Shown here one piece after another: positions 1 through 64,000 of a stretch of DNA of 64,000 nt. The stretch is from assembly GCA_021414025.1 (NCBI GenBank), contig JAIOPG010000007.1, forward strand, positions 366,008 to 430,007, written 5' to 3'. Positions within the stretch are counted from its first letter, which is position 1; each line of letters starts with the position of its first letter. Below the pieces are notes generated by a model. The model had not been told where the DNA came from. It saw only the letters and a list, made by a program, of their open reading frames with translations, and made no database searches. Source of the stretch: Planctomycetota bacterium (GTDB lineage: Bacteria; Planctomycetota; Phycisphaerae; Phycisphaerales; SM1A02). The position numbers were made by a program, and so were the translations under genes.

Positions 1-750
1 TGGCTGGCCAGCTACATCATCGAACTCTCGCTGAGCGTCGACAATCTTTTCGTCTTCGTCATCATCTTCCGCCACTTCACCGTCCCGGCCGGGCTGCAAT
101 ACCGCGTCCTTTTCTGGGGCATTCTCGGGGCGGTCGCCCTGCGCATTTTGTTCATCACCGCCGGCATCGAACTGATCCATCGCTTCGAATGGCTGGCATC
201 CATCTTGGGTGCCTTCCTGATGCTCACCGGCGTGAAGTTGATCGTGAAGTCTTCACAGGAAGACCACACCGATCCATCGAAAAGCGTCGGGTACAAATTG
301 CTGCGCCGGATGATGCCGCTGACCAACGAGTTTCATGGATCCTTGTTTTTCATCCGAAGAAACCGCCGCTGGGTCGCCACGCCGCTCTTCGCGGCGCTGG
401 TGGTCATCGACATCACCGACATCATCTTTGCGGTGGACAGCGTGCCGGCGGTGCTGGCCATCACCAAGGAGCCGATCATCGCCATTACTTCGAACATCGC
501 GGCCATCCTCGGGCTCCGGGCCATGTATTTCCTGCTGGCCAACGCGGTCGATCGCTTCCATCTCTTGAAACCCGCCTTGGGATTGGTGCTTGCGTTCGTC
601 GGCCTGAAGATGGTCTGGTCGTGGTGGTTCGCCACCTCGCTCCTGGCCATCCACTGGAGCCTGGCGATCGTGCTTGGAATCATTGTCCTTGGCGCGGTCG
701 GCAGCCTCGCCTTTCCGCCGAAAATCAAGGACGCCGCGCCGCCGCTCTAG
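1..750 (+). CDS. TerC-family integral membrane protein, 5' truncated by the window edge
   Basis: The reading frame is open from base 1, so the N-terminus lies outside the window; 249 residues are visible. The protein is almost entirely hydrophobic helices. It carries the two acidic intramembrane motifs of the TerC/Alx family: ELSLSVDNLFVF at visible residues 8-19 and ITDIIFAVDSVPAV at about 138-151. The family is linked to tellurite resistance and to Mn/Ca export in the inner membrane; the substrate here is not determined. The next gene, sucC, starts 30 nt downstream but has its own -10 element, so they need not be co-transcribed. An upstream ATG cannot be seen. Confidence 0.9.
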   Translation, partial: WLASYIIELSLSVDNLFVFVIIFRHFTVPAGLQYRVLFWGILGAVALRILFITAGIELIHRFEWLASILGAFLMLTGVKLIVKSSQEDHTDPSKSVGYKLLRRMMPLTNEFHGSLFFIRRNRRWVATPLFAALVVIDITDIIFAVDSVPAVLAITKEPIIAITSNIAAILGLRAMYFLLANAVDRFHLLKPALGLVLAFVGLKMVWSWWFATSLLAIHWSLAIVLGIIVLGAVGSLAFPPKIKDAAPPL

Positions 751-767
751 CCCGCGCTTTGCCTCGT

Positions 768-773
768 TACACT
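768..773 (+). promoter_or_regulatory. -10 element (TACACT) of sucC, leaderless type
   Basis: TACACT ends 7 nt before the sucC ATG. No Shine-Dalgarno sequence lies between them, and there is no convincing -35 hexamer at 17-18 bp. Transcription would begin at or next to the start codon. Confidence 0.5.
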
Positions 774-780
774 CGGATCC

Positions 781-1977
<1,197 letters not shown>

Positions 1978-1993
1978 GCCGCAGGAGCCGCCC

Positions 1994-2686
1994 GTGCTTG
2001 TTCTCTTCGACATCGACGGCACATTGCTCAAGAGCGAGCATGTCGGCATCCACGCCATGCTCGATGCCTTCAACGAGCTGCACCGCGAGAAGACCTTCTC
2101 CTTCGAGGGGGTTGAGATCGCCGGCCGCCTGGACACGCTGATCTGGCGCGACATGGTGGGCCGCCACGAGATCGCCGGCGACGCCGCCTCGCACGATCTC
2201 TTCCGCGAGACCTACCGCCGCAAGCTGGCCGGCCGCCTGAAGGAGAACAACACGGTGCTGGCCCTGGAAGGCGTGGCCGAGATCGTCGAGCGCCTTTCGC
2301 GCGAGCCCAATGTGGAGCTGGGTCTGCTCACGGGCAACTATCCCGCGACCGGCCGGCTCAAGGTGGAGTACGCCGGACTGAGCCCCGACCTCTTCACCGT
2401 GAACGCCTTCGCCGGCGAGGGCGAGACGCGCCGCGAACTGCCGCCGGTCGCGCTGCGGCGCTACCGCGAGAAGCACGGCCGCGACATCGAACGCGAGCGC
2501 GTCATCATCATCGGCGACACGCCGCACGATGTCGACTGCGCCCATCACAACGGCTGCCTCTGCCTGGCGGTCGCCACCGGACAGTTTTCGGTGGCCGAGC
2601 TGCAGGCCTGCAAGGCCGATCACGTCGTCGCCTCGCTCAGCCCCGTCGAGCCGGTGGTGCAGTGGCTGCTGAAGCACCGGCGTTAG
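1994..2686 (+). CDS. HAD-superfamily phosphatase (phosphoglycolate phosphatase-like)
   Basis: A GTG start is preceded by the Shine-Dalgarno-like GCAGGAG. The 230-residue protein begins with the HAD motif [10 protein letters not shown] (nucleophile Asp6, acid/base Asp8). It has motif II around LGLLTGNYP and motif IV in [12 protein letters not shown], so all catalytic elements are present. A helical cap sits between residues about 20 and 90. The overall plan fits the PGP/beta-phosphoglucomutase subgroup, acting on a small phosphorylated metabolite; the substrate cannot be read from sequence. It follows sucC closely and is probably co-transcribed with it. No membrane segment or signal peptide is visible. 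Confidence 0.88.
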
Positions 2687-2694
2687 GGCTTTCA

Positions 2695-2700
2695 TACACT
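2695..2700 (+). promoter_or_regulatory. -10 element (TACACT) of the unknown gene at 2710, leaderless type
   Basis: TACACT lies 9 nt before ATG 2710 and 3 nt before an in-frame GTG at 2704. It overlaps the end of the preceding HAD gene by no more than the short intergenic gap. No Shine-Dalgarno sequence is present. Confidence 0.45.
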
Positions 2701-2709
2701 GCCGTGCCC

Positions 2710-3456
2710 ATGACGGATTCGTTCCACAACGTCTGCCGCGACTTTTACGTCAATCAGAAATTGACCCTGAAGATGGACCTGCCCTGGGGTCGCGAGTCCG
2801 TGCTCGAACTCTTCGACCGGCTCAAGGCCAGCATGCCCGCGCTGCAGGATCTGCGCCGCTACGAGCACGAGATTTCCCTGGAGAGCGCCGAGGACGAGCA
2901 GCGCAACTATTCCTGGGTGGCCCTGCGCCAGACCAGCCTGCGCAGCGGCTCGGTGAATCCCGCGGACCTGGGCGAGGCCTATCGGCTGCATCGACTGGTG
3001 CTGGAGACGGCCCCCTGGTTCCTCTCGATCCGGCCGCTGGACATCGACCACCTGGAGCTGGTCTTCGGCTTCGACTTCGAGGCCGAGGGCAACCGCGACG
3101 CGATCATCTTCGACGCCCTGCTGACGGAGAGCCCGCTGGGCGGACTCATCGAGAAGGGACGCGACGAGCCGACGGACATCCAGCCCTTCATCGGCCTGTC
3201 GCTGGACCAGGAGGAGGGCGTGCAGGCCTTCGTGGAGATCAAGAGCCGCACCAAGGGACTCGACGTGACGCCGCTGCGTTTTCCCAGCGAGCCGATCAGC
3301 GTTTTTCTGACGGTGCGCCGCACCGCGCCGATCGCCCGGCTGGAGGACCTGCCCGCAGCCATGGCGGCGCTTGCCGGCCACGCCGAGCGCCTGGCCGAGG
3401 AGCGCGTGATTCCAAGCGTGCTGGTGCCGATCCGCAATGCCATCCTGAGCCGGTAA
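2710..3456 (+). CDS. Protein of unknown function, 248 aa
   Basis: I do not recognise the family. The predicted product is soluble and acidic with no signal peptide or membrane helix. Its composition and codon use match neighbouring housekeeping genes, so the reading frame is convincing. Notable stretches are LRRYEHEISLESAEDEQRNYSWVAL near residue 50 (alternating charge and hydrophobic), FGFDFEAEGNRDAI near 125, and a C-terminal Ala/Leu/Glu helix. ATG 2710 is chosen because a -10 hexamer lies just upstream; a longer frame from 2662 would overlap the HAD gene, and GTG 2704 is an alternative. A hairpin just downstream carries its T-tract on the other strand. Confidence 0.75.
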   Translation: MTDSFHNVCRDFYVNQKLTLKMDLPWGRESVLELFDRLKASMPALQDLRRYEHEISLESAEDEQRNYSWVALRQTSLRSGSVNPADLGEAYRLHRLVLETAPWFLSIRPLDIDHLELVFGFDFEAEGNRDAIIFDALLTESPLGGLIEKGRDEPTDIQPFIGLSLDQEEGVQAFVEIKSRTKGLDVTPLRFPSEPISVFLTVRRTAPIARLEDLPAAMAALAGHAERLAEERVIPSVLVPIRNAILSR

Positions 3457-3481
3457 AAAACAAGCGCGCCCTGCGGCGCGC
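3455..3481 (-). terminator. Intrinsic terminator for the small basic-protein gene
   Basis: On the minus strand a perfect 7-bp GC stem (GCGCGCC/GGCGCGC, loop of 4) is followed by TTGTTTTTT. It lies 26 nt after the stop codon of the gene at 3507-3932. The A-tract side abuts the stop codon of the convergent plus-strand gene. Confidence 0.8.
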
Positions 3482-3506
3482 CTGATGCATATCTGAATTT
3501 TGAGAA

Positions 3507-3932
3507 TTACTTCGAGGTCTGCTCGAGGTACTTCTGCACGCTGCGGATGTCCGGAGCCAGTTGATTGCTGTACGAAATCGTGAAGGAGGCGCCCTTCTTG
3601 ACCACCACCACGCGGCTCGCCGTCTTGCGGGCGATCCAGGTGCGGCCGCCGCGCTGCTGATGTCGGTTGTCGGTCTTGGCGCGCTTCTTGGCGAGCTTGG
3701 TCAGGGCCTTCTGCACCCGATCCTCCATCCGCATGAGGCGGAAGATGGTCTTGCGCGAGCTCTCGGAGGCGGGGATCTTGATCACCTTGAAAGTCACCTT
3801 GGCACCTGGCTTGATGGAAAGCGGCGCTGCAGTCTTGGTCGAGGCGGCGGATCCGGTTTTCTTCGCTGCGGTGGTTGCGGTTTTCTTCGCTGCGGTGGTT
3901 CCGGTTTTGGTTGATGCGTGAGGGGCGGCCAT
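3507..3932 (-). CDS. Small basic protein with Ala/Lys/Thr-repeat N-terminus, unknown function
   Basis: The 141-residue, strongly basic protein has two parts. Residues about 1-36 are low complexity, made of TxxTAAKKT-type units like histone-H1/Lys-rich tails, encoded by a 24-bp tandem repeat. Residues about 37-141 form a compact domain with IKPGAKVTFKVIKIP, a basic helix RKTIFRLMRMEDRV and KLAKKRAKTDNR. No enzyme motif, signal peptide or membrane helix is seen. A DNA- or RNA-binding role is an inference from charge and tail composition alone. The gene stands alone, with a good Shine-Dalgarno (AGGAG), a TACATT -10 element about 39 nt upstream of the start, and its own intrinsic terminator. Confidence 0.75.
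   Translation of the reverse strand: MAAPHASTKTGTTAAKKTATTAAKKTGSAASTKTAAPLSIKPGAKVTFKVIKIPASESSRKTIFRLMRMEDRVQKALTKLAKKRAKTDNRHQQRGGRTWIARKTASRVVVVKKGASFTISYSNQLAPDIRSVQKYLEQTSK
3853..3910. repeat. 24-bp tandem repeat in the basic-tail coding region
   Basis: Two near-identical 24-bp copies (3853-3876 and 3877-3900, differing at one base) are followed by a partial third. Each copy encodes one unit of the Ala-Lys-Lys-Thr tail, so tail length could change by slippage or recombination. Confidence 0.8.
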
Positions 3933-3970
3933 GGTGTCTCCTGAATGCCGCGGAATGCGGCGAGCCGCAA

Positions 3971-3976
3971 AATGTA
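3971..3976 (-). promoter_or_regulatory. -10 element (TACATT) of the basic-protein gene
   Basis: On the minus strand TACATT sits about 38 nt upstream of the ATG at 3932, leaving a leader long enough for the AGGAG ribosome-binding site. No clear -35 hexamer was found. Confidence 0.4.
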
Positions 3977-4009
3977 GCCAAAATCACCGGTTTCGCCAAG
4001 TGCTCCGAA

Positions 4010-4906
4010 TCATTGGGGAATCGAGGCCTCGGCCTCCTTCCACAGCTTCAGAAGGGCCTGGGTGCCGTGGGCGCCATGGCCAAGCTCGTTCAGCCGGCTG
4101 TAAAGCCGCTCCGAGAGCACCAGTCCCGGCAACGTCAGCCCCAGTTCCTTGCAGGTTTCCACGGCAATTTTCAGGTCCTTGGCCAGATAGGCCAGGGAAA
4201 ATCCGGAGTCCCAGTCGTCCCGGAGCATGCGCGGCACCAGATTCGTGAGGGTCCAGGAGCTCGCGGCTCCCCCACCGACGCTCTCGAGCATTTTCCAGGA
4301 ATCCAGCCCGGTCTCCCGGCTCAGGGTCAATGCCTCGGCGGCAGCGACCATGTTGGCGCCGACCAGCAGCTGGTTGACCACCTTGCAGAGTTGGCCGCTG
4401 CCCACCTCGCCATGATGCACGATGGTCTTGCCCATGCGCTCGAAGCAGGCCATCACCTCGGAGAGCGCCCATGCCTCGCCGCCGACCATGATCGACAGGG
4501 TGCCGTTGCGGGCGCCAAGGTCTCCGCCCGAGACCGGCGCATCGAGGTAGCTGACGCCCCTGCTCTTGGCGACCGCGGCGATTTTCTTGTCGAGCATCGG
4601 CGAACTGGTGGCCATGTTGACCGCGATCCGCGGAGGCGACTTCGCGCCGAGCACCCCTTGGTCACCCAGGAAAACTTCCTCCACTTCGGAGGGCATGCCG
4701 ACCATGGCAAAGACGAATTCGCCGTGCTCCGCGGCCTCCCGGCTCGAGTCCGCCCACTTCGCCCCACGGGCCAGCAGCCCCTCGGCGCGGGATTTCGTGC
4801 GGGTGTGGACTGTCACGGGATGTCCCGCTTCCAGCAGGTGCCCCGCCATCGAAGCCCCCATAATTCCCATTCCAATCCAGGCAATCGGCGCGGCTGATGC
4901 AGTCAT
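4010..4906 (-). CDS. NAD(P)-dependent beta-hydroxyacid dehydrogenase (3-hydroxyisobutyrate / tartronate-semialdehyde reductase family)
   Basis: The 298-residue protein has the family's usual length and two domains. The N-terminal Rossmann fold has the dinucleotide loop GMGIMG at residues 12-17. The substrate motif DAPVSGGDLGA lies at about 122-132. The catalytic lysine is Lys175 in GSGQLCKVVNQ, followed by the all-alpha dimer domain. The family reduces or oxidises short beta-hydroxyacids such as 3-hydroxyisobutyrate, tartronate semialdehyde or glyoxylate/succinic semialdehyde. Which one applies is not decidable here. It is monocistronic, diverging from the Bat operon, and appears to be leaderless (TACATT 8 nt before the ATG). 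Confidence 0.92.
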   Translation of the reverse strand: MTASAAPIAWIGMGIMGASMAGHLLEAGHPVTVHTRTKSRAEGLLARGAKWADSSREAAEHGEFVFAMVGMPSEVEEVFLGDQGVLGAKSPPRIAVNMATSSPMLDKKIAAVAKSRGVSYLDAPVSGGDLGARNGTLSIMVGGEAWALSEVMACFERMGKTIVHHGEVGSGQLCKVVNQLLVGANMVAAAEALTLSRETGLDSWKMLESVGGGAASSWTLTNLVPRMLRDDWDSGFSLAYLAKDLKIAVETCKELGLTLPGLVLSERLYSRLNELGHGAHGTQALLKLWKEAEASIPQ

Positions 4907-4914
4907 AAGCCCGA

Positions 4915-4920
4915 AATGTA
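4915..4920 (-). promoter_or_regulatory. -10 element (TACATT) of the dehydrogenase gene, leaderless type
   Basis: On the minus strand TACATT is 8 nt before the ATG at 4906, with no Shine-Dalgarno sequence in between. Confidence 0.5.
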
Positions 4921-4940
4921 GCGTCGATTGCGCCCGTCAC

Positions 4941-4981
4941 ACGACTGAAAAATTCTTCCGTAGTCGTCCTCATGGAGGACG
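4941..4981 (+). promoter_or_regulatory. Two dyad symmetries in the moxR operon leader
   Basis: ACGACT (4941-4946) and AGTCGT (4962-4967) are perfect inverted repeats whose centres lie 21 bp apart, two helical turns. A second perfect 7+3+7 palindrome, CGTCCTC-ATG-GAGGACG, spans 4965-4981 and overlaps the first. Either could be an operator or a leader hairpin. The functional reading is inference. Confidence 0.35.
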
Positions 4982-5070
4982 CGGGAAGCGGAGGAAATGT
5001 CACAATGAACGGGACGAACCCCATCAAACGACCCGCCGTAGGCCGCGGACATCACAACGAGGAACCCCAC

Positions 5071-6072
5071 ATGACGCAAACCAACAATGCCGACATTCAG
5101 GAACTTGAACGACAGGTCGCCATCGCCGCCAAACCCTTTCAGGCGCTGGTCGCCGAGATGCAGCGCGTGGTGGTGGGACAGCACGACCTGCTCGAGGGGC
5201 TGGTGCTTGGCCTCCTGGGCAACGGACACATTCTGATCGAGGGCGTGCCGGGACTGGCCAAGACCACCGCGGTGAGCACGCTGGCCAAGGCGATCCAGAC
5301 CGATTTCCAGCGCATCCAGTTCACGCCCGACCTTTTGCCCGCCGACTTGATCGGAACGTTGATCTACAGGGCCAACACCGGCGACTTCGTGGTGAAGAAG
5401 GGGCCGATCTTCTCCAACATCATTCTGGCCGACGAGATCAACCGCGCGCCGGCCAAGGTGCAGAGCGCGCTGCTCGAGGCGATGCAGGAGCGGCAGGTCA
5501 CCATCGGCAGCGAGACTTTCCCGATGGCCGATCCCTTCCTGGTGCTGGCCACGCAGAATCCCATCGAGCAGGAAGGCACCTACAGCCTGCCCGAGGCGCA
5601 GGTCGACCGCTTCATGCTGAAGCTGGTGGTGAAGTACCCCAGCCCCAAGGAGGAGCGGCAGATCCTGGATCGCATGGCCCAGACTTCGGTTGCGCTGGCG
5701 ATCCGCCCCGTGCTGCGCCCCGAGGACATCGCCAACGCGCGCTCGATCGTGGACAACATTTTCATCGACGAGCGGATCAAGGACTACATCGTCAATCTGG
5801 TGGTGGCGACGCGCGACCCCGGGGAGTTCAAGATTCCGGTGAAGGACCTCATTCAATATGGGGCCAGCCCCCGCGCCACGATCGCGCTGACCATCGCCAG
5901 CCGGGCCAAGGCTTTCCTGGACGGCCGCGGCTACGTCACGCCGCAGGACGTCAAGGATGTGGCACTGATCGTGCTGCGCCACCGCATCGGGCTGAGCTAC
6001 GAGGCCGAGGCGCTTGAGAAAAGCAGCGACGACATCGTGAAGATGCTCCTTGAGCATGTTCCGGTTCCATGA
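5071..6072 (+). CDS. MoxR-family AAA+ ATPase heading the Bat operon
   Basis: From ATG 5071 the product is 333 residues, typical for MoxR; a 33-codon in-frame extension back to 4972 is possible but lacks conservation. Walker A is EGVPGLAKT (57-65), Walker B is ILADEIN with Asp121, and sensor 1 is in VLATQNPIEQEGTYSLPEAQ, the diagnostic MoxR signature. The C-terminal lid contains YGASPRATIAL. MoxR proteins act as cytoplasmic chaperones for metal insertion or complex assembly and work with VWA proteins. Here it is followed by DUF58 and two VWA proteins, the canonical arrangement. Confidence 0.95.
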   Translation: MTQTNNADIQELERQVAIAAKPFQALVAEMQRVVVGQHDLLEGLVLGLLGNGHILIEGVPGLAKTTAVSTLAKAIQTDFQRIQFTPDLLPADLIGTLIYRANTGDFVVKKGPIFSNIILADEINRAPAKVQSALLEAMQERQVTIGSETFPMADPFLVLATQNPIEQEGTYSLPEAQVDRFMLKLVVKYPSPKEERQILDRMAQTSVALAIRPVLRPEDIANARSIVDNIFIDERIKDYIVNLVVATRDPGEFKIPVKDLIQYGASPRATIALTIASRAKAFLDGRGYVTPQDVKDVALIVLRHRIGLSYEAEALEKSSDDIVKMLLEHVPVP

Positions 6073-6097
6073 GGCGTCGGGCCGCGAGGGGCGAACC

Positions 6098-6979
6098 ATG
6101 AACGCATCCGAACTCATCCGCAAGGTGCGCCGCATCCAGATTCGGACCAGCCGCATCACCAGCGAGGCCCTCTCGGGCAACTACCACTCCGCCTTCCGCG
6201 GCCGCGGCATCGAGTTCGAGAAGGTGCGCCCCTACATCGTCGGCGACGACATCCGCTCGATCGACTGGAACGTCAGCGCGCGGGTGGGCAGCCCGCACGT
6301 CAAGATCTTCCGCGAGGAGCGCGAGCTGCTGGTGATGCTGGCGGTCGACCTCTCCGCCAGCCAGGACTTCGGCACGCGGGGTTCGCTCAAGCGCGAGCTG
6401 GTCGCCGAGATCGCCGCCACCATCGCCTTCAGCGCCATCCGCAATGGAGACACCGTCGGCCTGATGGCCTTCACCGACCGCATCGAGCGTTTCGTCCCGC
6501 CGCGCAAGGGAACGCGCCACGTGCTGCGGATCGTGCGTGAACTGCTCGCCCTGGAGGCCAAGGGCAAGGGGACGCGGATCGCCGGCGCCATGGACGAGGT
6601 GCTGGGAATCGTGCGCAAGCGCAGCGTGCTTTTCGTCATCAGCGACTTCCAGGATTCGGGCTGGGAGCGCTCGATGGCCATTGCGCGGCAGCGCCACGAC
6701 TGCATCCCGGTGGTGGTCTCCGACCGCAGCGAGCAGACCCTGCCCAAGGCGGGATTGATCGAGTTGGAGGATCCCGAGAGCGGCGAGCGCTTCCTGATCG
6801 ATACCTCCGACCGCGGCGTGCGGGCGCGCTTCGCCAGTCTGGCCGCGGAGGAGCGCCTCAAGTTGCAGCAGACCTTCCGCCGTCTGAAGATGGACCCGGT
6901 CGAGGTCGAGACCGGCGGCGACTTCGTGCGGCCGCTCACCGAAGTTTTCCGTCGGCGCGAATCGCGGAGGTCCCGATGA
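6098..6979 (+). CDS. DUF58 domain protein
   Basis: The 293-residue cytoplasmic protein has the DUF58 core GRGIEFEKVRPYIVGDDIRSIDWN (residues about 35-57), the Arg/Asp pattern that defines the family. A degenerate VWA-like fold follows (LMLAVDLSASQDFG, with an Asp-x-Ser-x-Ser MIDAS motif, and VLFVISDFQDSG). Start ATG 6098 is preceded by GCGAGGGG; the frame is open further upstream but only overlaps moxR. The partner of MoxR in nearly all Bat/moxR operons, it probably links the ATPase to the membrane VWA proteins. Its stop overlaps the next start (ATGA). Confidence 0.92.
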   Translation: MNASELIRKVRRIQIRTSRITSEALSGNYHSAFRGRGIEFEKVRPYIVGDDIRSIDWNVSARVGSPHVKIFREERELLVMLAVDLSASQDFGTRGSLKRELVAEIAATIAFSAIRNGDTVGLMAFTDRIERFVPPRKGTRHVLRIVRELLALEAKGKGTRIAGAMDEVLGIVRKRSVLFVISDFQDSGWERSMAIARQRHDCIPVVVSDRSEQTLPKAGLIELEDPESGERFLIDTSDRGVRARFASLAAEERLKLQQTFRRLKMDPVEVETGGDFVRPLTEVFRRRESRRSR

Positions 6980-7983
6980 GACTTCGCGGCGCCGCGATCC
7001 TGACGGCACTTTCGCTCGCCCTGGCGGCATGCCGAGGAAGCGATGAGTCGACCGCGGCCAAGCCCCGAAGCGTGGAGGCGACCGCGGCGGGCGCGACCAT
7101 CCATGTCTCCACTCCGGACAGCGAGATCCGCGCCGGCGAACCGGTGAAGGTTGTGATTGCGGTGGATCGCGGCGCGGACCAGAGCGTGACGCTGCCCAAC
7201 TATGCCAAGAAACTCGGCGAATTCGAGGTTCGCGCCAGCGATCCCCTGCCCCGGGATCCCGCCTTTCCCGACCGGGTCGCGGAGCAGCTGACGCTGGTCA
7301 CCTTCGAAAGCGGCGAGCTCGAAGTGCCGCCCCTGGAAGTTTCGATCCGCGACGCCCAGGGCAAGGAGACTCCTCTCAAGAGTCCGGCGCTTCCCATCGC
7401 CGTGCAGTCGCGGCTGGTCGGCGAGTTCAATCCCACCACCTTCCGCGACATCAAGGGTGCGGTCGATGTTCCATTGGAGGCGCAGTGGCCCTGGATCGCC
7501 GGCGCGTTCGCGCTGGCGGCGATCTTCGCGATCGGGTTCTGGCGATGGTGGTTCCACAGGCCCGCCGCGCCGGTCGTGGTCGAGTCCCCGCATGAGCGAG
7601 CCCTGCGCGAATTGGACGAGCTCGCCGCGCGGCAGCTGCCGCAGCGCGGCATGGTGCTGGACTTCTATGTGCTGCTCTCGGACGCGGTGCGCCACTACGT
7701 GGAGGGCCGCTTCGGCATCCGCGCGCCGGAGCAGACCACCAAGGAATTCCTCGCCGTCGCCCGGCATCATCCGCATATCGGCGAAGATCATCAGCGCCTG
7801 CTCGCCTCGTTCCTGCGCGCCGCCGATCTGGTGAAGTACGCGGCGCAGCGGCCCGGTCCCGGCGAATGCGATCGCGGCCTCGACGCGGCGCGGGGATTCG
7901 TCAAGGAATCCGCACCCGCCCCGGTGAGCACAGCGAGCCCGGACTCGATCTCCGGCAGCGCAGCGCAGGGGGTCCGCACATGA
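6976..7983 (+). CDS. Bat-operon lipoprotein with one internal membrane helix (DUF4381-like)
   Basis: The 335-residue protein starts with a lipoprotein signal peptide, MRLRGAAILTALSLALAAC, with a LAAC lipobox at about 16-19. A beta-rich domain follows (about 35-160), as in BatD-type domains. A membrane helix, WPWIAGAFALAAIFAIGFW, lies near 172-190, and a cytoplasmic helical region contains DFYVLLSDAVRHYVEGRFGI. This layout resembles DUF4381 proteins, which occupy the same slot between DUF58 and batA in other Bat operons. Having both a lipidated N-terminus and a later helix would anchor the beta domain in the periplasm at both ends. It overlaps both neighbours by ATGA. Confidence 0.8.
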   Translation: MRLRGAAILTALSLALAACRGSDESTAAKPRSVEATAAGATIHVSTPDSEIRAGEPVKVVIAVDRGADQSVTLPNYAKKLGEFEVRASDPLPRDPAFPDRVAEQLTLVTFESGELEVPPLEVSIRDAQGKETPLKSPALPIAVQSRLVGEFNPTTFRDIKGAVDVPLEAQWPWIAGAFALAAIFAIGFWRWWFHRPAAPVVVESPHERALRELDELAARQLPQRGMVLDFYVLLSDAVRHYVEGRFGIRAPEQTTKEFLAVARHHPHIGEDHQRLLASFLRAADLVKYAAQRPGPGECDRGLDAARGFVKESAPAPVSTASPDSISGSAAQGVRT

Positions 7984-9071
7984 GCCACTTCCAGTTGAAC
8001 GAGGCGTGGATGCTGCTGCTCCTGCCGCTGGCGCTGGCGGCCTTCTGGCGCCTCTGGCGGCGCCGCAGCCAGCCTGCGATGACCTTCAGTGTCGTCGCCC
8101 GGGCGAAGGCTGCGGGAGCGGGTTACGCGGCCCGGTTGCGCTGGCTGCCCAGCGCCTTGCGGGCGCTGGTGCTCGGGCTGCTGGTGCTCTGCATCGCGCG
8201 TCCGGTGCGCATCAACGAGCAGACCTCCACGCTGACCGACGGCGTGGCCATCGAGCTGGTGGTCGACCGCTCCAGCTCGATGCTGGCCCTGGACTTCACG
8301 CGCAATGGCAAGCCCATTGACCGCCTCAACGCGCTGAAGGATGTCGTCGAGCGCTTCGTCGACGGCGGCGCCAACCTGCCCGGCCGCAAGGACGACCTGG
8401 TGGGCCTGGTCACCTTCGCGCGATTCGCCGACAGCATCAGCCCGCTCACCATGGACCACGAGTGGCTGCTCGCCGGACTCAAGGACATCAAGCCGGCGGA
8501 TCCCGCGATCGGCGACGACGGCACGGCGATCGGCGACGCGGTGGCGCTGGGCGCGGAAAAACTGCGCGACGCCACCGAAGGCAAGAATCGCAATGGCGCC
8601 GCCCGCATCAAGAGCAAGGTGCTGGTGCTGCTGACCGACGGCGAGAACAACGCCGGCGACATCGAACCCATGACCGCGGCCGAACTCTGCAAGTCGCTGG
8701 GCATCCGCCTCTACACCATCGGCATGGGCACGCGCGGCATCGCGATGATGCCCGTCCAGACGCCCTTCGGAACGCAGATGGCAAGGCAGCCGGTGAGCAT
8801 CGACGAGGGGCTGCTCACCAAGATGGCCACCGCGACGGGCGGACAGTATTTCCGCGCCACCGACACCAAGAGCCTGGAACAGATCTACCAGCGCATCGAC
8901 GAGCTGGAAAAAACCGTCACCGAGCAGAAGCGGACCATCCTCGCCAAGGATCTCGCGGTCGAGGGCTTCCGGCTGGGCGGCATTTCGTGGCCCTCGCTGC
9001 TGACGCTGGCCATGCTCCTGCTGGCCGTCGAGCTCTTCCTCTCGCACACCCGGCTGAGGACCCTGCCATGA
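7980..9071 (+). CDS. batA: BatA: membrane-anchored von Willebrand factor A protein
   Basis: From the ATGA overlap at 7980 the product is 363 residues; the upstream in-frame extension overlaps the previous gene and is not used. Two N-terminal helices (MLLLLPLALAAFW, and the one near ALRALVLGLLVLCIARPV) precede a VWA domain with an intact MIDAS: Asp96-x-Ser-x-Ser in VDRSSSM, Thr in TFARFAD, Asp in LTDGENNAGD. One C-terminal helix ends the protein. BatA is an inner-membrane, periplasm-facing component of the Bacteroides-aerotolerance-type complex. No catalytic activity is known. Confidence 0.92.
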   Translation: MSHFQLNEAWMLLLLPLALAAFWRLWRRRSQPAMTFSVVARAKAAGAGYAARLRWLPSALRALVLGLLVLCIARPVRINEQTSTLTDGVAIELVVDRSSSMLALDFTRNGKPIDRLNALKDVVERFVDGGANLPGRKDDLVGLVTFARFADSISPLTMDHEWLLAGLKDIKPADPAIGDDGTAIGDAVALGAEKLRDATEGKNRNGAARIKSKVLVLLTDGENNAGDIEPMTAAELCKSLGIRLYTIGMGTRGIAMMPVQTPFGTQMARQPVSIDEGLLTKMATATGGQYFRATDTKSLEQIYQRIDELEKTVTEQKRTILAKDLAVEGFRLGGISWPSLLTLAMLLLAVELFLSHTRLRTLP

Positions 9072-9081
9072 GGAGCGCATC

Positions 9082-10125
9082 ATGAACAGCGGATCTTTCA
9101 TCTTCGCACAGCCCTGGGCGCTGGCCTGGCTCTGGCTGGTCGCTGTGGTCGTGCTCGTGGCGTTCCTCGGCCTGCGCAAGCGCCGCGCGCTGCTGCTGCG
9201 CATCGCGTCGTGGCCGCTGGTGCAGCAGCTCATTCCGAACCTGAACCTGGCCCGCGGCTGGTTCCGCGCGGCTCTGGGCGTGCTGGGCATGGTCGCGGTC
9301 ACGCTGGCCCTGATGGATCCGCGCTGGGGCATGCAGGTCGAGCAGATTCAGCAGCGCGGGCTCGACGTCGCATTCATCATCGACGTCAGCCGCTCCATGC
9401 TGGCGGCGGACGCAACGCCGAACCGACTCGAGCGGGCCAAGCAGTTCGCCATCGACGCGAGCGAGGTGCTGGGCGGCGACCGCGTCGCTCTGATTGATTG
9501 CGCCGGCGTCCCCTCGCTGCGGGTTCCGCTCACGCTCAATTACGCGGCCTTCCGTCAGGCGGTGACGGAGCTCGAGCCCAAGGGCGTCACTCGCGGAGGA
9601 TCGCTGCTGGGCGACGCGATCCGTTTGGCGGCACGCAGTTTCCCGGCCGAGTCCAAGGGGGCCAGGGCGATCATCATCCTCAGTGACGGCGAGGACATGG
9701 AGAGCATGCCCGTCGATGCGGCGCGGCAGGCCTTCACGGAGAGCGGCATCCGCATCTTCACCGTGGGCATCGGCGATTCGCGCGACGGCGCCCGCATCCC
9801 CGTGGCGGAGAGCGGCAAGGCGACCCGCTGGCAGATGCACGATGGTCAGGAAGTCTGGACGAAAATGGATGAGACCACGATGCGCGAGATCGCCGCGGCC
9901 GGCGGCGGCGCCTTCATTCCCGCGGGCACCGCCCAGTTGGACATGGCGAAGGTCTACCAGGACAGCATCGGCAATCTGGAGCGCGTGGAGCAGGAGGAGA
10001 CGGTGATCCGCCGCCAGACGCCGCGCTTCCAATGGTTCGCCGGCGCCGCGCTGCTGATCTTGTTGGTGGAGAGTCTGGTCACCGACACGCGCGGCAAGGG
10101 TCAATCAAGGGGGACGCCATCATGA
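9082..10125 (+). CDS. batB: BatB: second membrane VWA protein
   Basis: The 347-residue paralogue of BatA has the same topology: two N-terminal helices (AWLWLVAVVVLVAFL and AALGVLGMVAVTLALM), then a VWA domain. Its MIDAS is Asp101-x-Ser-x-Ser in DVSRSML, with ILSDGEDME further on. A final helix, FAGAALLILLVESLV, ends the protein. It differs from BatA in the DxxTPNRLERAK segment after the MIDAS, typical of BatB. The gene is 10 nt from batA, with GAGGAGCG ahead of the ATG, and its stop overlaps the batC start. Confidence 0.92.
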   Translation: MNSGSFIFAQPWALAWLWLVAVVVLVAFLGLRKRRALLLRIASWPLVQQLIPNLNLARGWFRAALGVLGMVAVTLALMDPRWGMQVEQIQQRGLDVAFIIDVSRSMLAADATPNRLERAKQFAIDASEVLGGDRVALIDCAGVPSLRVPLTLNYAAFRQAVTELEPKGVTRGGSLLGDAIRLAARSFPAESKGARAIIILSDGEDMESMPVDAARQAFTESGIRIFTVGIGDSRDGARIPVAESGKATRWQMHDGQEVWTKMDETTMREIAAAGGGAFIPAGTAQLDMAKVYQDSIGNLERVEQEETVIRRQTPRFQWFAGAALLILLVESLVTDTRGKGQSRGTPS

Positions 10126-11498
10126 TGCTCCGCGGCAAACAATTGCACGCTTCGATCATGGCGCTGACAACGGCCTGCCTCACGCTCGCGGCGGCCGGCC
10201 CGGCGGCGCCCCAATCCAACGCCAAGCCGGCGCCCGGAACTTCCACGCAGGGTGCGCCTTCAAAAGTTGCTCCGACTCCAACGGCTCCGGTCGGATCGGC
10301 GCCAGGCACTGAGCCACAGGTTCGCATGCCCAAGGAGCTCGCGATGCCCGCCAACTCCAACACACTCGAGCCCGCCGAAGTTCCCGAGCGGGAGTGGAAC
10401 GCTGCGGGCCGGACGTTTGACGCCGCTGCCTATCGCCGCGCGGTGAAAGGCGGCATGGCGGCGCTTCGCAACCAGGATTGGGCGGAGGCCGCGAGTCAAT
10501 TCCAGGAATCGCTCAAGCTGAATCCGGATTCCAAGGAAGCCGCCTACAACCTCGGCATCGCCAAGTTCCGTCAGGGCGACTATGCCGGAGCCGAAGAGCT
10601 CTTCAAGAACGCGGCGCAGACGCACTCGGCCGATCTCGCCGCGAAGTCAATGTTCAACGAGGGCAATTCCATCTACGCCAACGCGGTGAAGAATCTCGCC
10701 CAGCCCAAGGCCACTTCTCCTGCGGCGCCCGCCGGAAAAGATGCGGCTTCTCCGCCCGACCTGCAAAAGGGAATCGAAAGCGTCCAGAAGGCCTTCACCC
10801 ATTTCAAGGACGCCTCCGCCGCGAATCCCCAGGATGACGACAGTGCCGTCAACGCGGAGACGTCGCTGAAGCTGCTCAAGCAGCTCAAGGAGGAGCAGAA
10901 GAAGCAGCAACAGCAGCAGAAGCAGGACCAGAAGAAGGATCAGAAGCAGGACAAGGATCAGGAGCAGCAGCAGGATCAGCAGAATTCCGATTCCAAGGAG
11001 GACCAGCAGAAGCAGGATCAAAAGCAGGATCCGCAGAAAGATCAGCAGCAGAAGCCGCAGCAGCAACAGTCGCAGCCCGACGAATCAAAGGATCAACAAC
11101 AGCAGCAGAATCAACAGAAGCCCGACCCGCAAAAGTCTGACCAGCAGAAGCAGGATCAGAAGGATCAGAGCTCTCCGCAAGACGATCAGAAGAAAGAAGA
11201 AGAGCAGCAGAAGAAGGAACAAGAGCAAAAGGACCAGCAGAAGAATCAACCGCAGGACCAACAGAAGCAAGATCAGCAGAAGCAGGATCAGCAACCCGAC
11301 CCAAAGAAGCCGGATGAGCAAAAGCAGGATCAAACCCCGGCGGGACAGGAAGCCCAGGCCGGCGCCGATTCCAAGATGGCTCCGCAGCAGACCGCCCAGC
11401 TTCTGCAATTGGTCCGGGACAAGGAAAAGCAGCGCAACGCCGACAAAAAGGCTAAAGTGACCCGCACGAAAACGCCCCCCGCCGGAAAGGATTGGTAG
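10122..11498 (+). CDS. batC: BatC: TPR protein with an extreme Gln/Lys/Asp-rich linker
   Basis: Starting at the ATGA overlap (10122; a second ATG at 10125), the 458-residue product has a secretory signal ending near AAAGPAAPQS. Tetratricopeptide repeats follow at about 110-170 (AALRNQDWAEAASQF, EAAYNLGIAKFRQGDYAGAEELF). Residues about 253-404 are almost only Q, K, D, E, P and S. The C-terminus is PPAGKDW, the short conserved ending of BatC proteins. The TPRs probably mediate contacts within the periplasmic Bat complex. The linker is far longer than usual for the family. Confidence 0.88.
   Translation: MMLRGKQLHASIMALTTACLTLAAAGPAAPQSNAKPAPGTSTQGAPSKVAPTPTAPVGSAPGTEPQVRMPKELAMPANSNTLEPAEVPEREWNAAGRTFDAAAYRRAVKGGMAALRNQDWAEAASQFQESLKLNPDSKEAAYNLGIAKFRQGDYAGAEELFKNAAQTHSADLAAKSMFNEGNSIYANAVKNLAQPKATSPAAPAGKDAASPPDLQKGIESVQKAFTHFKDASAANPQDDDSAVNAETSLKLLKQLKEEQKKQQQQQKQDQKKDQKQDKDQEQQQDQQNSDSKEDQQKQDQKQDPQKDQQQKPQQQQSQPDESKDQQQQQNQQKPDPQKSDQQKQDQKDQSSPQDDQKKEEEQQKKEQEQKDQQKNQPQDQQKQDQQKQDQQPDPKKPDEQKQDQTPAGQEAQAGADSKMAPQQTAQLLQLVRDKEKQRNADKKAKVTRTKTPPAGKDW
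10880..11335. repeat. Low-complexity CAG/AAG/GAT-rich repeat tract inside batC
   Basis: About 450 bp built from irregular repeats of CAGAAGCAGGATCAG-like units, encoding (Q/K/D)n. It gives long shadow frames on the other strand, read as Leu/Ile runs, which are artefacts. It is prone to replication slippage and assembly error. Confidence 0.9.
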
Positions 11499-11507
11499 TC
11501 GATCGAC

Positions 11508-13337
11508 ATGCGTCCCATGGCCCGTCATTGCATGCCCGCGCTTCTCCTGGCGATCTTCCTCTGCGCCAACGCCCTGGCGCAGGCGGTTGAGTTTCAGCTC
11601 CAGCAGGGCGAGCGCTGGGTGGACACGCCCATCACCATGCAGGTTGTGGTCGCCAACGCGGCCGATGACGCCGCTCCACCGGAGATCGCCCCGAGCCCGG
11701 ATTTCACCAGCGCAGTCGTCGGGGCTCCGCAGCGGATGTGGCAGAGCATCAACGGGGTGCGCCGCACCTCCACCACATGGAGCGTGGAGATGACCCCCAG
11801 GCGAGCCGGCGTGCTGACGCTGCCTCAGGTCAAGGTGGTCTCGGGCGGCCGGCCCTACCTCAGCCCGCCGCAGAGCGTCTCCGTGTCCGCTTCGAACAGC
11901 GACGAAGTGCTCCGCGTCAAGGTGCGCAGCAATCCGGCGTCCCCCTACGTCGGCCAAGCCGCGAACCTGGTCCTGGAGATCGCCGTCCGCTCCTACGCCA
12001 ACCGTGAGTACGACACCGTCTTCGGTGAGGGCAATATGTGGAGGCTGATTGACATTCAAAATTGCTCGTGGGGGGTGTTCGAGCCGCGGTTGCGCGAACT
12101 TGCCCAGAACAATCAGAGGCCATCCGGGAGCGAGGTGATCCGCGACGGCGCGAAATGGTGCATCTACGAGATCGTGAGCAACACCAATGCCGTGAAAAGC
12201 GGACCGCTCGACATCGGCGATGTGCGCGTTGAGTGGAAATATCCGACGGGCATGACGGTCGACCGCGACTTCTTCGGAACCCCGCAGCCGTCGCTCACCG
12301 GCATCCGGAAAGTCTCGGCAACCCCCGCCGCCTCGAATGTGATCGTCAAGGCGCTGCCCGAGGCGGGGCGTCCGGCCTCCTTCCGCGGCGCCGTTGGCTC
12401 CTTCGACCTGCAGGCCTCGGTCAAGCCGGAGAAGGCGGCCGTAGGCGATCCCATGACGCTCACGCTTTCGATCCAGAGCCTTTCCGACAACAGCGAGGAA
12501 CTGCGCTCGCTCCAGCCCCCGCCACTGGACAGCCCGGCGCTGACGAAGGGCTTCCGTATGCCGACCGATCCGCTGGCGGGGACGATCCGCGGATCGACCA
12601 AGATCTTCACGCAGACGCTCCGCCCGCTCTCGGCCGACGTCAAGGAAATCCCGGCGATCGAGTTTTCCTATTTCGATCCCGCCACGTCGAAGTACCGCAC
12701 GGCCTCGACCCGGCCGATTCCGATCCAGGTCAGCCCCTCGGAGCGCCTCTCCGCCGCGGCCCTGGAAGGCGTGGGCGCCGCCAAGCGGGACGCCGCAAAG
12801 AGCAGCTTGACCGAGGTGGATGGCGGACTCTTCGCCAACGCCGCACCGACGGCGGCGCTCCTGATGGACCAGCGGCTCGAGGTCGGCTGGGGCGCTGGAG
12901 TGATCTTCGCGGCCCCGCCCATCCTGGCCTTCGCCCTGCTGCTGGTCCGCAAGCGCATGCATGCTTCGAGGAACAACGCAGGTCTTGCCCGCTCGCGCGG
13001 CGCGGCGAAGAACGCGCGCCGCCAACTGGAGTCCGCCGGCGACGCCGCATCCATCGCGCGATCGATCCAGGCCTACATCGAGGCGCGGACCGGACGGCCG
13101 GAAGGAACGGTGACCCGAAGCGACGCCAAGGCGCTTGCCCGTGAAGCCGGCGCCACCGAAGCCTGCCTGCAGACGCTGGAATCCATTCTCGCTCTGGGCG
13201 AGCGGGCCTCCTTCGCGGCGCATCGCGGCGAAAGCCCGCAGGCCCTGCGCGAGCAGGCTGCCAAGCTCATCGCCGAACTGGACGCGCTCTCCTGGCGGCG
13301 CCGGACCGCCTCCTTCCTCGAGGAGATCCCGCTATGA
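11508..13337 (+). CDS. batD: BatD: oxygen-tolerance-type beta-domain protein
   Basis: The 609-residue protein has a cleavable signal peptide (PALLLAIFLCANALAQA). A series of immunoglobulin-like beta domains follows across about 25-450 (VEFQLQQGERWVDTPITMQVVV, characteristic of the BatD N-terminus). One transmembrane helix, VIFAAPPILAFALLLV, sits near 466-482, and the cytoplasmic tail is about 120 residues of helix. The domain order matches BatD. It is expected to present the beta domains to the periplasm and the tail to the MoxR/DUF58 side. The gene is 9 nt after batC and overlaps batE by ATGA. Confidence 0.88.
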   Translation: MRPMARHCMPALLLAIFLCANALAQAVEFQLQQGERWVDTPITMQVVVANAADDAAPPEIAPSPDFTSAVVGAPQRMWQSINGVRRTSTTWSVEMTPRRAGVLTLPQVKVVSGGRPYLSPPQSVSVSASNSDEVLRVKVRSNPASPYVGQAANLVLEIAVRSYANREYDTVFGEGNMWRLIDIQNCSWGVFEPRLRELAQNNQRPSGSEVIRDGAKWCIYEIVSNTNAVKSGPLDIGDVRVEWKYPTGMTVDRDFFGTPQPSLTGIRKVSATPAASNVIVKALPEAGRPASFRGAVGSFDLQASVKPEKAAVGDPMTLTLSIQSLSDNSEELRSLQPPPLDSPALTKGFRMPTDPLAGTIRGSTKIFTQTLRPLSADVKEIPAIEFSYFDPATSKYRTASTRPIPIQVSPSERLSAAALEGVGAAKRDAAKSSLTEVDGGLFANAAPTAALLMDQRLEVGWGAGVIFAAPPILAFALLLVRKRMHASRNNAGLARSRGAAKNARRQLESAGDAASIARSIQAYIEARTGRPEGTVTRSDAKALAREAGATEACLQTLESILALGERASFAAHRGESPQALREQAAKLIAELDALSWRRRTASFLEEIPL

Positions 13338-14167
13338 GGCCGCTTCGTCGCATGGTCCCGTTCGCCGCAATGTGTGCGCTTGCACTTCTCGCCACGACCG
13401 CCCGTGGCGCTGATGCGCCGCTGAGCGCCGATCTGCTGGCCGCGCAGTCCGCCTACGACCAGGGCGTCGAGAAATCCAAGAGCGACCCCGAGGCGGCGCA
13501 GAAACTTTTCCTTCAGTCCGCGGACGGCTTCGAAAAGATCGCGCAGAGCGGCATCGCCAACGGGCCGCTGCTCTACAACTTGGGCAACGCCCAAGTGCAG
13601 GCGAAGCAGGTCGGGCGCGGCATCGGTTCCTATCTGCGGGCGCAGCGCATCATGCCCGGCGACACGCAGCTGCAATCCAACCTGGCCCACGCGCGCAGCC
13701 TGGTGAAGGATCGCTTCGACTCGGGCGGCGGCATCCTGATGGAGGATGTCTCGGCCTGGTGGCACCTGCTCTCCTTCAACGGACGCCTGGCACTGGCGGG
13801 CCTGCTCTGGACCGGCGCGTGGATCGGCGCGGCGCTGCTGTTCCTCCGCCCGACATCACTTCATCACGAATCGGCGCGGGCGGTCCTGCGGCGCGTCTGC
13901 TGGAGCTGCGGCATTGTCGGCGCCGTGCTCGGAGCGACGGTGGTGGCGGACGTGGCCGCGGCGAGGCTCTGGCCCCAGGGGGTCACGATCACCGACGGGG
14001 TCATGGTCCGCAAGGGAAATGGCGAGGGTTTCGAGCCGCAGTTCGCCGAGCCCCTCTCGCAAGGGGTCGAGTTCCGCGTGCTCGAGCAGCGGCCGGGCTG
14101 GCTGCTGATCCGCCTGGGCGACGGCAAGACCGGCTGGATCCCGGCGGCCCAATCCACGACAGCCTGA
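13334..14167 (+). CDS. batE: BatE: TPR plus SH3-domain membrane protein
   Basis: The 277-residue protein has an N-terminal signal (MVPFAAMCALALLATTARG) and a TPR pair (LLYNLGNAQVQAKQVGRGIGSYLRAQ) at about 77-105. Two membrane helices follow (LAGLLWTGAWIGAALLFL and CGIVGAVLGATVVADVAA), then a C-terminal bacterial SH3 domain (VMVRKGNGEGF...GWLLIRLGDGKTGWIP, about 215-270). This order is that of BatE. SH3b domains often bind cell-wall peptides. It is the last gene of the operon; no T-rich terminator is visible before the tRNA gene. Confidence 0.88.
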   Translation: MRPLRRMVPFAAMCALALLATTARGADAPLSADLLAAQSAYDQGVEKSKSDPEAAQKLFLQSADGFEKIAQSGIANGPLLYNLGNAQVQAKQVGRGIGSYLRAQRIMPGDTQLQSNLAHARSLVKDRFDSGGGILMEDVSAWWHLLSFNGRLALAGLLWTGAWIGAALLFLRPTSLHHESARAVLRRVCWSCGIVGAVLGATVVADVAAARLWPQGVTITDGVMVRKGNGEGFEPQFAEPLSQGVEFRVLEQRPGWLLIRLGDGKTGWIPAAQSTTA

Positions 14168-14218
14168 GCCTTGAACCAGGCCCTTTCCGCGGCCTCGGCT
14201 TCAGCAAAGAATTGATCG

Positions 14219-14247
14219 TTGACCGGATCCGTTTCGAGCGTCATACT
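14219..14247 (+). promoter_or_regulatory. Sigma-70-type promoter of tRNA-Ser
   Basis: TTGACC (14219-14224), 17-bp spacer, CATACT (14242-14247). The predicted start is about 12 nt before the mature tRNA 5' end. Confidence 0.7.
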
Positions 14248-14266
14248 CACGCCCCCCATTCATGCT

Positions 14267-14353
14267 GGAGAGGTGCCTGAGCGGTTGAAGGGGCCCGTCT
14301 CGAAAACGGGTAGTGGGCTTGCCTACTCGTGGGTTCGAATCCCACCCTCTCCG
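14267..14353 (+). tRNA. tRNA-Ser (anticodon CGA)
   Basis: The 87-nt gene folds as a class II tRNA. The acceptor stem is GGAGAGG/CCTCTCC with discriminator G, and the D arm is present. The anticodon stem is CCCGT/ACGGG around loop CTCGAAA, giving anticodon CGA (reads UCG). A long serine-type variable arm (GTGGGCTTGCCTAC) precedes the T arm GTGGGTTCGAATCCCAC. CCA is not encoded. It stands alone between batE and rpoZ. Confidence 0.95.
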
Positions 14354-14409
14354 TTTGTCCGCGCCGCCGGGCGCGATTGCCGCAGGTCGAGCCTGCCGCT
14401 GACCGCGGT

Positions 14410-14643
14410 TTACTTCCGCTTGGCGGACGCGGGCTTGGGAAGATTGCTCGATTCCCAGTCAATGGTGATTTTGTCTTCCATGATCTCGGCCACGACCACT
14501 TCCAGGTCGCTGCGCCCGTTGCGGTCCACCAGCGGCCGGGCGCCCTCGATGATCTCCTTGAGTCGCTTCTGAATCAGGGCGGTCAGCTTGAAGCGGCCGC
14601 CGAATTTCTCCACAATCTCGTCGCTCAAAAGGGCTTCAATCAT
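14410..14643 (-). CDS. rpoZ: RNA polymerase omega subunit
   Basis: The 77-residue product carries the omega core EIVEKFGGRFKLTALIQKR (8-26), including the conserved KLT...QKR helix that latches the beta-prime C-terminus. A variable acidic/basic tail follows. Omega assists beta-prime folding and polymerase assembly. The start is set by the only in-frame ATG that keeps MIEAL at the N-terminus, with a GGAGAT ribosome-binding site. A much longer open frame upstream on this strand is the antisense shadow of the ClC gene. It is transcribed from its own promoter. Confidence 0.85.
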   Translation of the reverse strand: MIEALLSDEIVEKFGGRFKLTALIQKRLKEIIEGARPLVDRNGRSDLEVVVAEIMEDKITIDWESSNLPKPASAKRK

Positions 14644-14694
14644 TTTCAGATCTCCAGGATGGGTCTCGGAATTCGCCGCTTGGGCGAGCCCGGC

Positions 14695-14723
14695 AGTATA
14701 ACAAGGTTTCGATTCCGGGTCGA
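14695..14723 (-). promoter_or_regulatory. Sigma-70-type promoter of rpoZ
   Basis: On the minus strand: TCGACC (-35), 17-bp spacer, TATACT (-10). This leaves a leader of about 45 nt before the rpoZ ATG. Confidence 0.7.
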
Positions 14724-14808
14724 CGCCTTCGCGTCCTCGGAACATCGTCCGCCGCGGGCGGGTCCGGCTGAGTCCGCTTCTTTCATCGCGGATACCCTTC
14801 GCGGATTC

Positions 14809-16629
14809 ATGACGCGTCCCTCGCTCGCCAACCGACTTCGAATCCGCCTGGGCCTGGACCGGGAGTGGTGGCTGGTGGTGGTCGCCGCCGGATTGGGCGT
14901 GGCCATGGGAACGGCGGCGATCGGATTCATCCTGCCCATCCGCTGGCTGGAGCGCCTGCCGGAACATCTGGGGGAGGAATCCGCGGGGATGAGCCAGACG
15001 CTGCTGCTGATCGCCCCCTGCGCCGGCGCCCTTCTGACCGGGCTGGTGTTCTGGCTCTTTCCCACCAATTTCCGCGGGCACGGCGTGACCCGCGTGATGT
15101 TCGCGGTGAATCGCGAGCAATCCAACCTGCCCATGCGGCTGGGCATCCGACACTGGCTGGCGAGCACCTGCACCATCGGCTCCGGCGGCAGCGCCGGGCC
15201 CGAGGGCCCCATCGTCACCATCGGCGCCACCGTCGGCAGCAATATCTCGCGCTGGCTGCGCGGCGACGGCGCCAACGCCGCCACACTGCTGGGATGCGGT
15301 TCGGCAGCGGGACTCGCCGCCGTCTTCAACGCGCCGCTGGCGGCGATCTTCTTCACCATGGAGGTGATCCTGCGCGACTTCTCGCTGCGCACCTTCACGC
15401 CGATCGTGATCGCCAGCGTGGTCAGCGCCGCTACCGCGCAGATGTGGCTGGGCAGCTCGGAGCCGCTCTTCGGCGTCGGCATTGACTTCTTCGCGTCGAA
15501 GGCGGAGGGATTCGTCATCGGGCAGACGCCCTTCTATGTCGCGCTGGGACTGGCGACCGCGCTCATCGCCGTGGGATTCGTGCGGCTCTTTCCCATGAGC
15601 GAGAAAATTTTCTCGCGGATCCCCATGCCGCAGCCGCTGCGCCCGCTGCTCGGCGCGATGCTGCTGGGCCTGCTGGGTTTCGCCTGGGTCGGCCTCTTCA
15701 AGGGCGAGGCCGGCTACCCGCCCTTTTTCGGGGCCGGGTACGCGCCCACCCGGCAACTGCTCGATCGCTCCTTCTACGAAAGCGCGCTCGCCTCCACCAG
15801 CGCCGAGATGCTGCTGATCGCCGGAGCCATCGCCGCCTCGCTGATCCTGAAGATGATCGCCACCTGCCTGACGCTCGGATCCGGCGGCGCCGGCGGCCTC
15901 TTTGCCCCGAGCCTGCTGCTGGGCGCGATGACCGGCGGGGCCGCCGGCATGCTCCTGCACGCGGCGGGTTTCACCAGCGCCCCTCCGCCGACGCACCTGG
16001 CCCTGGTCGGCATGGCGGCGATGCTGGCCTCGACCACGCACGCCCCGCTCACCGGCGTCCTGCTGGTCTACGAACTCACCCGCAGCTACAGCATCATGCT
16101 GCCCCTGATGCTCACCGCGGTCATCGCCTCGCTGGCCAGCCGCGCGCTTTTTCCGGACAGCATCTACACCGCCGAGCTTTCCGCGCTGGGCATCCGGCTG
16201 GGCAGCATGAGCGACCTCACCGTGCTGCGCCGGCTGCACGTCTCCAATCTTCCCTACGACACCGCGGTGCCCGTCGCCGCGCAGGACATGCTCTCCAAGG
16301 TGCTCGCGATCAGCGCCGAGCAGGGCGTCGACGACTTCGTGGTCCTGCACGAGGATGGAACCTACCGCGGTATGGTGACCTCGATTGACCTGCGCCAGGC
16401 GCTGGTCAACCGCCAGGTGATCCCCCTGCTCAGCGTGGACGAAGTCACCCGCGACGACCTGCCGGTGGTCTACGAGGACGACACCCTGGACGTCGCGCTG
16501 GACCGCTTCAGCCGCCACGACGTGGAGCGGCTGGCCGTGCTCTCCCGCGCCGAGCCGCAGCGTGTGCGCGGGCTGATCTCCCGCGCCTCGCTGATGAGCC
16601 GCTACCAGCGCGAATTGGAGGCCTCCTGA
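14809..16629 (+). CDS. ClC-family chloride channel or H+/Cl- exchanger with C-terminal CBS domains
   Basis: From ATG 14809 the product is 606 residues; the open frame further upstream overlaps rpoZ and the tRNA and is not coding. The membrane part holds the ClC selectivity motif GSGGSAGPEGP (about 124-134, with the gating glutamate but Pro in place of the usual Arg of GREGP). It also has GLAAVFNAPLAAIFFTMEV and GSGGAGGLFAPSLLLGAM. Residues about 470-600 form two CBS domains (LSKVLAISAEQGVDDFVVL and TLDVALDRFSRHDVERLAVL), which usually sense adenine nucleotides. Its stop overlaps the rnpA start by 1 nt, so the two are translationally coupled. Confidence 0.93.
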   Translation: MTRPSLANRLRIRLGLDREWWLVVVAAGLGVAMGTAAIGFILPIRWLERLPEHLGEESAGMSQTLLLIAPCAGALLTGLVFWLFPTNFRGHGVTRVMFAVNREQSNLPMRLGIRHWLASTCTIGSGGSAGPEGPIVTIGATVGSNISRWLRGDGANAATLLGCGSAAGLAAVFNAPLAAIFFTMEVILRDFSLRTFTPIVIASVVSAATAQMWLGSSEPLFGVGIDFFASKAEGFVIGQTPFYVALGLATALIAVGFVRLFPMSEKIFSRIPMPQPLRPLLGAMLLGLLGFAWVGLFKGEAGYPPFFGAGYAPTRQLLDRSFYESALASTSAEMLLIAGAIAASLILKMIATCLTLGSGGAGGLFAPSLLLGAMTGGAAGMLLHAAGFTSAPPPTHLALVGMAAMLASTTHAPLTGVLLVYELTRSYSIMLPLMLTAVIASLASRALFPDSIYTAELSALGIRLGSMSDLTVLRRLHVSNLPYDTAVPVAAQDMLSKVLAISAEQGVDDFVVLHEDGTYRGMVTSIDLRQALVNRQVIPLLSVDEVTRDDLPVVYEDDTLDVALDRFSRHDVERLAVLSRAEPQRVRGLISRASLMSRYQRELEAS

Positions 16630-16985
16630 TGGCGGAGGGATCCCTGCGGTTTCCCTCGCGCATGCGGCTGCGCCTTGACCGGGACTTCCGGCGCGTCTAC
16701 GCGGCGCGGCAGCGGATCGAACTGGGGTTCCTCTGCATCTACGCGCTGGGCAACGAGCTCGCCCATGCGCGCATCGGCGTAAGCCTGCCGCGCAAGGTGG
16801 GCACCGCGGTGCGCCGCAACCGCATCAAGCGCCTGTTGCGCGAGGCGTTCCGCCTGACCCAGGCAGACCTGCCGAAGCATCTCGACGCGGTGATCGTGGT
16901 CCGTCCCCACGAGCCGAAGACGCTGAAGGAATACAAGGACGCCCTGCATTCGGCTTTGCACACGCTGGACAAACGCGGCGAGTAG
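16629..16985 (+). CDS. rnpA: Ribonuclease P protein component
   Basis: The 118-residue basic protein has the RnpA signature [14 protein letters not shown] (about 59-72) and the N-terminal [10 protein letters not shown] that binds pre-tRNA leader. It supports the RNase P RNA in 5' maturation of tRNAs. Its start overlaps the ClC stop (TGATG), replacing the usual rpmH-rnpA order. Its last 161 nt are overlapped in antisense by the open frame of yidD. Confidence 0.93.
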
Positions 16986-17223
16986 ACGGAACGGGATCGG
17001 GCCCGGCACCTCCCCAGGGATGGCAGCGGGCGAGCCGCCGCAGCGCCAGCCAGGAGCCGCGCCGCGCCCCGTGGATTCGAAATGCCTCCATCGCATAGTG
17101 CGAGCAGGTGGGCTCAAAGCGGCACCGGCCGCCCAGCCATGGCGACAGGGCGACTTGATATCCGCGGACCAGGCCCATGCCGCACCGCGCGGCGAAGGAA
17201 GGTCGCGGCGTCGGTTCGTTCAT
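16825..17223 (-). CDS. yidD: Membrane protein insertion efficiency factor YidD, with a C-terminal extension antisense to rnpA
   Basis: The YidD core is clear: [32 protein letters not shown] (about 18-48), with the conserved Cys pair and PWLGxxCRFxPTCSxY motif, then [14 protein letters not shown] (about 67-80). The ATG at 17223 overlaps the FAH stop (ATGA), supporting both the start and operon membership. YidD sits at the inner membrane and helps YidC-dependent insertion. The core ends near base 16980, but no stop follows until 16825, adding about 50 Cys/Pro/Arg/Ser-rich residues in antisense to rnpA. Usual YidD proteins are 70-100 aa, so the tail may be non-functional. Confidence 0.85.
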
Positions 17224-17888
17224 GTCTCGCGCTGCACCGGGTTGCGGATGCGCCCCACGCCGGGAATCTCGACCTCGACGACGTCGCCATCCTTCAGAAA
17301 GATGGGCGGCTTCCGCGCGGCGCCGACGCCGGAGGGCGATCCCGTGAGGATCAGGGTGCCGGCGAGCAGGGTCGTGCCGTCGCTGAGCGTGGCGATGATC
17401 CGGGCGACCGAGTGGAACATGCCCGCGGTCGAGGCATCCTGCATCACTTCGCCGTTCACCCGGGTGATGATGCGCAGCTGCTGAGGATCGGCGATCCGCT
17501 CGGCCCGCGTCGGCTCCGAGAGCGGGCAGAAGGTGTCGAAGCTTTTTCCCCGGCAAAACTGGCCGCCCGAGCCCTGCTTCTGCCACCACCGGGCGCTGAC
17601 GTCGTTGGCCGCCCGGTAGGCGCGGACCATGCTCAGGGCGTCGCCTTCCTTCACGTTGCGGCAGGTGGTGCCGATCTCGATCGCCAGCTCCCCCTCCCAG
17701 TCGACCTGGGGTCCGGGCTTTTCGCAGATGGCGGGGATGACGATCGCCTGTCCGTCGCCGATCACGCAGGCGGGATTTTTCATGAAGACGATCGGATTCG
17801 GATCCACGGCGCCGCCCATCTCCTGGGCGTGCTCGGCATAGTTGCGTCCGATGGCGAAGATCGCCGGGGGCAGGGTTCGTGCGGTCAT
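17220..17888 (-). CDS. Fumarylacetoacetate hydrolase (FAH) family protein
   Basis: The 222-residue single-domain protein has the FAH fold markers: [10 protein letters not shown] near the N-terminus, the metal site around [12 protein letters not shown] (about 63-74, Glu residues), the catalytic-loop region [14 protein letters not shown], and the C-terminal [22 protein letters not shown]. Members are acylpyruvases, oxaloacetate decarboxylases or 2-oxohept-3-ene-dioate hydratases that use Mg or Mn; the substrate cannot be named here. It overlaps the upstream 651-aa gene and yidD by 4 nt each, so it belongs to the SPFH/ABC operon by position, although a metabolic link is not obvious. Confidence 0.9.
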
Positions 17889-19840
17889 TTGCGCTCGTTC
17901 TCCGATCGATTTTGCCGATCCATGCTTTCCTGGCGCACGCGGGCGGCCTCCGCCTGGAGGGCGCGGTAGGACTCCATCTCCGGCGGCTCCGGCAGCGCCG
18001 TGGCCAGCGTCATCGCCTCGCTCAGCGGGTTCTCCTTCAGTTCCATGGCAATCTGGTCCTTCACCGCGTCGTACATCATCCGCCGCTGCTCCTCGCTGGC
18101 CTTGTTGTAGATGGTCAATCGATCCAGCAGCGGCTGGTTGTTGTCGCGGACCAGCGCGATCAACACGTCCTCGACGCTGCGCTGGATGTCGCTGACGAGA
18201 TCCGCCATGCGCTTTTCGCCGAATTTGTTGACGAAGTCGGTGTAGCGGTTGCCCTGGAAATAATCGGTCAGGTCCTTGGCGAATTTCAGGCTTTCGTCGA
18301 GAACCTTCCTGCGCCCCAGCAGCAGCCCCTCGCGGAAGCCGCGCTGCAGCACCGCGTAGACGTCGGTGCGGGCGACGTCGGGAACCATTTCGTACTCCCC
18401 GTAGGTGGCGTCGCGGACAAAATCCTCCAGCGACTTCTCATATTTGTTGCTGGGAATCAGGCCGCCGCGCCCGTAGAGCTTGTCCAGGTGGTCGAGGATC
18501 TCCTGGGCCCCCGCGTAGTCGCCCACGCGGAAGAGCTGGCGGATCGCCTGGGACATGAAGTTTTCGTGGAAGTCGCAGAAAGTGTCGCTGCCGGCGCCGC
18601 GGGTCTTGTAGTGCTTCTCGTACAGCGCCAGAAAATACTTCTCGATCGATTTGATCCAGCGGTTGTCCTGCAGCCGCGTGGGATTGTCGTTGGAAAAGGG
18701 ATCGATGGCCATCAGGCCGGAGTGGTTCATCGCCTGCATCGCCTGGATCGTCATGCGGTCGTTGTTCATGACCTTGTAGGCGTCGTCCGGCGCGCCGTAG
18801 CGCAGCTCCCCCTGCTCGGCGCCGATGCGGCTCCAGTAGAAGGCGTGGGCCTGCGGGTGCCGCCAGTCCAGCGGGCCGAAGTCGCGGGTGTAGTCCGCCA
18901 TCTTGGCGGGATCCATGTTGTAGTCGTCCAGCAGCACGCGCTTGCGCAGAAAAAGCAGCAGCGCATTGAGCGCCGCCTGCTGGTTGGGCTTGGAGAGCAC
19001 GCGGTCGAAGGCGACGAAGATGGGATCGTTGGCCTTGAATTTCTTCTCCAGGCCCAGGATCTTGGCGTAGGGCGAGGACTTGACCGCCATCCACTTGCCC
19101 AGGTTGAGCAGGAACTCCTTGTCCAGCTTGAAACGGAATTGCTTGTCGAAGGGGGTGAACTCCGCGGTCAACTGGTCGACGAGGGCGCCGACCTCGGGAT
19201 TCTTCTGCACCAGCTCCTCGACCGTGTCCGGCGCGGTGGCGACCGCGCGCATCCACTTCTCGCGGTCCTCCTGGGCATAGGGCGGCACGCCCAGGAGATA
19301 TTGCCACTCCTTGGCGAACTCGCGCTTGTAGTAGAGGTGCGCGTCATCGGAGACGCCGTCGATCTTGTGGGCGAACCAGAAGGAAAGCTCCTTGTTCAGG
19401 CCGAGGTCGTTGGGGTTGTAGCGCAGCCCCTTGTTGCGCACCAGGTCGATGCCGGCGTTCACCCAGGACCAGCGCTCCTCGGGCGTGTTGGTCAGGACCG
19501 AGATGTTGTAGGCCATGTTATGGCCGTGGAAACCCCAGACCTCGGCGAAGCGCGGCTGCAGCTTGGTGATCAGGTCCGCGTCCGCCATCGCCTCGTAGAA
19601 GAGCCCCTGCTCCTTCTGCGCCTGCAGCTTGATCCAGAGATAGTCGGCGAGCACGCCGCGCAGCGCTCCGATGGCGGTGCCGATGGCGATGATCGGCGGA
19701 GCCCCCTCCACCGGATCGGCGGTGTAGCGCAGCCCCGCCTTGTTGGCCTGCTCGAGCAGGCTCGGAACGGCGTTGCCGCTCACCACCGCCCCCGCGGCGA
19801 AGATCAACAGGCAGATGCATTGGATGAGTCGGTCGCGCAT
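17885..19840 (-). CDS. Large membrane-anchored helical protein, unknown function
   Basis: The 651-residue protein has one N-terminal hydrophobic segment ([18 protein letters not shown]), an uncleaved anchor or signal peptide. The long soluble part is helical and rich in aromatic and charged residues. The region [29 protein letters not shown] (about 85-115) and later [15 protein letters not shown]-type helices resemble tetratricopeptide-like repeats, an impression only. I do not recognise the family. Next to an ABC permease and overlapping FAH by ATGA, it is probably an extracytoplasmic accessory subunit of the transporter. Codon use matches its neighbours. Confidence 0.8.
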
Positions 19841-19843
19841 GGA

Positions 19844-21883
19844 TCAACCCTGCCCGCTGTAGATGGCCAGTTCTTTCCGCCGGAACGCCAGCCAACCGAC
19901 GGCGAGCGTGCCGCCCGTCCAGAGCAGGCCGACGACGGCAACCGCCTGGGTCATCCGCTCCAGGCTGACGTTGCGCCCCTTCACCAGCAGATCGTTGGCG
20001 CTGGTCTGCCCGAAGGGGCGCAGCACAAACTCCACCACCGCGGCGATGGCCCGCACCACCAACTGCACGCCGCTCTCGATCGAGCCCGGGTCGGCAGCGG
20101 AAGTCCAGAACATTAGGCTCTGGGCCAGGAAGGGCGCCAGGCTGCCGCCCAGAAAAATCGAGAAGGACAGCAGGCACGCCACCGAGAAGCTGAGCGTGGT
20201 CGCGGAGCAGACCGCAAGCATGGCCAGGAAGGAGAGCTTCACCAGGTTCACGACCATGCCGCGCAGGTAGTTCGCCTCGAAGCCGCCCACGCGGTAGAGC
20301 GCCTCCAGGCTGTCCTCGTCCCAGTTGAAGGTGTACTCGCCGGGCAGGAAGCGGTTGTTCTTGGCGTCGAACTTCAGGTTGCGGATCTGCACCTTCAGGT
20401 TGCCGTCGTCGTCGATCACGCTGGAGGGCACCGAGAGGATGTGTCCCTGGGCCGGCACGAACATGCGGTCGACCCAGGAGCCGTCGGCGAACTCGAAAAT
20501 AATCGGGTAGGAGGAGTGCGAATCGCTGCTGCCCGCGTGCATGAAGTAGCGCAGCGAGATCGTGCCGCCGAGTTTCTTGGCGGGCCCCAGCCCCTCGAAG
20601 ACGAAAGTCTTGCTCTCGCCGGGATCGACCCGGCGCTGCGCCGACTGGAACTCCGCCTGCCGCTGCGTGGCGATCTCGCGGCGCACATCCTCGATGCGGC
20701 GCCGGCCGCTGTCCAGGTCGGCCTTGAGGATGGGGTCGGAGTCGATCATCGAGTTGACCACCGCCTCCAGCTTCTCGCGGTCGAGCCGTGCGTAGAACGG
20801 ACGGGCCGTGTCGCGGGCCACCAGGACCTCGTCGCGCACTGCGACGCGGTCGTACTCGTCCATGGCGGGGCGCGTCCGCATCCACTGCACGAAGATGAGA
20901 ATGCCAACGCCGCAGACCAGGAAGAGCACCGCGTTGAGTCCCACCAGCCCCGCCCACTTGCCGACCAGGTATTGGAAGCGGTCCAGCGGCTTGGTCATGA
21001 GCTGCCAGATCTGGCGGTCGCGAATCTCGAAGGCGACGGTGGCGCAGCCAAGGGTCAGCGTCATGCAGGCCGCACAGACGTAGGCGATGTCCAGGGCCCG
21101 CGACATGAAGGTCTGGATCTGGTAGCGCAGCGGGCTCGTGCCATCGATGAAGAGCGGCAGCAGCGGCAGCGCCACCAGCACGATGGCGATGAAGGCGACG
21201 CTGATGCGCAGGCGGATCGACTCGCGGACCAGGGTCTGGGCCACGGCGCACCAGCCCGTCCGTCCCCCCAGCAGCGCGATGAGCAGGCGGGTCAGCAGCG
21301 CGAAGGAGAGCAGCAGCGCGGCGATGCCCGCGGCAACGAAGGCCAGCGCGAAGGCGCCGCGCGAGACCGCCGGCACCACGATCGCGGCGGCCAGGCCCAT
21401 GACGCAGAGATAGGGAAGGAAGAGCTCCAGCCAGAGCGCCAGCAGCGCCGAGATCAGCAGCAGGCCGGCGACCACCAGCGGCGAGGTCGGCCGCTCGACC
21501 AGGAAGACCGGCGACCAGGTGGGAAACTGCGGGGCGAGCAGCACGTCCGAGACCAGTGAAGGATCAAGGATCTTCCCCTGCCGGTCGAACAATTCCCCGC
21601 CCATCGAGCGCAGGCGGCTGCTTTCGAACTTGCCCTGGGTGGTCTCCACTTCGCCGCGCTCGACCAGGGCGACGCTGACGGGATCGCGCTCCGCCAGGTT
21701 GGCGCCGCGCACGACCGACTCGATGGCGTCGCGCTGGGTTTGCAATCGGAAGCTGGCCGCGAAGAAGGGCGACATGAGCGCCAGCACCGCGAGGAACGCG
21801 AGCGCCGAGGCGACGGCCTTGACGCGCGTGCTCTCGAAGCGGTGGTTCCATCGCCACCATCGCTCCCGAAAGGGCTGCGTCAA
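19844..21883 (-). CDS. ABC-2-type permease with a large extracytoplasmic domain
   Basis: The 679-residue protein has about nine hydrophobic helices. One lies near residue 30, two to four pairs lie between about 135 and 350 (for example VVAGLLLISALLALWLELF and AYVCAACMTLTLGCATVAF), and the rest lie after 560. The helix pattern with FEIRDRQIWQLMTKPLDRFQYLVGKW is the ABC-2/NosY coupling region. Two soluble blocks, about 55-125 and about 360-555, probably face the periplasm. The second is beta-rich (KTFVFEGLGPAKKLGG, SSYPIIFEFADGSW). It is encoded directly after its ATPase, with a 4-nt overlap. The substrate is unknown. Confidence 0.85.
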   Translation of the reverse strand: MTQPFRERWWRWNHRFESTRVKAVASALAFLAVLALMSPFFAASFRLQTQRDAIESVVRGANLAERDPVSVALVERGEVETTQGKFESSRLRSMGGELFDRQGKILDPSLVSDVLLAPQFPTWSPVFLVERPTSPLVVAGLLLISALLALWLELFLPYLCVMGLAAAIVVPAVSRGAFALAFVAAGIAALLLSFALLTRLLIALLGGRTGWCAVAQTLVRESIRLRISVAFIAIVLVALPLLPLFIDGTSPLRYQIQTFMSRALDIAYVCAACMTLTLGCATVAFEIRDRQIWQLMTKPLDRFQYLVGKWAGLVGLNAVLFLVCGVGILIFVQWMRTRPAMDEYDRVAVRDEVLVARDTARPFYARLDREKLEAVVNSMIDSDPILKADLDSGRRRIEDVRREIATQRQAEFQSAQRRVDPGESKTFVFEGLGPAKKLGGTISLRYFMHAGSSDSHSSYPIIFEFADGSWVDRMFVPAQGHILSVPSSVIDDDGNLKVQIRNLKFDAKNNRFLPGEYTFNWDEDSLEALYRVGGFEANYLRGMVVNLVKLSFLAMLAVCSATTLSFSVACLLSFSIFLGGSLAPFLAQSLMFWTSAADPGSIESGVQLVVRAIAAVVEFVLRPFGQTSANDLLVKGRNVSLERMTQAVAVVGLLWTGGTLAVGWLAFRRKELAIYSGQG

Positions 21884-23073
21884 GGGGATGGGCTCCCGCC
21901 GGACTTCGGATCGTCGCCCAGGAGGCCTTCGAGCATGCTTCGATCAACATCCTTGGCGGGCTTGGCCGGCGGCGGCATCCGCGGCTTGTCCGCCGGCGCA
22001 CTGCCTTCCTTGGCGAGCTCCGCCAGCAGCTCCGATGCCGGCGCCGTTTCCCTGGGCTTCGCCGCGGGCACCACGCGGGCGGGCGCGGGCGCCGGCTCGC
22101 TGGCCAGCTGCTCGACCAGCTCGCCACCCTCGCTCGCGTCGGCGGAGAGGAATGCCGCGGTCTTGCCGCCGTGCAGGGCGCCGCTGTTGGAGACCTGCTC
22201 GGCCTTGGCCTGGGCCACGATTTTCATGAAGAGGTCCTCAAGCTTCTGCCGCGGAGCGTGGGTGTTCTCGATGCCGGCCCCCTCGGCGTCCTGCAGCAGC
22301 CGCTCGATCTTCGAGAGCGTCTCCGGCCGGAGCCGCTGCGTCTGAATGACGGTGTGATCGGTGTCCTCCAGCAGCTCGTCGCCGCTGCCGCTGGCGCGGA
22401 TCTTTCCACCGTAGAGCACGGCCATGCGATCGCAGACATCCTCAACATCCGCCAGCAGATGGCTGGAGAGCAGAATGGTCTTGCCGCGCCGGCCCAGCTC
22501 AAGCAGCAGATCCTTCACCTGCCGCGTGCCGATCGGGTCGAGGCCGCTGGTGGGCTCGTCCAGAATCAGGAAATCCGGATCGTTCACCAGGGCCTGCGCC
22601 AGTCCCAGACGCCGCGCCATGCCTTTGGAGAATTCGCCGACCCGCCGCCGGCCCACCTGGTTCAGGCCGACCATCTCCAGCAGTTCCTCGCAGCGCCGCC
22701 GCCGCGTCCGCCGCTCCAGGCCGAACAATTTTCCGTAGTAGTCCAGCGTCTCCATCGGATTGAGGAAGCGGTAGAGGTAGCTCTCCTCGGGCAGGTAGCC
22801 GATGCGCGACTTCACCTTGACGTCGTCCGGGGCGTGGCCGAGCACGGTGAGACGGCCGTGGGTCGGGCGCAGCAGGCCCAGAATCATCTTGATGGTGGTG
22901 CTCTTGCCACTGCCGTTGGGGCCCAGCAATCCAAAGATCTCGTGCTGGCGGATGTCGAAGTCGATGCCGTCCACCGCGACGGCCTTGGCTCGCATCCAGA
23001 AGTCGGAGAAGACCTTGGTCAGGCCCACCGCCTGCACAGCCAGATCCGGGCTCGACTGCGAGGAGCGCGCCAT
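21880..23073 (-). CDS. ABC transporter ATP-binding protein with a long C-terminal tail
   Basis: The 397-residue protein has Walker A GPNGSGKST (about 45-53), the ABC signature in EFSKGMARRLGLAQAL, Walker B FLILDEPTSGLDP and the His-switch in LLSSHLLADVEDVC. Residues about 250-397 are an extension rich in Ala, Pro and Glu, ending with DRSMLEGLLGDDPK. The NosF/CcmA-like subfamily usually ends near 300-320 residues. It energises the adjacent ABC-2 permease. Start ATG 23073 overlaps the HflK-like stop by one base (TGATG). A longer open frame upstream runs only through that gene. Confidence 0.92.
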   Translation of the reverse strand: MARSSQSSPDLAVQAVGLTKVFSDFWMRAKAVAVDGIDFDIRQHEIFGLLGPNGSGKSTTIKMILGLLRPTHGRLTVLGHAPDDVKVKSRIGYLPEESYLYRFLNPMETLDYYGKLFGLERRTRRRRCEELLEMVGLNQVGRRRVGEFSKGMARRLGLAQALVNDPDFLILDEPTSGLDPIGTRQVKDLLLELGRRGKTILLSSHLLADVEDVCDRMAVLYGGKIRASGSGDELLEDTDHTVIQTQRLRPETLSKIERLLQDAEGAGIENTHAPRQKLEDLFMKIVAQAKAEQVSNSGALHGGKTAAFLSADASEGGELVEQLASEPAPAPARVVPAAKPRETAPASELLAELAKEGSAPADKPRMPPPAKPAKDVDRSMLEGLLGDDPKSGGSPSP

Positions 23074-24506
23074 CACTTGTTCTCCCGGCCGAATCCCTGC
23101 GTGCCCTTGTCGTTGAGCCGCCGCCCCGCCGCGTCGAGCACGGTCTGCTTGACGCCCAGCTCCCAGCTTGGGCGCAGCGCTTCCAGCGCCTGTGCGGCCC
23201 TCTTGCGCCGGGCCATGTCGGCGTTGCGCCGCACCTGCATGACCTCCGGGCTCGAGGCGATGCTGATCTGGCTCTGCCCCACACCCGGCGGCATGGAGAA
23301 GACCTCGACCTCGCTCTGGGTCAGCACGCTGCGCAGGCCGTCGAGCCAGAGCTGCCGCGCGAGTTGGCGCGGATTCTGCTCCCACGTGTCGCGCAGGCCC
23401 TCGATGCGGCGAACCTCCTTGCCCAAGCTGGAGGTGATCGCGCTCTGGTAGCTCTTGGCGCGGTTCACGATCGAGCTCGCGGCGCCGCCGATGTCCTTCT
23501 TCTCCAGGCGCTCGCCGATCTCGCGCAGCAGCTGGTCGGCCTTGGCCAGCTCGCCCGAGGAGAGCATCGCCTCGTAGCCGTCGATCAAACCAAGGATCTG
23601 CTCATAGTTGGGGCCCGCCGCCGAGAGCAGGCTGGCGGTGGCGTCCTGGCGGGCGCGGTCGACGACGGTCTTGGCGTCCTCCTTGCCGGTCTGCACGCGG
23701 CGCAGCACGCCGCGCACCACGAACGGGGCGCTGCGCTCCGGCAGGGTCACCTTCTGCAGCCGGATGCCGCTGGACATGCCGTCGAGGACGCGCTGCGCCT
23801 CGGCCTGCACCAACGCGGCGGGCTGCTCGCGCTGATCCACCAGCTCGCTCAGCGGCATGCGCGCGATCGCGGTGGTCACGCCGCAGGAGAGCGCCACGCG
23901 GACGATGGCGTCGCCCTTCTCCAGGTCGACCGCCTGCAGGAAGCGGACGGGATCCTCGACGACGTATTCCGCAACCACCTGGACGTGGGCCAGGTCGCCG
24001 TCGCCGGTGATCACCGTGCCGTCAAAGCCCGGCTTCAGCGGCGCGTTGGGATCGGCGCCGTCGATCATCTGCTCAGTGGTGGGGTTCTTCGCCGACATGC
24101 GCGGCCAGAACTCATTGCGGAGCTCCACCACGCGCTTGGTCTCGAAGACGGTGATGTCACCGACCGGATAGGGCCAGAAGGGATTCAGCCCCGGGTTCAG
24201 GGCCTCCTGCCCGGGCTCGCCGGAGATGCGCCCGAAGATGGTGCGCACGCCGCTCATGCCCTCCTGCACGGTCTGGAATCCGCTGAAGAGGAAGGTGATG
24301 ATCAATCCGACGATGGCCACCTGCAGCAACCGGTAGGAGAGCCGCAGCGCCTCGCCAAGGCTCTGGTTCGCCGGATCCATCGCCTGGCGCATGGCGACTT
24401 CGGCGGCGACCGGCGCCGCGACCTCGAACTTGGCGCTGGCGCCGCGGCGCGGCGCCTCGGCGTCGTCCGATCCATCCTGCGGAAGCTGGTCGTCGGGTCC
24501 GGCCAT
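23073..24506 (-). CDS. SPFH/band-7 protein, HflK-like
   Basis: The 477-residue protein has an acidic 55-residue N-terminal cytoplasmic part, one membrane helix (LLQVAIVGLIITFLFSGF, about 60-77) and an SPFH domain beginning QTVQEGMSGVRTIFG. A helical coiled region follows (about 300-440, with NYEQILGLIDGYEAML). In the HflK/HflC family such proteins form cage-like rings around FtsH in the inner membrane. Here the partner genes are an ABC transporter and two further SPFH proteins, and no ftsH is present in the window. It directly abuts the HflC-like gene, with no gap. Confidence 0.85.
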   Translation of the reverse strand: MAGPDDQLPQDGSDDAEAPRRGASAKFEVAAPVAAEVAMRQAMDPANQSLGEALRLSYRLLQVAIVGLIITFLFSGFQTVQEGMSGVRTIFGRISGEPGQEALNPGLNPFWPYPVGDITVFETKRVVELRNEFWPRMSAKNPTTEQMIDGADPNAPLKPGFDGTVITGDGDLAHVQVVAEYVVEDPVRFLQAVDLEKGDAIVRVALSCGVTTAIARMPLSELVDQREQPAALVQAEAQRVLDGMSSGIRLQKVTLPERSAPFVVRGVLRRVQTGKEDAKTVVDRARQDATASLLSAAGPNYEQILGLIDGYEAMLSSGELAKADQLLREIGERLEKKDIGGAASSIVNRAKSYQSAITSSLGKEVRRIEGLRDTWEQNPRQLARQLWLDGLRSVLTQSEVEVFSMPPGVGQSQISIASSPEVMQVRRNADMARRKRAAQALEALRPSWELGVKQTVLDAAGRRLNDKGTQGFGRENK

Positions 24507-25454
24507 TTACTTGTTTCCCGCCGGGTTCGACTGACCCCACGAGGACTTCTGCGCGGGTTGCGGAATGCCCTTGGCGTCGACGGGCGAGTCGAGGTCCATC
24601 ATGTGGAAGGGCGCCTTGTTCATGTCGGTGACGAAGGTGGTGCTGCCCGAGAGGCTGGCGCGAAGCGTGTCGAGCCAGGCGAGGAAGATGGCCAGGTCCG
24701 CCTCCTTCTTCATCTGCTCGTAGTAGCGCGTCGCCTCGGTGTTGCCGACCGCCTCGATCTCGGCGGCCCACTGCTCGGCGAAGTTGCGAATGGTGTCGGC
24801 CTGGCTCGCGGCCATGCTCTTGATGGCGTCGGCCTCGGCCTGCCCGCGGCTCTCCTCGAGATTTGCCAGCGTTTCCTGCACCGCGCTCATGCGCTTCACC
24901 ACCGCGATGGTGGTCTTGGGCGGCAGCACGACCTGGCTCAGACCCACGGTGACCGGCTCGACGCCGACCATCGGATTGCGCTTGATGTCCGCCAGCAGCG
25001 AAGTCTCCGCGTCCGGCAGCCGGCTGTTGGAGCCGATCAGATCGGCGAAGGAGAACTGGCCGACCGAGCCGCGGATGCTGGCGTTGAGCCGGGTCTCCAG
25101 CTCCTTGCTCGCCGCGTCCAGGTTGCCGTAGCCGGAGTAGAAGGCCAGCGGCGCCTCCCCCTTGGGATCGACGCGCCAGAGCAGGAAGGCCTTCACCACC
25201 ACCTGCTGCCCATCCTTGGTCAGCACCGTCTCCATGTTGCTTTCGGAAAGCTGCAGCCGCGTGTCCAGCTTGGCGACCTGGTCGATGAAGAAGGGCGCCT
25301 TGAAGTGGAGCCCCGCCTCGCGCACGATGCCTGCGGGCTTGCCGAAGCGCGTCGCCACCGCGACCTCGTGGTAGTTCACCGTGTAGGTGGTGTTGAAGAG
25401 GGTCAGGACCAGAAGGATGAAGGCGCCGGCGGCGATGGGGAGGGTCTTTGACAT
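24507..25454 (-). CDS. SPFH/band-7 protein, HflC-like
   Basis: The 315-residue protein has an N-terminal anchor (LPIAAGAFILLVLTLFNTTYTV). The SPFH domain follows (NYHEVAVATRFGKPAGIVREAG..LHFKAPFF, about 27-55), with the FGKP...PGLHFK-type pattern of HflC. The downstream helix is rich in Glu/Ala (ESRGQAEADAIKSMAASQA), the usual oligomerisation coiled coil. The size fits HflC. It sits between the seven-helix SPFH protein (15 nt upstream) and the HflK-like gene, which argues for one hetero-oligomeric membrane ring. A role as FtsH modulator is possible but not indicated by context. Confidence 0.88.
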   Translation of the reverse strand: MSKTLPIAAGAFILLVLTLFNTTYTVNYHEVAVATRFGKPAGIVREAGLHFKAPFFIDQVAKLDTRLQLSESNMETVLTKDGQQVVVKAFLLWRVDPKGEAPLAFYSGYGNLDAASKELETRLNASIRGSVGQFSFADLIGSNSRLPDAETSLLADIKRNPMVGVEPVTVGLSQVVLPPKTTIAVVKRMSAVQETLANLEESRGQAEADAIKSMAASQADTIRNFAEQWAAEIEAVGNTEATRYYEQMKKEADLAIFLAWLDTLRASLSGSTTFVTDMNKAPFHMMDLDSPVDAKGIPQPAQKSSWGQSNPAGNK

Positions 25455-25469
25455 GATGATCGTTCCTGC

Positions 25470-27632
25470 TTACTTGTCCGATTTCTTCTCGACGTAGTCG
25501 GCCAGGTTGAACCCGACTTCGGGCTGCTGCATCTGGATGTCCACGCGGATGCGGTTGGGGTCGATGCCCAGGACGTATTTCTGACGGACGTTGGAGAGGC
25601 TCTGCGAGAGCGTCTCCATCAGCTTGCGCTGCATGAAAAGCTCGGGGGCCATGTGGTAGGCGCCGGCCTGGCCCAGGACCTGGCTCGCGGTCTTGCGAGC
25701 GTCCAGATGCAGCTCCCAGCGCCGCGCCCGCGAGCGCTTGATCTGGGTGGCGATCTGCCCGCGCGTCGAGACCAGAATGTTCTCCACCACCAGGCGAGCC
25801 GCCTTGGTCTCCTCGGCGCCCTCCCCCTTCTCGCGCAGCACCGCGCGCCACGCCTCGATCGCCTCCACCGCCTGCGACGCCAGCCGCGCGTCGCCCAGCA
25901 GCGTGGCCATGGTGGTGTTCACGATGCGCTGCGCCTCCTCCTTCACCTTGCGCGCGTTCTGCGTGTCCATCGAGAGCTCCTCGTACATCGCGGCGGACTC
26001 CCCCGGCGGGCGCAGGGCCGGGATCTGCACGCTCACGACCTCGACGCCGGTGCCCTCGCGGTCAAAGGTCTGCTGGATGCGCTCGCGCAGCGCCGTGGCC
26101 AGGGCCGCCCCGCTGGGGCTGAGCACCTCGTCCAAGGGGCGCGTGGAAAGATATTGGCAGACGTCGCGGCGGGACATCTCTCGCAGGATGACCTCGCGCA
26201 TCTCGAAGCCGGCGCGGCGCACCTTGGTGTCGCTGGCGAAGTTGAGCCAGGCCAGCAGACCGTCCGGCTTGATCCGCCAGATCAGGACCAGGTCCGCGTC
26301 CACCAGGGCGAAGCGGTCGCTGATGCCGCGGGTGGCGGAGTCGCCGGGCTCGGCAGGGTTCGCGGCGGGAAGCGGCTCCAAAACCGTCGCCGCCTCGCTG
26401 CCCGCGCCCAGATCGCGCTGCACCTCGACGGCCAGCTTCGGTGCCGCGACCAGGTAGGCGTCGCGGTGCGTCTCGGCATCGGCCTCGGTGGTGGCTCCCC
26501 AGAGATTCACCTTGCCCACCTTCATGTTGCTGGTCTGCAGCGGGAGCGCGTGCACCTGGGCGATGTCGACGACCTCGGCGGTCTCGAAGGGCCAGGGCAG
26601 TTTCCACATCAGCTCGCCCTGGTGGACCCGTCCGGCGATCGATCCGCCGCGCAGCCGCACCGCCTGCTCGCCCGGACCCACCACCACGATGCAGCTCAGG
26701 GCGAAGAGCGCCACGAGCCCGATGGCCGCCAGCGCGCCGCTGCTGCGCAGCAGCAGCTTGTAGCCCCAGCTCGAGGTGATGTCGAAGCCGAACTGGTAGT
26801 TGACCGCTTCGTTGATGCCGCGGACCAGATTGTCCGGCGCCGCCAGCAGCCCGAGCACGCGGCTGTCGAAGGCGGGGCGCGGCACCTCGTTGGCGCGGCG
26901 CGGCCGGTAGAGGTTGAGCGTCCAGTTCAGGAAGATCTCGACCGCCAGCGCCACCTGGAAGCCCGCGATGCCCAGCGCCATCCACTCGATGACCGCGGGG
27001 CGCTGGAAGACGTGGAAGACGATTCCAACCGCGATGGCCAGCGTGACCAGCGCGCTGCTGACCATGAAGCCGGCTCCGCCGCGCAGGTTCTGCCAGGCGG
27101 GCTGCTTGGACATGCCCGCCACGAAGCGCGCGAAGATGAAGGCCACCAGGGCCAATCCGATGCAGACTGCCAGTTGCCAGCCCAGTGAGCCGCCGACCGC
27201 GAAAGCGATGCCGTCGGGTCCCGGATCCTGCATCTCGCGCAGGCGGGTCCAGTTCCACATGCCCAGCCCCAGCAGGAGCAGCGCGACCGCCAGGCTCACG
27301 ATCGGCATCAGCCATCGGTGCATCTGGCCGAGCCGCCGAGCCGCGGCCTCCTGGTCGAGTGCCGAGCGCTCGAAGATGGTCTCGCCGCGCGAATGGGCCA
27401 GTTCCTCGCGCTCCAGCGACTCCAGGCGCTCCAGGTTGTGCTGGTGGAAGACGACGGCCAGGGCCGCCCAGACGGGCAGGCCGCACAGCACCATGGACGA
27501 GGCGACGACCAGCGTGGTGTCGCCGGCCAGACGCCCGAAAATCAGCAGCGCAACACCGGTCGCGAACTGGAGCGCGAACCCGAGGATCGAGACGCGGCAG
27601 GCTTGCTGGTAGGAAAAGTGATCGATTCTCAT
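25470..27632 (-). CDS. Polytopic SPFH protein: seven membrane helices fused to a band-7 domain
   Basis: From ATG 27632 the product is 720 residues; an upstream TTG frame adds 7 codons without support. Six hydrophobic helices occupy about 12-270 (e.g. VSILGFALQFATGVALLIFG, PIVSLAVALLLLGLGMW, VIEWMALGIAGFQVALAVEI). A seventh (ALAAIGLVALFALSCIVVV, about 310-328) leads into the SPFH domain, which starts GPGEQAVRLRGG. The C-terminal helix region has EAQRIVNTTMATLLGDA, as in HflK. Ordinary HflK/HflC have a single anchor, so this architecture is unusual. It is first in the operon, with a possible -10 (TACTAT) 21 nt upstream. Confidence 0.85.
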   Translation of the reverse strand: MRIDHFSYQQACRVSILGFALQFATGVALLIFGRLAGDTTLVVASSMVLCGLPVWAALAVVFHQHNLERLESLEREELAHSRGETIFERSALDQEAAARRLGQMHRWLMPIVSLAVALLLLGLGMWNWTRLREMQDPGPDGIAFAVGGSLGWQLAVCIGLALVAFIFARFVAGMSKQPAWQNLRGGAGFMVSSALVTLAIAVGIVFHVFQRPAVIEWMALGIAGFQVALAVEIFLNWTLNLYRPRRANEVPRPAFDSRVLGLLAAPDNLVRGINEAVNYQFGFDITSSWGYKLLLRSSGALAAIGLVALFALSCIVVVGPGEQAVRLRGGSIAGRVHQGELMWKLPWPFETAEVVDIAQVHALPLQTSNMKVGKVNLWGATTEADAETHRDAYLVAAPKLAVEVQRDLGAGSEAATVLEPLPAANPAEPGDSATRGISDRFALVDADLVLIWRIKPDGLLAWLNFASDTKVRRAGFEMREVILREMSRRDVCQYLSTRPLDEVLSPSGAALATALRERIQQTFDREGTGVEVVSVQIPALRPPGESAAMYEELSMDTQNARKVKEEAQRIVNTTMATLLGDARLASQAVEAIEAWRAVLREKGEGAEETKAARLVVENILVSTRGQIATQIKRSRARRWELHLDARKTASQVLGQAGAYHMAPELFMQRKLMETLSQSLSNVRQKYVLGIDPNRIRVDIQMQQPEVGFNLADYVEKKSDK

Positions 27633-27653
27633 GGTGCCAACTTGGGTTTGCAA

Positions 27654-27659
27654 ATAGTA
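27654..27659 (-). promoter_or_regulatory. Possible -10 element (TACTAT) of the SPFH/ABC operon
   Basis: Minus-strand TACTAT lies 21 nt before the ATG at 27632. No good -35 and no Shine-Dalgarno sequence were seen. It is in the 137-bp gap shared with the divergent permease gene, whose own candidate -10 is TACTCT at 27727-27732. Confidence 0.4.
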
Positions 27660-27769
27660 TCGCAGACGGACGCGGAGCGGGCGAATCGGCGTTACGAACC
27701 GAGGTGATCCGGGTTCTCGCCCGCGTTACTCTTGGCGAACCATTTTCCCTCCCCCCCGAAGGAACCCGC

Positions 27770-28807
27770 ATGGCATGGATTGAGAAACTCCTCGCGCTCG
27801 CCCGGAACACGCTGCTGGAATGCATCCGCCAGCCGGTCACGCTGGTCGCCTCGATCATCGGGTTTCTGCTGATCCTGCTCTCCATCCCCTTCAGCGCCTT
27901 CACCATGGAGGACGACCAGCGGATGTTCATCGACATCGGCCTCTCCACCATCTTCATCTGCGGCGTCGTGCTCTCCGCGTTCCTGGCCACCGGGGTGGTG
28001 AGCCGGGAGATCGAGAACAAGACGGTGCTGACGGTGGTGAGCAAGCCGGTGCCGCGGCCCATTTTCGTGCTCGGCAAATACCTGGGCGTGGCCGCGGTCC
28101 TGATGCTGGTCACGCTCTGGCTGGGGCTGATCTTCATGCTGACCGAACTGCACGGCACCATGCCCACGGTCGCCACCCCCTACCACCAGCCGGTGCTCAC
28201 CTTCGGCGTGGCCGCGGTCCTGCTGATGTTCGCCGCGGGAATCTGGTGCAATTTCCTTTACGACTGGAACTTTGGATCGACGATCATCGCCCTGGGCCTG
28301 CCGCTGCTGCTGCTGGCCTACGGGGTCAGCCTGATCTTCAAGCCGAATTGGGCCACCGCGGACATCGCCGCCACGTTCAAGCCGAACCTGTGGAAGGCGA
28401 TCGGCATGCTGATGATGGCGGAGCTGGTGCTGGGCGCGGTCGCCGTCGCCGTGAGCACGCGGCTGGGGCAGGTGCTGACCCTCGCGACGGTGCTGGCGAC
28501 CTTCCTGACCGGGCTCCTGAGCGACTGGCTCTTCGCGCGCAAACTGCAGCAGCTCTCCGACCTGATGTCGAAGCTGCCGCCGGCGGACCAGTCCTGGCAT
28601 GACGCGGTGCACCTGGAGTGGGGTCTCTACAAGGCGCTGCAGTCGGTGATCCCGAATTTTCAGATCTTCTGGCTCACCGACGCGCTGACTCAAAAGAAGC
28701 CGATCGGCCTGGAGTACATCGCGACGGCCGTGCCCTACGGCGTGATCCTGATCGCGATGGCGCTGGCCATGGGAACCTTCCTCTTCCAACGCCGCGAAGT
28801 CGGCTGA
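27770..28807 (+). CDS. Orphan ABC-2-type permease
   Basis: Starting at ATG 27770, with GAAGGA 7 nt upstream, the product is 345 residues; earlier in-frame codons lie antisense to the SPFH gene. About six membrane helices are visible (TLVASIIGFLLILLSIPF, TIFICGVVLSAFLATGVV, LGVAAVLMLVTLWLGLIF, VAAVLLMFAAGIWCNFLY, and others). The ABC-2 coupling stretch is VVSREIENKTVLTVVSKPVPRPIFVLGKY. No ATPase gene adjoins it. It diverges from the SPFH/ABC operon and could use that operon's ATPase. The substrate is unknown. Confidence 0.85.
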   Translation: MAWIEKLLALARNTLLECIRQPVTLVASIIGFLLILLSIPFSAFTMEDDQRMFIDIGLSTIFICGVVLSAFLATGVVSREIENKTVLTVVSKPVPRPIFVLGKYLGVAAVLMLVTLWLGLIFMLTELHGTMPTVATPYHQPVLTFGVAAVLLMFAAGIWCNFLYDWNFGSTIIALGLPLLLLAYGVSLIFKPNWATADIAATFKPNLWKAIGMLMMAELVLGAVAVAVSTRLGQVLTLATVLATFLTGLLSDWLFARKLQQLSDLMSKLPPADQSWHDAVHLEWGLYKALQSVIPNFQIFWLTDALTQKKPIGLEYIATAVPYGVILIAMALAMGTFLFQRREVG

Positions 28808-28828
28808 GTCAATTGCAATCTGCGGAAT

Positions 28829-29398
28829 TCAGGCTGGCCAGGTCGCAGTTTCCTCGCGCCGGCGCTTGGAGAGCAACAGGGCGCCGATGACGATGGGCGG
28901 CACGAACGCAAAGATTCCGATGCAGCCGAGCTGGGCGATGAAGATCCCCTTGAACATTTCGGGCGTCATCTGCGGGGCGGGCTGGGGGCTCTTCTCCATT
29001 TCCTTCATGTAGTTCCGCTTGATCAACTCCGTCATCTCCTCGCGCCCGCCGATTTCAACCGCCATCCACGCCACTCCCAGGACCAGGGAGAAAAGCACCC
29101 AGAGCTTGGTCAGCATGAATCCGCGGCGCTGACGCTTGCGGAGCAGCCAGCCGGCAGCCAGGCCCAGGGCCGTTCCCACGGCGCCCAGAATGGTGAGCAT
29201 CCGGATCGCCGCGATCATCCAGTCGGGCAGACCGAGGTACGTTTCGGTGGAGAGCGACTTGCCGGCGGTGAAACCATAAATCTCGAAACACACGCCCAGG
29301 CCGCACCAGGCCAGAAGGATCCAGCCGATCACGGCCGGCCACTTGGAGGCGGCGGGAGGAAGATAGGGATCGTCGACTTCGGAGAAGTTTTGCGTCAT
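28829..29398 (-). CDS. Small polytopic membrane protein, unknown function
   Basis: The 189-residue product (ATG 29398) has four hydrophobic segments: AVIGWILLAWCGLGVCFEIYG, IRMLTILGAVGTALGLAAGWLL, LWVLFSLVLGVAWMAVEIG and LGCIGIFAFVPPIVIGALLL. A short Met/Pro-rich loop between the third and fourth helices contains EEMTELIKRNYMKEME. I do not recognise the family. The gene is convergent with the orphan permease, separated by 21 bp. It has its own leaderless-type promoter. A 14-codon N-terminal extension (to 29440) is open but would lie upstream of that promoter. Confidence 0.72.
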   Translation of the reverse strand: MTQNFSEVDDPYLPPAASKWPAVIGWILLAWCGLGVCFEIYGFTAGKSLSTETYLGLPDWMIAAIRMLTILGAVGTALGLAAGWLLRKRQRRGFMLTKLWVLFSLVLGVAWMAVEIGGREEMTELIKRNYMKEMEKSPQPAPQMTPEMFKGIFIAQLGCIGIFAFVPPIVIGALLLSKRRREETATWPA

Positions 29399-29405
29399 GC
29401 GCGGG

Positions 29406-29411
29406 ATCATA
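29406..29411 (-). promoter_or_regulatory. -10 element (TATGAT) of the membrane-protein gene, leaderless type
   Basis: Minus-strand TATGAT lies 7 nt before the ATG at 29398; there is no Shine-Dalgarno sequence. Confidence 0.55.
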
Positions 29412-29470
29412 TCAATTCGGATCCGCGTCCACGGCGACAACTGCGGAAAGTGCTGAGGCCCGAAGGGGTC

Positions 29471-30667
29471 TCAGTTTTTTTTGCGCATCTCGGTCAGCTT
29501 CTGCTGATAGTCCTTCTTCAGGCGCTGGAACGCCTCCTTCACAATCGGCGCCTTGACCTTGGCCTTCTGGAAGCCGGCGAAGAGATCCTCGTATTTCTGG
29601 GCCTCTTCCGGAATCAGCGGGCCGCCGCCCTCGTAGCCCATGGCCACGGGCTCGCACTTCTCCCAGATCCGCTGCATCTCGTCGAGCAGCTTGATCCGGT
29701 TGGCAATCTGCACCGACTCGCCCTGGCTGGCGCCCTTGATCTGCCACTCGGTCAGCAATTTGGACGCGGCCTTCTTGGAGTCGGTCACAGTCTTCGCCCA
29801 CGAGTCCCCGACTTTCTTGCCCTCGGTGTTGATCACGTAGGAGTTCGGCTTGAGCTGCATGATCTTGAAGAGCTCCTCCTCGGTGTCGGCGGTGCCCTGC
29901 GAGAATCCGCAGTCCAGGGCCACGTCCTCGGTGAAGGTGAGGTTGTCCTTGTCATCGCTGAGCATGACTTCACCGCTGGCGTTGTCGAAGAAGGTGACCT
30001 TGCCGGTCTTGGGATCCTTGGTGTAGCTCACGACCAGCGGTGAATAGACCATGCAGCGTCCCACCTGCCGGTTGCGACCCGCGCCCTCGGAAACCTCGCC
30101 GACGCGCTCGATCCACGCCTCCAGCTCCTTGCCCTGGGCGCTCTTGTCGCCGGAGAACATGGTGATCGATCCCAGCGATCCGGTCTTCATGAAATAGATT
30201 TCGCGGCAGTGCATCGCGGTGTAGGCCGCGCCGGAGATGGCTTCCTCGATCCAGGCCACCACGCGGTGCTTGTCGCGCATGCGGGTCAGTGTCTCGGCGA
30301 TCTCGTCGCCCTCGGTCACCAGGCCGCCGCCGGAGTTGATCCGGATGATGATGATCTGACCGGGGCCGTACTTGTCGGCCTCCTTCTCGATCTTCTCCAT
30401 CTCATTGTGGCGCAGGCCCACGCCCACCATGCCGCCCAGCGGAAGGATGAAGACCTGGCGCCGCGTGTCGGTCTCGCCGACGCCGGGCTTGGCCGGGTCG
30501 TTCTTGGCGCTCTTCGCGGCCGTGTCCGAGGATTTCTGCGCGGGAGGCGCCGGAGTCTTGCCGGGCTGGACGCCGGCCGGAGTCGCGGGGGCCGCGGGCT
30601 TGGTCTGCGCGACCGCGGAGGTCGAGAGTGCGGCGAAGGCCACCACGAGGGAGAAGAACGATTTCAT
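29471..30667 (-). CDS. Secreted ClpP/crotonase-fold serine protease-like protein (NfeD N-terminal protease type)
   Basis: The 398-residue protein has a signal peptide (MKSFFSLVVAFAALSTSAVAQ), then a Pro/Ala/Lys linker (about 22-65) and a ClpP-like domain. IIIIRINSGGG (oxyanion strand, 105-115) and WIEEAISGAAYTA, with the likely nucleophile Ser145, match the NfeD/SppA pattern. Lys175 or Lys180 could be the base, and GRNRQVGRCMV fits the NfeD helix. Start ATG 30667 has AAGGA 9 nt upstream. An in-frame ATG at 30703 overlaps the upstream stop (ATGA) but would bury the signal peptide. It is paired with a degenerate paralogue upstream. Confidence 0.75.
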   Translation of the reverse strand: MKSFFSLVVAFAALSTSAVAQTKPAAPATPAGVQPGKTPAPPAQKSSDTAAKSAKNDPAKPGVGETDTRRQVFILPLGGMVGVGLRHNEMEKIEKEADKYGPGQIIIIRINSGGGLVTEGDEIAETLTRMRDKHRVVAWIEEAISGAAYTAMHCREIYFMKTGSLGSITMFSGDKSAQGKELEAWIERVGEVSEGAGRNRQVGRCMVYSPLVVSYTKDPKTGKVTFFDNASGEVMLSDDKDNLTFTEDVALDCGFSQGTADTEEELFKIMQLKPNSYVINTEGKKVGDSWAKTVTDSKKAASKLLTEWQIKGASQGESVQIANRIKLLDEMQRIWEKCEPVAMGYEGGGPLIPEEAQKYEDLFAGFQKAKVKAPIVKEAFQRLKKDYQQKLTEMRKKN

Positions 30668-30699
30668 GGGTCGAATTCCTTGTTCAAGAAACATTCGGG

Positions 30700-31815
30700 T
30701 CATCGCCGCAGGCCGCCGCTGCCGCCGCTGGTGTTGGACTTGCCCTTTTCCTTCAACTCGAGGATCAAGGTGTCCACCTTGTTCATGTCCACACCGCGCT
30801 CCAACTTCCAGCGGAACTCAACCGCGGGATACTTCTTCATCGTGTCGCGGACCTTCTCCAGCGACTGCCGCGCGGAGTTGATCTTCTTGGGGTCCTGCTG
30901 GTTCTTTTCATACTCGCCGAAGGACTCGATGGATTTGGTGTAGGCCTTGCGCCACTCGGCAATGTAGTCGCTGACGATCTTCACGCCGTCCTGGTTGCTC
31001 TTGCCAAGGGAATCATCCCATTCGCGGTAGCCCAGCAGGAACATGAGGTCTTCAACGCTGTCGGCGATGCCGTCGCAGAGCCCCAGGTCTTCGGCGGTTT
31101 TGGCATCGAAGTTGGCAACGGCCTTCTCGTCGCCGTCGACCAAGAAGGTGCCTTTGGTGTCGTCGCGCCAGATAAGGTTGCGTCCGTCCCACGAGACGCT
31201 TAGCGTCTTCTCGGGGCGCATCATGGCCAGGCCGAGTTCGGGGGGATAGCCGCCACGGCGCAGGAATCCGTTGGCGATGCCGGTCCAGGCCGCCAGGAAC
31301 TTGCGCACCACCTCGTGGTCGGGATGCCGCACGAACTCCATCACGCGGGCCATCCCCCACAACCGCGCGTTGCTGGACATATAGAGGTCGGGCCAGGCCA
31401 GGGCCAGCGCCGTGCTGAAGCCCACGGAGTCCTTCACCCACATCACCTGCGGAATGCCGCCCAGGTCGTCCTTGAGCAGGCTGACCATCTTGCGGGCGTC
31501 TTCGAAATCCATGCGGCCGCGCTCGGCGCGGTCGTCATCCTGCAGGTAGTCGCGACGGTTGACGTCGGCGCTTTCCAGTTGAAAGATGATCAGGTCCGGC
31601 TTCTTCTCCTTCACGTCCTTGGCGACCTTCTCATAGATGCTCAGGCGGATGTCGGTGCCGATCTGCCCATTGCCGTTGAGGCCCATGGGGATCACGTAAA
31701 TTTTCGGCGCCTTGGAGGGATCCTTCTGGTTGATCTGGAGGGGGGACGGGGCGTCCGCCGCGAAGGCGCTGACCGCCGCCAGAATCATTCCGATGAGAAT
31801 CGCTTGGTGCTTCAT
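30700..31815 (-). CDS. Degenerate paralogue of the ClpP/NfeD-fold protein (probable pseudo-protease)
   Basis: The 371-residue protein has a signal peptide (MKHQAILIGMILAAVSAFAADA). By eye it aligns with the downstream gene: KIYVIPMGLNGNG with QVFILPLGGMVGV, LIIFQLESADV with IIIIRINSGGG, and VMWVKDSVGFSTALA with VVAWIEEAISGAAYTA. The C-terminal half also aligns, at VSWDGRN...DGDEKAVANFDAKTAEDLGLCDGIA. In this alignment the nucleophile position holds Gly132 and the oxyanion Gly-Gly is lost, so it is unlikely to be a serine protease. A scaffolding or regulatory role for its neighbour is inference. The C-terminus ends with a Gly/Ser-rich tail. Confidence 0.75.
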   Translation of the reverse strand: MKHQAILIGMILAAVSAFAADAPSPLQINQKDPSKAPKIYVIPMGLNGNGQIGTDIRLSIYEKVAKDVKEKKPDLIIFQLESADVNRRDYLQDDDRAERGRMDFEDARKMVSLLKDDLGGIPQVMWVKDSVGFSTALALAWPDLYMSSNARLWGMARVMEFVRHPDHEVVRKFLAAWTGIANGFLRRGGYPPELGLAMMRPEKTLSVSWDGRNLIWRDDTKGTFLVDGDEKAVANFDAKTAEDLGLCDGIADSVEDLMFLLGYREWDDSLGKSNQDGVKIVSDYIAEWRKAYTKSIESFGEYEKNQQDPKKINSARQSLEKVRDTMKKYPAVEFRWKLERGVDMNKVDTLILELKEKGKSNTSGGSGGLRR

Positions 31816-31823
31816 GATCCCCG

Positions 31824-31829
31824 AGTATA
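31824..31829 (-). promoter_or_regulatory. -10 element (TATACT) of the protease-like gene pair, leaderless type
   Basis: Minus-strand TATACT is 8 nt before the ATG at 31815, inside the 18-nt gap after cca. It gives the pair a start point independent of the cca operon. Confidence 0.6.
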
Positions 31830-31833
31830 CGGA

Positions 31834-33060
31834 TCAAGGGCGGGAAAGTTGCCTGGCCAGATCGATCGCGGCCCTGGCGGAATCGATCCTTCCCTCGAGT
31901 TGCTCGTCGTAAACCGCGTCCAGGATGCGGCGGAATTCCGGACCCGCGCGCAGCCCCAGTTTGATCAGGTCATCCCCGGAAAGCAGTGGAATGGGCGAAA
32001 TCCCTTCCTTTTCAAGCATTTGGAAGTCGCGGCGAATTGCCGCGGCGGGCCCGGCGGCTTCGGTGGCGTAGACCTCAAGCGCGTCCGGAAAGGCGGGATT
32101 GGCGGCGGTTCTTTTTTGCAGGGCCTTGGTCAACCCGGGCCAGCCGGAAAGGGACGAGCGGATGGAGAGGGCGCCGGCCAGGGCGTCGCGCTCCTTGTTG
32201 GAGAGCACCAGGGCCTTGGTCCATTGCTCGACGCGCTCCTGCCAGGGCAGCGCCGACTCCCGGTCCAGAAGCCATGCCGCCAGGACCGCGGCCTGCCCTG
32301 CGTCCGCGGAAAGCGCCCTGACCCGCCGCAGCGGCGATTGCGGCGCCGCCTCCAGAAGCGTCGAGGGAGCGAGCCCGAGCGACTCGATCAGTTCGACCGC
32401 CGCCACACGGCTGGGATGCGAAAGCATGCGGCGCAGTTCCTGGCCGACGCGCTCGCGGCTCACACCGCGCAACTCGCGGGCGTGGGCCCGGATCGCGGCC
32501 TCGGTCTCCGGCTCGATGGTCAGCTGGTAGCGAGCCGCGAAGCGCGCCGCGCGAAGCAGCCGGAGACGGTCCTCGGAGAGTCGCGCGTCCGGATCGTTGA
32601 TGGCCCGCAGGGTCCGGGAGTCGATGTCGGCGCGGCCCTTCACATGGTCGACCACCTCGCCGCTCAGCGGATGCATGAAGAGCCCGTTGATGGTGAAGTC
32701 GCGGCGCATCGCGTCGGAGCGCTCGTCGCCGAGGGCGACCGCCTCGGGCCGGCGCCCGTCGAGGTAGCGGCCGTCGCTGCGGAAGCTGGCGACCTCGATG
32801 ACGCGGCCCTTGTGGTGGACCAGGATCACGCCGAAACTCTCCCCCACGCCTCGCGCCTTGGGGAAGATCCGCTGGATGTCCTCGGTGGTGGCGCTTGTGG
32901 CGATGTCGTAGTCGGCGGGCGAGAGCTTCAGCAGCTCGTCGCGAACGCAGCCGCCCGCGAAGTAGGCGATGTGTCCGGCGTCCAGGAATTTTTTGGCGAT
33001 CTCCTGGGCCGCCTGGCGGGCGCCGACGCTGGATTCGGATCGGTGTGACGCGTCAGCCAT
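31834..33060 (-). CDS. tRNA nucleotidyltransferase / poly(A) polymerase family protein
   Basis: The 408-residue class II nucleotidyltransferase has AYFAGGCVRDELL (about 32-44), then the metal-binding pair Asp50/Asp52 in DYDIATSA. The RRDFTINGLF motif and the head-to-neck RLLRAARFAARY follow. The C-terminal helical body lacks an HD motif that I can see. Members add or repair the 3' CCA of tRNAs, or poly(A) tails, and cannot be told apart with certainty; one CCA-adding activity is required because the window's tRNA lacks encoded CCA. It overlaps plsC by 8 nt and is the last gene of the TIM-barrel-cmk-plsC-cca operon. Confidence 0.88.
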   Translation of the reverse strand: MADASHRSESSVGARQAAQEIAKKFLDAGHIAYFAGGCVRDELLKLSPADYDIATSATTEDIQRIFPKARGVGESFGVILVHHKGRVIEVASFRSDGRYLDGRRPEAVALGDERSDAMRRDFTINGLFMHPLSGEVVDHVKGRADIDSRTLRAINDPDARLSEDRLRLLRAARFAARYQLTIEPETEAAIRAHARELRGVSRERVGQELRRMLSHPSRVAAVELIESLGLAPSTLLEAAPQSPLRRVRALSADAGQAAVLAAWLLDRESALPWQERVEQWTKALVLSNKERDALAGALSIRSSLSGWPGLTKALQKRTAANPAFPDALEVYATEAAGPAAAIRRDFQMLEKEGISPIPLLSGDDLIKLGLRAGPEFRRILDAVYDEQLEGRIDSARAAIDLARQLSRP

Positions 33061-33787
33061 GCGCGTCCATCGTAGAGACCGGCCGGTCGCCGGGTCCCGG
33101 GGCGGGAAAGCGCCCGCCCGTGGCGCGGCGGATCGACTCGCGCCGGTTCAGGCGCAGGCGGTCCACTTCGCGGCGCAACCGTTCGATGCCGCCGTCGGGC
33201 TCGCGGCTCAGCTCCTCGGGATCGATGGCCTCCCCCGCCTCCACTTCGAGGCGCCCGAAGCATCTCGGCAGCTTGCGCGTCTTGGGCCAGACATCGAAGC
33301 AGCCCTCGACCCCGACCGGCACCACCGGCACCTTGGCCCTGCGGATGAGCAGCGCCACGCCGCGCTGGAAAGGCGCGATCGCGCCATCGTCGCAGCGGCC
33401 CCCCTCGGGATAGATCAGCAGGCAGCGCCCCGCGGCGAGCTCCTTCAGCGCCGCCTTGATCGCGGCGGAGTCGGAGCGCTCCTTCAGCGGAATCGCATTG
33501 AAGGAGCGGATCAGGGCGCCGAACAAGCGGTTGTTGAAGAGATCGCTGCGCGCGATGTAGGCGGTCTGCCGGTCGAAGGCGATCGCGGCGTGCGGCACCG
33601 GATCCAGATAGGACTGATGGTTTCCCACCAGCAGCACGCCCCCCCGGCGCGGAATGTGGTGCGCGTTCACCACCTTCATGCGCCAGAAAATCCGCGCGAT
33701 CGTTCCGCAGAAGAGGGCGATGAAATCCCACCAGATCCCCTGCAGGAGCGAGCGACCGGGAACGCGGCGTGCGAAGTCGTGGAACAT
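33053..33787 (-). CDS. plsC: 1-acyl-sn-glycerol-3-phosphate acyltransferase (PlsC family)
   Basis: The 244-residue protein has the acyltransferase motif NHQSYLDP (His57, Asp62) and the second block IYPEGGRCDDGAIAPFQRGVALL (about 129-152), including the EGxR-type site. VPVVPVGVEG follows. A hydrophobic segment, IWWDFIALFCGTIARIFW (about 18-35), associates it with the inner membrane. It makes phosphatidic acid from lysophosphatidic acid. The start at 33787 overlaps the cmk stop by one base (TGATG), as in many cmk-plsC pairs. The longer open frame upstream is the shadow of cmk. Confidence 0.88.
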   Translation of the reverse strand: MFHDFARRVPGRSLLQGIWWDFIALFCGTIARIFWRMKVVNAHHIPRRGGVLLVGNHQSYLDPVPHAAIAFDRQTAYIARSDLFNNRLFGALIRSFNAIPLKERSDSAAIKAALKELAAGRCLLIYPEGGRCDDGAIAPFQRGVALLIRRAKVPVVPVGVEGCFDVWPKTRKLPRCFGRLEVEAGEAIDPEELSREPDGGIERLRREVDRLRLNRRESIRRATGGRFPAPGPGDRPVSTMDAHG

Positions 33788-34512
33788 CAATGGTGCGCCG
33801 GGGCGGAGGCCGCGGCGGCGAGGCGCGATCCGAGCCGCTCCCGCGCCAGTTGCTCGAGCTTGGACACGACCGCCTCCAGGTCGAGATGGCTGGTGTCCAC
33901 GCGGACGGCGCCGGTTGGAATCCGCAGCGGCCCCACCGCGCGGGTCGAGTCCACGTGGTCGCGGTGCTGGATCGCGCGAAGGATGCCCGCCTCGTCGGCG
34001 GCCTGGCCCGAGGACTTCAGTTGCGCGGCCCGCCGCTGCGCCCGCACGCGGGCGTCGGCCTCCAGATAAATGTGCAGCGGCGCGTCGGGGAAAACTTCCG
34101 AGCCCTGGTCGCGCCCCTCGGTGACCAGCCGCGGGTGGGCGGCGGCGATCTCGCGCTGGCGCCGCACCATCTCGCGGCGCACCTCGGCGCAGGCGGAGAC
34201 CGGCGAGACCGCCTCGGTGACCTCGGAGGAGCGGATCAGGGCGCTGACGTCGCGCCGCCCCAGCAGCAGCCGCGGCGGGCTCGACTTCCAGTCGAAGGCC
34301 AGCGTCGTCGACGCCAGCGCGGCGGCGATCGACTCGCCTTCGTCGATCGGGATCGACTCCTCGATCGCCAGAAGCGCCGCGGCGCGGTACATGGCGCCGG
34401 TGTCCAGGAACTCCAGGCCCAGGCGCAGCGCCAGCAGATGGGCGACGGAACTTTTCCCCGTGCCCGCGGGGCCGTCGATGGTGATGATCAGGGGCTGCGC
34501 CGGGGAACTCAT
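33787..34512 (-). CDS. cmk: Cytidylate kinase
   Basis: The 241-residue protein has the P-loop IDGPAGTGKSSVA (about 12-24), FLDTGAMYRAAAL, the CMP-binding region and VTEGRDQGSEVFPDA (usual form GRDxGTVVFPDA). The lid is rich in Arg (RAQRRAAQLKSSG). It phosphorylates CMP and dCMP with ATP. GRDQGSE in place of the more usual GRDIGTV is a small departure. ATG 34512 overlaps the preceding stop by 4 nt. Confidence 0.93.
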   Translation of the reverse strand: MSSPAQPLIITIDGPAGTGKSSVAHLLALRLGLEFLDTGAMYRAAALLAIEESIPIDEGESIAAALASTTLAFDWKSSPPRLLLGRRDVSALIRSSEVTEAVSPVSACAEVRREMVRRQREIAAAHPRLVTEGRDQGSEVFPDAPLHIYLEADARVRAQRRAAQLKSSGQAADEAGILRAIQHRDHVDSTRAVGPLRIPTGAVRVDTSHLDLEAVVSKLEQLARERLGSRLAAAASAPAHH

Positions 34513-35309
34513 GCGGGCTCCGCCGCCTCGATCGCCGCGGAGAGCATGTCGCGGGCCATCCCCAGGGGCTTGATCGGATCCCCCTTGCCCATGTACTCCA
34601 GCGAAAGCGAATTGACATAGCCGACCGCGCGGAGAATCTCCACGCACTCGTCCAGGCTCCAGTCGGCGTGCTCGCCCGTGGCGGAGAAGCCCTTCACGCT
34701 TGCGGTGATCGACTGGGCATAGGGCGCCAGCTTGCGCAGTTCCTGGCTGACGCCCCCGTGGGCCGCGGCGTGCTGGAAGGAGGGCATGCTGCCGATGCGG
34801 AAACTTCCCACCTTCTTCACCAGGTCGATCAAGGCCTTCCCCTCGCTCAAGAGCCCCGGCGCGCTCTGCAGCAGCAGGTTGATCTCGAAGCGGTCCATCT
34901 CGACCATCGCCAGCTTGAGCGTGCGGGCCACCGCCTGCACGCGCTCCGGAGTCGTGACCTCCAGGGGAGTGACGGCCAGACTCGAGCAGCCCAGCCGCGT
35001 GGCGGCGGCGGCCAATCGGCGCAATCGCTCGAGCACGACGGCCTGGTTCTCCGGGCTCCACAGATCCAGCGGCGGCGACTCGATCAGCACCAGGAATGGG
35101 CAGTGCGCCTTGTCGGAGAGATCGCAGAGCCGGGCGATGTCGCTGGGCGTGCGGCCCGCGAGCAGGTCCGACGGGATGTTGAGACCGCGCAGTCCCATTT
35201 CCTCGCTGACGAATGTTGGAAGTTCAAAGAGGTCAAGTGGCTTTTTCGCCCGCTTCATCAGCGGTCGGAGCGAGCCGACCGAAAGCGTCAAAACCATTTG
35301 GGCTGTCAT
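34509..35309 (-). CDS. TIM-barrel protein of the sugar phosphate isomerase/epimerase (AP-endonuclease 2) superfamily
   Basis: The 266-residue protein follows the eight-strand pattern of xylose-isomerase-like TIM barrels: FELPTFVSEEMGLRGLNIPSDLL, FLVLIESP, GCSSLAVTPLEV, RFEINLLLQSAPG, SITASVKGFSATGEHADWSLDE and NSLSLEYMGKGDPI. The metal ligands usual for the family (Glu, Asp, His, Glu) can be matched only in part. No substrate can be assigned. ATG 35309 is chosen; an upstream extension to 35345 is open but unlike the family's start. It heads the operon with cmk, plsC and cca, all overlapping. Confidence 0.72.
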   Translation of the reverse strand: MTAQMVLTLSVGSLRPLMKRAKKPLDLFELPTFVSEEMGLRGLNIPSDLLAGRTPSDIARLCDLSDKAHCPFLVLIESPPLDLWSPENQAVVLERLRRLAAAATRLGCSSLAVTPLEVTTPERVQAVARTLKLAMVEMDRFEINLLLQSAPGLLSEGKALIDLVKKVGSFRIGSMPSFQHAAAHGGVSQELRKLAPYAQSITASVKGFSATGEHADWSLDECVEILRAVGYVNSLSLEYMGKGDPIKPLGMARDMLSAAIEAAEPA

Positions 35310-35358
35310 CCGCGGGTCTCTCTTTCGATGGGTGCAGGATAGCAAGCCCCGGGGACAC

Positions 35359-35364
35359 TATGAT
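35359..35364 (+). promoter_or_regulatory. -10 element (TATGAT) of gcvH
   Basis: TATGAT lies 23 nt before the gcvH ATG, leaving room for the CCTGGAGAT ribosome-binding site. The -35 position holds no clear match. Confidence 0.5.
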
Positions 35365-35387
35365 CCCCCACCTCCCTGGAGATCACC

Positions 35388-35771
35388 ATGAAGAGTCCCG
35401 AACAGTGCCGCGTCTCCGAAAGTCATGAATGGTTCATTGCCCAGCAGGGCGAAGTCACGGTGGGCATCACCCAGTTCGCCGCCAACGAGCTCACCGATGT
35501 CACCTACGTCCAGACCAAGCCCGTCGGCACGGCGATCGCCGTAGGCGATGTGGTCGGCGAGGTCGAGAGCGTCAAGACCACCAGCGAGGTCTACTCCGCG
35601 GTGGCCGGAACCATTTCCGCGGTGAACGACGCCGCGGTCAAGGATCCCTCGCTGCTCAACAGCGACCCCTACGGCAAGGGCTGGCTCGTGAAACTGAAGG
35701 TGAGCGACGTGTCCCCGCTGTCCAAATTGATGGACGCGAAGACGTACGACTCCAAGCATGCCGTCCACTGA
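35388..35771 (+). CDS. gcvH: Glycine cleavage system H protein
   Basis: The 127-residue protein has the standard GcvH fold and length. The lipoylated lysine is Lys63 in EVESVKTTSEVYS. The flanking segments SHEWF, GITQFAANELTDVTYV and NSDPYGKGWLVKLK are all typical. It carries the aminomethyl intermediate between P and T proteins and may serve as a lipoyl donor. The other glycine-cleavage genes are not in the window. The stop overlaps the next ORF by 14 nt. Confidence 0.96.
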   Translation: MKSPEQCRVSESHEWFIAQQGEVTVGITQFAANELTDVTYVQTKPVGTAIAVGDVVGEVESVKTTSEVYSAVAGTISAVNDAAVKDPSLLNSDPYGKGWLVKLKVSDVSPLSKLMDAKTYDSKHAVH

Positions 35772-36528
35772 GCCCGATCTCCGCGCCTGCCGAGTTCGAC
35801 TGCGGGGAGTCCGGAAGAGCTACGCCATGGGCTCGCGCCGCGTCGAAGCCCTGCGCGGCGTCGACTTGGAGCTCATCGGGCCCGGCTTCCACGCCATCAT
35901 GGGACCTTCGGGAAGCGGCAAGAGCACGCTGCTGCACCTGCTCGCCGGCCTCGACGCCGCCGACTCGGGGGAGCTCGAAGTGGGCGATTCGCGGCTCGAC
36001 GGGCTTTCGGAAGGCGAATTGACGCTGCACCGCCGGCGCCGCAGCGGCGTGGTCTTCCAGGGATTCAATCTTCTGCCCACGCTCACCGCGCTGGAGAACG
36101 TCACCCTTCCCTCGACGCTCGACGGCATGACCCACGCCAGCGTGGCGGGCCGCGCCGAGGCGCTGCTGCGCGAGCTGGGACTGGGCGACCGGATCGACCA
36201 CCGCCCCGACGCGCTCTCGGGCGGCGAGCAGCAGCGCGTCGCCATCGCCCGCGCGCTCCTGAACGAGCCCCCGGTGCTGCTGGCCGACGAGCCCACCGGC
36301 AATCTGGACAGCGACACCAGCGACCGGCTCTGGCGGCTGCTTGCGGATCTGGCGGCGCGGCGCGGCATGCTGGTGGTGATGGTGACGCACGAGCCGGCCG
36401 CGGCGGCGCACTGCGAACGGGTTCATGTTCTCCGAGATGGCCTCTTGGCCGGGAGCTTTGATGTTCAAGGAATGGATGCTTCCCAGTTGGCGCTTCGCGC
36501 GGCGGACCTTGTTCGCCCGCCCCGGTAG
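35758..36528 (+). CDS. ABC transporter ATPase, LolD/MacB type
   Basis: The 256-residue protein has Walker A GPSGSGKSTL (about 49-58), the Q-loop in VFQGFNLLPTLTALENVTLP, the signature LSGGEQQRVAIARAL and Walker B LLADEPTGNLDS. The last two together are diagnostic for the LolD/MacB/FtsE group. The His-switch is VMVTHEP. It pairs with the FtsX-like permease encoded next, overlapping by 68 nt. Systems of this type move lipoproteins or lipids, or transmit mechanical signals across the inner membrane. No membrane-fusion protein gene is adjacent. Confidence 0.93.
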   Translation: MPSTEPDLRACRVRLRGVRKSYAMGSRRVEALRGVDLELIGPGFHAIMGPSGSGKSTLLHLLAGLDAADSGELEVGDSRLDGLSEGELTLHRRRRSGVVFQGFNLLPTLTALENVTLPSTLDGMTHASVAGRAEALLRELGLGDRIDHRPDALSGGEQQRVAIARALLNEPPVLLADEPTGNLDSDTSDRLWRLLADLAARRGMLVVMVTHEPAAAAHCERVHVLRDGLLAGSFDVQGMDASQLALRAADLVRPPR

Positions 36529-39067
36529 AAGCGCGCTGCTCTTCGCCGCGATCGCCCTGTCGAGCATGCTGGTGACGGGGGTGGGAAGCGGCATGCGCTC
36601 GGTGCAGAACAACGTGCGCGGCAAGCTGACCAGTCTGATGGGCGAGGTGGACGCGCGGTTGGTGCAGCAATCCGCGGCCCCCTTCTCCGCGGCGGTCGCG
36701 GAAAAAGTGAAGGCCTGGCCCGGGGTCGAAGCGGTCTCGGCGCGACGGCTCGGTTCGCTGACCCTCGGCCGCGCCGATGGCGCCCTGGACGCCGCCGGAA
36801 AGCCGCGCCGCTCCACGGCGCAGGCCCGCGGCGTCGATCCCGTCTCCGATCCTCGCTTCGACTCGCAGGCCCTGCAGGAGGGCGCCCGCCCCGTCGCGCC
36901 AGACCAGATTGCCCTGGACTCGGTGACAGCCGCGGCGCTGGAGGCGAAAGTCGGCGACAAGCTCCAGGTTCTTCGACTTGGCGCGCCGATGCGGCTGACC
37001 GTCTGCGGCATCGTGCCGCGGCCGATTCTGGGTGCCCTGCAGAAACCCATGGTCACGCTCTACCGCTCCACGCTGAACGAGGCCATGGGCCGACAGGACG
37101 AGGCGACCCAGATCGCGATCCTGCTCCAACCCGGCGTGGATATCCGCGCCTGGTGCGCCACCCACGCCAAGGATGTGGACGAGGACATGCTGCTTGAGCC
37201 CGCGGAGATGGCGACCTCGGGCATGGACAAGCAGGTGCTCGCGGGGCAGCTCGGCTTCACGCTGGCCACGGTGATCGCCTTTCTCGCCTGCTCCTTCATC
37301 ATCGGCGTCGGCATGACCACGGCCGTGGCGGAGCTCGAGCGCGAATTGGCGACGCTGCGCTGCCTGGGCGCCTCGCGGTCGCAACTTTTCGCGGGGCAGT
37401 GCTGCGCCGGATTGGTGCTGAGCTTCACCGCGGGCATCGTCGGCGTGCCGCTGGGATTCGCCGGCGCCTGGTGCGTCACGTGGTGGTTTCGCGACACCCT
37501 GCCCGAGGGATTCACGCCCTCGTGGCTCGGGGCGTCGCTGGCCATGGGAGGCTCGTTGATGGCGGGTCTGCTGGGCGCGCTGAACCCCGCCCGCATCGCG
37601 TCGCGGACCTCGCCGCTGGAGTCGCTGCGCCGACGCGCCACACCCGTGTGGCGCCCGGGGCTCTGGATCTGCCTGGGCGCCGGAGTGCTCTGTGCCGCAT
37701 TCGAAATCGCCGTGCTCACGCTGGCGGCGGACTCCCAGCAGAAATTCTGGCTGCATGCGCTGGCGGGACTGCCGATCATCCACATTGGCTGGTTCCTGCT
37801 GTGCGTTCCGATTTTGCAGGCGGCGGGCGCGCTGCTGAGCGGCCCATTGACCAAACTGCTCTCCCTGCCGCCGGGACTCCTGCGCGGCGGCGTGTCGCGG
37901 GCGCCCTACCGGCTGGGCCTGACCGCCGGCGCGCTGATGATGGGCATGAGCATCCTGGTCAGCACCTGGAGCAATGGGGAAAGCATGCTCAACGAGATCC
38001 GCTCGAAGGTCAAGTTCGGCGATGCCTTCGCCTTCAAGGTCAGCGGCCTGAGCCCGCGGGACCAGGATGCGCTGCGGATTCTTCCCGGCGTGCGCCACGC
38101 TGCCGCCGTCGGATACCTGCCGCTGAAGACTGGGGCCACGATGGCGCTGGGGGTGCAGTCCATCGCGCCGCCAAACGTCATCTGCGTCGGGTTCGAGCCC
38201 GATTCCTTCTTGCAGATGAACCGCCTGGACTGGGTGCGCGGTTCCCCCGAGTCCGCACTGCCGATGCTGCGCAGCGGCGAGGGCGTGCTGGTCGCGGAGC
38301 AGTTCCTGACCGCGCGCGGCATCGACGTGGGGGATTCCATCGAACTCATCGGCGCCCGCAGCCGCGTCGAGATGAAAGTGGTCGGCGTCGTCTCCAGCGC
38401 CGGGCTGGACATGGCCACCCAGGTGTTCGGCATCCGCAGCGTCTACATGGAGCACGCCATGAGCTGCGTCTTCATGGACATGTCGGCGGTCGCGCGGCAC
38501 TTTGGCGTGCGCGACGCCGTCATCATGCAGATGGACCTGGGGCCGGAGGGATCGGCCGCGCTGGACGAGGCGCTCGCCGCCGAAGTGGCCCAAGCCGTGC
38601 CCGGGGCGCTCTTCGCCAGCGGCCGCGCCATCCGCGCCCAGATCGACGAGGTCGGCCAGGTGATCCTGGGCATGAGCGGGGCGATCGCTTTCGCCGCGAT
38701 GCTGCTGGGATGCGTCGGCGTGGGCAACGTGATTGCCGCGCAAGTCGCGGGGCGCGGCCACGAATTCGGCGTGCTTCGCGCCACCGGCGCCGACCGGAGC
38801 TCCGTCGCGGGACTGGTGCTCGCCGAGACCGCCCTGATCGCCCTGACCGCGATCCTCGCGGGCACCGGACTGGGCATTGAGTTGGCGCTGGCGGGGTGCG
38901 TGCTCTACCGCGACCTGGTAGGCCTCCAACTCTCTCCCATTTTTCCGCTGGTGCCCTGGCTGATCGGAGCCGCGACCATGCTGCTCTTCGCGCTGCTCGC
39001 CGCCGCGCCCGCCATCCGGAGGCTGCTGGGGAAATCCCCGCGTGAACTTCTGGCTGGAAACTCCTGA
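36461..39067 (+). CDS. FtsX/MacB-type ABC permease
   Basis: The 868-residue protein (ATG 36461 with GGGAG 5 nt upstream; ATG 36476 is an alternative) has two FtsX units. An N-terminal helix (LLFAAIALSSMLVTGVG) is followed by a periplasmic domain (about 45-260). Three helices come next (LATVIAFLACSFIIGVGM and others), carrying the coupling motif ELERELATLRCLGASRSQLF. Then come a middle helix pair, a second extracytoplasmic domain, and three last helices with GRGHEFGVLRATGADRSSVAGLV. The duplicated plan resembles LolC/LolE or bacteriocin-type exporters. It works with the ATPase whose gene it overlaps. Confidence 0.9.
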   Translation: MFKEWMLPSWRFARRTLFARPGRSALLFAAIALSSMLVTGVGSGMRSVQNNVRGKLTSLMGEVDARLVQQSAAPFSAAVAEKVKAWPGVEAVSARRLGSLTLGRADGALDAAGKPRRSTAQARGVDPVSDPRFDSQALQEGARPVAPDQIALDSVTAAALEAKVGDKLQVLRLGAPMRLTVCGIVPRPILGALQKPMVTLYRSTLNEAMGRQDEATQIAILLQPGVDIRAWCATHAKDVDEDMLLEPAEMATSGMDKQVLAGQLGFTLATVIAFLACSFIIGVGMTTAVAELERELATLRCLGASRSQLFAGQCCAGLVLSFTAGIVGVPLGFAGAWCVTWWFRDTLPEGFTPSWLGASLAMGGSLMAGLLGALNPARIASRTSPLESLRRRATPVWRPGLWICLGAGVLCAAFEIAVLTLAADSQQKFWLHALAGLPIIHIGWFLLCVPILQAAGALLSGPLTKLLSLPPGLLRGGVSRAPYRLGLTAGALMMGMSILVSTWSNGESMLNEIRSKVKFGDAFAFKVSGLSPRDQDALRILPGVRHAAAVGYLPLKTGATMALGVQSIAPPNVICVGFEPDSFLQMNRLDWVRGSPESALPMLRSGEGVLVAEQFLTARGIDVGDSIELIGARSRVEMKVVGVVSSAGLDMATQVFGIRSVYMEHAMSCVFMDMSAVARHFGVRDAVIMQMDLGPEGSAALDEALAAEVAQAVPGALFASGRAIRAQIDEVGQVILGMSGAIAFAAMLLGCVGVGNVIAAQVAGRGHEFGVLRATGADRSSVAGLVLAETALIALTAILAGTGLGIELALAGCVLYRDLVGLQLSPIFPLVPWLIGAATMLLFALLAAAPAIRRLLGKSPRELLAGNS

Positions 39068-39097
39068 GCGCCGCTCGCACGGGAGCCCCCCGCTTCC

Positions 39098-39103
39098 TAC
39101 AGT
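39098..39103 (+). promoter_or_regulatory. -10 element (TACAGT) of uvrB, leaderless type
   Basis: TACAGT ends 6 nt before the GTG start at 39110; there is no Shine-Dalgarno sequence. No LexA-type operator palindrome was recognised nearby. Confidence 0.5.
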
Positions 39104-39109
39104 GCGTGC

Positions 39110-41209
39110 GTGAGCGACCGCACATTCCAACTCAAGGCGCCCTTCGTCCCCACCGGCGACCAGCCCGCGGCGATCGAGTCGCTGGTGCAGGGCCTGGGCG
39201 AGGGGCGCCGCTGGCAGACGCTGCTGGGCGCCACCGGAACCGGCAAGACCTTCACCATCGCCAACGTGATCCAGCGGGCACGCAAGCCCACGCTGGTCAT
39301 CAGCCACAACAAGACGCTCGCCGCCCAGCTCTACGAGGAGCTCCGCGAGCTCTTCCCCACAAACTCGGTGAACTACTTCGTGAGCTTCTACGACTACTAC
39401 CAGCCCGAGGCCTACATCCCGCAGCGCGACATCTACATCGAGAAGGATGCCTCGCGCAACGATGACCTGGACCGCCTGCGCCTGGCGGCGACCAGCGCCC
39501 TGCTTTCGCGCAATGACGTCATCGTGGTCGCCAGTGTGAGCTGCCTCTACGGCCTCGGCAGCCCGGACGAGTACATGAACAAGATGCTCGCCGTCCGCCG
39601 CGGCGAGAAACTCGATCGCCGCGCCTTTTTCCTCGGCCTGACCACCATGCAGTACTCCCGCAACGAGGCGGCCCCCGAGCGCGGCAATTTCCGCGTGCGC
39701 GGCGATCTGATCGAGGTGCACCCCGCCTACGAGCAGCACATGATCCGCATCGGCATGTTCGGCGACCAGGTGGAGCGGATCGAACTGGTCGATCCGGTGA
39801 GCGGCGAAATCCTGGCCGAGGAGGTCGCCGCCTTCATCTTCCCCGCGAAGCACTACATGATGCCCGAGGACCAGATGCAGAAGGCGCTGGCGGACATGCG
39901 CGGGGACTTGGACGCCCGCGTGCTCGAGCTGCGTTCCCAGGGAAAGCTGGTCGAGGCGCAGCGGCTGCAGGGCCGGGTGCGCTACGACCTGGAAATGATC
40001 CAGGAGACGGGGTTCTGCAGCGGCATCGAGAACTACAGCCGCTACTTCGACGGACGCACCGCTGGCGAGCGCGCCTTCTGCCTGCTGGACTACTTCCGCA
40101 GCATTCCCGGCCGCGCCAAGGAGGACTGGCTCGTGGTCATCGACGAGTCGCACGTCACGATCCCGCAGATGCGCGGCATGTATTTCGGCGACCGCAAGCG
40201 CAAGGAGACGCTGGTGGAGCATGGCTTCCGACTGCCCGCCGCGCTGGACAACCGGCCGCTCACCTTTCCCGAGTTCGAGTCGCTGGTGCCGCAGGCGATC
40301 CTGGTCAGCGCCACGCCAGGACCGTGGGAGCTCGAGCAGTGCGGCGGCGTGGTCACCGAGCAGGTCATCCGCCCCACCGGCCTGGTCGATCCACCGATCG
40401 AGGTCCTGCCGGCGATCACTCAGGTCGCCGACCTGGTCGAGCGCGCCCGCGAGCGCGCCGCCCGGGGCGAGCGCACCCTGGTCACCGCGCTGACCAAGCG
40501 CCTCTGCGAGGATCTCTGCGAGCACCTGGACAAGCGCGGACTCCGCGTCCGCTACCTGCACAGCGAGATCGAGACGCTCGACCGCCTGGAACTGCTGCGC
40601 GAGTTGCGCGAGGGGGTGTTCGATGTGCTGATCGGGGTCAACCTGTTGCGCGAGGGACTGGATCTTCCCGAGGTGAGCCTGGTCTGCATCCTGGACGCGG
40701 ACAAGCAGGGTTTCCTGCGCAGCACCTCCAGCCTGATCCAGACCATGGGCCGGGCCGCCCGCAACGCCAATTCGCAGGCCATCCTTTACGCGGACAAGGT
40801 GACAAAGGAGATGCAGGCGGCGATCGACGAGGTCTCGCGCCGGCGCCAGAAGCAACTCGCCCACAACAAGGCAAACCACATCACCCCCGAGACGATCACC
40901 AAGGCGATTCGGCGCGGCATCGAGCAGGAGCTCGCCGCCTCGCGCAGCGTCCGCGCCGCCGCGGGCCGCAAAGAGGAGAAGGAGATGGACCGGCACGAAT
41001 GGATCGAGTCGCTCCACGCCGAGATGCTGCAGGCCGCCGAGCGCCTCGAGTTCGAGGCCGCGGCCAAGCTGCGCGACCGCATCAACCGCATCAAGGCGGC
41101 GCCGACCCTGGAAGGCGTGGCCCTGCCGGAAGAGGAGGATCCCGCGGCGAAGCGCTCCACCAGCGCCGGCATGCCCGGCACGCGCGGCAGCGGGAAGCGA
41201 ATTTCCTGA
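39110..41209 (+). CDS. uvrB: UvrABC system protein B
   Basis: The 699-residue protein with a GTG start has all the UvrB landmarks. Walker A is LLGATGTGKTFT (about 39-50), and the DNA-clamping beta-hairpin region is NYFVSFYDYYQPEAYIP (about 88-104). The DEAH-type box is VVIDESH, and helicase motifs V/VI include GVNLLREGLDLPEVSLV and QTMGRAARN. A C-terminal UVR motif (RLEFEAAAKLRDRI, about 648-661) binds UvrC. It loads at DNA lesions with UvrA, whose gene lies 528 bp downstream on the same strand but with a separate promoter. Confidence 0.96.
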   Translation: MSDRTFQLKAPFVPTGDQPAAIESLVQGLGEGRRWQTLLGATGTGKTFTIANVIQRARKPTLVISHNKTLAAQLYEELRELFPTNSVNYFVSFYDYYQPEAYIPQRDIYIEKDASRNDDLDRLRLAATSALLSRNDVIVVASVSCLYGLGSPDEYMNKMLAVRRGEKLDRRAFFLGLTTMQYSRNEAAPERGNFRVRGDLIEVHPAYEQHMIRIGMFGDQVERIELVDPVSGEILAEEVAAFIFPAKHYMMPEDQMQKALADMRGDLDARVLELRSQGKLVEAQRLQGRVRYDLEMIQETGFCSGIENYSRYFDGRTAGERAFCLLDYFRSIPGRAKEDWLVVIDESHVTIPQMRGMYFGDRKRKETLVEHGFRLPAALDNRPLTFPEFESLVPQAILVSATPGPWELEQCGGVVTEQVIRPTGLVDPPIEVLPAITQVADLVERARERAARGERTLVTALTKRLCEDLCEHLDKRGLRVRYLHSEIETLDRLELLRELREGVFDVLIGVNLLREGLDLPEVSLVCILDADKQGFLRSTSSLIQTMGRAARNANSQAILYADKVTKEMQAAIDEVSRRRQKQLAHNKANHITPETITKAIRRGIEQELAASRSVRAAAGRKEEKEMDRHEWIESLHAEMLQAAERLEFEAAAKLRDRINRIKAAPTLEGVALPEEEDPAAKRSTSAGMPGTRGSGKRIS

Positions 41210-41232
41210 ATCCATCGAGCGGGCGCCCTTGA

Positions 41233-41272
41233 AAAACAACTCAGCCCCGCGATTGCGGGGCTGTTCCATTTC
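41233..41272. terminator. Bidirectional intrinsic terminator after uvrB
   Basis: An 8-bp stem AGCCCCGC/GCGGGGCT with loop GATT spans 41243-41262. On the plus strand it is followed by GTTCCATTT; on the minus strand by GTTGTTTTTC, the stronger T-tract. It lies 33 nt past the uvrB stop and 30 nt past the stop of the small minus-strand ORF. Confidence 0.75.
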
Positions 41273-41292
41273 AAGGCCTGAATGTCGTTCGA

Positions 41293-41589
41293 TCAGTGGC
41301 GGGGCATCAGCGAATCCGCCAGCATGCTTCGCCCGAGGCGGATGCGGCGGCTCGCCTCTCGGAGGGCCGCCATTTCCACGGCGTCCGGAACTTCATCGAA
41401 GGCCGGCCGGCGAACCAATTCGAACTCATCCTTGGGGATGGTCGGTTCCGCGACGGCAGTGGTTCGATTTCGGTTTTCCATGGATCTGTACTTTATGCTG
41501 ACGGTCGTCCTTCTGGGTGTATCGGCTGAAACCAAGAGTTTTGCCGCAAGAAATTCTCTGGCGGCCCCACCATGCCGCCTTGTATTCAA
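41293..41589 (-). CDS. Small protein of unknown function, 98 aa (TTG start)
   Basis: The only 500-bp gap in the window, between uvrB and uvrA, holds this minus-strand frame. A TTG codon at 41589 is preceded at ideal distance by GGAGGTGG (41594-41601), the best Shine-Dalgarno match I saw in the window. The frame ends 30 nt before an intrinsic terminator on the same strand. The product is charged and soluble. It has a basic N-terminal third and an acidic/hydrophobic helix, DEFELVRRPAFDEVPDAVEM, then REASRRIRLGRSMLADSLM. An internal ATG (41481) would give 62 aa. Competing frames on the plus strand are Arg/Ser/Pro-rich shadows. No family is recognised. Confidence 0.5.
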   Translation of the reverse strand: MNTRRHGGAAREFLAAKLLVSADTPRRTTVSIKYRSMENRNRTTAVAEPTIPKDEFELVRRPAFDEVPDAVEMAALREASRRIRLGRSMLADSLMPRH

Positions 41590-41677
41590 ATATCCACCTC
41601 CAAAGATGAAAGTGTGATGTGATCTTCAACATTTTTCAATTATTGATTCGCCAGGGCACTTTGAATGTTCCTATAAG

Positions 41678-41704
41678 TTGACCGCCCCCCGCCCCGGCTA
41701 GATT
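41678..41704 (+). promoter_or_regulatory. Candidate promoter of uvrA
   Basis: TTGACC (41678-41683), a short 15-bp spacer and TAGATT (41699-41704), 32 nt before the uvrA ATG. The spacer is shorter than ideal, so the -35 assignment is tentative. Confidence 0.4.
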
Positions 41705-41736
41705 GCCCTTCCGATCACTGCCCGTCCGAGCCCTTC

Positions 41737-44682
41737 ATGTCCGAACCCAAACGAGAAATTCGAGTCCGGCACGCCTGCGAGCACAACCTCAAATCGCTGT
41801 CGCTGTCGATTCCGCGCGACCGCCTGGTGGTCTTCACGGGCGTCTCTGGAAGCGGCAAGAGCAGCCTGGCCTTCGACACCATCTTCGCCGAGGGGCAGCG
41901 CAAGTACATGGAGAGCCTCTCCGCCTATGCGCGGCAGTTCCTCAACCAGATGCAGAAGCCCAATGTGGAGCGCATCGACGGACTGCCGCCGACGATCGCG
42001 ATCCAGCAGCGGGCGGGCGGCCACACGCCGCGGAGCACCGTGGCCACCACCACTGAGATCTACGACTCCATGCGCCTGCTCTGGGCCCGCTGCGGCACGC
42101 CCACCTGCTGGCACCGAAGCGACGCCGGGAAAATCTGCGGCAAGGAGATCACCGCGCTGAGCTCGACCCAGATCACCGACTCCATCCTCGAGTCGTTTGC
42201 GGGAAAGAGAGTCATGCTGGCGGCCATCGTCATCCGCGGCAAGAAGGGCTTCCACAAGGAGGCGCTGGAGGCTCTGCAGAAGCAGGGTCTCGTCCGCGCC
42301 CGCGTGGATGGCAAGCTCGTCGATCTTCGAGAAGCCCTGAAAGCCGGCGGCGAAAATCCGCTGGGACTTGGGCGCTACGAGCTGCACACCGTCGAGGCGA
42401 TCCTGGACCGGATCGTTCCGGAAGCGGGCGACCGGCAGCGCCTGGCCGAAAGCGTGGAGACGGCGCTCAAGCTCGGCGAAGGCAGCATGCTGGCCCTTGT
42501 CGAGGAGGGCGAGGGTTGGCGGGAGCATGGATTCAGCGAAAAACTCGCTTGCGCCGAGCACCCTGAATGCTCGCTCGCCGAGCTGGAACCGCGGTTGTTC
42601 TCCTTTAATTCGCCGCAGGGAGCCTGCCCCGCGTGCAGCGGCCTTGGTCAGATCCAGGAGTTCGACCCGGAGCTGGTGGTGCCCAATCCCGACCTCGGAG
42701 TCGCCGACGGCGCGATCGAGCCGTGGCGACGCAACGGGCGGCGGATGAACATCTACTACGGCCGGATCCTGCGCGCCTTCTGCGATCGTTTCGAGATCGA
42801 GCGCACCCTGCCCTACTCCAAGATGCCGGCCAAGATCCGCCGTTACCTGATGGAGGGCATTCCCGAGGAGGAGGCCGACAAGCTTGGAGTCAAGTTCGAG
42901 GGCGTGCTGCCGAATCTTCGACGCCGCTATCTGGAGACCGAGAGTGAATTCGCCAAGGAGCGCCTTTCGCACTACATGCGCGGCGCCGCCTGCCCTGCCT
43001 GCCAGGGCCAGAGGCTCCGTCCCGAAAGTCTCGCCGTGAAGATTCGCGGCGAGGGAAAATCGATGAGCATCGCCGAAGCGTGCGGCCTGAACGTGGGCCG
43101 CGCCATCCCCTTCTTCAAGGACCTCAAACTTTCTGCGGGGAACAAGTCGATCGCCCAGCCCATCCTGAAGGAGATCGATTCGCGGCTGGGATTTCTGGCC
43201 AGCGTCGGGCTCGACTACCTCACCCTGGACCGGGCGAGCGGAACGCTCTCGGGGGGCGAGGCGCAGCGCATCCGCCTGGCGACCCAGGTGGGCAGCGGCC
43301 TGGTCGGCGTCTGCTATGTCCTGGACGAGCCGACGATCGGACTGCACCAGCGCGACAACGACCGCCTGGTGAAGACGCTGCGCCAGCTCACCGACATCGG
43401 CAACTCCGTCATCGTGGTCGAGCACGACGAAGACACCATCCGCGCCGCCGACCATGTGGTGGACATCGGCCCGGGGCCGGGCCGGCTTGGCGGAACGGTC
43501 GTGGCCCAGGGAACGCCCGCCGAGGTCGCCGCCCATCCCACAAGTCTGACCGGCATGTACCTGCGCGGCGAGCGGCGCGTCGAGCTGCCGGGCGCGCGAC
43601 GGCCGGTGAGCGAGAAGCGATCGATCGTCGTCAAGGGAGCCCGCGAAAACAACCTCAAGAAAATCGATGTCGCATTCCCCCTCGGCGGATTCATCTGCGT
43701 CAGCGGCGTCTCCGGCAGCGGCAAAAGCTCGCTGGTGAACGAGGTGCTGCTCAAGGCGGCGCTCAAGGCCGTGCACGGATCCAAGGTCGCCGTCGGGGCG
43801 CATGACCGCGTGACAGGGCTCGAGGCCGTCGAGCGCGTCGTCGAAGTGGACCAGAGCCCGATCGGCCGGACGCCGCGCTCCAATCCCGCGACCTACACCG
43901 GCATCTTCGACGACATCCGCAAGCTCTTCGCCGCCGTCCCCGAGAGCCGCGTCCGCGGCTACGAGCCGGGCCGCTTCTCCTTCAACGTGAAGGGCGGCCG
44001 CTGCGAGGCGTGCCAGGGCCAGGGCGTGCGCCGGATCGAGATGCATTTCCTGCCCGATCTTTTCGTGACCTGCGAAGCCTGCAAGGGAACGCGCTACGCG
44101 CGGGAGACGCTGGACATCCGCTTCAAGGGCAAGACCATCGCCGAGATCCTGGAGCTGACCATCGACGACGCCGTGGAGTTCTTCGCCGCCCACGGGCGCA
44201 TCCGCGACATGCTGGCGTGCGTGCGCGACGTCGGCCTGGGCTACATGCACCTGGGCCAGGCCAGCACCACGCTCTCCGGCGGCGAGGCGCAGCGCATCAA
44301 GCTGGCGACCGAGCTGGGCAACCGCTCCTCGGGCTCGACGCTCTACGTGCTCGACGAACCCACCACCGGACTGCACTTTGACGATGTCCGCAAGCTGCTG
44401 GAAGTGCTCAACCGGCTGGCGGACGCGGGTCACACGCTCATCGTGATCGAGCACAACCTCGACGTGCTCAAGTGCGCGGACTGGATCATTGACCTGGGCC
44501 CGGAGGGCGGCGACCGCGGCGGCGAGATTCTCGCCACAGGGACGCCGGAGATGGTCGCCCAAAGCGACGCCAGCGCCACGGGCCGCTACCTGCGCCCGGT
44601 GCTTGTCCGCTCGGCGCGATCGGAGCCAACGAAGACCGTGGTCCGAGCGAAGACGAAGCGCGCCGCCTCGAAAACTTCGTAG
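41737..44682 (+). CDS. uvrA: UvrABC system protein A
   Basis: The 981-residue protein has two ABC-type ATPase halves. The first Walker A is GVSGSGKSSLAF (about 34-45) and the second is GVSGSGKSSLVN (about 656-667). The signatures are LSGGEAQRIRLATQ and LSGGEAQRIKLATE, with the Walker B blocks YVLDEPTIGLHQ and YVLDEPTTGLHF. Zinc modules are seen as CPACSGLG with CPACQGQR, and as CEACQGQG with CEACKGTR. It scans DNA for bulky lesions and loads UvrB. The length is slightly above the usual 940, owing to a Lys/Arg-rich C-terminal tail. Confidence 0.96.
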   Translation: MSEPKREIRVRHACEHNLKSLSLSIPRDRLVVFTGVSGSGKSSLAFDTIFAEGQRKYMESLSAYARQFLNQMQKPNVERIDGLPPTIAIQQRAGGHTPRSTVATTTEIYDSMRLLWARCGTPTCWHRSDAGKICGKEITALSSTQITDSILESFAGKRVMLAAIVIRGKKGFHKEALEALQKQGLVRARVDGKLVDLREALKAGGENPLGLGRYELHTVEAILDRIVPEAGDRQRLAESVETALKLGEGSMLALVEEGEGWREHGFSEKLACAEHPECSLAELEPRLFSFNSPQGACPACSGLGQIQEFDPELVVPNPDLGVADGAIEPWRRNGRRMNIYYGRILRAFCDRFEIERTLPYSKMPAKIRRYLMEGIPEEEADKLGVKFEGVLPNLRRRYLETESEFAKERLSHYMRGAACPACQGQRLRPESLAVKIRGEGKSMSIAEACGLNVGRAIPFFKDLKLSAGNKSIAQPILKEIDSRLGFLASVGLDYLTLDRASGTLSGGEAQRIRLATQVGSGLVGVCYVLDEPTIGLHQRDNDRLVKTLRQLTDIGNSVIVVEHDEDTIRAADHVVDIGPGPGRLGGTVVAQGTPAEVAAHPTSLTGMYLRGERRVELPGARRPVSEKRSIVVKGARENNLKKIDVAFPLGGFICVSGVSGSGKSSLVNEVLLKAALKAVHGSKVAVGAHDRVTGLEAVERVVEVDQSPIGRTPRSNPATYTGIFDDIRKLFAAVPESRVRGYEPGRFSFNVKGGRCEACQGQGVRRIEMHFLPDLFVTCEACKGTRYARETLDIRFKGKTIAEILELTIDDAVEFFAAHGRIRDMLACVRDVGLGYMHLGQASTTLSGGEAQRIKLATELGNRSSGSTLYVLDEPTTGLHFDDVRKLLEVLNRLADAGHTLIVIEHNLDVLKCADWIIDLGPEGGDRGGEILATGTPEMVAQSDASATGRYLRPVLVRSARSEPTKTVVRAKTKRAASKTS

Positions 44683-44691
44683 CCGCGCCGA

Positions 44692-44697
44692 TACACT
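44692..44697 (+). promoter_or_regulatory. -10 element (TACACT) of the thioesterase gene, leaderless type
   Basis: TACACT ends 6 nt before ATG 44704; TCGAAA lies 18 bp upstream as a possible -35 (44668-44673). There is no Shine-Dalgarno sequence. Confidence 0.5.
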
Positions 44698-44703
44698 CGC
44701 ACC

Positions 44704-45123
44704 ATGGCTCCCGGCGACGCCGCTCTCACCCTCAGGCATGTGACGCACACGGGGGATTCCAACCACCAAGGCACGATTTTCGGCGGCAAGATCTTGAGCC
44801 TCATCGACGAGGCGGCCTATCTGGAGGCGCGCAAGCATGGCTTGCACCGCTGGGTCACGGTCCTCTTCGACCGCGTCGAGTTCAAGGCGCCGGTCTTCAC
44901 GGGGGATGTGCTCACCCTCTACACCCGCACCGTCGCCACCGGCCGCAGCAGTGTGACGGTCGCGGTGAGCGTGGAGGCGGAGCGCTACCGGGGCGGCGAG
45001 AAGATCATGGTGACCCACGCGACGGTCAAGATGGTCTCGGTGGACCGCGACGGACGAAGCGTGGATTTTCGCTCGAAGCCGAACATCGGCGACGACCGGG
45101 CCGCGGGATGCGCGCCGGCATGA
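44704..45123 (+). CDS. Hotdog-fold acyl-CoA thioesterase
   Basis: The 139-residue protein matches the YciA/BACH-type hotdog pattern. HTGDSNHQGTIFGGKILSLIDEAA (about 15-38) holds the conserved Asn/His and GG before the long helix with its catalytic Asp. FDRVEFKAPVFTGDVLTLYT and the strand VTVAVSVEAER follow. Such enzymes hydrolyse short- to medium-chain acyl-CoAs in the cytoplasm. It overlaps purN by ATGA, so the two are co-expressed, with no known biochemical link. Confidence 0.9.
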   Translation: MAPGDAALTLRHVTHTGDSNHQGTIFGGKILSLIDEAAYLEARKHGLHRWVTVLFDRVEFKAPVFTGDVLTLYTRTVATGRSSVTVAVSVEAERYRGGEKIMVTHATVKMVSVDRDGRSVDFRSKPNIGDDRAAGCAPA

Positions 45124-45764
45124 GCGATCCGGTCCGGGTGGCATGCCTGCTCTCGGGCGCCGGCCGCTCGGTCGCCAATCTGCATGGCGCCATCGCCCGA
45201 GATTCGCTTCCCATTTCGATCGTGATTGCGGCGTCGACGCGCCCCAACGTGGAGGGACTCCGTGCGGCCGCCGAGCTGGGGATTCCCATCCGCGAAATCC
45301 CCGCGATCCCCGCGGACACGCTGGACGATCGACTCGACGCGGCGCTGGAGGAGGCCGGAACCGAGCTGGTGGTGCTCGCGGGATATCTGCGGCTTTTTCG
45401 CATGGCGCACTGGAAGGACCGCTGCATCAACATCCATCCCTCGCTCCTGCCCAAGTTCGGCGGCCGCGGCATGTGGGGGGAGCGCGTCCACAAGGCGGTC
45501 CTGACTGCGGGTGAGAACGAGAGCGGATGCACCGTGCACTGGGTCGACGATCGCTATGACCAGGGCTCGATCATCCTTCAGCGCCGCTGCCCGGTGGAGC
45601 GCGGCATGGACGTCCGGCAGCTCGCCCGGCGCGTCTTCGAGGAGGAGCGGCTCGCGCTGCCCGAGGCCGTCGCCCGGGTGGCCCGATGGATCCGTTGCGG
45701 CGGCCCTCGACCGGCGCTCGAGGGCGCCGCAGCGCCGGGAACCCGAAACTTCGGAACTTTCTAA
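45120..45764 (+). CDS. purN: Phosphoribosylglycinamide formyltransferase
   Basis: From the ATGA overlap at 45120 the product is 214 residues (ATG 45108 would add 4). It has VACLLSGAGRSVANL at the N-terminus (usual form GxGSN; here GAGRS). The 10-formyl-THF site is INIHPSLLPKFGG, with the catalytic Asn-His, and the third catalytic residue Asp is in DDRYDQGSII. It carries out step 3 of purine synthesis. Replacement of the canonical Ser-Asn in the phosphate loop by Arg-Ser is a slight departure, so another folate-dependent formyltransferase is possible. Confidence 0.87.
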   Translation: MSDPVRVACLLSGAGRSVANLHGAIARDSLPISIVIAASTRPNVEGLRAAAELGIPIREIPAIPADTLDDRLDAALEEAGTELVVLAGYLRLFRMAHWKDRCINIHPSLLPKFGGRGMWGERVHKAVLTAGENESGCTVHWVDDRYDQGSIILQRRCPVERGMDVRQLARRVFEEERLALPEAVARVARWIRCGGPRPALEGAAAPGTRNFGTF

Positions 45765-45772
45765 ATTTGAAC

Positions 45773-45801
45773 TTGTGATTTGCCCATTCGCGCCGTAGGG
45801 T
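45773..45801 (+). promoter_or_regulatory. Sigma-70-type promoter of hpf
   Basis: TTGTGA (45773-45778), 17-bp spacer, TAGGGT (45796-45801). The leader is about 34 nt and contains AAAGGA ahead of ATG 45842. Confidence 0.6.
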
Positions 45802-45841
45802 GGAGTGGAGCCCGGTGCGTTCCATACGAAAGGATTCCGCA

Positions 45842-46162
45842 ATGCTGGTGAATATCAGTGCCAAACACCTGGAGTTGACCCCCGCCATCGAGCAGTACAT
45901 CCGGGGCAAAGTGTCGCGGATCGAGCGTCACTTCGACAAGGTCCTTCAGATCACGTTCGTGATCGAAAAGGAGCCCCACCACGGCTTCCACGTGGAATTG
46001 ATCACCGACGTTGAGCACCACGAGGATTTCATCGCCAACAGCAAGCACGACGACCTTTACGCATGCATCGACCTGGTGCTGGACCGCGGCGTCCGCCAGC
46101 TCACCGACCACAAGGACCGGCTGCGCAACCGCAAGCACACCGGGGCCGACCAATCGCCCTGA
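45842..46162 (+). CDS. hpf: Short ribosome hibernation promoting factor
   Basis: The 106-residue protein has the HPF/YfiA beta-alpha-beta plan: MLVNISAKHLELTPAIEQYIRGKVSRIERHF-type N-terminal half, then ITFVIEKEPHHGFHVELIT, DLYACIDLVLDRGVRQL and a basic end KDRLRNRKH. It lacks the C-terminal dimerisation domain of long HPF, so it should act with a second factor or block ribosomes as a monomer. It lies just upstream of PTS genes, a neighbourhood also seen around rpoN in Proteobacteria. The true start is 45842; an extension to 45800 is open but lies at the promoter. Confidence 0.92.
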   Translation: MLVNISAKHLELTPAIEQYIRGKVSRIERHFDKVLQITFVIEKEPHHGFHVELITDVEHHEDFIANSKHDDLYACIDLVLDRGVRQLTDHKDRLRNRKHTGADQSP

Positions 46163-46184
46163 ACGAATCGGGCCGAAAAAAGTG

Positions 46185-46213
46185 ATGACGGTTCCAGGCC
46201 CCGGCGGTATCCT
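46185..46213 (+). promoter_or_regulatory. Sigma-70-type promoter of the PTS-gpsA operon
   Basis: ATGACG (46185-46190), 17-bp spacer, TATCCT (46208-46213), in the 87-bp gap after hpf. AAAGGA is present at 46231-46236. Confidence 0.55.
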
Positions 46214-46249
46214 GAGGATCGCTTTGACTGAAAGGAATGGATTTCGCGC

Positions 46250-46726
46250 ATGAAACTTCGCCAGTTGGTGATGGAAACAGCGATCGTTCCGGGCCTGAAA
46301 TCGGCCAAGCGCGACGAGTGCATCGGCGAATTGCTCGATGCCCTGGTGTCGGGCGGCGCTTTCAAGGCCGCCCAGCGCGACGAGTTCCTCAAGGCGGTCG
46401 TGAAGCGCGAGCGCAAGGGCTCCACCGGTTTCGGCCACGGGGTCGCCGTGCCCCATGTCAAGACGCTCGAGGTGAAGAAGTGCGTTGCCGCCATCGGCCT
46501 GCATCCCGCGGGCCTGGACTTCAATGCGCTGGATCGCCAGCCGGTGCACGCGATTTTCCTGCTGCTCAGCCCCGAGGACAAGCCCGAGCTGCATCTCGAG
46601 GCGATGGAGGGGCTCTTCTCCATCCTCAGCCAGGACCAGTTCCGAAAGTTCCTCCGCCAGGCGAAGTCCGTCGCGGAGGTCGTCACCCTTCTCGAGGAAG
46701 CGGACGCCAGTTCAGTGGTACGCTAA
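46250..46726 (+). CDS. PTS IIA component, nitrogen/fructose type (PtsN-like)
   Basis: The 158-residue single-domain protein has the phospho-acceptor His69 in GFGHGVAVPHVKT, the strand AIGLHPAGLDFNALD, and PVHAIFLLLSPEDKPELHLEAM, characteristic of the PTS EIIA type 2 family. There is no IIB or IIC domain, so it is probably a regulatory IIA receiving phosphate from HPr, whose gene follows within 5 nt. An out-of-frame ATG at 46237 lies nearer the AAAGGA box, but its frame has no family resemblance. Confidence 0.9.
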   Translation: MKLRQLVMETAIVPGLKSAKRDECIGELLDALVSGGAFKAAQRDEFLKAVVKRERKGSTGFGHGVAVPHVKTLEVKKCVAAIGLHPAGLDFNALDRQPVHAIFLLLSPEDKPELHLEAMEGLFSILSQDQFRKFLRQAKSVAEVVTLLEEADASSVVR

Positions 46727-46730
46727 GGGC

Positions 46731-47003
46731 TTGAAATCCTCGCGTGTCGTGATTTCGAACCGGCTGGGGCTGCATGCTCGTCCCGCGATGGCGTTCGCCT
46801 CGATGGCGGGCACTTTTCGCAGCGCCGTCAAGGTGACTCGCACCGACAACCCCGAGCGCGTCGACGGCAAGAGCGTAATGCAGATTCTGATGCTGGCCTG
46901 CACCCAGGGAACCGAGATCGAGATCGAAGCCGAGGGCGACGACGAGCGCGAGGCCGTGGCAGCGCTGTGCAAGCTGGTGGAAAGCCGGTTCGAAGAGGAA
47001 TGA
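46731..47003 (+). CDS. HPr phosphocarrier protein (TTG start)
   Basis: The 90-residue protein starts at TTG 46731 with TAAGG just upstream. The phospho-site is His15 in NRLGLHARPAMAF. The Ser46-like regulatory site is preserved in GKSVMQILMLA, so regulation by an HPr kinase is possible. It relays phosphate from enzyme I to IIA. Neither enzyme I nor HPr kinase is encoded in this window. Its stop overlaps the gpsA start (ATGA). An upstream in-frame extension to 46485 is antisense/shadow sequence over the IIA gene. Confidence 0.9.
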   Translation: MKSSRVVISNRLGLHARPAMAFASMAGTFRSAVKVTRTDNPERVDGKSVMQILMLACTQGTEIEIEAEGDDEREAVAALCKLVESRFEEE

Positions 47004-48001
47004 CCATGCCCGAGACGATCGCGATCGCAGGCGATGGACAGATGGCGCTGGTGATGTCAGCGATCGCCGCCGAGTCCGGGCACGCGGTCCGCCTGTGGAG
47101 CCCCTTTCCCGAGGCCGCGAAGGAACTGGAAAAAACCCGCGAGAGCCCGCGGCTCCATGGCTTTCGACTGCCCGAGTCCGTGCGCGTCGGCGCCTCCATC
47201 GCGGAGGCCTTCGCCGGCGCGACGCTCGCGATCAGCGCCATTCCCACGCAGTTCGCCCGCGCCGTCTGGCAGCGCATCGCGCCGACGCTGCCCGCCGTTG
47301 GAATCGTGACCGTCACCAAGGGCGTGGAAGTCACCTCGCTCTGCCCGCCGTTGGAGGTGCTGCGCGCCGCGACCGGGAGGCGCCCGCTGGCGGTGCTGAG
47401 CGGGCCCACCATCGCCGGCGAGCTGGCCCGGCAGCTTCCGGCGACGCTGCTCTGCGCCAGCGATGACCCGGCCTTCGCGCAGAAGGTGCAGGGAATTTTC
47501 GCGAGGCCGTGGCTGCGCATCTACACCAGCCCCGATCCGATCGGCGTGGAGATCGCCGGCGCCGCCAAGAACGTGGTGGCGCTCGCGGCGGGCATGCTCG
47601 ACGGACTGGGGATGGGTTACAACGCCAAGAGCGCGCTGCTGGCGCGGGGCCTTTCCGAAATTTCGCGGCTCGGCCTGGCGATGGGCGCGAAGCAGGAAAC
47701 TTTTTTTGGCATCGCCGGAGTCGGCGACCTGGCGACCACCTGCTTTTGCCCCGAGGGTCGCAACCGCTCGCTGGGCGAGAAGATCGGTCGCGGTGTCTCA
47801 CTCGCCGACGCGCTGGCCGCCACCGACAGCGTGGTCGAAGGGGTGGAAACCTGCAAAAGTCTGCGTGCCCTGGCTCAAAAACATGCGGTGGAGCTGCCCA
47901 TCGCCGCGGCCGTACACCAGGTGCTCTTCGAGCATCTTCCCCCGGCCCAGGCGGTCCGCGACCTGATGAGCCGCTCCTCGAAAGCGGAGCGCATCGGATG
48001 A
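47000..48001 (+). CDS. gpsA: Glycerol-3-phosphate dehydrogenase [NAD(P)+]
   Basis: From ATG 47000 (47006 is an alternative, AGAGGA upstream) the product is 333 residues. The nucleotide loop is IAGDGQMALVM, a GxGxxA variant of the usual GxGxWG. Further motifs are TVTKGVE, VLSGPTIAGE, the catalytic Lys in IAGAAKNVVALAAG and LARGLSEISRLG...FFGIAGVGDLATTC, all GpsA signatures. It makes sn-glycerol-3-phosphate for phospholipids. Being in one operon with HPr and IIA suggests that membrane-lipid precursor supply is expressed with PTS signalling. Confidence 0.92.
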   Translation: MTMPETIAIAGDGQMALVMSAIAAESGHAVRLWSPFPEAAKELEKTRESPRLHGFRLPESVRVGASIAEAFAGATLAISAIPTQFARAVWQRIAPTLPAVGIVTVTKGVEVTSLCPPLEVLRAATGRRPLAVLSGPTIAGELARQLPATLLCASDDPAFAQKVQGIFARPWLRIYTSPDPIGVEIAGAAKNVVALAAGMLDGLGMGYNAKSALLARGLSEISRLGLAMGAKQETFFGIAGVGDLATTCFCPEGRNRSLGEKIGRGVSLADALAATDSVVEGVETCKSLRALAQKHAVELPIAAAVHQVLFEHLPPAQAVRDLMSRSSKAERIG

Positions 48002-48052
48002 AGCCGGTGAACTCGGCGCCGGCCGACCGCGTAGGGCCGGACTTCCCCGTGA

Positions 48053-48058
48053 TAGGCT
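48053..48058 (+). promoter_or_regulatory. Possible -10 element (TAGGCT) of the P-type ATPase gene
   Basis: It lies 64 nt before ATG 48123 in the 121-bp gap after gpsA; no -35 was recognised. Confidence 0.3.
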
Positions 48059-48122
48059 CCGACCCGGGCCGACAACCCCCGAGCGCACGAATCGGCCAGC
48101 GACACGATCCAAGAATTCCAAC

Positions 48123-50153
48123 ATGAGCCAATCCACCGCACTCCAATCCAAGTCCTCCTCGCGGCGTGAACTCTCGCAGGGCGGCGAGCGCCTCGAGCGC
48201 CGCCTCTTCGCGGCGCTGGCCGGCGGCATCCTGCTGCTCACCAGTTGGGTCGGAAGCCTGCTCGGCCTGCAACCCCAGGTCGCCCAGATTCCCGCGGCGA
48301 TCGGCGCCCTGATGCTGGTGGCGCCGCTGGCCTACGGCGCGCTGCAGGAGATGAAGATCGGCCGGCCCAGCGGCGACTCCCTCGCCTGCCTGGCGGTTCT
48401 GGCGGCGCTGGCGAACAACCTCTACCTGGCGGCGGGTTTCCTGGCTTTCTTCCTCTGGCTCAGCGAGCTCATTCTCAGCCGCACCGCGTGGGGCGCCCAG
48501 CGTGCCATCCGCGACCTGGTCGAGTTGACGCCGGACATCGCCCGCCTGATCCAGGCCGACGGCAGCGAAAAGGAAACCACGCTGGACCAGGTCCGCGTCG
48601 GGCAGAAAGTGCGCGTGCGCCCCGGCGAGAATCTCCCCGTGGACGGCCGCATCATCGCGGGGCAGAGCAGCATCAACCAGGCCAGCTTGACGGGCGAGGC
48701 CATTCCGATTGAAGGCAGCGAAGGAACGCTGGTGTATGCCGGTACGACCAACCTCACCGGACAGCTGGACATCGAAGTGACCGCGGTCGCCGGCGAGAGC
48801 ACGATCGGCAAGGTCGAGTCGCTGATCCGCGAGGCGGAGAACGCCAAGGGGCACCGACAGGAATTGATCGAGCGGCTGGCCACCTACTACGTGCCGGTGG
48901 TGCTGATGGTGGCGGCGCTGGTCTGGTTCTTCACCAGCAAGAGCGAGATCGCCTCGGTGCGCGACCAGGCGGCGGAGCGCGCCGTAACCGTGCTGGTGGT
49001 GACCTGCCCCGGCGCGTTGCTGATCGCCTATCCCACCGCCATGGTCGCGGCCTTCGCCGCGGCGGCGCGGCTGGGCATCATGATCAAGACCACCCGCGTG
49101 CTCGAGAGCGCCTCCAACATCGACACCGTGGTCATGGACAAGACCGGAACGCTGACCACCGGCAAGTTCAGCGTGGGCCGCCTCGCCCCCGCCGACGGCG
49201 TCGACCCCGCGGTGCTGCTGCAGGCCGCGACCGACGCGGAGCAGAGCAGCAACCATCCGCTGGCCCGCAGCATTCTGGAGACGGCCGCCAAGGCGCGGAT
49301 CCTGCCGCGGGCGATTCGCGACTACAAGGAATTGCACGGGCGCGGCGTCTCGGCGCAGACCCCCGACGGCACGGTCCTTGCGGGCCGGGCGCAGTGGCTT
49401 CTGGAGAACGACGCCTCCATCGCCGGCGCGGTCGAGCAGGCCTCCAAGCGCATCGAGGGCATGAGCAGCGTGCACGTCATGCTCGGCGGGCGCTACCTGG
49501 GCGCCGTGGGACTGGAGGACAAGCTGCGGCAGAACGCCAGCGAGGTCATCGCGCGACTGCGCGAGCTGGGCGTGCGCAAGGTCTGCATCTTCACCGGCGA
49601 CCGGCTCGGCGTGGCCACCCGCGTTGGCGAAGCGGTCGGCGTGGATTCCATCGAGGCGGAGTGCCTGCCCGAGGAGAAGCACGAGGAGTTGAAATACCTG
49701 ATCCGCCGCGGACACCGCACACTGGTGGTGGGCGACGGCATCAACGACGGGCCGATCCTGGCCAGCGCCGATGTGGGCGTGGCCATGGGACTTTCCGGAA
49801 GCGACATCGCCACCAATTCGGCCGGCGTGGCTTTGATGAACGACGACCTCCGCCACATTCCCTTCCTGCTCGAGCTGGCGCGACGCGCCCGCGGCATCAT
49901 CGCCCTGAACATCGCGGCGGCGCTGGTGCTGGCCCTGGTGGGTCTGGCGCTGGCGGCCACGGGCCGGATCCAGATCTGGATCACCCCCTTCTATCAGGCC
50001 GGCGCCTACATCTTCGTCATCGCCAACTCCCTGCGACTGGTGCGCTTCGGCGAGGACGTCAAGGGCGCCGAGGACATCCGCCGCTCGCTCGAGGCCAGCC
50101 GGCCGGTCAAGCCGACCCGCCAGGCCGACCTGCAGCGCGTCACTTCGGGATGA
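48123..50153 (+). CDS. P1B-type (heavy-metal) ATPase with CPG membrane motif and no metal-binding N-domain
   Basis: The 676-residue protein has the P1B layout. Two to four N-terminal helices precede the actuator motif TGEAIP, and the membrane metal site is CPG at residues 295-297 in VVTCPGALLIAYP. The phosphorylated Asp339 is in DKTGTLTTG. Further motifs are the SSNHPLA of the nucleotide domain (HP motif), GDGINDGP and two final helices. No CxxC or His-rich N-terminal domain precedes the first helix. The usual CPC of Cu/Zn pumps is CPG here, so metal specificity cannot be assigned. It exports cations across the inner membrane at the expense of ATP. Confidence 0.9.
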   Translation: MSQSTALQSKSSSRRELSQGGERLERRLFAALAGGILLLTSWVGSLLGLQPQVAQIPAAIGALMLVAPLAYGALQEMKIGRPSGDSLACLAVLAALANNLYLAAGFLAFFLWLSELILSRTAWGAQRAIRDLVELTPDIARLIQADGSEKETTLDQVRVGQKVRVRPGENLPVDGRIIAGQSSINQASLTGEAIPIEGSEGTLVYAGTTNLTGQLDIEVTAVAGESTIGKVESLIREAENAKGHRQELIERLATYYVPVVLMVAALVWFFTSKSEIASVRDQAAERAVTVLVVTCPGALLIAYPTAMVAAFAAAARLGIMIKTTRVLESASNIDTVVMDKTGTLTTGKFSVGRLAPADGVDPAVLLQAATDAEQSSNHPLARSILETAAKARILPRAIRDYKELHGRGVSAQTPDGTVLAGRAQWLLENDASIAGAVEQASKRIEGMSSVHVMLGGRYLGAVGLEDKLRQNASEVIARLRELGVRKVCIFTGDRLGVATRVGEAVGVDSIEAECLPEEKHEELKYLIRRGHRTLVVGDGINDGPILASADVGVAMGLSGSDIATNSAGVALMNDDLRHIPFLLELARRARGIIALNIAAALVLALVGLALAATGRIQIWITPFYQAGAYIFVIANSLRLVRFGEDVKGAEDIRRSLEASRPVKPTRQADLQRVTSG

Positions 50154-50232
50154 CCACTTTATTTTGCACGGGCGCTCGCGGCCGCTTCAGGACGGCGCGC
50201 GCTATGCGTTGCCCGCCACCGCCAATGGAAAT

Positions 50233-50724
50233 TTATTTTCCGCCGCCGGACTTGCGGAGCTCGTCGAGAATCTCGGTGGCCTCCGCCTCGGTCAGGCCGC
50301 CCGTGCCGATGCGCACCGGCACCTGCCGCGACAGCGACGACTCCAGGGTGGCGTCGCAGACGATCTTGCCCTTGTACAGCAGCACCAGCAATTCCTTGAC
50401 GTGGCTCCCGGTCTCCGCCTGCAGGTTGATCCGCGAGGAGATTTTCACGTCGAAGTAGAGCCAGGTGTCCCCGGACTTGGAACGACCCGCGTTGGAAATT
50501 TCCGAGAAGCGCAGCACGGGATTCGGATTCATCCACACCGTGTTGGCCTCGGTGCGCGGCTCGTCCCGGTAGGTCATGGGCACGTAGTCCTTCTTGGGCT
50601 TCGTGCTGGCCAGATGCCACTCCAATTGAAAGGGCGGCTTGGACGGATCGACCGGTTCCGTGGACTTGCATCCGCACAGAAGCGCGGCGGCCGCCAGGGC
50701 AAGAAGCATCGTGGTCCGGCTCAC
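50233..50724 (-). CDS. Lipoprotein with a SecD-P1-head-like domain
   Basis: The 163-residue protein has a lipoprotein signal, [19 protein letters not shown] (LCGC lipobox, lipidated Cys19). The rest resembles the small periplasmic head domain of Sec[27 protein letters not shown] followed by [19 protein letters not shown] parallels SecD's VLDGKV...ITGGFTxxEAxxLA pattern. The similarity is by eye and covers only the last 70 residues. No other Sec gene is near. It follows the aldolase gene with a 4-nt overlap. Function unknown. Confidence 0.7.
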
Positions 50725-51800
50725 GCGATGGTGATCTCGGTGTCCAGGAAGACGTCCTGGACGGCGTTGAGCAGCTTGACCCCGTCGGCCATCGACTTTT
50801 GGAAAGCCTTGCGCCCCGAGATCAGACCGGTGCCGCCGGCGCGCTTGTTGATGACGGCGGTGCGTACCGCCTGGGCCAGGTCGTCGGCGCCACCGGAGGC
50901 GCCGCCCGAATTGATCAGACCCGCGCGGCCGCTGTAGCAGTTGAGCACCTGGTATCGGGTGAGGTCAATCGGATGGTCGGTGCAGAGATCGGTGTAGATG
51001 CGCGGATCGAATTTGCCGTAGCTGGAGCCGCCCATGTTGAGCGCCTGGTAGCCGCCGTTGAGCTCGGCCTGTTTCTGCTTGATGATGTCCGCCTCGATGG
51101 TGACGCCCAGATGGTTGGCCTGCCCGGTGAGGTCGGCGCTGACGTGGTAGTCCTTGCCATCCTTCTTGAATCCGGAGTTGCGCAGGTAGCACCAGAGGAA
51201 GGTCACCATGCCCAATTGATGCGCCTCCTGGAAGGCCTTGGCGACCTCCACGATCTGCCGGTCGGAATCATCGGAACCAAAATAGATGGTGGCGCCAACC
51301 GCTGCCGCGCCCAGATTCCACGCTTCCTTGACCGAGCCGAACATGATCTGCTCGAACTTGTTGGGCATGGTCAGCAGCTCGTTGTGATTCAGCTTGACCA
51401 GGAAGGGAATCTTGTAGGCGTATTTGCGGCTGACCGAGCCGAGCACGCCGAAGGTCGTGGCCACGCCGTTGCAGCCCCCCTCGATGGCGAGCTTGACGAT
51501 GTTCTCTCCATCGAAGTAGAGCGGATTCTTCGCGAAACTGGCTCCGGCGGAGTGCTCGATGCCCTGGTCGACCGGCAGGATGCTCAGGTAGCCGGTGCCC
51601 GCGAGGCGGCCGGTGTTGAAGAAGAGCTGCATGTTGCGCAGCACCTGCGGATTGCGGTCGGACCCCACCCAGATCCGGTCCACGAAATCCGGACCGGGAA
51701 GGTGGAGCAGCTTCTTGTCCACCTTGGCCTTGTGCGTCAGCAGGCTGGCGGCTTCCGCGCCAAGTATTTCAGAGGTTCTGCCCATCGTCGATGTCGCCAT
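50721..51800 (-). CDS. fbaB: Class I fructose-bisphosphate aldolase (FbaB/DhnA type)
   Basis: The 359-residue protein belongs to the archaeal/DhnA-type class I aldolases. Family segments include [19 protein letters not shown] (about 71-89), [28 protein letters not shown] and [22 protein letters not shown] near the C-terminus, the phosphate-binding loop. A Schiff-base lysine is expected in the barrel; I did not fix which. It cleaves fructose-1,6-bisphosphate in glycolysis and gluconeogenesis without metal. The leader has AGGAG ahead of ATG 51800 and a TACAGT -10 element 21 nt upstream. Confidence 0.92.
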
Positions 51801-51821
51801 GGTTCTGCTCCTGTGGACATG

Positions 51822-51827
51822 ACTGTA
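51822..51827 (-). promoter_or_regulatory. -10 element (TACAGT) of fbaB
   Basis: Minus-strand TACAGT lies 21 nt before ATG 51800, with the AGGAG ribosome-binding site in between. It is divergent to the promoter of the RNase HII-like gene. Confidence 0.45.
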
Positions 51828-51885
51828 CCCGACCTTCCGGAGGCGTCCATCGCCGGGACCGGCGCGATGGAATGGTCGGCCGCGG

Positions 51886-51891
51886 TAGGCT
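51886..51891 (+). promoter_or_regulatory. -10 element (TAGGCT) of the RNase HII-like gene, leaderless type
   Basis: TAGGCT ends 6 nt before ATG 51898; there is no Shine-Dalgarno sequence. Confidence 0.45.
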
Positions 51892-51897
51892 GGGCCG

Positions 51898-52896
51898 ATG
51901 CGGATCTATGCGGGCATCGACGAGGCGGGCTACGGGCCCCTGCTCGGGCCGCTGACTGTCGCATGCACGGCGTGGAACACAGAGGAGTCGCTGGGACTCT
52001 GGCCCGACCTGTGGAGCGCTCTCTCGAGCGCCGTGTGCCGGCGACCCAACGACTCCAAGGGCCGCGTGGCGGTCGACGACTCCAAGACGCTCAAGGGTGC
52101 GAAGGCGGCGAAATCCCATCCGCTGCGGAACCTCGAGCGCGGCGTGCTTTCCATGCTCGACGCCATGCAGCGCGAGTCACGTCCGGGGGAAATCGATTTC
52201 TTTCCGCTGAACGAGGGCGATTTCCTGTGCCGCCTCGGCTGCGATCCCGCCGCCGCCCTGCCCTGGCACCGGGAGCAGAATGCAACCCAGCTTCCCGTGG
52301 CGACGCCCAAGGACGACCTGCAGATCACGGCCAACCGCGTGCACCTGGCTTTTGCTCCTTCCGGCGCCCGGCTGGCGCTGATGCGCTGCGTCATCGTGGA
52401 GCCGGAGGAGCTGAACCGACTCTCGAAGATCGCGGGCAGCAAGGCGGCGGTGAACGAGCTGGCCCTGCTGCGGCTGCTGTGCGAGCTGCGCGAAAAATTC
52501 GCCGATGCGGATCTCTGCGTCGCCTGCGACCGACAGGGCGGGCGCACCCGCTACCTCAAGCCGCTGCAGCGGGCCTTTCCCGACGCGGTGGTCCGCATCC
52601 ACGACGAGAGCGACCGCGGCAGCCGCTACGAGCTCTTCGAGGGAAGCCGGCGCATGAGCGTCTCCTTCGAGGTCGACTCGGAGGAGCGCCACCTTCCCGT
52701 CGCGCTGGCCAGCATGACCGCGAAGTACGTCCGCGAGCTGAGCATGGCGCGCTTGAACGCCTACTTCACCCAGCGGATGCCCGGGCTCGCCCCGACCGCG
52801 GGCTATGTCGAGGATGGAAGGCGGTTCCTGGCGAAGATCCGCCCGCATCTGGCCCAATGGGGGGTGGAAACCGATGATTTGGTGCGAAAAATGTGA
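51898..52896 (+). CDS. Divergent, enlarged RNase HII-like protein
   Basis: The 332-residue protein opens with [21 protein letters not shown], the RNase HII entry motif (Asp8, Glu9), and has [13 protein letters not shown] at about 59-71. The remaining two metal ligands can be matched to Asp211 in VACDRQGG and Asp260 in [11 protein letters not shown]. The typical helix [17 protein letters not shown] follows (RNase HII: AASILAKVTRD). All four DEDD residues are thus present. However, about 100 extra residues lie between the second and third sites, and the family is normally 190-260 aa. It may process RNA-DNA hybrids or have a new role. Confidence 0.72.
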
Positions 52897-52951
52897 GGTG
52901 GGCTCCCGGGCGGCCTCCCGCGACGACCGCGGCGGCAAATCCCGCCAACCC

Positions 52952-52981
52952 TTGACCTGACCCACTAAAAATGCCTACTCT
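52952..52981 (+). promoter_or_regulatory. Sigma-70-type promoter of fusA-ribD
   Basis: TTGACC (52952-52957), 18-bp spacer, TACTCT (52976-52981). The leader is about 90 nt. A CCCCGCGGGG palindrome lies about 20 nt before the ATG, and no clear Shine-Dalgarno sequence is present. Confidence 0.7.
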
Positions 52982-53079
52982 CTTCGATTCTCCACCGCAG
53001 GCGTCCCATTGCGGTTGGAGGCGATTTCGGGACGCACGCACGCCTTTCACACGCCCCGCGGGGCAGACGAGTTAGCCAC

Positions 53080-55194
<2,115 letters not shown>

Positions 55195-55212
55195 TCCTTC
55201 GCTGACGGCATC

Positions 55213-56394
55213 ATGCCGAACCGCACCCTGACCACGAACCCCGCCCATGTGCACATGGGCGGTGATTTGTGGCGTTCCTGGATGAAGACGGCGGCGCGGA
55301 TCGCCCTGCGCGGGCATGGAAATGTCGAGCCCAATCCCATGGTCGGCTGCGTGGTGCTGGACGCCCGCGAGCAGCTGGCCGGCTGGGGTTGCCACCGGAA
55401 GATCGGTGGCGCGCACGCCGAAATCGAGGCCCTGAAGCGGGCCGGCGCCAAGGCCCGCGGCGGGACGGCGATCGTGACGCTTGAGCCCTGCGCGCATTTC
55501 GGGCGGACGCCCCCCTGCGTCGACGCCCTGAGGAATGCCGGCGTGGCCCGCGTGGTCTACGGCGCCGAGGATCCGAATCCCGAGGCCGCCGGCGGCGCCG
55601 CCAAGCTTCGCGAAGCCGGCATCGAGGCCATCCTGCTGCGCTGCCCCGAGTGCGACGAATTGAACGAGCCCTTTCTGAAGCGTGTGCGCACCGGGCTGCC
55701 CTGGGTCCTGGCGAAATGGGCGCAGACCGTGGACGGTTGCGTGGCGACGCGGAACTACGACTCGCAGTGGATTAGCGGCGAGCGCAGCCGGCGCATGGTG
55801 CACCGCGAGCGCGGGCGCGTGGACGCCATCCTGACCGGCATCGGCACCGTCATGCACGACGATCCCCAGCTCACCGCCCGCGGCGTCCGCCTGCGTCGCA
55901 ATGCGATCCGCGTGGTGATTGATCCCGAGCTGGTGCTGCCGCTCACGGCGTCGCTGGTCCGGACGGCGCGCCAGTTCAAGACCGTCGTGGCCACGCTGCC
56001 CAAGTCATTTTCGGAGCGCTCCGAGCACCGCCGCGCTTTGGGCGACCTGGGGGTCGGCTGCATGAAGCAGCACTCGGACTTCCGCGGACTGCTGGCGGCG
56101 CTGCGCAAGGAGTACGGGGTGCACACCGTGCTGGTCGAGGCGGGCGGCGGCCTGACCGGCGAGCTGCTCAAGGAGCGGCTGATCGACGAGGCGTGGGTCT
56201 TTGTCGGCCCGAAAGTGGTCGGGGACCGCGAGGCGATCCACCCCGCGCGCGGCCTTTCGCCGCTGACCATGGATGACGCGATCCCGCTGCGCCTTCTCTC
56301 GGTGCGCCGCCGCGGGCCGGACGCGCTGCTGCACTACCGGTTCGACGATCCGAACATCTCGGGCTCCAGCGGAAACGACATCGTCGCGGGATAG
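55213..56394 (+). CDS. ribD: Riboflavin biosynthesis deaminase/reductase RibD
   Basis: The 393-residue protein has two domains. The N-terminal deaminase has zinc ligands His68, Cys93 and Cys102 and catalytic Glu70 in GGAHAEIEAL and LEPCAHFGRTPPC. The C-terminal reductase (about 160-380) has LAKWAQTVDG, ISGERSRRMVHRERGRVDAILTGIGT and VLVEAGGGLTGELL. It makes 5-amino-6-ribitylaminouracil phosphate. An ATG at 55255 is an alternative start that would still keep the deaminase core. Its 3' end overlaps the convergent DUF4340 gene by 61 nt. Co-transcription with EF-G is unusual. Confidence 0.93.
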   Translation: MPNRTLTTNPAHVHMGGDLWRSWMKTAARIALRGHGNVEPNPMVGCVVLDAREQLAGWGCHRKIGGAHAEIEALKRAGAKARGGTAIVTLEPCAHFGRTPPCVDALRNAGVARVVYGAEDPNPEAAGGAAKLREAGIEAILLRCPECDELNEPFLKRVRTGLPWVLAKWAQTVDGCVATRNYDSQWISGERSRRMVHRERGRVDAILTGIGTVMHDDPQLTARGVRLRRNAIRVVIDPELVLPLTASLVRTARQFKTVVATLPKSFSERSEHRRALGDLGVGCMKQHSDFRGLLAALRKEYGVHTVLVEAGGGLTGELLKERLIDEAWVFVGPKVVGDREAIHPARGLSPLTMDDAIPLRLLSVRRRGPDALLHYRFDDPNISGSSGNDIVAG

Positions 56395-57674
56395 ACCCGG
56401 GTGAGGTTGCCGCCGTCGCCGACGAGCCATCGCCCCTGCGCATCCTTGCCGATCACCAATGCGATCGCGGCGCCGCCGGACAATCGCGCGGTCATGTGGG
56501 CAACCACCAGATTCGGCGGAATGGCCTCGGTCGCCAGATCCGAGGCCCGCGCGGCGCAGAGGGCCTGCAGCAGTTCGCGGATGCGCCGCGGATCCGCGGG
56601 ACGCGCCTCCGACGCAGGCTCCTTGATTCGCCAGGTCGCCACGCTCCGGGCCAGCTCGGCTCTCGGAGTTCCGCTGGCGCCTCGCAGCTCGATCGATGCG
56701 ACCTCGGCCGGATCGACGCCCAGCATGGTGGCGTCGATGAAGGCGGCGCTGGGCGGAAAGAGCGCGGACAACGAGCGCTTCTCGAGCTGGAACACCCCAG
56801 GCCGATCGCGCCGCTTGCCGAAGCGCCCGCCTGGTCCGGCAGGGCCATCGCTTCCAATCTCCAGCACTTCTTCCACGGACACCCCCTTGGAGAGATCGAG
56901 CGACCGGATCGACACCACGGCGGCCGGAGTGGCAAGACCGTAGAGCGCAAGGTCCTTTGGCTCGTCGTCGACGATGCCCTCATGCTCGAGCCGCGCCACC
57001 GCCTCCAGGAAATCCGCGACCGCGCCATTGTCGGCGCGGGCCTCGATCGGCTCGACGAGGGACCAGCGCCCCTCCTTCTTCTCCAGCGCCACCTCCAGGC
57101 GCTTCGCGCCGGAGTTCGCCTGCACGATGACGCGGTCGCTTGCGGCGCCGGGTCGGTCGAAGAGCCTCGCGCTGCGCAACTGGACGGGATCTCCCTCGAC
57201 CAGCATCCGGTGCAGGTCGCTGGAGCCCGGGCCGCCGATGTTGCGCTCGACTGCGGCAATCCACGCCAGCCCCGCGGGATGACGGGCGCCAATGCGAAGG
57301 GTCGCGCTGCCTGTGGGCCAGGTCGCCTTGAGGCTCGGAGCCGATTCATCCAAGCCCGCCCGCGCCGGCATTTTCAAGAGGTCCGTGGCCTGGATCACCC
57401 GCGCTTCCGCCATCGCCACCAGTGCCCGGCGGATGGCCGCGGGATCCGCCGGCTGCGCCACGGGAGACGTCTGCATCCACGCGTCGCCGATCCGCTCGAA
57501 CACCAGCGTTCGACCGGCTTTGCGGGCCTCGATTTTCGAGACGAGATCCACGGGAATCTCGGCGAGCAGCTGCGGCTCGTTGGCGGTGCCGGCGCCGGAA
57601 CGCAGGAGCCAACCCAGGGCGACCAGCGCCAGCGCCGCCAGCCACGGCTTCAGGACTCGGGGGATGGTGCTCAT
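56334..57674 (-). CDS. DUF4340 membrane-anchored protein
   Basis: The 446-residue protein has a single N-terminal helix (PWLAALALVALGWLL). Repeated DUF4340-type beta units follow: VSKIEARKAGRTLVFERIGDAW (about 45-66), a second block with LEVALEKKEGRWSLVEPIEARADNGAV (about 190-216), and a third near EVASIELRGASGTPRAELARSVATWRIKEP. Such proteins are encoded next to gliding-type ABC genes in many phyla and are expected in the periplasm or on the outer face of the inner membrane. It overlaps the GldFG-like fusion gene by ATGA. Function unknown. Confidence 0.85.
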   Translation of the reverse strand: MSTIPRVLKPWLAALALVALGWLLRSGAGTANEPQLLAEIPVDLVSKIEARKAGRTLVFERIGDAWMQTSPVAQPADPAAIRRALVAMAEARVIQATDLLKMPARAGLDESAPSLKATWPTGSATLRIGARHPAGLAWIAAVERNIGGPGSSDLHRMLVEGDPVQLRSARLFDRPGAASDRVIVQANSGAKRLEVALEKKEGRWSLVEPIEARADNGAVADFLEAVARLEHEGIVDDEPKDLALYGLATPAAVVSIRSLDLSKGVSVEEVLEIGSDGPAGPGGRFGKRRDRPGVFQLEKRSLSALFPPSAAFIDATMLGVDPAEVASIELRGASGTPRAELARSVATWRIKEPASEARPADPRRIRELLQALCAARASDLATEAIPPNLVVAHMTARLSGGAAIALVIGKDAQGRWLVGDGGNLTRVYPATMSFPLEPEMFGSSNR

Positions 57675-60358
57675 CGGCGCCGCCTCTTTTTCCAGATGGC
57701 CTGGCCGGTGAGCGCCAGCCCCAGCGGTATGCCGGCCAGTCCAAACGCTCCCAGCGCGATGCGGGATTTTTCACCGAGCTCGGGTACGCGCCCCGTGTCC
57801 GCGACCGTCGCGATGGGGTCCCCATGCGCGAGCCAGCGGACGACGCCGATGGCCAGGTCGCGGTTGCCCGGATAGCGCAGTGCGCGGCGATCGCCCTCGC
57901 CCATGCCGCTGTGCAGCGTGAGCAGCCAGGAGAGCCCGCCGGAGATCGCCGCCCGCGCCCCATCGTCGCGCTCGGCGACCACCAGCACCGCAACAGCGTC
58001 GTTGAAGACCTTGCCGGCCGGCGCCGCCTCGACCGCGCGGCTCACCACGCGGGGGTCGTTCTCGATCCAGCGCTGCGGCGCGGGAGGAATCCAGGCGACG
58101 GGCGCCGCGGTCCAGGAATCGCGCGGACGTACCTCGATGGGAATCGGCATCGGCCAGAGGATGCTTTCGCCGGCCGCGGCAAGCGCCGCGGGATGCCCGG
58201 AGCCGGAACCGGAAAACTCTACGAAGTTGCGGAGTTCATTGGTGTTTTCCGATCGCGCCCCCAGGTCAAGAACAACCTGGCCAGATCGTGCCCGCACGCC
58301 GGCAAATTGCAGCAGGTCCGCCCAAGGATCGCTGATCCCCATGGCGGCGAAGGGATTTGGTGTTGCCGCCACCCAGACGCTCTCGCCTTCGGCCAGCAAT
58401 TGTCGCGCCGCCGACAGGAGCGCGTTCTCCGCAGGGTCGGGCTCCTGTGCGCTTCGATCCAGCGGCGGGATCACGATCCAGACTCGCTTCGCCCCCTGGG
58501 TCAGCGGTCGCGTCGCCTTCGATGGATTCCATTCATCCACTTCCATTCGCGCGGCGCGGAAGGAATCCGCGATCAGATGCAGGTCACCGCCACCCGCGGC
58601 GGCCTCCAACGGCGATCGCGCCTGCGAGTGGATGATCGTGACGGCGATCCGCGGCGCCCCCGCGGCGCAGCGGATCGCCTCTGCGAGGGCCAGCTCGGCC
58701 GCGTCCGCGCTCGCCCGCATCTGCCACGCGGGAATGGCCGCGACTCCGCGCGGCCCGCTCACGATCAGCGTGGGCGGATACTGCATGGCGGCCGCGACCT
58801 CGGAGAGGCGCAGCGGCGGTAAGCGATCGATGCGGTCCTGGGCGGCCTTGGCCTGCTCAGCCTGGGCGGCACAACTTCGCTGCAACTGCCGGACCGCCTG
58901 CTCCATCGCGGGAGCGCTGGTTTTGAGCCGATTACCCGCGATATCCGCGACTTCCTGAAGGGCGGCGGACCACCATTTCAGCTCGTACGCCAGCTTCCGG
59001 CCGGCGCCCTCGACGTTGCCCAGCGGTCGCTCAGCGCTGGGCGCGGCGAGCTGGGCAATGGCGTCGCGCAGCGCGTGCCCCTCGGAGGTGGTCTTGGCCA
59101 TCGCCGCGGCGGCGGACTCAAGCTTGCTCCGCGCCGCGTCATCCTTGGGCAAGGCCATGGCCAGTGCCTGGACCTGCGCGGCGGCCGCGTCCGCGAAACT
59201 CTCGATCGAGCGATGCGCCTCAAGTCCCTTGTTCGTCGCTTCACGCCACGCCTCGGCGCTCTTCTCCTCGCCGGCCTCAATCATCTCGAACATCGCGGCG
59301 GAGGACTCAGCGTCCGCAAGCTCCAGCTCGTCGAGCTCCTGGCAGCGCAGAGGGCTTCCATCCGAGAGGACGCCGCGCGAGGCCCGTGCCAGCACGCTGC
59401 GCGCATGGCGCAGCGCCTCGGCGTCCGTGTTGCCTTTGGCCGTCAGCAGCGCGACCCGCATCGGCGCCGGGCACTCGGAGATCAGCTTCCGCGTGGCGGG
59501 CTGCAGCGATCCGCTCAGCAGCGACGCCGCGTCGACCCGGGTCGCCGGCGCTCCCGCGCCGCGGACCGCCAGCACCGCGGCGACCACCGCGGCCAGCGCG
59601 CCCAGGCCGGTCGCGATTCTCAGCGATTCCCGCCTTTTCGTCGGTGGTTCCGCGTCGCTCTCCGCCCAGGCGCCGGCGCACCAGGCGCAGCCCGCGCCCA
59701 TCGCGAGCAGGCTCAGCGCGCTTCCCAGGTCGAGCGAGCCGCGCGTGAAATCCTCGGCGCGGCGCAGCGGGTCCAGTGCAAAGGAGGCCGCAGCCAGCGC
59801 GGGCCACTGCAGCGACTGCCCACCTCGGCAGAGGGCAATCCACGCGGCGACGGCGGTCAGCGACGCCACGATGGCTCCGGCGCCGGATCGCACCACGGTG
59901 CCCGCGAGCAATCCCGCGCCGGCGCCGGCAACGGCCAGCAGCCAGAGTCCCAGCATGCCGCAGGCGATCACGCTCCACGATGGGCTCGCCACGCTGGAGA
60001 GCGCGACGGCCTGAAGGAGAATGGGAAGCGTCAACGCGGCGCACGCCAGCGCGATCGCCGCAAACTTCGCGTGGATCACCGTCGCAACCTTGACCGGAGA
60101 GGCGAGGGTCAAATCCCAGGTGCCGCCGCGCCGCTCGCCGGGAACACTTCGCGCCGCCAGCGCGCAGGCCGCGGCGCCGACGCACCACAACGAAATGCCG
60201 ATGGCGCGGGAGAGATCCGCGACGGAGCCGCTGGCGAGCCCGCCGAAGGCGAACCCCATGCCCGCCGGAATCGCCACCGCCGCCGCGGTTCCCCAGACCA
60301 GCGGCGTGGATGCGAGCGAACGCAATTCGCGGAGAAAACAGGTCGAAAATCCGGTCAC
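57671..60358 (-). CDS. Fused ABC-2 permease and GldG-like auxiliary protein
   Basis: The 895-residue protein joins two functions. Residues about 1-235 have six helices (PLVWGTAAAVAIPAGMGFAFG, IGISLWCVGAAACALA and others) with the ABC-2 stretch GERRGGTWDLTLASPVKVATVI, as in GldF. A seventh helix (about 250-270) leads into a long extracytoplasmic part with the GldG-type beginning ECPAPMRVALLTAKGN. An Ala/Glu-rich helical insertion (about 340-520) is followed by a Rossmann-like block containing VWIVIPPLDRS and LLAEGESVWVAA. A last helix, IALGAFGLAGIPLGLALTGQAIW, ends it. GldF and GldG are usually separate genes. Confidence 0.8.
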   Translation of the reverse strand: MTGFSTCFLRELRSLASTPLVWGTAAAVAIPAGMGFAFGGLASGSVADLSRAIGISLWCVGAAACALAARSVPGERRGGTWDLTLASPVKVATVIHAKFAAIALACAALTLPILLQAVALSSVASPSWSVIACGMLGLWLLAVAGAGAGLLAGTVVRSGAGAIVASLTAVAAWIALCRGGQSLQWPALAAASFALDPLRRAEDFTRGSLDLGSALSLLAMGAGCAWCAGAWAESDAEPPTKRRESLRIATGLGALAAVVAAVLAVRGAGAPATRVDAASLLSGSLQPATRKLISECPAPMRVALLTAKGNTDAEALRHARSVLARASRGVLSDGSPLRCQELDELELADAESSAAMFEMIEAGEEKSAEAWREATNKGLEAHRSIESFADAAAAQVQALAMALPKDDAARSKLESAAAAMAKTTSEGHALRDAIAQLAAPSAERPLGNVEGAGRKLAYELKWWSAALQEVADIAGNRLKTSAPAMEQAVRQLQRSCAAQAEQAKAAQDRIDRLPPLRLSEVAAAMQYPPTLIVSGPRGVAAIPAWQMRASADAAELALAEAIRCAAGAPRIAVTIIHSQARSPLEAAAGGGDLHLIADSFRAARMEVDEWNPSKATRPLTQGAKRVWIVIPPLDRSAQEPDPAENALLSAARQLLAEGESVWVAATPNPFAAMGISDPWADLLQFAGVRARSGQVVLDLGARSENTNELRNFVEFSGSGSGHPAALAAAGESILWPMPIPIEVRPRDSWTAAPVAWIPPAPQRWIENDPRVVSRAVEAAPAGKVFNDAVAVLVVAERDDGARAAISGGLSWLLTLHSGMGEGDRRALRYPGNRDLAIGVVRWLAHGDPIATVADTGRVPELGEKSRIALGAFGLAGIPLGLALTGQAIWKKRRRR

Positions 60359-61284
60359 GACGCCTCCAGCGCGAGTCGCTTGAAGGCATCCTCAAGCGGC
60401 CCCGCCTCCACATCCATGCGCCGCACCGCCACCCCGTCGCGGGCCAGACTCCGCGAGAGCGTGGAACGAGCCTCGAGCGTGACATCGCCCGAGGCGGTCA
60501 TGGCGTGCCATGCTCCGTCCAGCGGGCGCTGCATTTCCAGTCGCAGTCCCGCCTCGGCGACGGCGACTTCGGCGCGGACGGGATCGTCCACTTCGATCTG
60601 GAGCCGGGCGGCGACGCCCAGTTTCCGGCGCACCTCGTCGGGCTCGCCCATCGCCACCACGCGACCGCGGTCGAGCACGATCAGCCGGTCGCAGGTGGCC
60701 TCGACTTCCGCAAGCACGTGCGTCGAGAGCAGCACCGTCACACTGCCCCGCAGCGACTGCAGCATTTCGCGGAAGGCCATCACCTGGGCCGGATCGAGTC
60801 CGGCGGTGGGCTCGTCCAGCAGCAGCACCTTCGGCCGCGAGGCAAGCGCCGCCGCCAGCCCGACGCGCTGCCGAAATCCGCGGCTCAGCTCGCCGCACAA
60901 TCGATGACGCACCTCAAGCAATCCGCAGCGCTGCATCGCCTCCTCCGCCGACTTCGGTGCTTGGCGATGTTCGATTCCTTTCATTTGTGCCGACCATTGG
61001 ATGAACTCGTCGACCGATGCGTCGGGATGCACGGGCGCCCGCTCGGGCAGCCATCCCATCCGCGAGCGGGCCTCGCGCGGCTGCGACCAGACATCCGCGC
61101 CGTCGACCAAAACCTGGCCGCGATCCGGCGCCAGGGCGCCTGCAATCATCCGCATCGAAGTGCTCTTGCCAGCCCCATTTGGACCCAGAAATCCGCAGAT
61201 GGCCCCCGCTGGCACATAAAAACTTACGCCGTCGACGGCGATGCGCGAGGCGAAATTCTTGGCTAAATCTTGAGCGACAATCAT
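60355..61284 (-). CDS. ABC transporter ATPase, GldA/NosF type
   Basis: From ATG 61284 the product is 309 residues. Walker A is GPNGAGKSTSMRMI (about 34-47), the signature is ELSRGFRQRVGLAAAL, Walker B is VLLLDEPTAGLDPAQ and the His-switch is LLSTHVLAEVEATC. The opening TMIVAQDLAKNF and the GWLPERAPVHPDASV Q-loop region match the GldA group. A C-terminal 90-residue domain follows. It heads the minus-strand operon with the fused permease and DUF4340 protein, each overlapping by 4 nt. A longer open frame upstream lies antisense to the PAS/GAF gene. Confidence 0.92.
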   Translation of the reverse strand: MIVAQDLAKNFASRIAVDGVSFYVPAGAICGFLGPNGAGKSTSMRMIAGALAPDRGQVLVDGADVWSQPREARSRMGWLPERAPVHPDASVDEFIQWSAQMKGIEHRQAPKSAEEAMQRCGLLEVRHRLCGELSRGFRQRVGLAAALASRPKVLLLDEPTAGLDPAQVMAFREMLQSLRGSVTVLLSTHVLAEVEATCDRLIVLDRGRVVAMGEPDEVRRKLGVAARLQIEVDDPVRAEVAVAEAGLRLEMQRPLDGAWHAMTASGDVTLEARSTLSRSLARDGVAVRRMDVEAGPLEDAFKRLALEAS

Positions 61285-61338
61285 GGTGATGCCGATTGAA
61301 GTGAGGAGTGTAAACCGTCGACGAAGGTTCGTGTCCCC

Positions 61339-61344
61339 TAGACT
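61339..61344 (+). promoter_or_regulatory. -10 element (TAGACT) of the PAS/GAF-REC gene, leaderless type
   Basis: TAGACT ends 6 nt before ATG 61351; there is no Shine-Dalgarno sequence. It lies in the 66-bp gap shared with the divergent Gld-like operon. Confidence 0.5.
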
Positions 61345-61350
61345 CCACGC

Positions 61351-62850
61351 ATGACCGCAAAGACGCACGAATCCGGCACCTTTGACGCCGCGGCCCTGCT
61401 GGAGGGCCTTGTGGACGGTGTCGGAGTCGTGGACGCGTCCGGCGAGATCGTGTGGATGAGCGGACGACTCGCGGCGCAGACGCCCGAGGTGATGCGCCGC
61501 TTCGCCGACACCTGCCGCGACATTCTGCGCGAGGCCAAGCCCGACCGGCCGAATCAGTTGCGCCGTTTCCGCAGCGGCACCAAAACATTCGAGGTCGCCA
61601 TCTCCAAGATGGAGGTGGCGGGCCGCAGCGACCACGCCGTGGCCACGCTGCTCAACGTGACGCCACGGCAGCGCCTCTTCGACCGCATCGAGCAGGTCGA
61701 CAACGCCGGCGACCTGATGCTGAACCTCGACGCGGTGATCGTGAATCCGCTCAACGTCGCCGAGCGGCTGAAGCTGCTCGAGAGCCGCGTGGAGCAGTCG
61801 CTGCGGGAACTCTTCGCGGCCTCCAACTATCAGGTCCGCCTGCTCGACCGCAAGACGCGCGTGCTGGAGCTGGTGCTGCACCGCGGCATCGCCCCGCTGC
61901 CGATCGGCCAGCAGATGCGCGCTGACATGGAAGGCGCCGGCATCACCGGCTACGTCGCCAGCACCGGCCAGAGCTACCTCTGCAAGGAACCCGCCAGCGA
62001 TCCGCGCTACCGCGCCGGCCTGCCCAACTGCCGCTGCTCGCTGACCTCCCCGCTGCTGCTGCACGACCGCGTGGTCGGAACCATCAACCTGGAGAGCGGC
62101 GACCCGCGCGCCTTCGAGGAGGAGGACCAGTTCCTGCTCGAGCTCTACGGGCGCTACGTGGCGATGGCCCTGAACATCCTGGACATGCTGATCGTGGAGC
62201 GTTACACCACCAATCAGCGCATCGCCGGCAGCGTGCAGGAGGAGATCGCGATTCCCGTGCGCTCGCTGCGCGAGTCGCTGGAGTCGCTGCGCGGCACCAT
62301 CGCCAACTCCAGCGCCGGCATGCTGGCCCTGGGACAGATGGAAGATTGCGTCGCCTCGCTTGAGAAGCGGCTGCAGAGCGCGACCGACGGGTTCAAGGGA
62401 ATCCTGGGCGTGGACCGCATCTCGGTGGCGGGCACGACGCAGCCCAAGCTCGCCGGCCGCCGCGTGCTGGTGGTCGACGACGAGGCCGGCATCCGCGACG
62501 CGATCGTGAGCATCCTGAGCCAGCATGGCGCCGTGGTGACGGCCTTCGAGCGCGGCGAGCCCGCGCTGGCCGCACTGGAGAGCGCCAAGAAGGAGGACAA
62601 GCCCTTCGAGCTCGTCCTCAGCGACGTCCGCCTGCCGGACCGAAACGGCTACGAGATTTTCCGGGCCACCAAGGCCATCGACACCGAGACGCCGGTGATC
62701 CTGATGACCGGCTTCGGCTACGACCCGAACCACTCGATCGTGCGCTCCAGCCAGGAGGGGCTGCACTGCTTCCTCTTCAAGCCCTTCCAGGCGCAGCAAC
62801 TGCTCGACGAGGCCTGCAAGGCCATCGTGACTCCGCCGCACGGCCTCTAG
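61351..62850 (+). CDS. PAS/GAF sensor protein with C-terminal receiver domain
   Basis: The 499-residue protein lacks membrane helices. Residues about 14-115 look PAS-like (LLEGLVDGVGVVDASGEIVWMS). A GAF domain spans about 140-285 (LLESRVEQSLRELFAASNYQVRLLD, with ITGYVASTGQSYLCKEPASDPRY and TSPLLLHDRVVGTINLES). A helical linker about 290-365 resembles a dimerisation helix. The receiver starts at RRVLVVDDEAGIRDAI, and its phospho-acceptor is Asp425 in VLSDVRLPDRNGYE. No HATPase or DNA-binding domain is present, so output is through REC or the GAF dimer. An unseen kinase must act on Asp425. Confidence 0.85.
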   Translation: MTAKTHESGTFDAAALLEGLVDGVGVVDASGEIVWMSGRLAAQTPEVMRRFADTCRDILREAKPDRPNQLRRFRSGTKTFEVAISKMEVAGRSDHAVATLLNVTPRQRLFDRIEQVDNAGDLMLNLDAVIVNPLNVAERLKLLESRVEQSLRELFAASNYQVRLLDRKTRVLELVLHRGIAPLPIGQQMRADMEGAGITGYVASTGQSYLCKEPASDPRYRAGLPNCRCSLTSPLLLHDRVVGTINLESGDPRAFEEEDQFLLELYGRYVAMALNILDMLIVERYTTNQRIAGSVQEEIAIPVRSLRESLESLRGTIANSSAGMLALGQMEDCVASLEKRLQSATDGFKGILGVDRISVAGTTQPKLAGRRVLVVDDEAGIRDAIVSILSQHGAVVTAFERGEPALAALESAKKEDKPFELVLSDVRLPDRNGYEIFRATKAIDTETPVILMTGFGYDPNHSIVRSSQEGLHCFLFKPFQAQQLLDEACKAIVTPPHGL

Positions 62851-62858
62851 CCGCACAC

Positions 62859-63818
62859 TTATTTTCGATCGGCCACCAGGATGCGGTCGAGGCCGTCACC
62901 GTCTTTTTCGACGCCAAGAAATTTCAGCTCAGGCTGGCTCCGCGCCAGCAGCTCCACCGCCGCCCCCTGCGACGCGGCGATCTCCACCAGCAGACGACCG
63001 CCGGGTCTCAGCCAGCCGGCTGCCTGAAGCAGCAGCGGCTCCACGACGCGCAGCCCGTCGACGCCGCCGCGCAGCGCCGTCTCCGGCTCGTACTTCCGCA
63101 CGTTGGGGGCGCAGCGGGCGAACTCCTCGTCGCTGATGTAAGGCGGGTTCGCGGTGATCAGGTCGAAGGTGCCCCGCTCCTTTGCCGCGATCGATTCAAA
63201 GAGGTCGCTGACGCGAAAATCGATCCGCGCCTCCTGGCCGTGGCGTGAGGCGTTGCGGGTTCCGAGCGTGAGCGCCGCGGGGACAAGGTCCGTCGCCAGC
63301 GCCGACACCTCGATGGCGGGCGCCGGCGCCTCGAAGTTGTTGCGCTTGGGAGTGACCAGCGCGGATATCACGCTCACGGCGACGCAGCCGGATCCCGTGC
63401 AGAGGTCCAGGATGCGCAGCGGCGACCGCCCCGATTCCCTCGCCCACGCGACCGCGAGCTCCGTCATCCGTTCCGTGCTGGGCCGTGGGATCAGCGTGCT
63501 GCGGTCCACGAAATAGGGCTTGGCGTAGAACCAGGTCTCCCCCACCAGATATTGCACGGGCTCGTGCTCGGCGGCGCGGCGGACCAGCTCGCGCAGCCGG
63601 GCGAGCTCGCCGGCGTCCGCGTTTCGGTCGGCCTCCATGTAGAGGCGCGTCCGCTCGCAGCTCAGGACATGCCCCAGCAGCATCTCGGCGCAGAGGCGCG
63701 GCGCGTCGACGCCTTTGCCCGACAGGAAGTCCGCGATCCACGCCAACAGCCGCCGCGTTGTCCAGACCTCGTCGGAGGGGCCTTGTCGGGCGGTCGTTTC
63801 GGTCGGCTTTCGCGGCAT
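62859..63818 (-). CDS. prmC: Peptide chain release factor N5-glutamine methyltransferase
   Basis: The 319-residue protein has the PrmC helical N-terminal domain (about 20-100, with EPVQYLVGETWFYAKPYFVDRSTLIPRPSTE). It has the SAM-binding motif I ILDLCTGSGCVAVSV and the catalytic NPPYIS near residue 225, then YEPETALRGGVDGL, diagnostic of PrmC. It methylates the Gln of the GGQ motif in release factors. It is convergent with the PAS/GAF-REC gene, only 8 bp apart. A TACACT -10 element lies 13 nt upstream of the ATG. Confidence 0.94.
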   Translation of the reverse strand: MPRKPTETTARQGPSDEVWTTRRLLAWIADFLSGKGVDAPRLCAEMLLGHVLSCERTRLYMEADRNADAGELARLRELVRRAAEHEPVQYLVGETWFYAKPYFVDRSTLIPRPSTERMTELAVAWARESGRSPLRILDLCTGSGCVAVSVISALVTPKRNNFEAPAPAIEVSALATDLVPAALTLGTRNASRHGQEARIDFRVSDLFESIAAKERGTFDLITANPPYISDEEFARCAPNVRKYEPETALRGGVDGLRVVEPLLLQAAGWLRPGGRLLVEIAASQGAAVELLARSQPELKFLGVEKDGDGLDRILVADRK

Positions 63819-63831
63819 GGTGTGCGGGACA

Positions 63832-63869
63832 AGTGTAAAGAGTGTGTTGCGTCGCGTTTCCGCTATGAT
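63832..63869. promoter_or_regulatory. Divergent -10 elements of prmC and the last gene
   Basis: Minus-strand TACACT (63832-63837) serves prmC; plus-strand TATGAT (63864-63869) serves the gene at 63908. Neither has a clear -35 hexamer. Confidence 0.45.
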
Positions 63870-63907
63870 TGTCCCCCCGCCCGAGCGCGAAAGGACCAGC
63901 CGGAAAA

Positions 63908-64000
63908 ATGAAATCGAACCAGGAATTCCTTGAGAGCGTCGCCGCCATCGCGCGCGAGCGCAACGTCTTTGCCTCGATCGAGGTGAGGGACGATGCGCTG
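63908..64000 (+). CDS. Start of an unidentified gene, truncated by the window end
   Basis: ATG 63908 is preceded by AAAGGA and a TATGAT -10 element. The first 31 residues begin MKSNQEFLESVAAIARERN and read as a soluble amphipathic helix. Too little is present to name a family. Confidence 0.6.
   Translation, partial: MKSNQEFLESVAAIARERNVFASIEVRDDAL

Follow-up and report, generated by a model that had tools for sequence, protein, structure and literature searches.

The question raised by this locus is whether an ORF encoding an enlarged RNase HII-like protein supplies its lineage's only RNase HII or a paralogue with a different nucleic-acid substrate. To our knowledge, RNase HII is near-universal in bacteria. 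A 2007 survey places its one planctomycete in group E, which stands for RNase HI by elimination of the other letters (PMC1950709), and a 2025 study based on KEGG annotation reports rnhB as largely lacking in Planctomycetota (PMC11929135). The gene analysed here lies in a stretch of 64,000 nucleotides (the window), and its product is probably the RNase HII of planctomycetes, a two-metal-ion endonuclease within the RNase HII/HIII superfamily that would be functional as such. The enlarged family would then fill the rnhB gap of Planctomycetota. A literature search, with most subscription papers outside its reach, found no published description of the enlarged protein. What is new is a diverged enzyme of the RNase HII type that occurs across the sample of the phylum.

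The ORF is genuine, and its product is a member of a conserved family. The reading frame was confirmed together with its N-terminal motif, [14 protein letters not shown], which occupies residues 6-19 of the 332-residue protein. RNase_HII (PF01351) was the sole Pfam family detected on the window protein (P0001) with a score of 44.6 bits (E = 2e-11) against a gathering score of 25.8, and the description "RNase HII-like" is correct at the family level. Conservation was analysed in a 74-row alignment that left out L001 and L037 as duplicates and in which the window protein is present as L003. Removal of L074, which has an uncertain start, gave the 73-member A1 profile, and PF01351 was matched by 73/73 of its members at E <= 0.1. 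A 101-row alignment combined the 74 proteins with 27 from other families of the phylum; the partial L136 was dropped and the cut or deviant L106, L112 and L113 were retained. The window protein missed all of the NCBI RNase HII equivalog cut-offs, scoring 36 bits against 123.3 for TIGR00729 and 33.8 bits against 167 for the best PRK00015-type model, and it failed the curated rnhC/RNase HIII model (TIGR00716) with 18.4 bits against 161.2. AlphaFold2 run on a two-sequence alignment only, P0001 plus the homologue L002 that a scan of contigs found in a Phycisphaeraceae MAG (Phycisphaerae, Planctomycetota), gave a mean pLDDT of 41.8.

The original prediction placed a DEDD ligand set at Asp8, Glu9, Asp211 and Asp260. 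The first three residues are at the stated positions and invariant in 74/74 proteins, and Glu262 takes the place of Asp260 in the proposed set. Column 260 contains Asp in 9/74 and 9/101 rows and is mostly Lys, Gly or Glu. Column 262 contains 51 Glu and 23 Asp in the 74-row alignment, and 64 Glu, 36 Asp and one gap in the 101-row alignment. A PDB profile search aligned the family with human RNase H2A (8yjz_H), and the E262 column falls opposite Asp169 with D260 opposite Lys167. Asp260 is rejected as the fourth ligand on its low conservation and on alignment. Positions counted along the same alignment pair D211 with Asp141, residues 61-63 with 67-69, Y12 with Arg38 and P14 with Pro40. The register was identical when the family profile was aligned with that of seven RNase HII proteins from planctomycetes, and this second alignment also pairs Y303 with the GSGYP tyrosine and R330 with the IRQSW arginine. 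The conservation of E262 and its alignment with human Asp169 point to D8/E9/D211/E262 as the ligand set. The predicted carboxylate set is DEDE as in RNase HIII, and about one family member in three has DEDD instead. The AAS-x-x-AK-like helix had been described as the end of the protein; its counterpart, ALASMTAK, is instead followed by 56 further residues that include TAGY and Arg330 (Table 1).

Table 1. Position in the window of the enlarged gene, its conserved elements and the ORFs downstream.
Feature	Coordinates	Strand	Remarks
Enlarged RNase HII-type protein	51898..52896	+	332 aa, ATG start
Asp8-Glu9, first two metal-ligand carboxylates (putative role)	51919..51924	+	74/74; opposite human Asp34/Glu35
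Gly-Tyr-Gly-Pro (11-14), replaces RNase HII Gly-Arg-Gly-Pro	51928..51939	+	Opposite human Arg38, Pro40
Asp-Ser-Lys (61-63), DSK motif	52078..52086	+	74/74; opposite human 67-69
Main extra segment (about residues 75-155), Pro-Trp-His/Tyr at 122-124	52120..52362	+	Gaps against RNase HII
Asp211, third carboxylate (putative role)	52528..52530	+	74/74, 99/101; opposite human Asp141
Glu262, fourth carboxylate (putative role)	52681..52683	+	E/D 100/101; opposite human Asp169 and RNase HII Asp
ALASMTAK (269-276), counterpart of AASIxAK	52702..52725	+	S272, K276 in 74/74; profile alignment
TAGY (300-303); Tyr303 matches the tyrosine of RNase HII GSGYP	52795..52806	+	Tyr303 74/74
Arg330, aligned with Arg of RNase HII IRxSW motif	52885..52887	+	74/74
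EF-G-like ORF	53080-55194		Downstream of enlarged gene; named by ORF reading
RibD-like ORF	55213-56394		Downstream of enlarged gene; named by ORF reading

The residues invariant in 74/74 proteins are D8, E9, G11, G13, D61-S62-K63, N173, K182, D211, S272, K276, R279, E280, T300, G302, Y303, D306, R309 and R330, a pattern typical of a functional enzyme. A relative that had lost catalysis and served in binding would not be expected to keep D8, E9 and D211 in 74/74 proteins and an acidic residue at 262 in 74/74, and this explanation is highly improbable even though one relative, L112, has Gly for the third catalytic Asp (column 211).

One departure from the RNase HII motifs is at residue 12. The GRG motif is absent from the window protein, which has GYG instead, and column 12 of the 101-row alignment contains 80 Tyr, 9 Phe, 9 Leu, one Val, one Met, one gap and no Arg. 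Pro14 is kept in 73/74 and 99/101 proteins. Roles for the human RNase H2A residues were taken from PMC7028304, where the human enzyme is described as acting together with its B and C subunits. The active-site residues of the human A subunit align with those of the enlarged protein, and both contain a similar D..G...Y...L...FP stretch after the third Asp; they differ in Arg38 versus Tyr12 and in Asp169 versus Glu262. The yeast P45D/Y219A double change is reported to lose single-ribonucleotide excision and to keep RNA-strand cleavage (PMC7028304). Three retained elements of the enlarged protein, DSK, Pro14 and Tyr303, correspond to RNase H2 residues linked with cleavage at single ribonucleotides. 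The GSGYP tyrosine of the planctomycete RNase HII L090 lies 30 residues before the last human-aligned residue (240), as does human Tyr210. This spacing agrees with the GSGYP tyrosine being the junction-specificity tyrosine, if the stretch is ungapped.

The DEDE set raises the alternative of an enzyme akin to RNase HIII, with long RNA/DNA hybrids as its main substrate. The carboxylates of T. ammonificans RNase HIII are given as Asp78, Glu79, Asp180 and Glu206, together with a G-x-G motif (PMC4132731), and the enlarged protein has in common with RNase HIII the DEDE carboxylates, a G-x-G without Arg and an Asn-bearing helix start, with local similarity around N173. RNase HIII differs in having a TBP-like N-terminal domain; the enlarged protein has none ahead of its core, with GIDEAG starting at residue 6. 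RNase HIII also has an acidic residue or Ser after G-x-G, whereas the enlarged protein has Pro14 there and Tyr303, as in type 2 enzymes. The global profile alignment was closer to RNase HII (probability 99.3, E = 4.1e-19) than to RNase HIII (probability 98.1, E = 7.9e-13). The enlarged protein also coexists with RNase HIII in 73 genomes and with RNase HI in the window's class, and the HIII-like alternative is improbable.

Relationships within the superfamily were examined in an unrooted tree of 52 proteins, which contains two long-branch rows and several of unusual composition. A branch supported at 100/99 separates the 28 enlarged proteins from all others, among them E. coli RNase HII (rnhB, L162), a member of the same superfamily. 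Support for the other branches was 100/96 for RNase HIII, 92/83 for RNase HII and 100/100 for an odd pair. On this tree, the enlarged family is its own deep branch, apart from RNases HII and HIII. The odd pair consists of L135 (G328) and L137 (G310) of family f64, divergent RNase HII/HIII-like proteins that have GTG for GRG and ETK for DSK; both genomes also carry the enlarged protein.

The size of the protein had been attributed to a single central insertion of roughly 100 residues. The profile alignment with RNase HII instead scatters the surplus over several places: about 20 residues before DSK, a 67-residue gap plus six nearby after DSK, about 14 residues near 185-198 and 21 near 236-256. 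The Pfam search of P0001 found no second domain, the extra segment included. Trp123 is present in 100/101 proteins, and this conservation suggests that the extra segment probably contributes to binding or folding. Ten proteins from other families of the phylum (L102-L105 and L107-L112) are fragments of 265-301 residues with shorter extra segments; Trp123 is retained in these proteins and Trp39 is often lost.

A strongly conserved extra segment, the loss of GRG and a separate tree branch could also describe a superfamily member that is active as a nuclease but on a different substrate, such as R-loops, flaps or a structured nucleic acid, with ribonucleotide excision done otherwise or not at all. 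The 21/294 phylum genomes that have neither the enlarged protein nor RNase HII point the same way. The Pro and Tyr of junction specificity are conserved, and the enlarged protein was found together with RNase HII in none of the phylum sample. Weighed together, these data make another substrate rather unlikely, and a planctomycete RNase HII is the preferred reading.

The preferred reading draws on the distribution of the gene. A homologue was present at E <= 0.001 in 235/248 genomes of the window's class, and 10/235 rows had more than one match. The A1 profile matched 271/294 Planctomycetota genomes. Seven of these matches were weak (E = 3.7e-6 to 7.7e-4), all in genomes that encode a true RNase HII; without them there are 264 strong matches, of which the weakest was 4.7e-11 (G425). 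Strong TIGR00729 matches were found in 9/294 phylum genomes (93 to 221 bits, eight above the cut-off), and these RNase HII genomes (G251, G267, G272, G282, G291, G300, G311, G315 and G349) are spread over eight families. The enlarged protein was absent from all nine. The 294 genomes are divided into 264 with the enlarged protein, nine with RNase HII only, none with both and 21 with neither. Fisher's test of the exclusion gave p = 3.6e-10, a descriptive value only as relatedness is uncontrolled, and the nine RNase HII genomes may represent few independent events. Strong PF01351 matches in 89 phylum genomes had suggested that an ordinary RNase HII stands alongside in other planctomycetes; classification assigned these genomes to RNase HIII (81) and RNase HII (9), with both in G272, and the suggestion was rejected. 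A completeness of at least 90% with no more than 5% contamination was reached by 155 phylum genomes. Two of these, G388 and G400, were without an A1 match, and each has a genus-mate carrying the enlarged protein. A second search of these two and of the well-completed class negatives G024, G030, G093 and G222 found no enlarged protein. The 15 pattern matches in viral contigs included no relative of the enlarged protein, and tblastn gave no match to it in plasmids and phages.

The RNase HII proteins inspected from seven of the nine genomes (L090-L096; all except G267 and G291) are of the archaeal type. With these proteins and the archaeal enzymes (PDB 1io2 and 3p83) the enlarged protein has in common DEAGxG, DSK, the third Asp, a fourth acidic residue, AAS-x-x-AK, GY and the terminal Arg, and the same role is presumed. 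The archaeal-type enzymes differ in their core of about 200 residues, in GRG or GKG and in having Asp as the fourth ligand, and the planctomycete ones occur only in genomes without the enlarged protein.

The original prediction called for a search for a canonical rnhB in the window's genome. PF01351 detected only the enlarged gene in this genome, which is 97.48% complete, and 14/14 control genomes were positive. The rnhC search found no match, and one RNase HI is present. As the sole PF01351 gene here, and with RNase HII alongside in 0/294 phylum genomes, the enlarged protein is better supported as the lineage's only RNase HII than as a paralogue.

In four class genomes PF01351 also matches a place outside the enlarged gene at more than 40 bits. 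One of these, G062, is the only class genome (1/248) with both an intact enlarged protein and RNase HII. Its RNase HII is bacterial-type (L033:1453-2115, 92.5 bits) and located at a phage-like locus, where RNase HII and one neighbour among five ORFs tested match phage protein families; searches of this genome with PF00075 and PF13456 detected no RNase HI. The other three (G084, G209 and G246) belong to one genus of the window's family and encode extra HIII-like proteins below the rnhC cut-off (L034, L035 and L036), in which the C-terminal part is missing from the aligned region. No other RNase HIII was found among the strong matches in the class sample.

The case for a planctomycete RNase HII counts PF01351 in 73/73 members, the residue matches to human RNase H2A and to planctomycete RNase HII, the retained Pro and Tyr, the closer HII profile, the 264/9/0/21 pattern, the single PF01351 gene of the window's genome and the separately filled RNase HI slot. 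The absent GRG arginine, the missed equivalog cut-offs, the low pLDDT of the two-sequence model, the 21/294 genomes with neither protein, the 73 that also have RNase HIII and G062 with both count against it. The sequences show conservation of D8, E9, D211 and E262, of the lysine of DSK, of the helix that comes behind the fourth carboxylate and of Pro14 and Tyr303, and they show the gene in genomes with no recognisable RNase HII. A mechanism is proposed by analogy with known RNases H2 and H3. D8/E9/D211/E262 would bind two Mg ions for two-metal hydrolysis, and Lys63 would touch the scissile phosphate. Tyr303 may stack against the deoxyribose next to the ribonucleotide, with a preference for ribonucleotides that have DNA behind them, and the backbone of the G-Y-G loop may sense the 2'-OH in place of the missing GRG arginine. 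Contacts to the substrate or within the fold may come from the extra segment and its Trp123. The enzyme would most likely nick at RNA-DNA junctions and at single ribonucleotides embedded in DNA, starting ribonucleotide excision repair, and RNase HI or HIII would take care of long hybrids. The enlarged family offers a natural test of ribonucleotide recognition by an RNase H2 without the GRG arginine.

Other RNases H were surveyed as well. RNase HI (PF00075) was found in 124/150 class genomes and PF13456 in 12/16 tested of the 26 PF00075-negative class genomes, showing that the RNase HI slot is filled separately from the enlarged protein. Strong rnhC matches (E <= 4e-25) occur in 81 phylum genomes, 59 of them above the cut-off. 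The enlarged protein is also present in 73 of the 81, and tasks may be shared differently in some of these. Searches of G149, G074 and G097 with PF00075, PF13456 and rnhC found none of these enzymes. Each has one weak PF01351 match, taken as the enlarged protein, which would be their sole RNase H if nothing was missed; G149 is 99% complete in 2 contigs. More would be demanded of the enlarged protein in these three genomes than of RNase HII. A bolder reading, which we consider less likely than not, is that the family is a fourth RNase H lineage beside HI, HII and HIII, characteristic of Planctomycetota, with no GRG arginine, a PWY-bearing grip and the role of sole RNase H in some genomes such as G149. 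If so, the enlarged protein in G149-like genomes would serve both ribonucleotide excision and hybrid removal.

Gene neighbourhoods were compared in 22 regions with names assigned by ORF reading. No neighbour recurs across the phylum, and none pointed to replication or repair. The recurring neighbours are fusA-like (7), ribD-like (9) and aldolase-like (5) genes, all confined to the window's family or order. The order of the enlarged gene, the EF-G-like ORF and the RibD-like ORF recurs in close relatives only.
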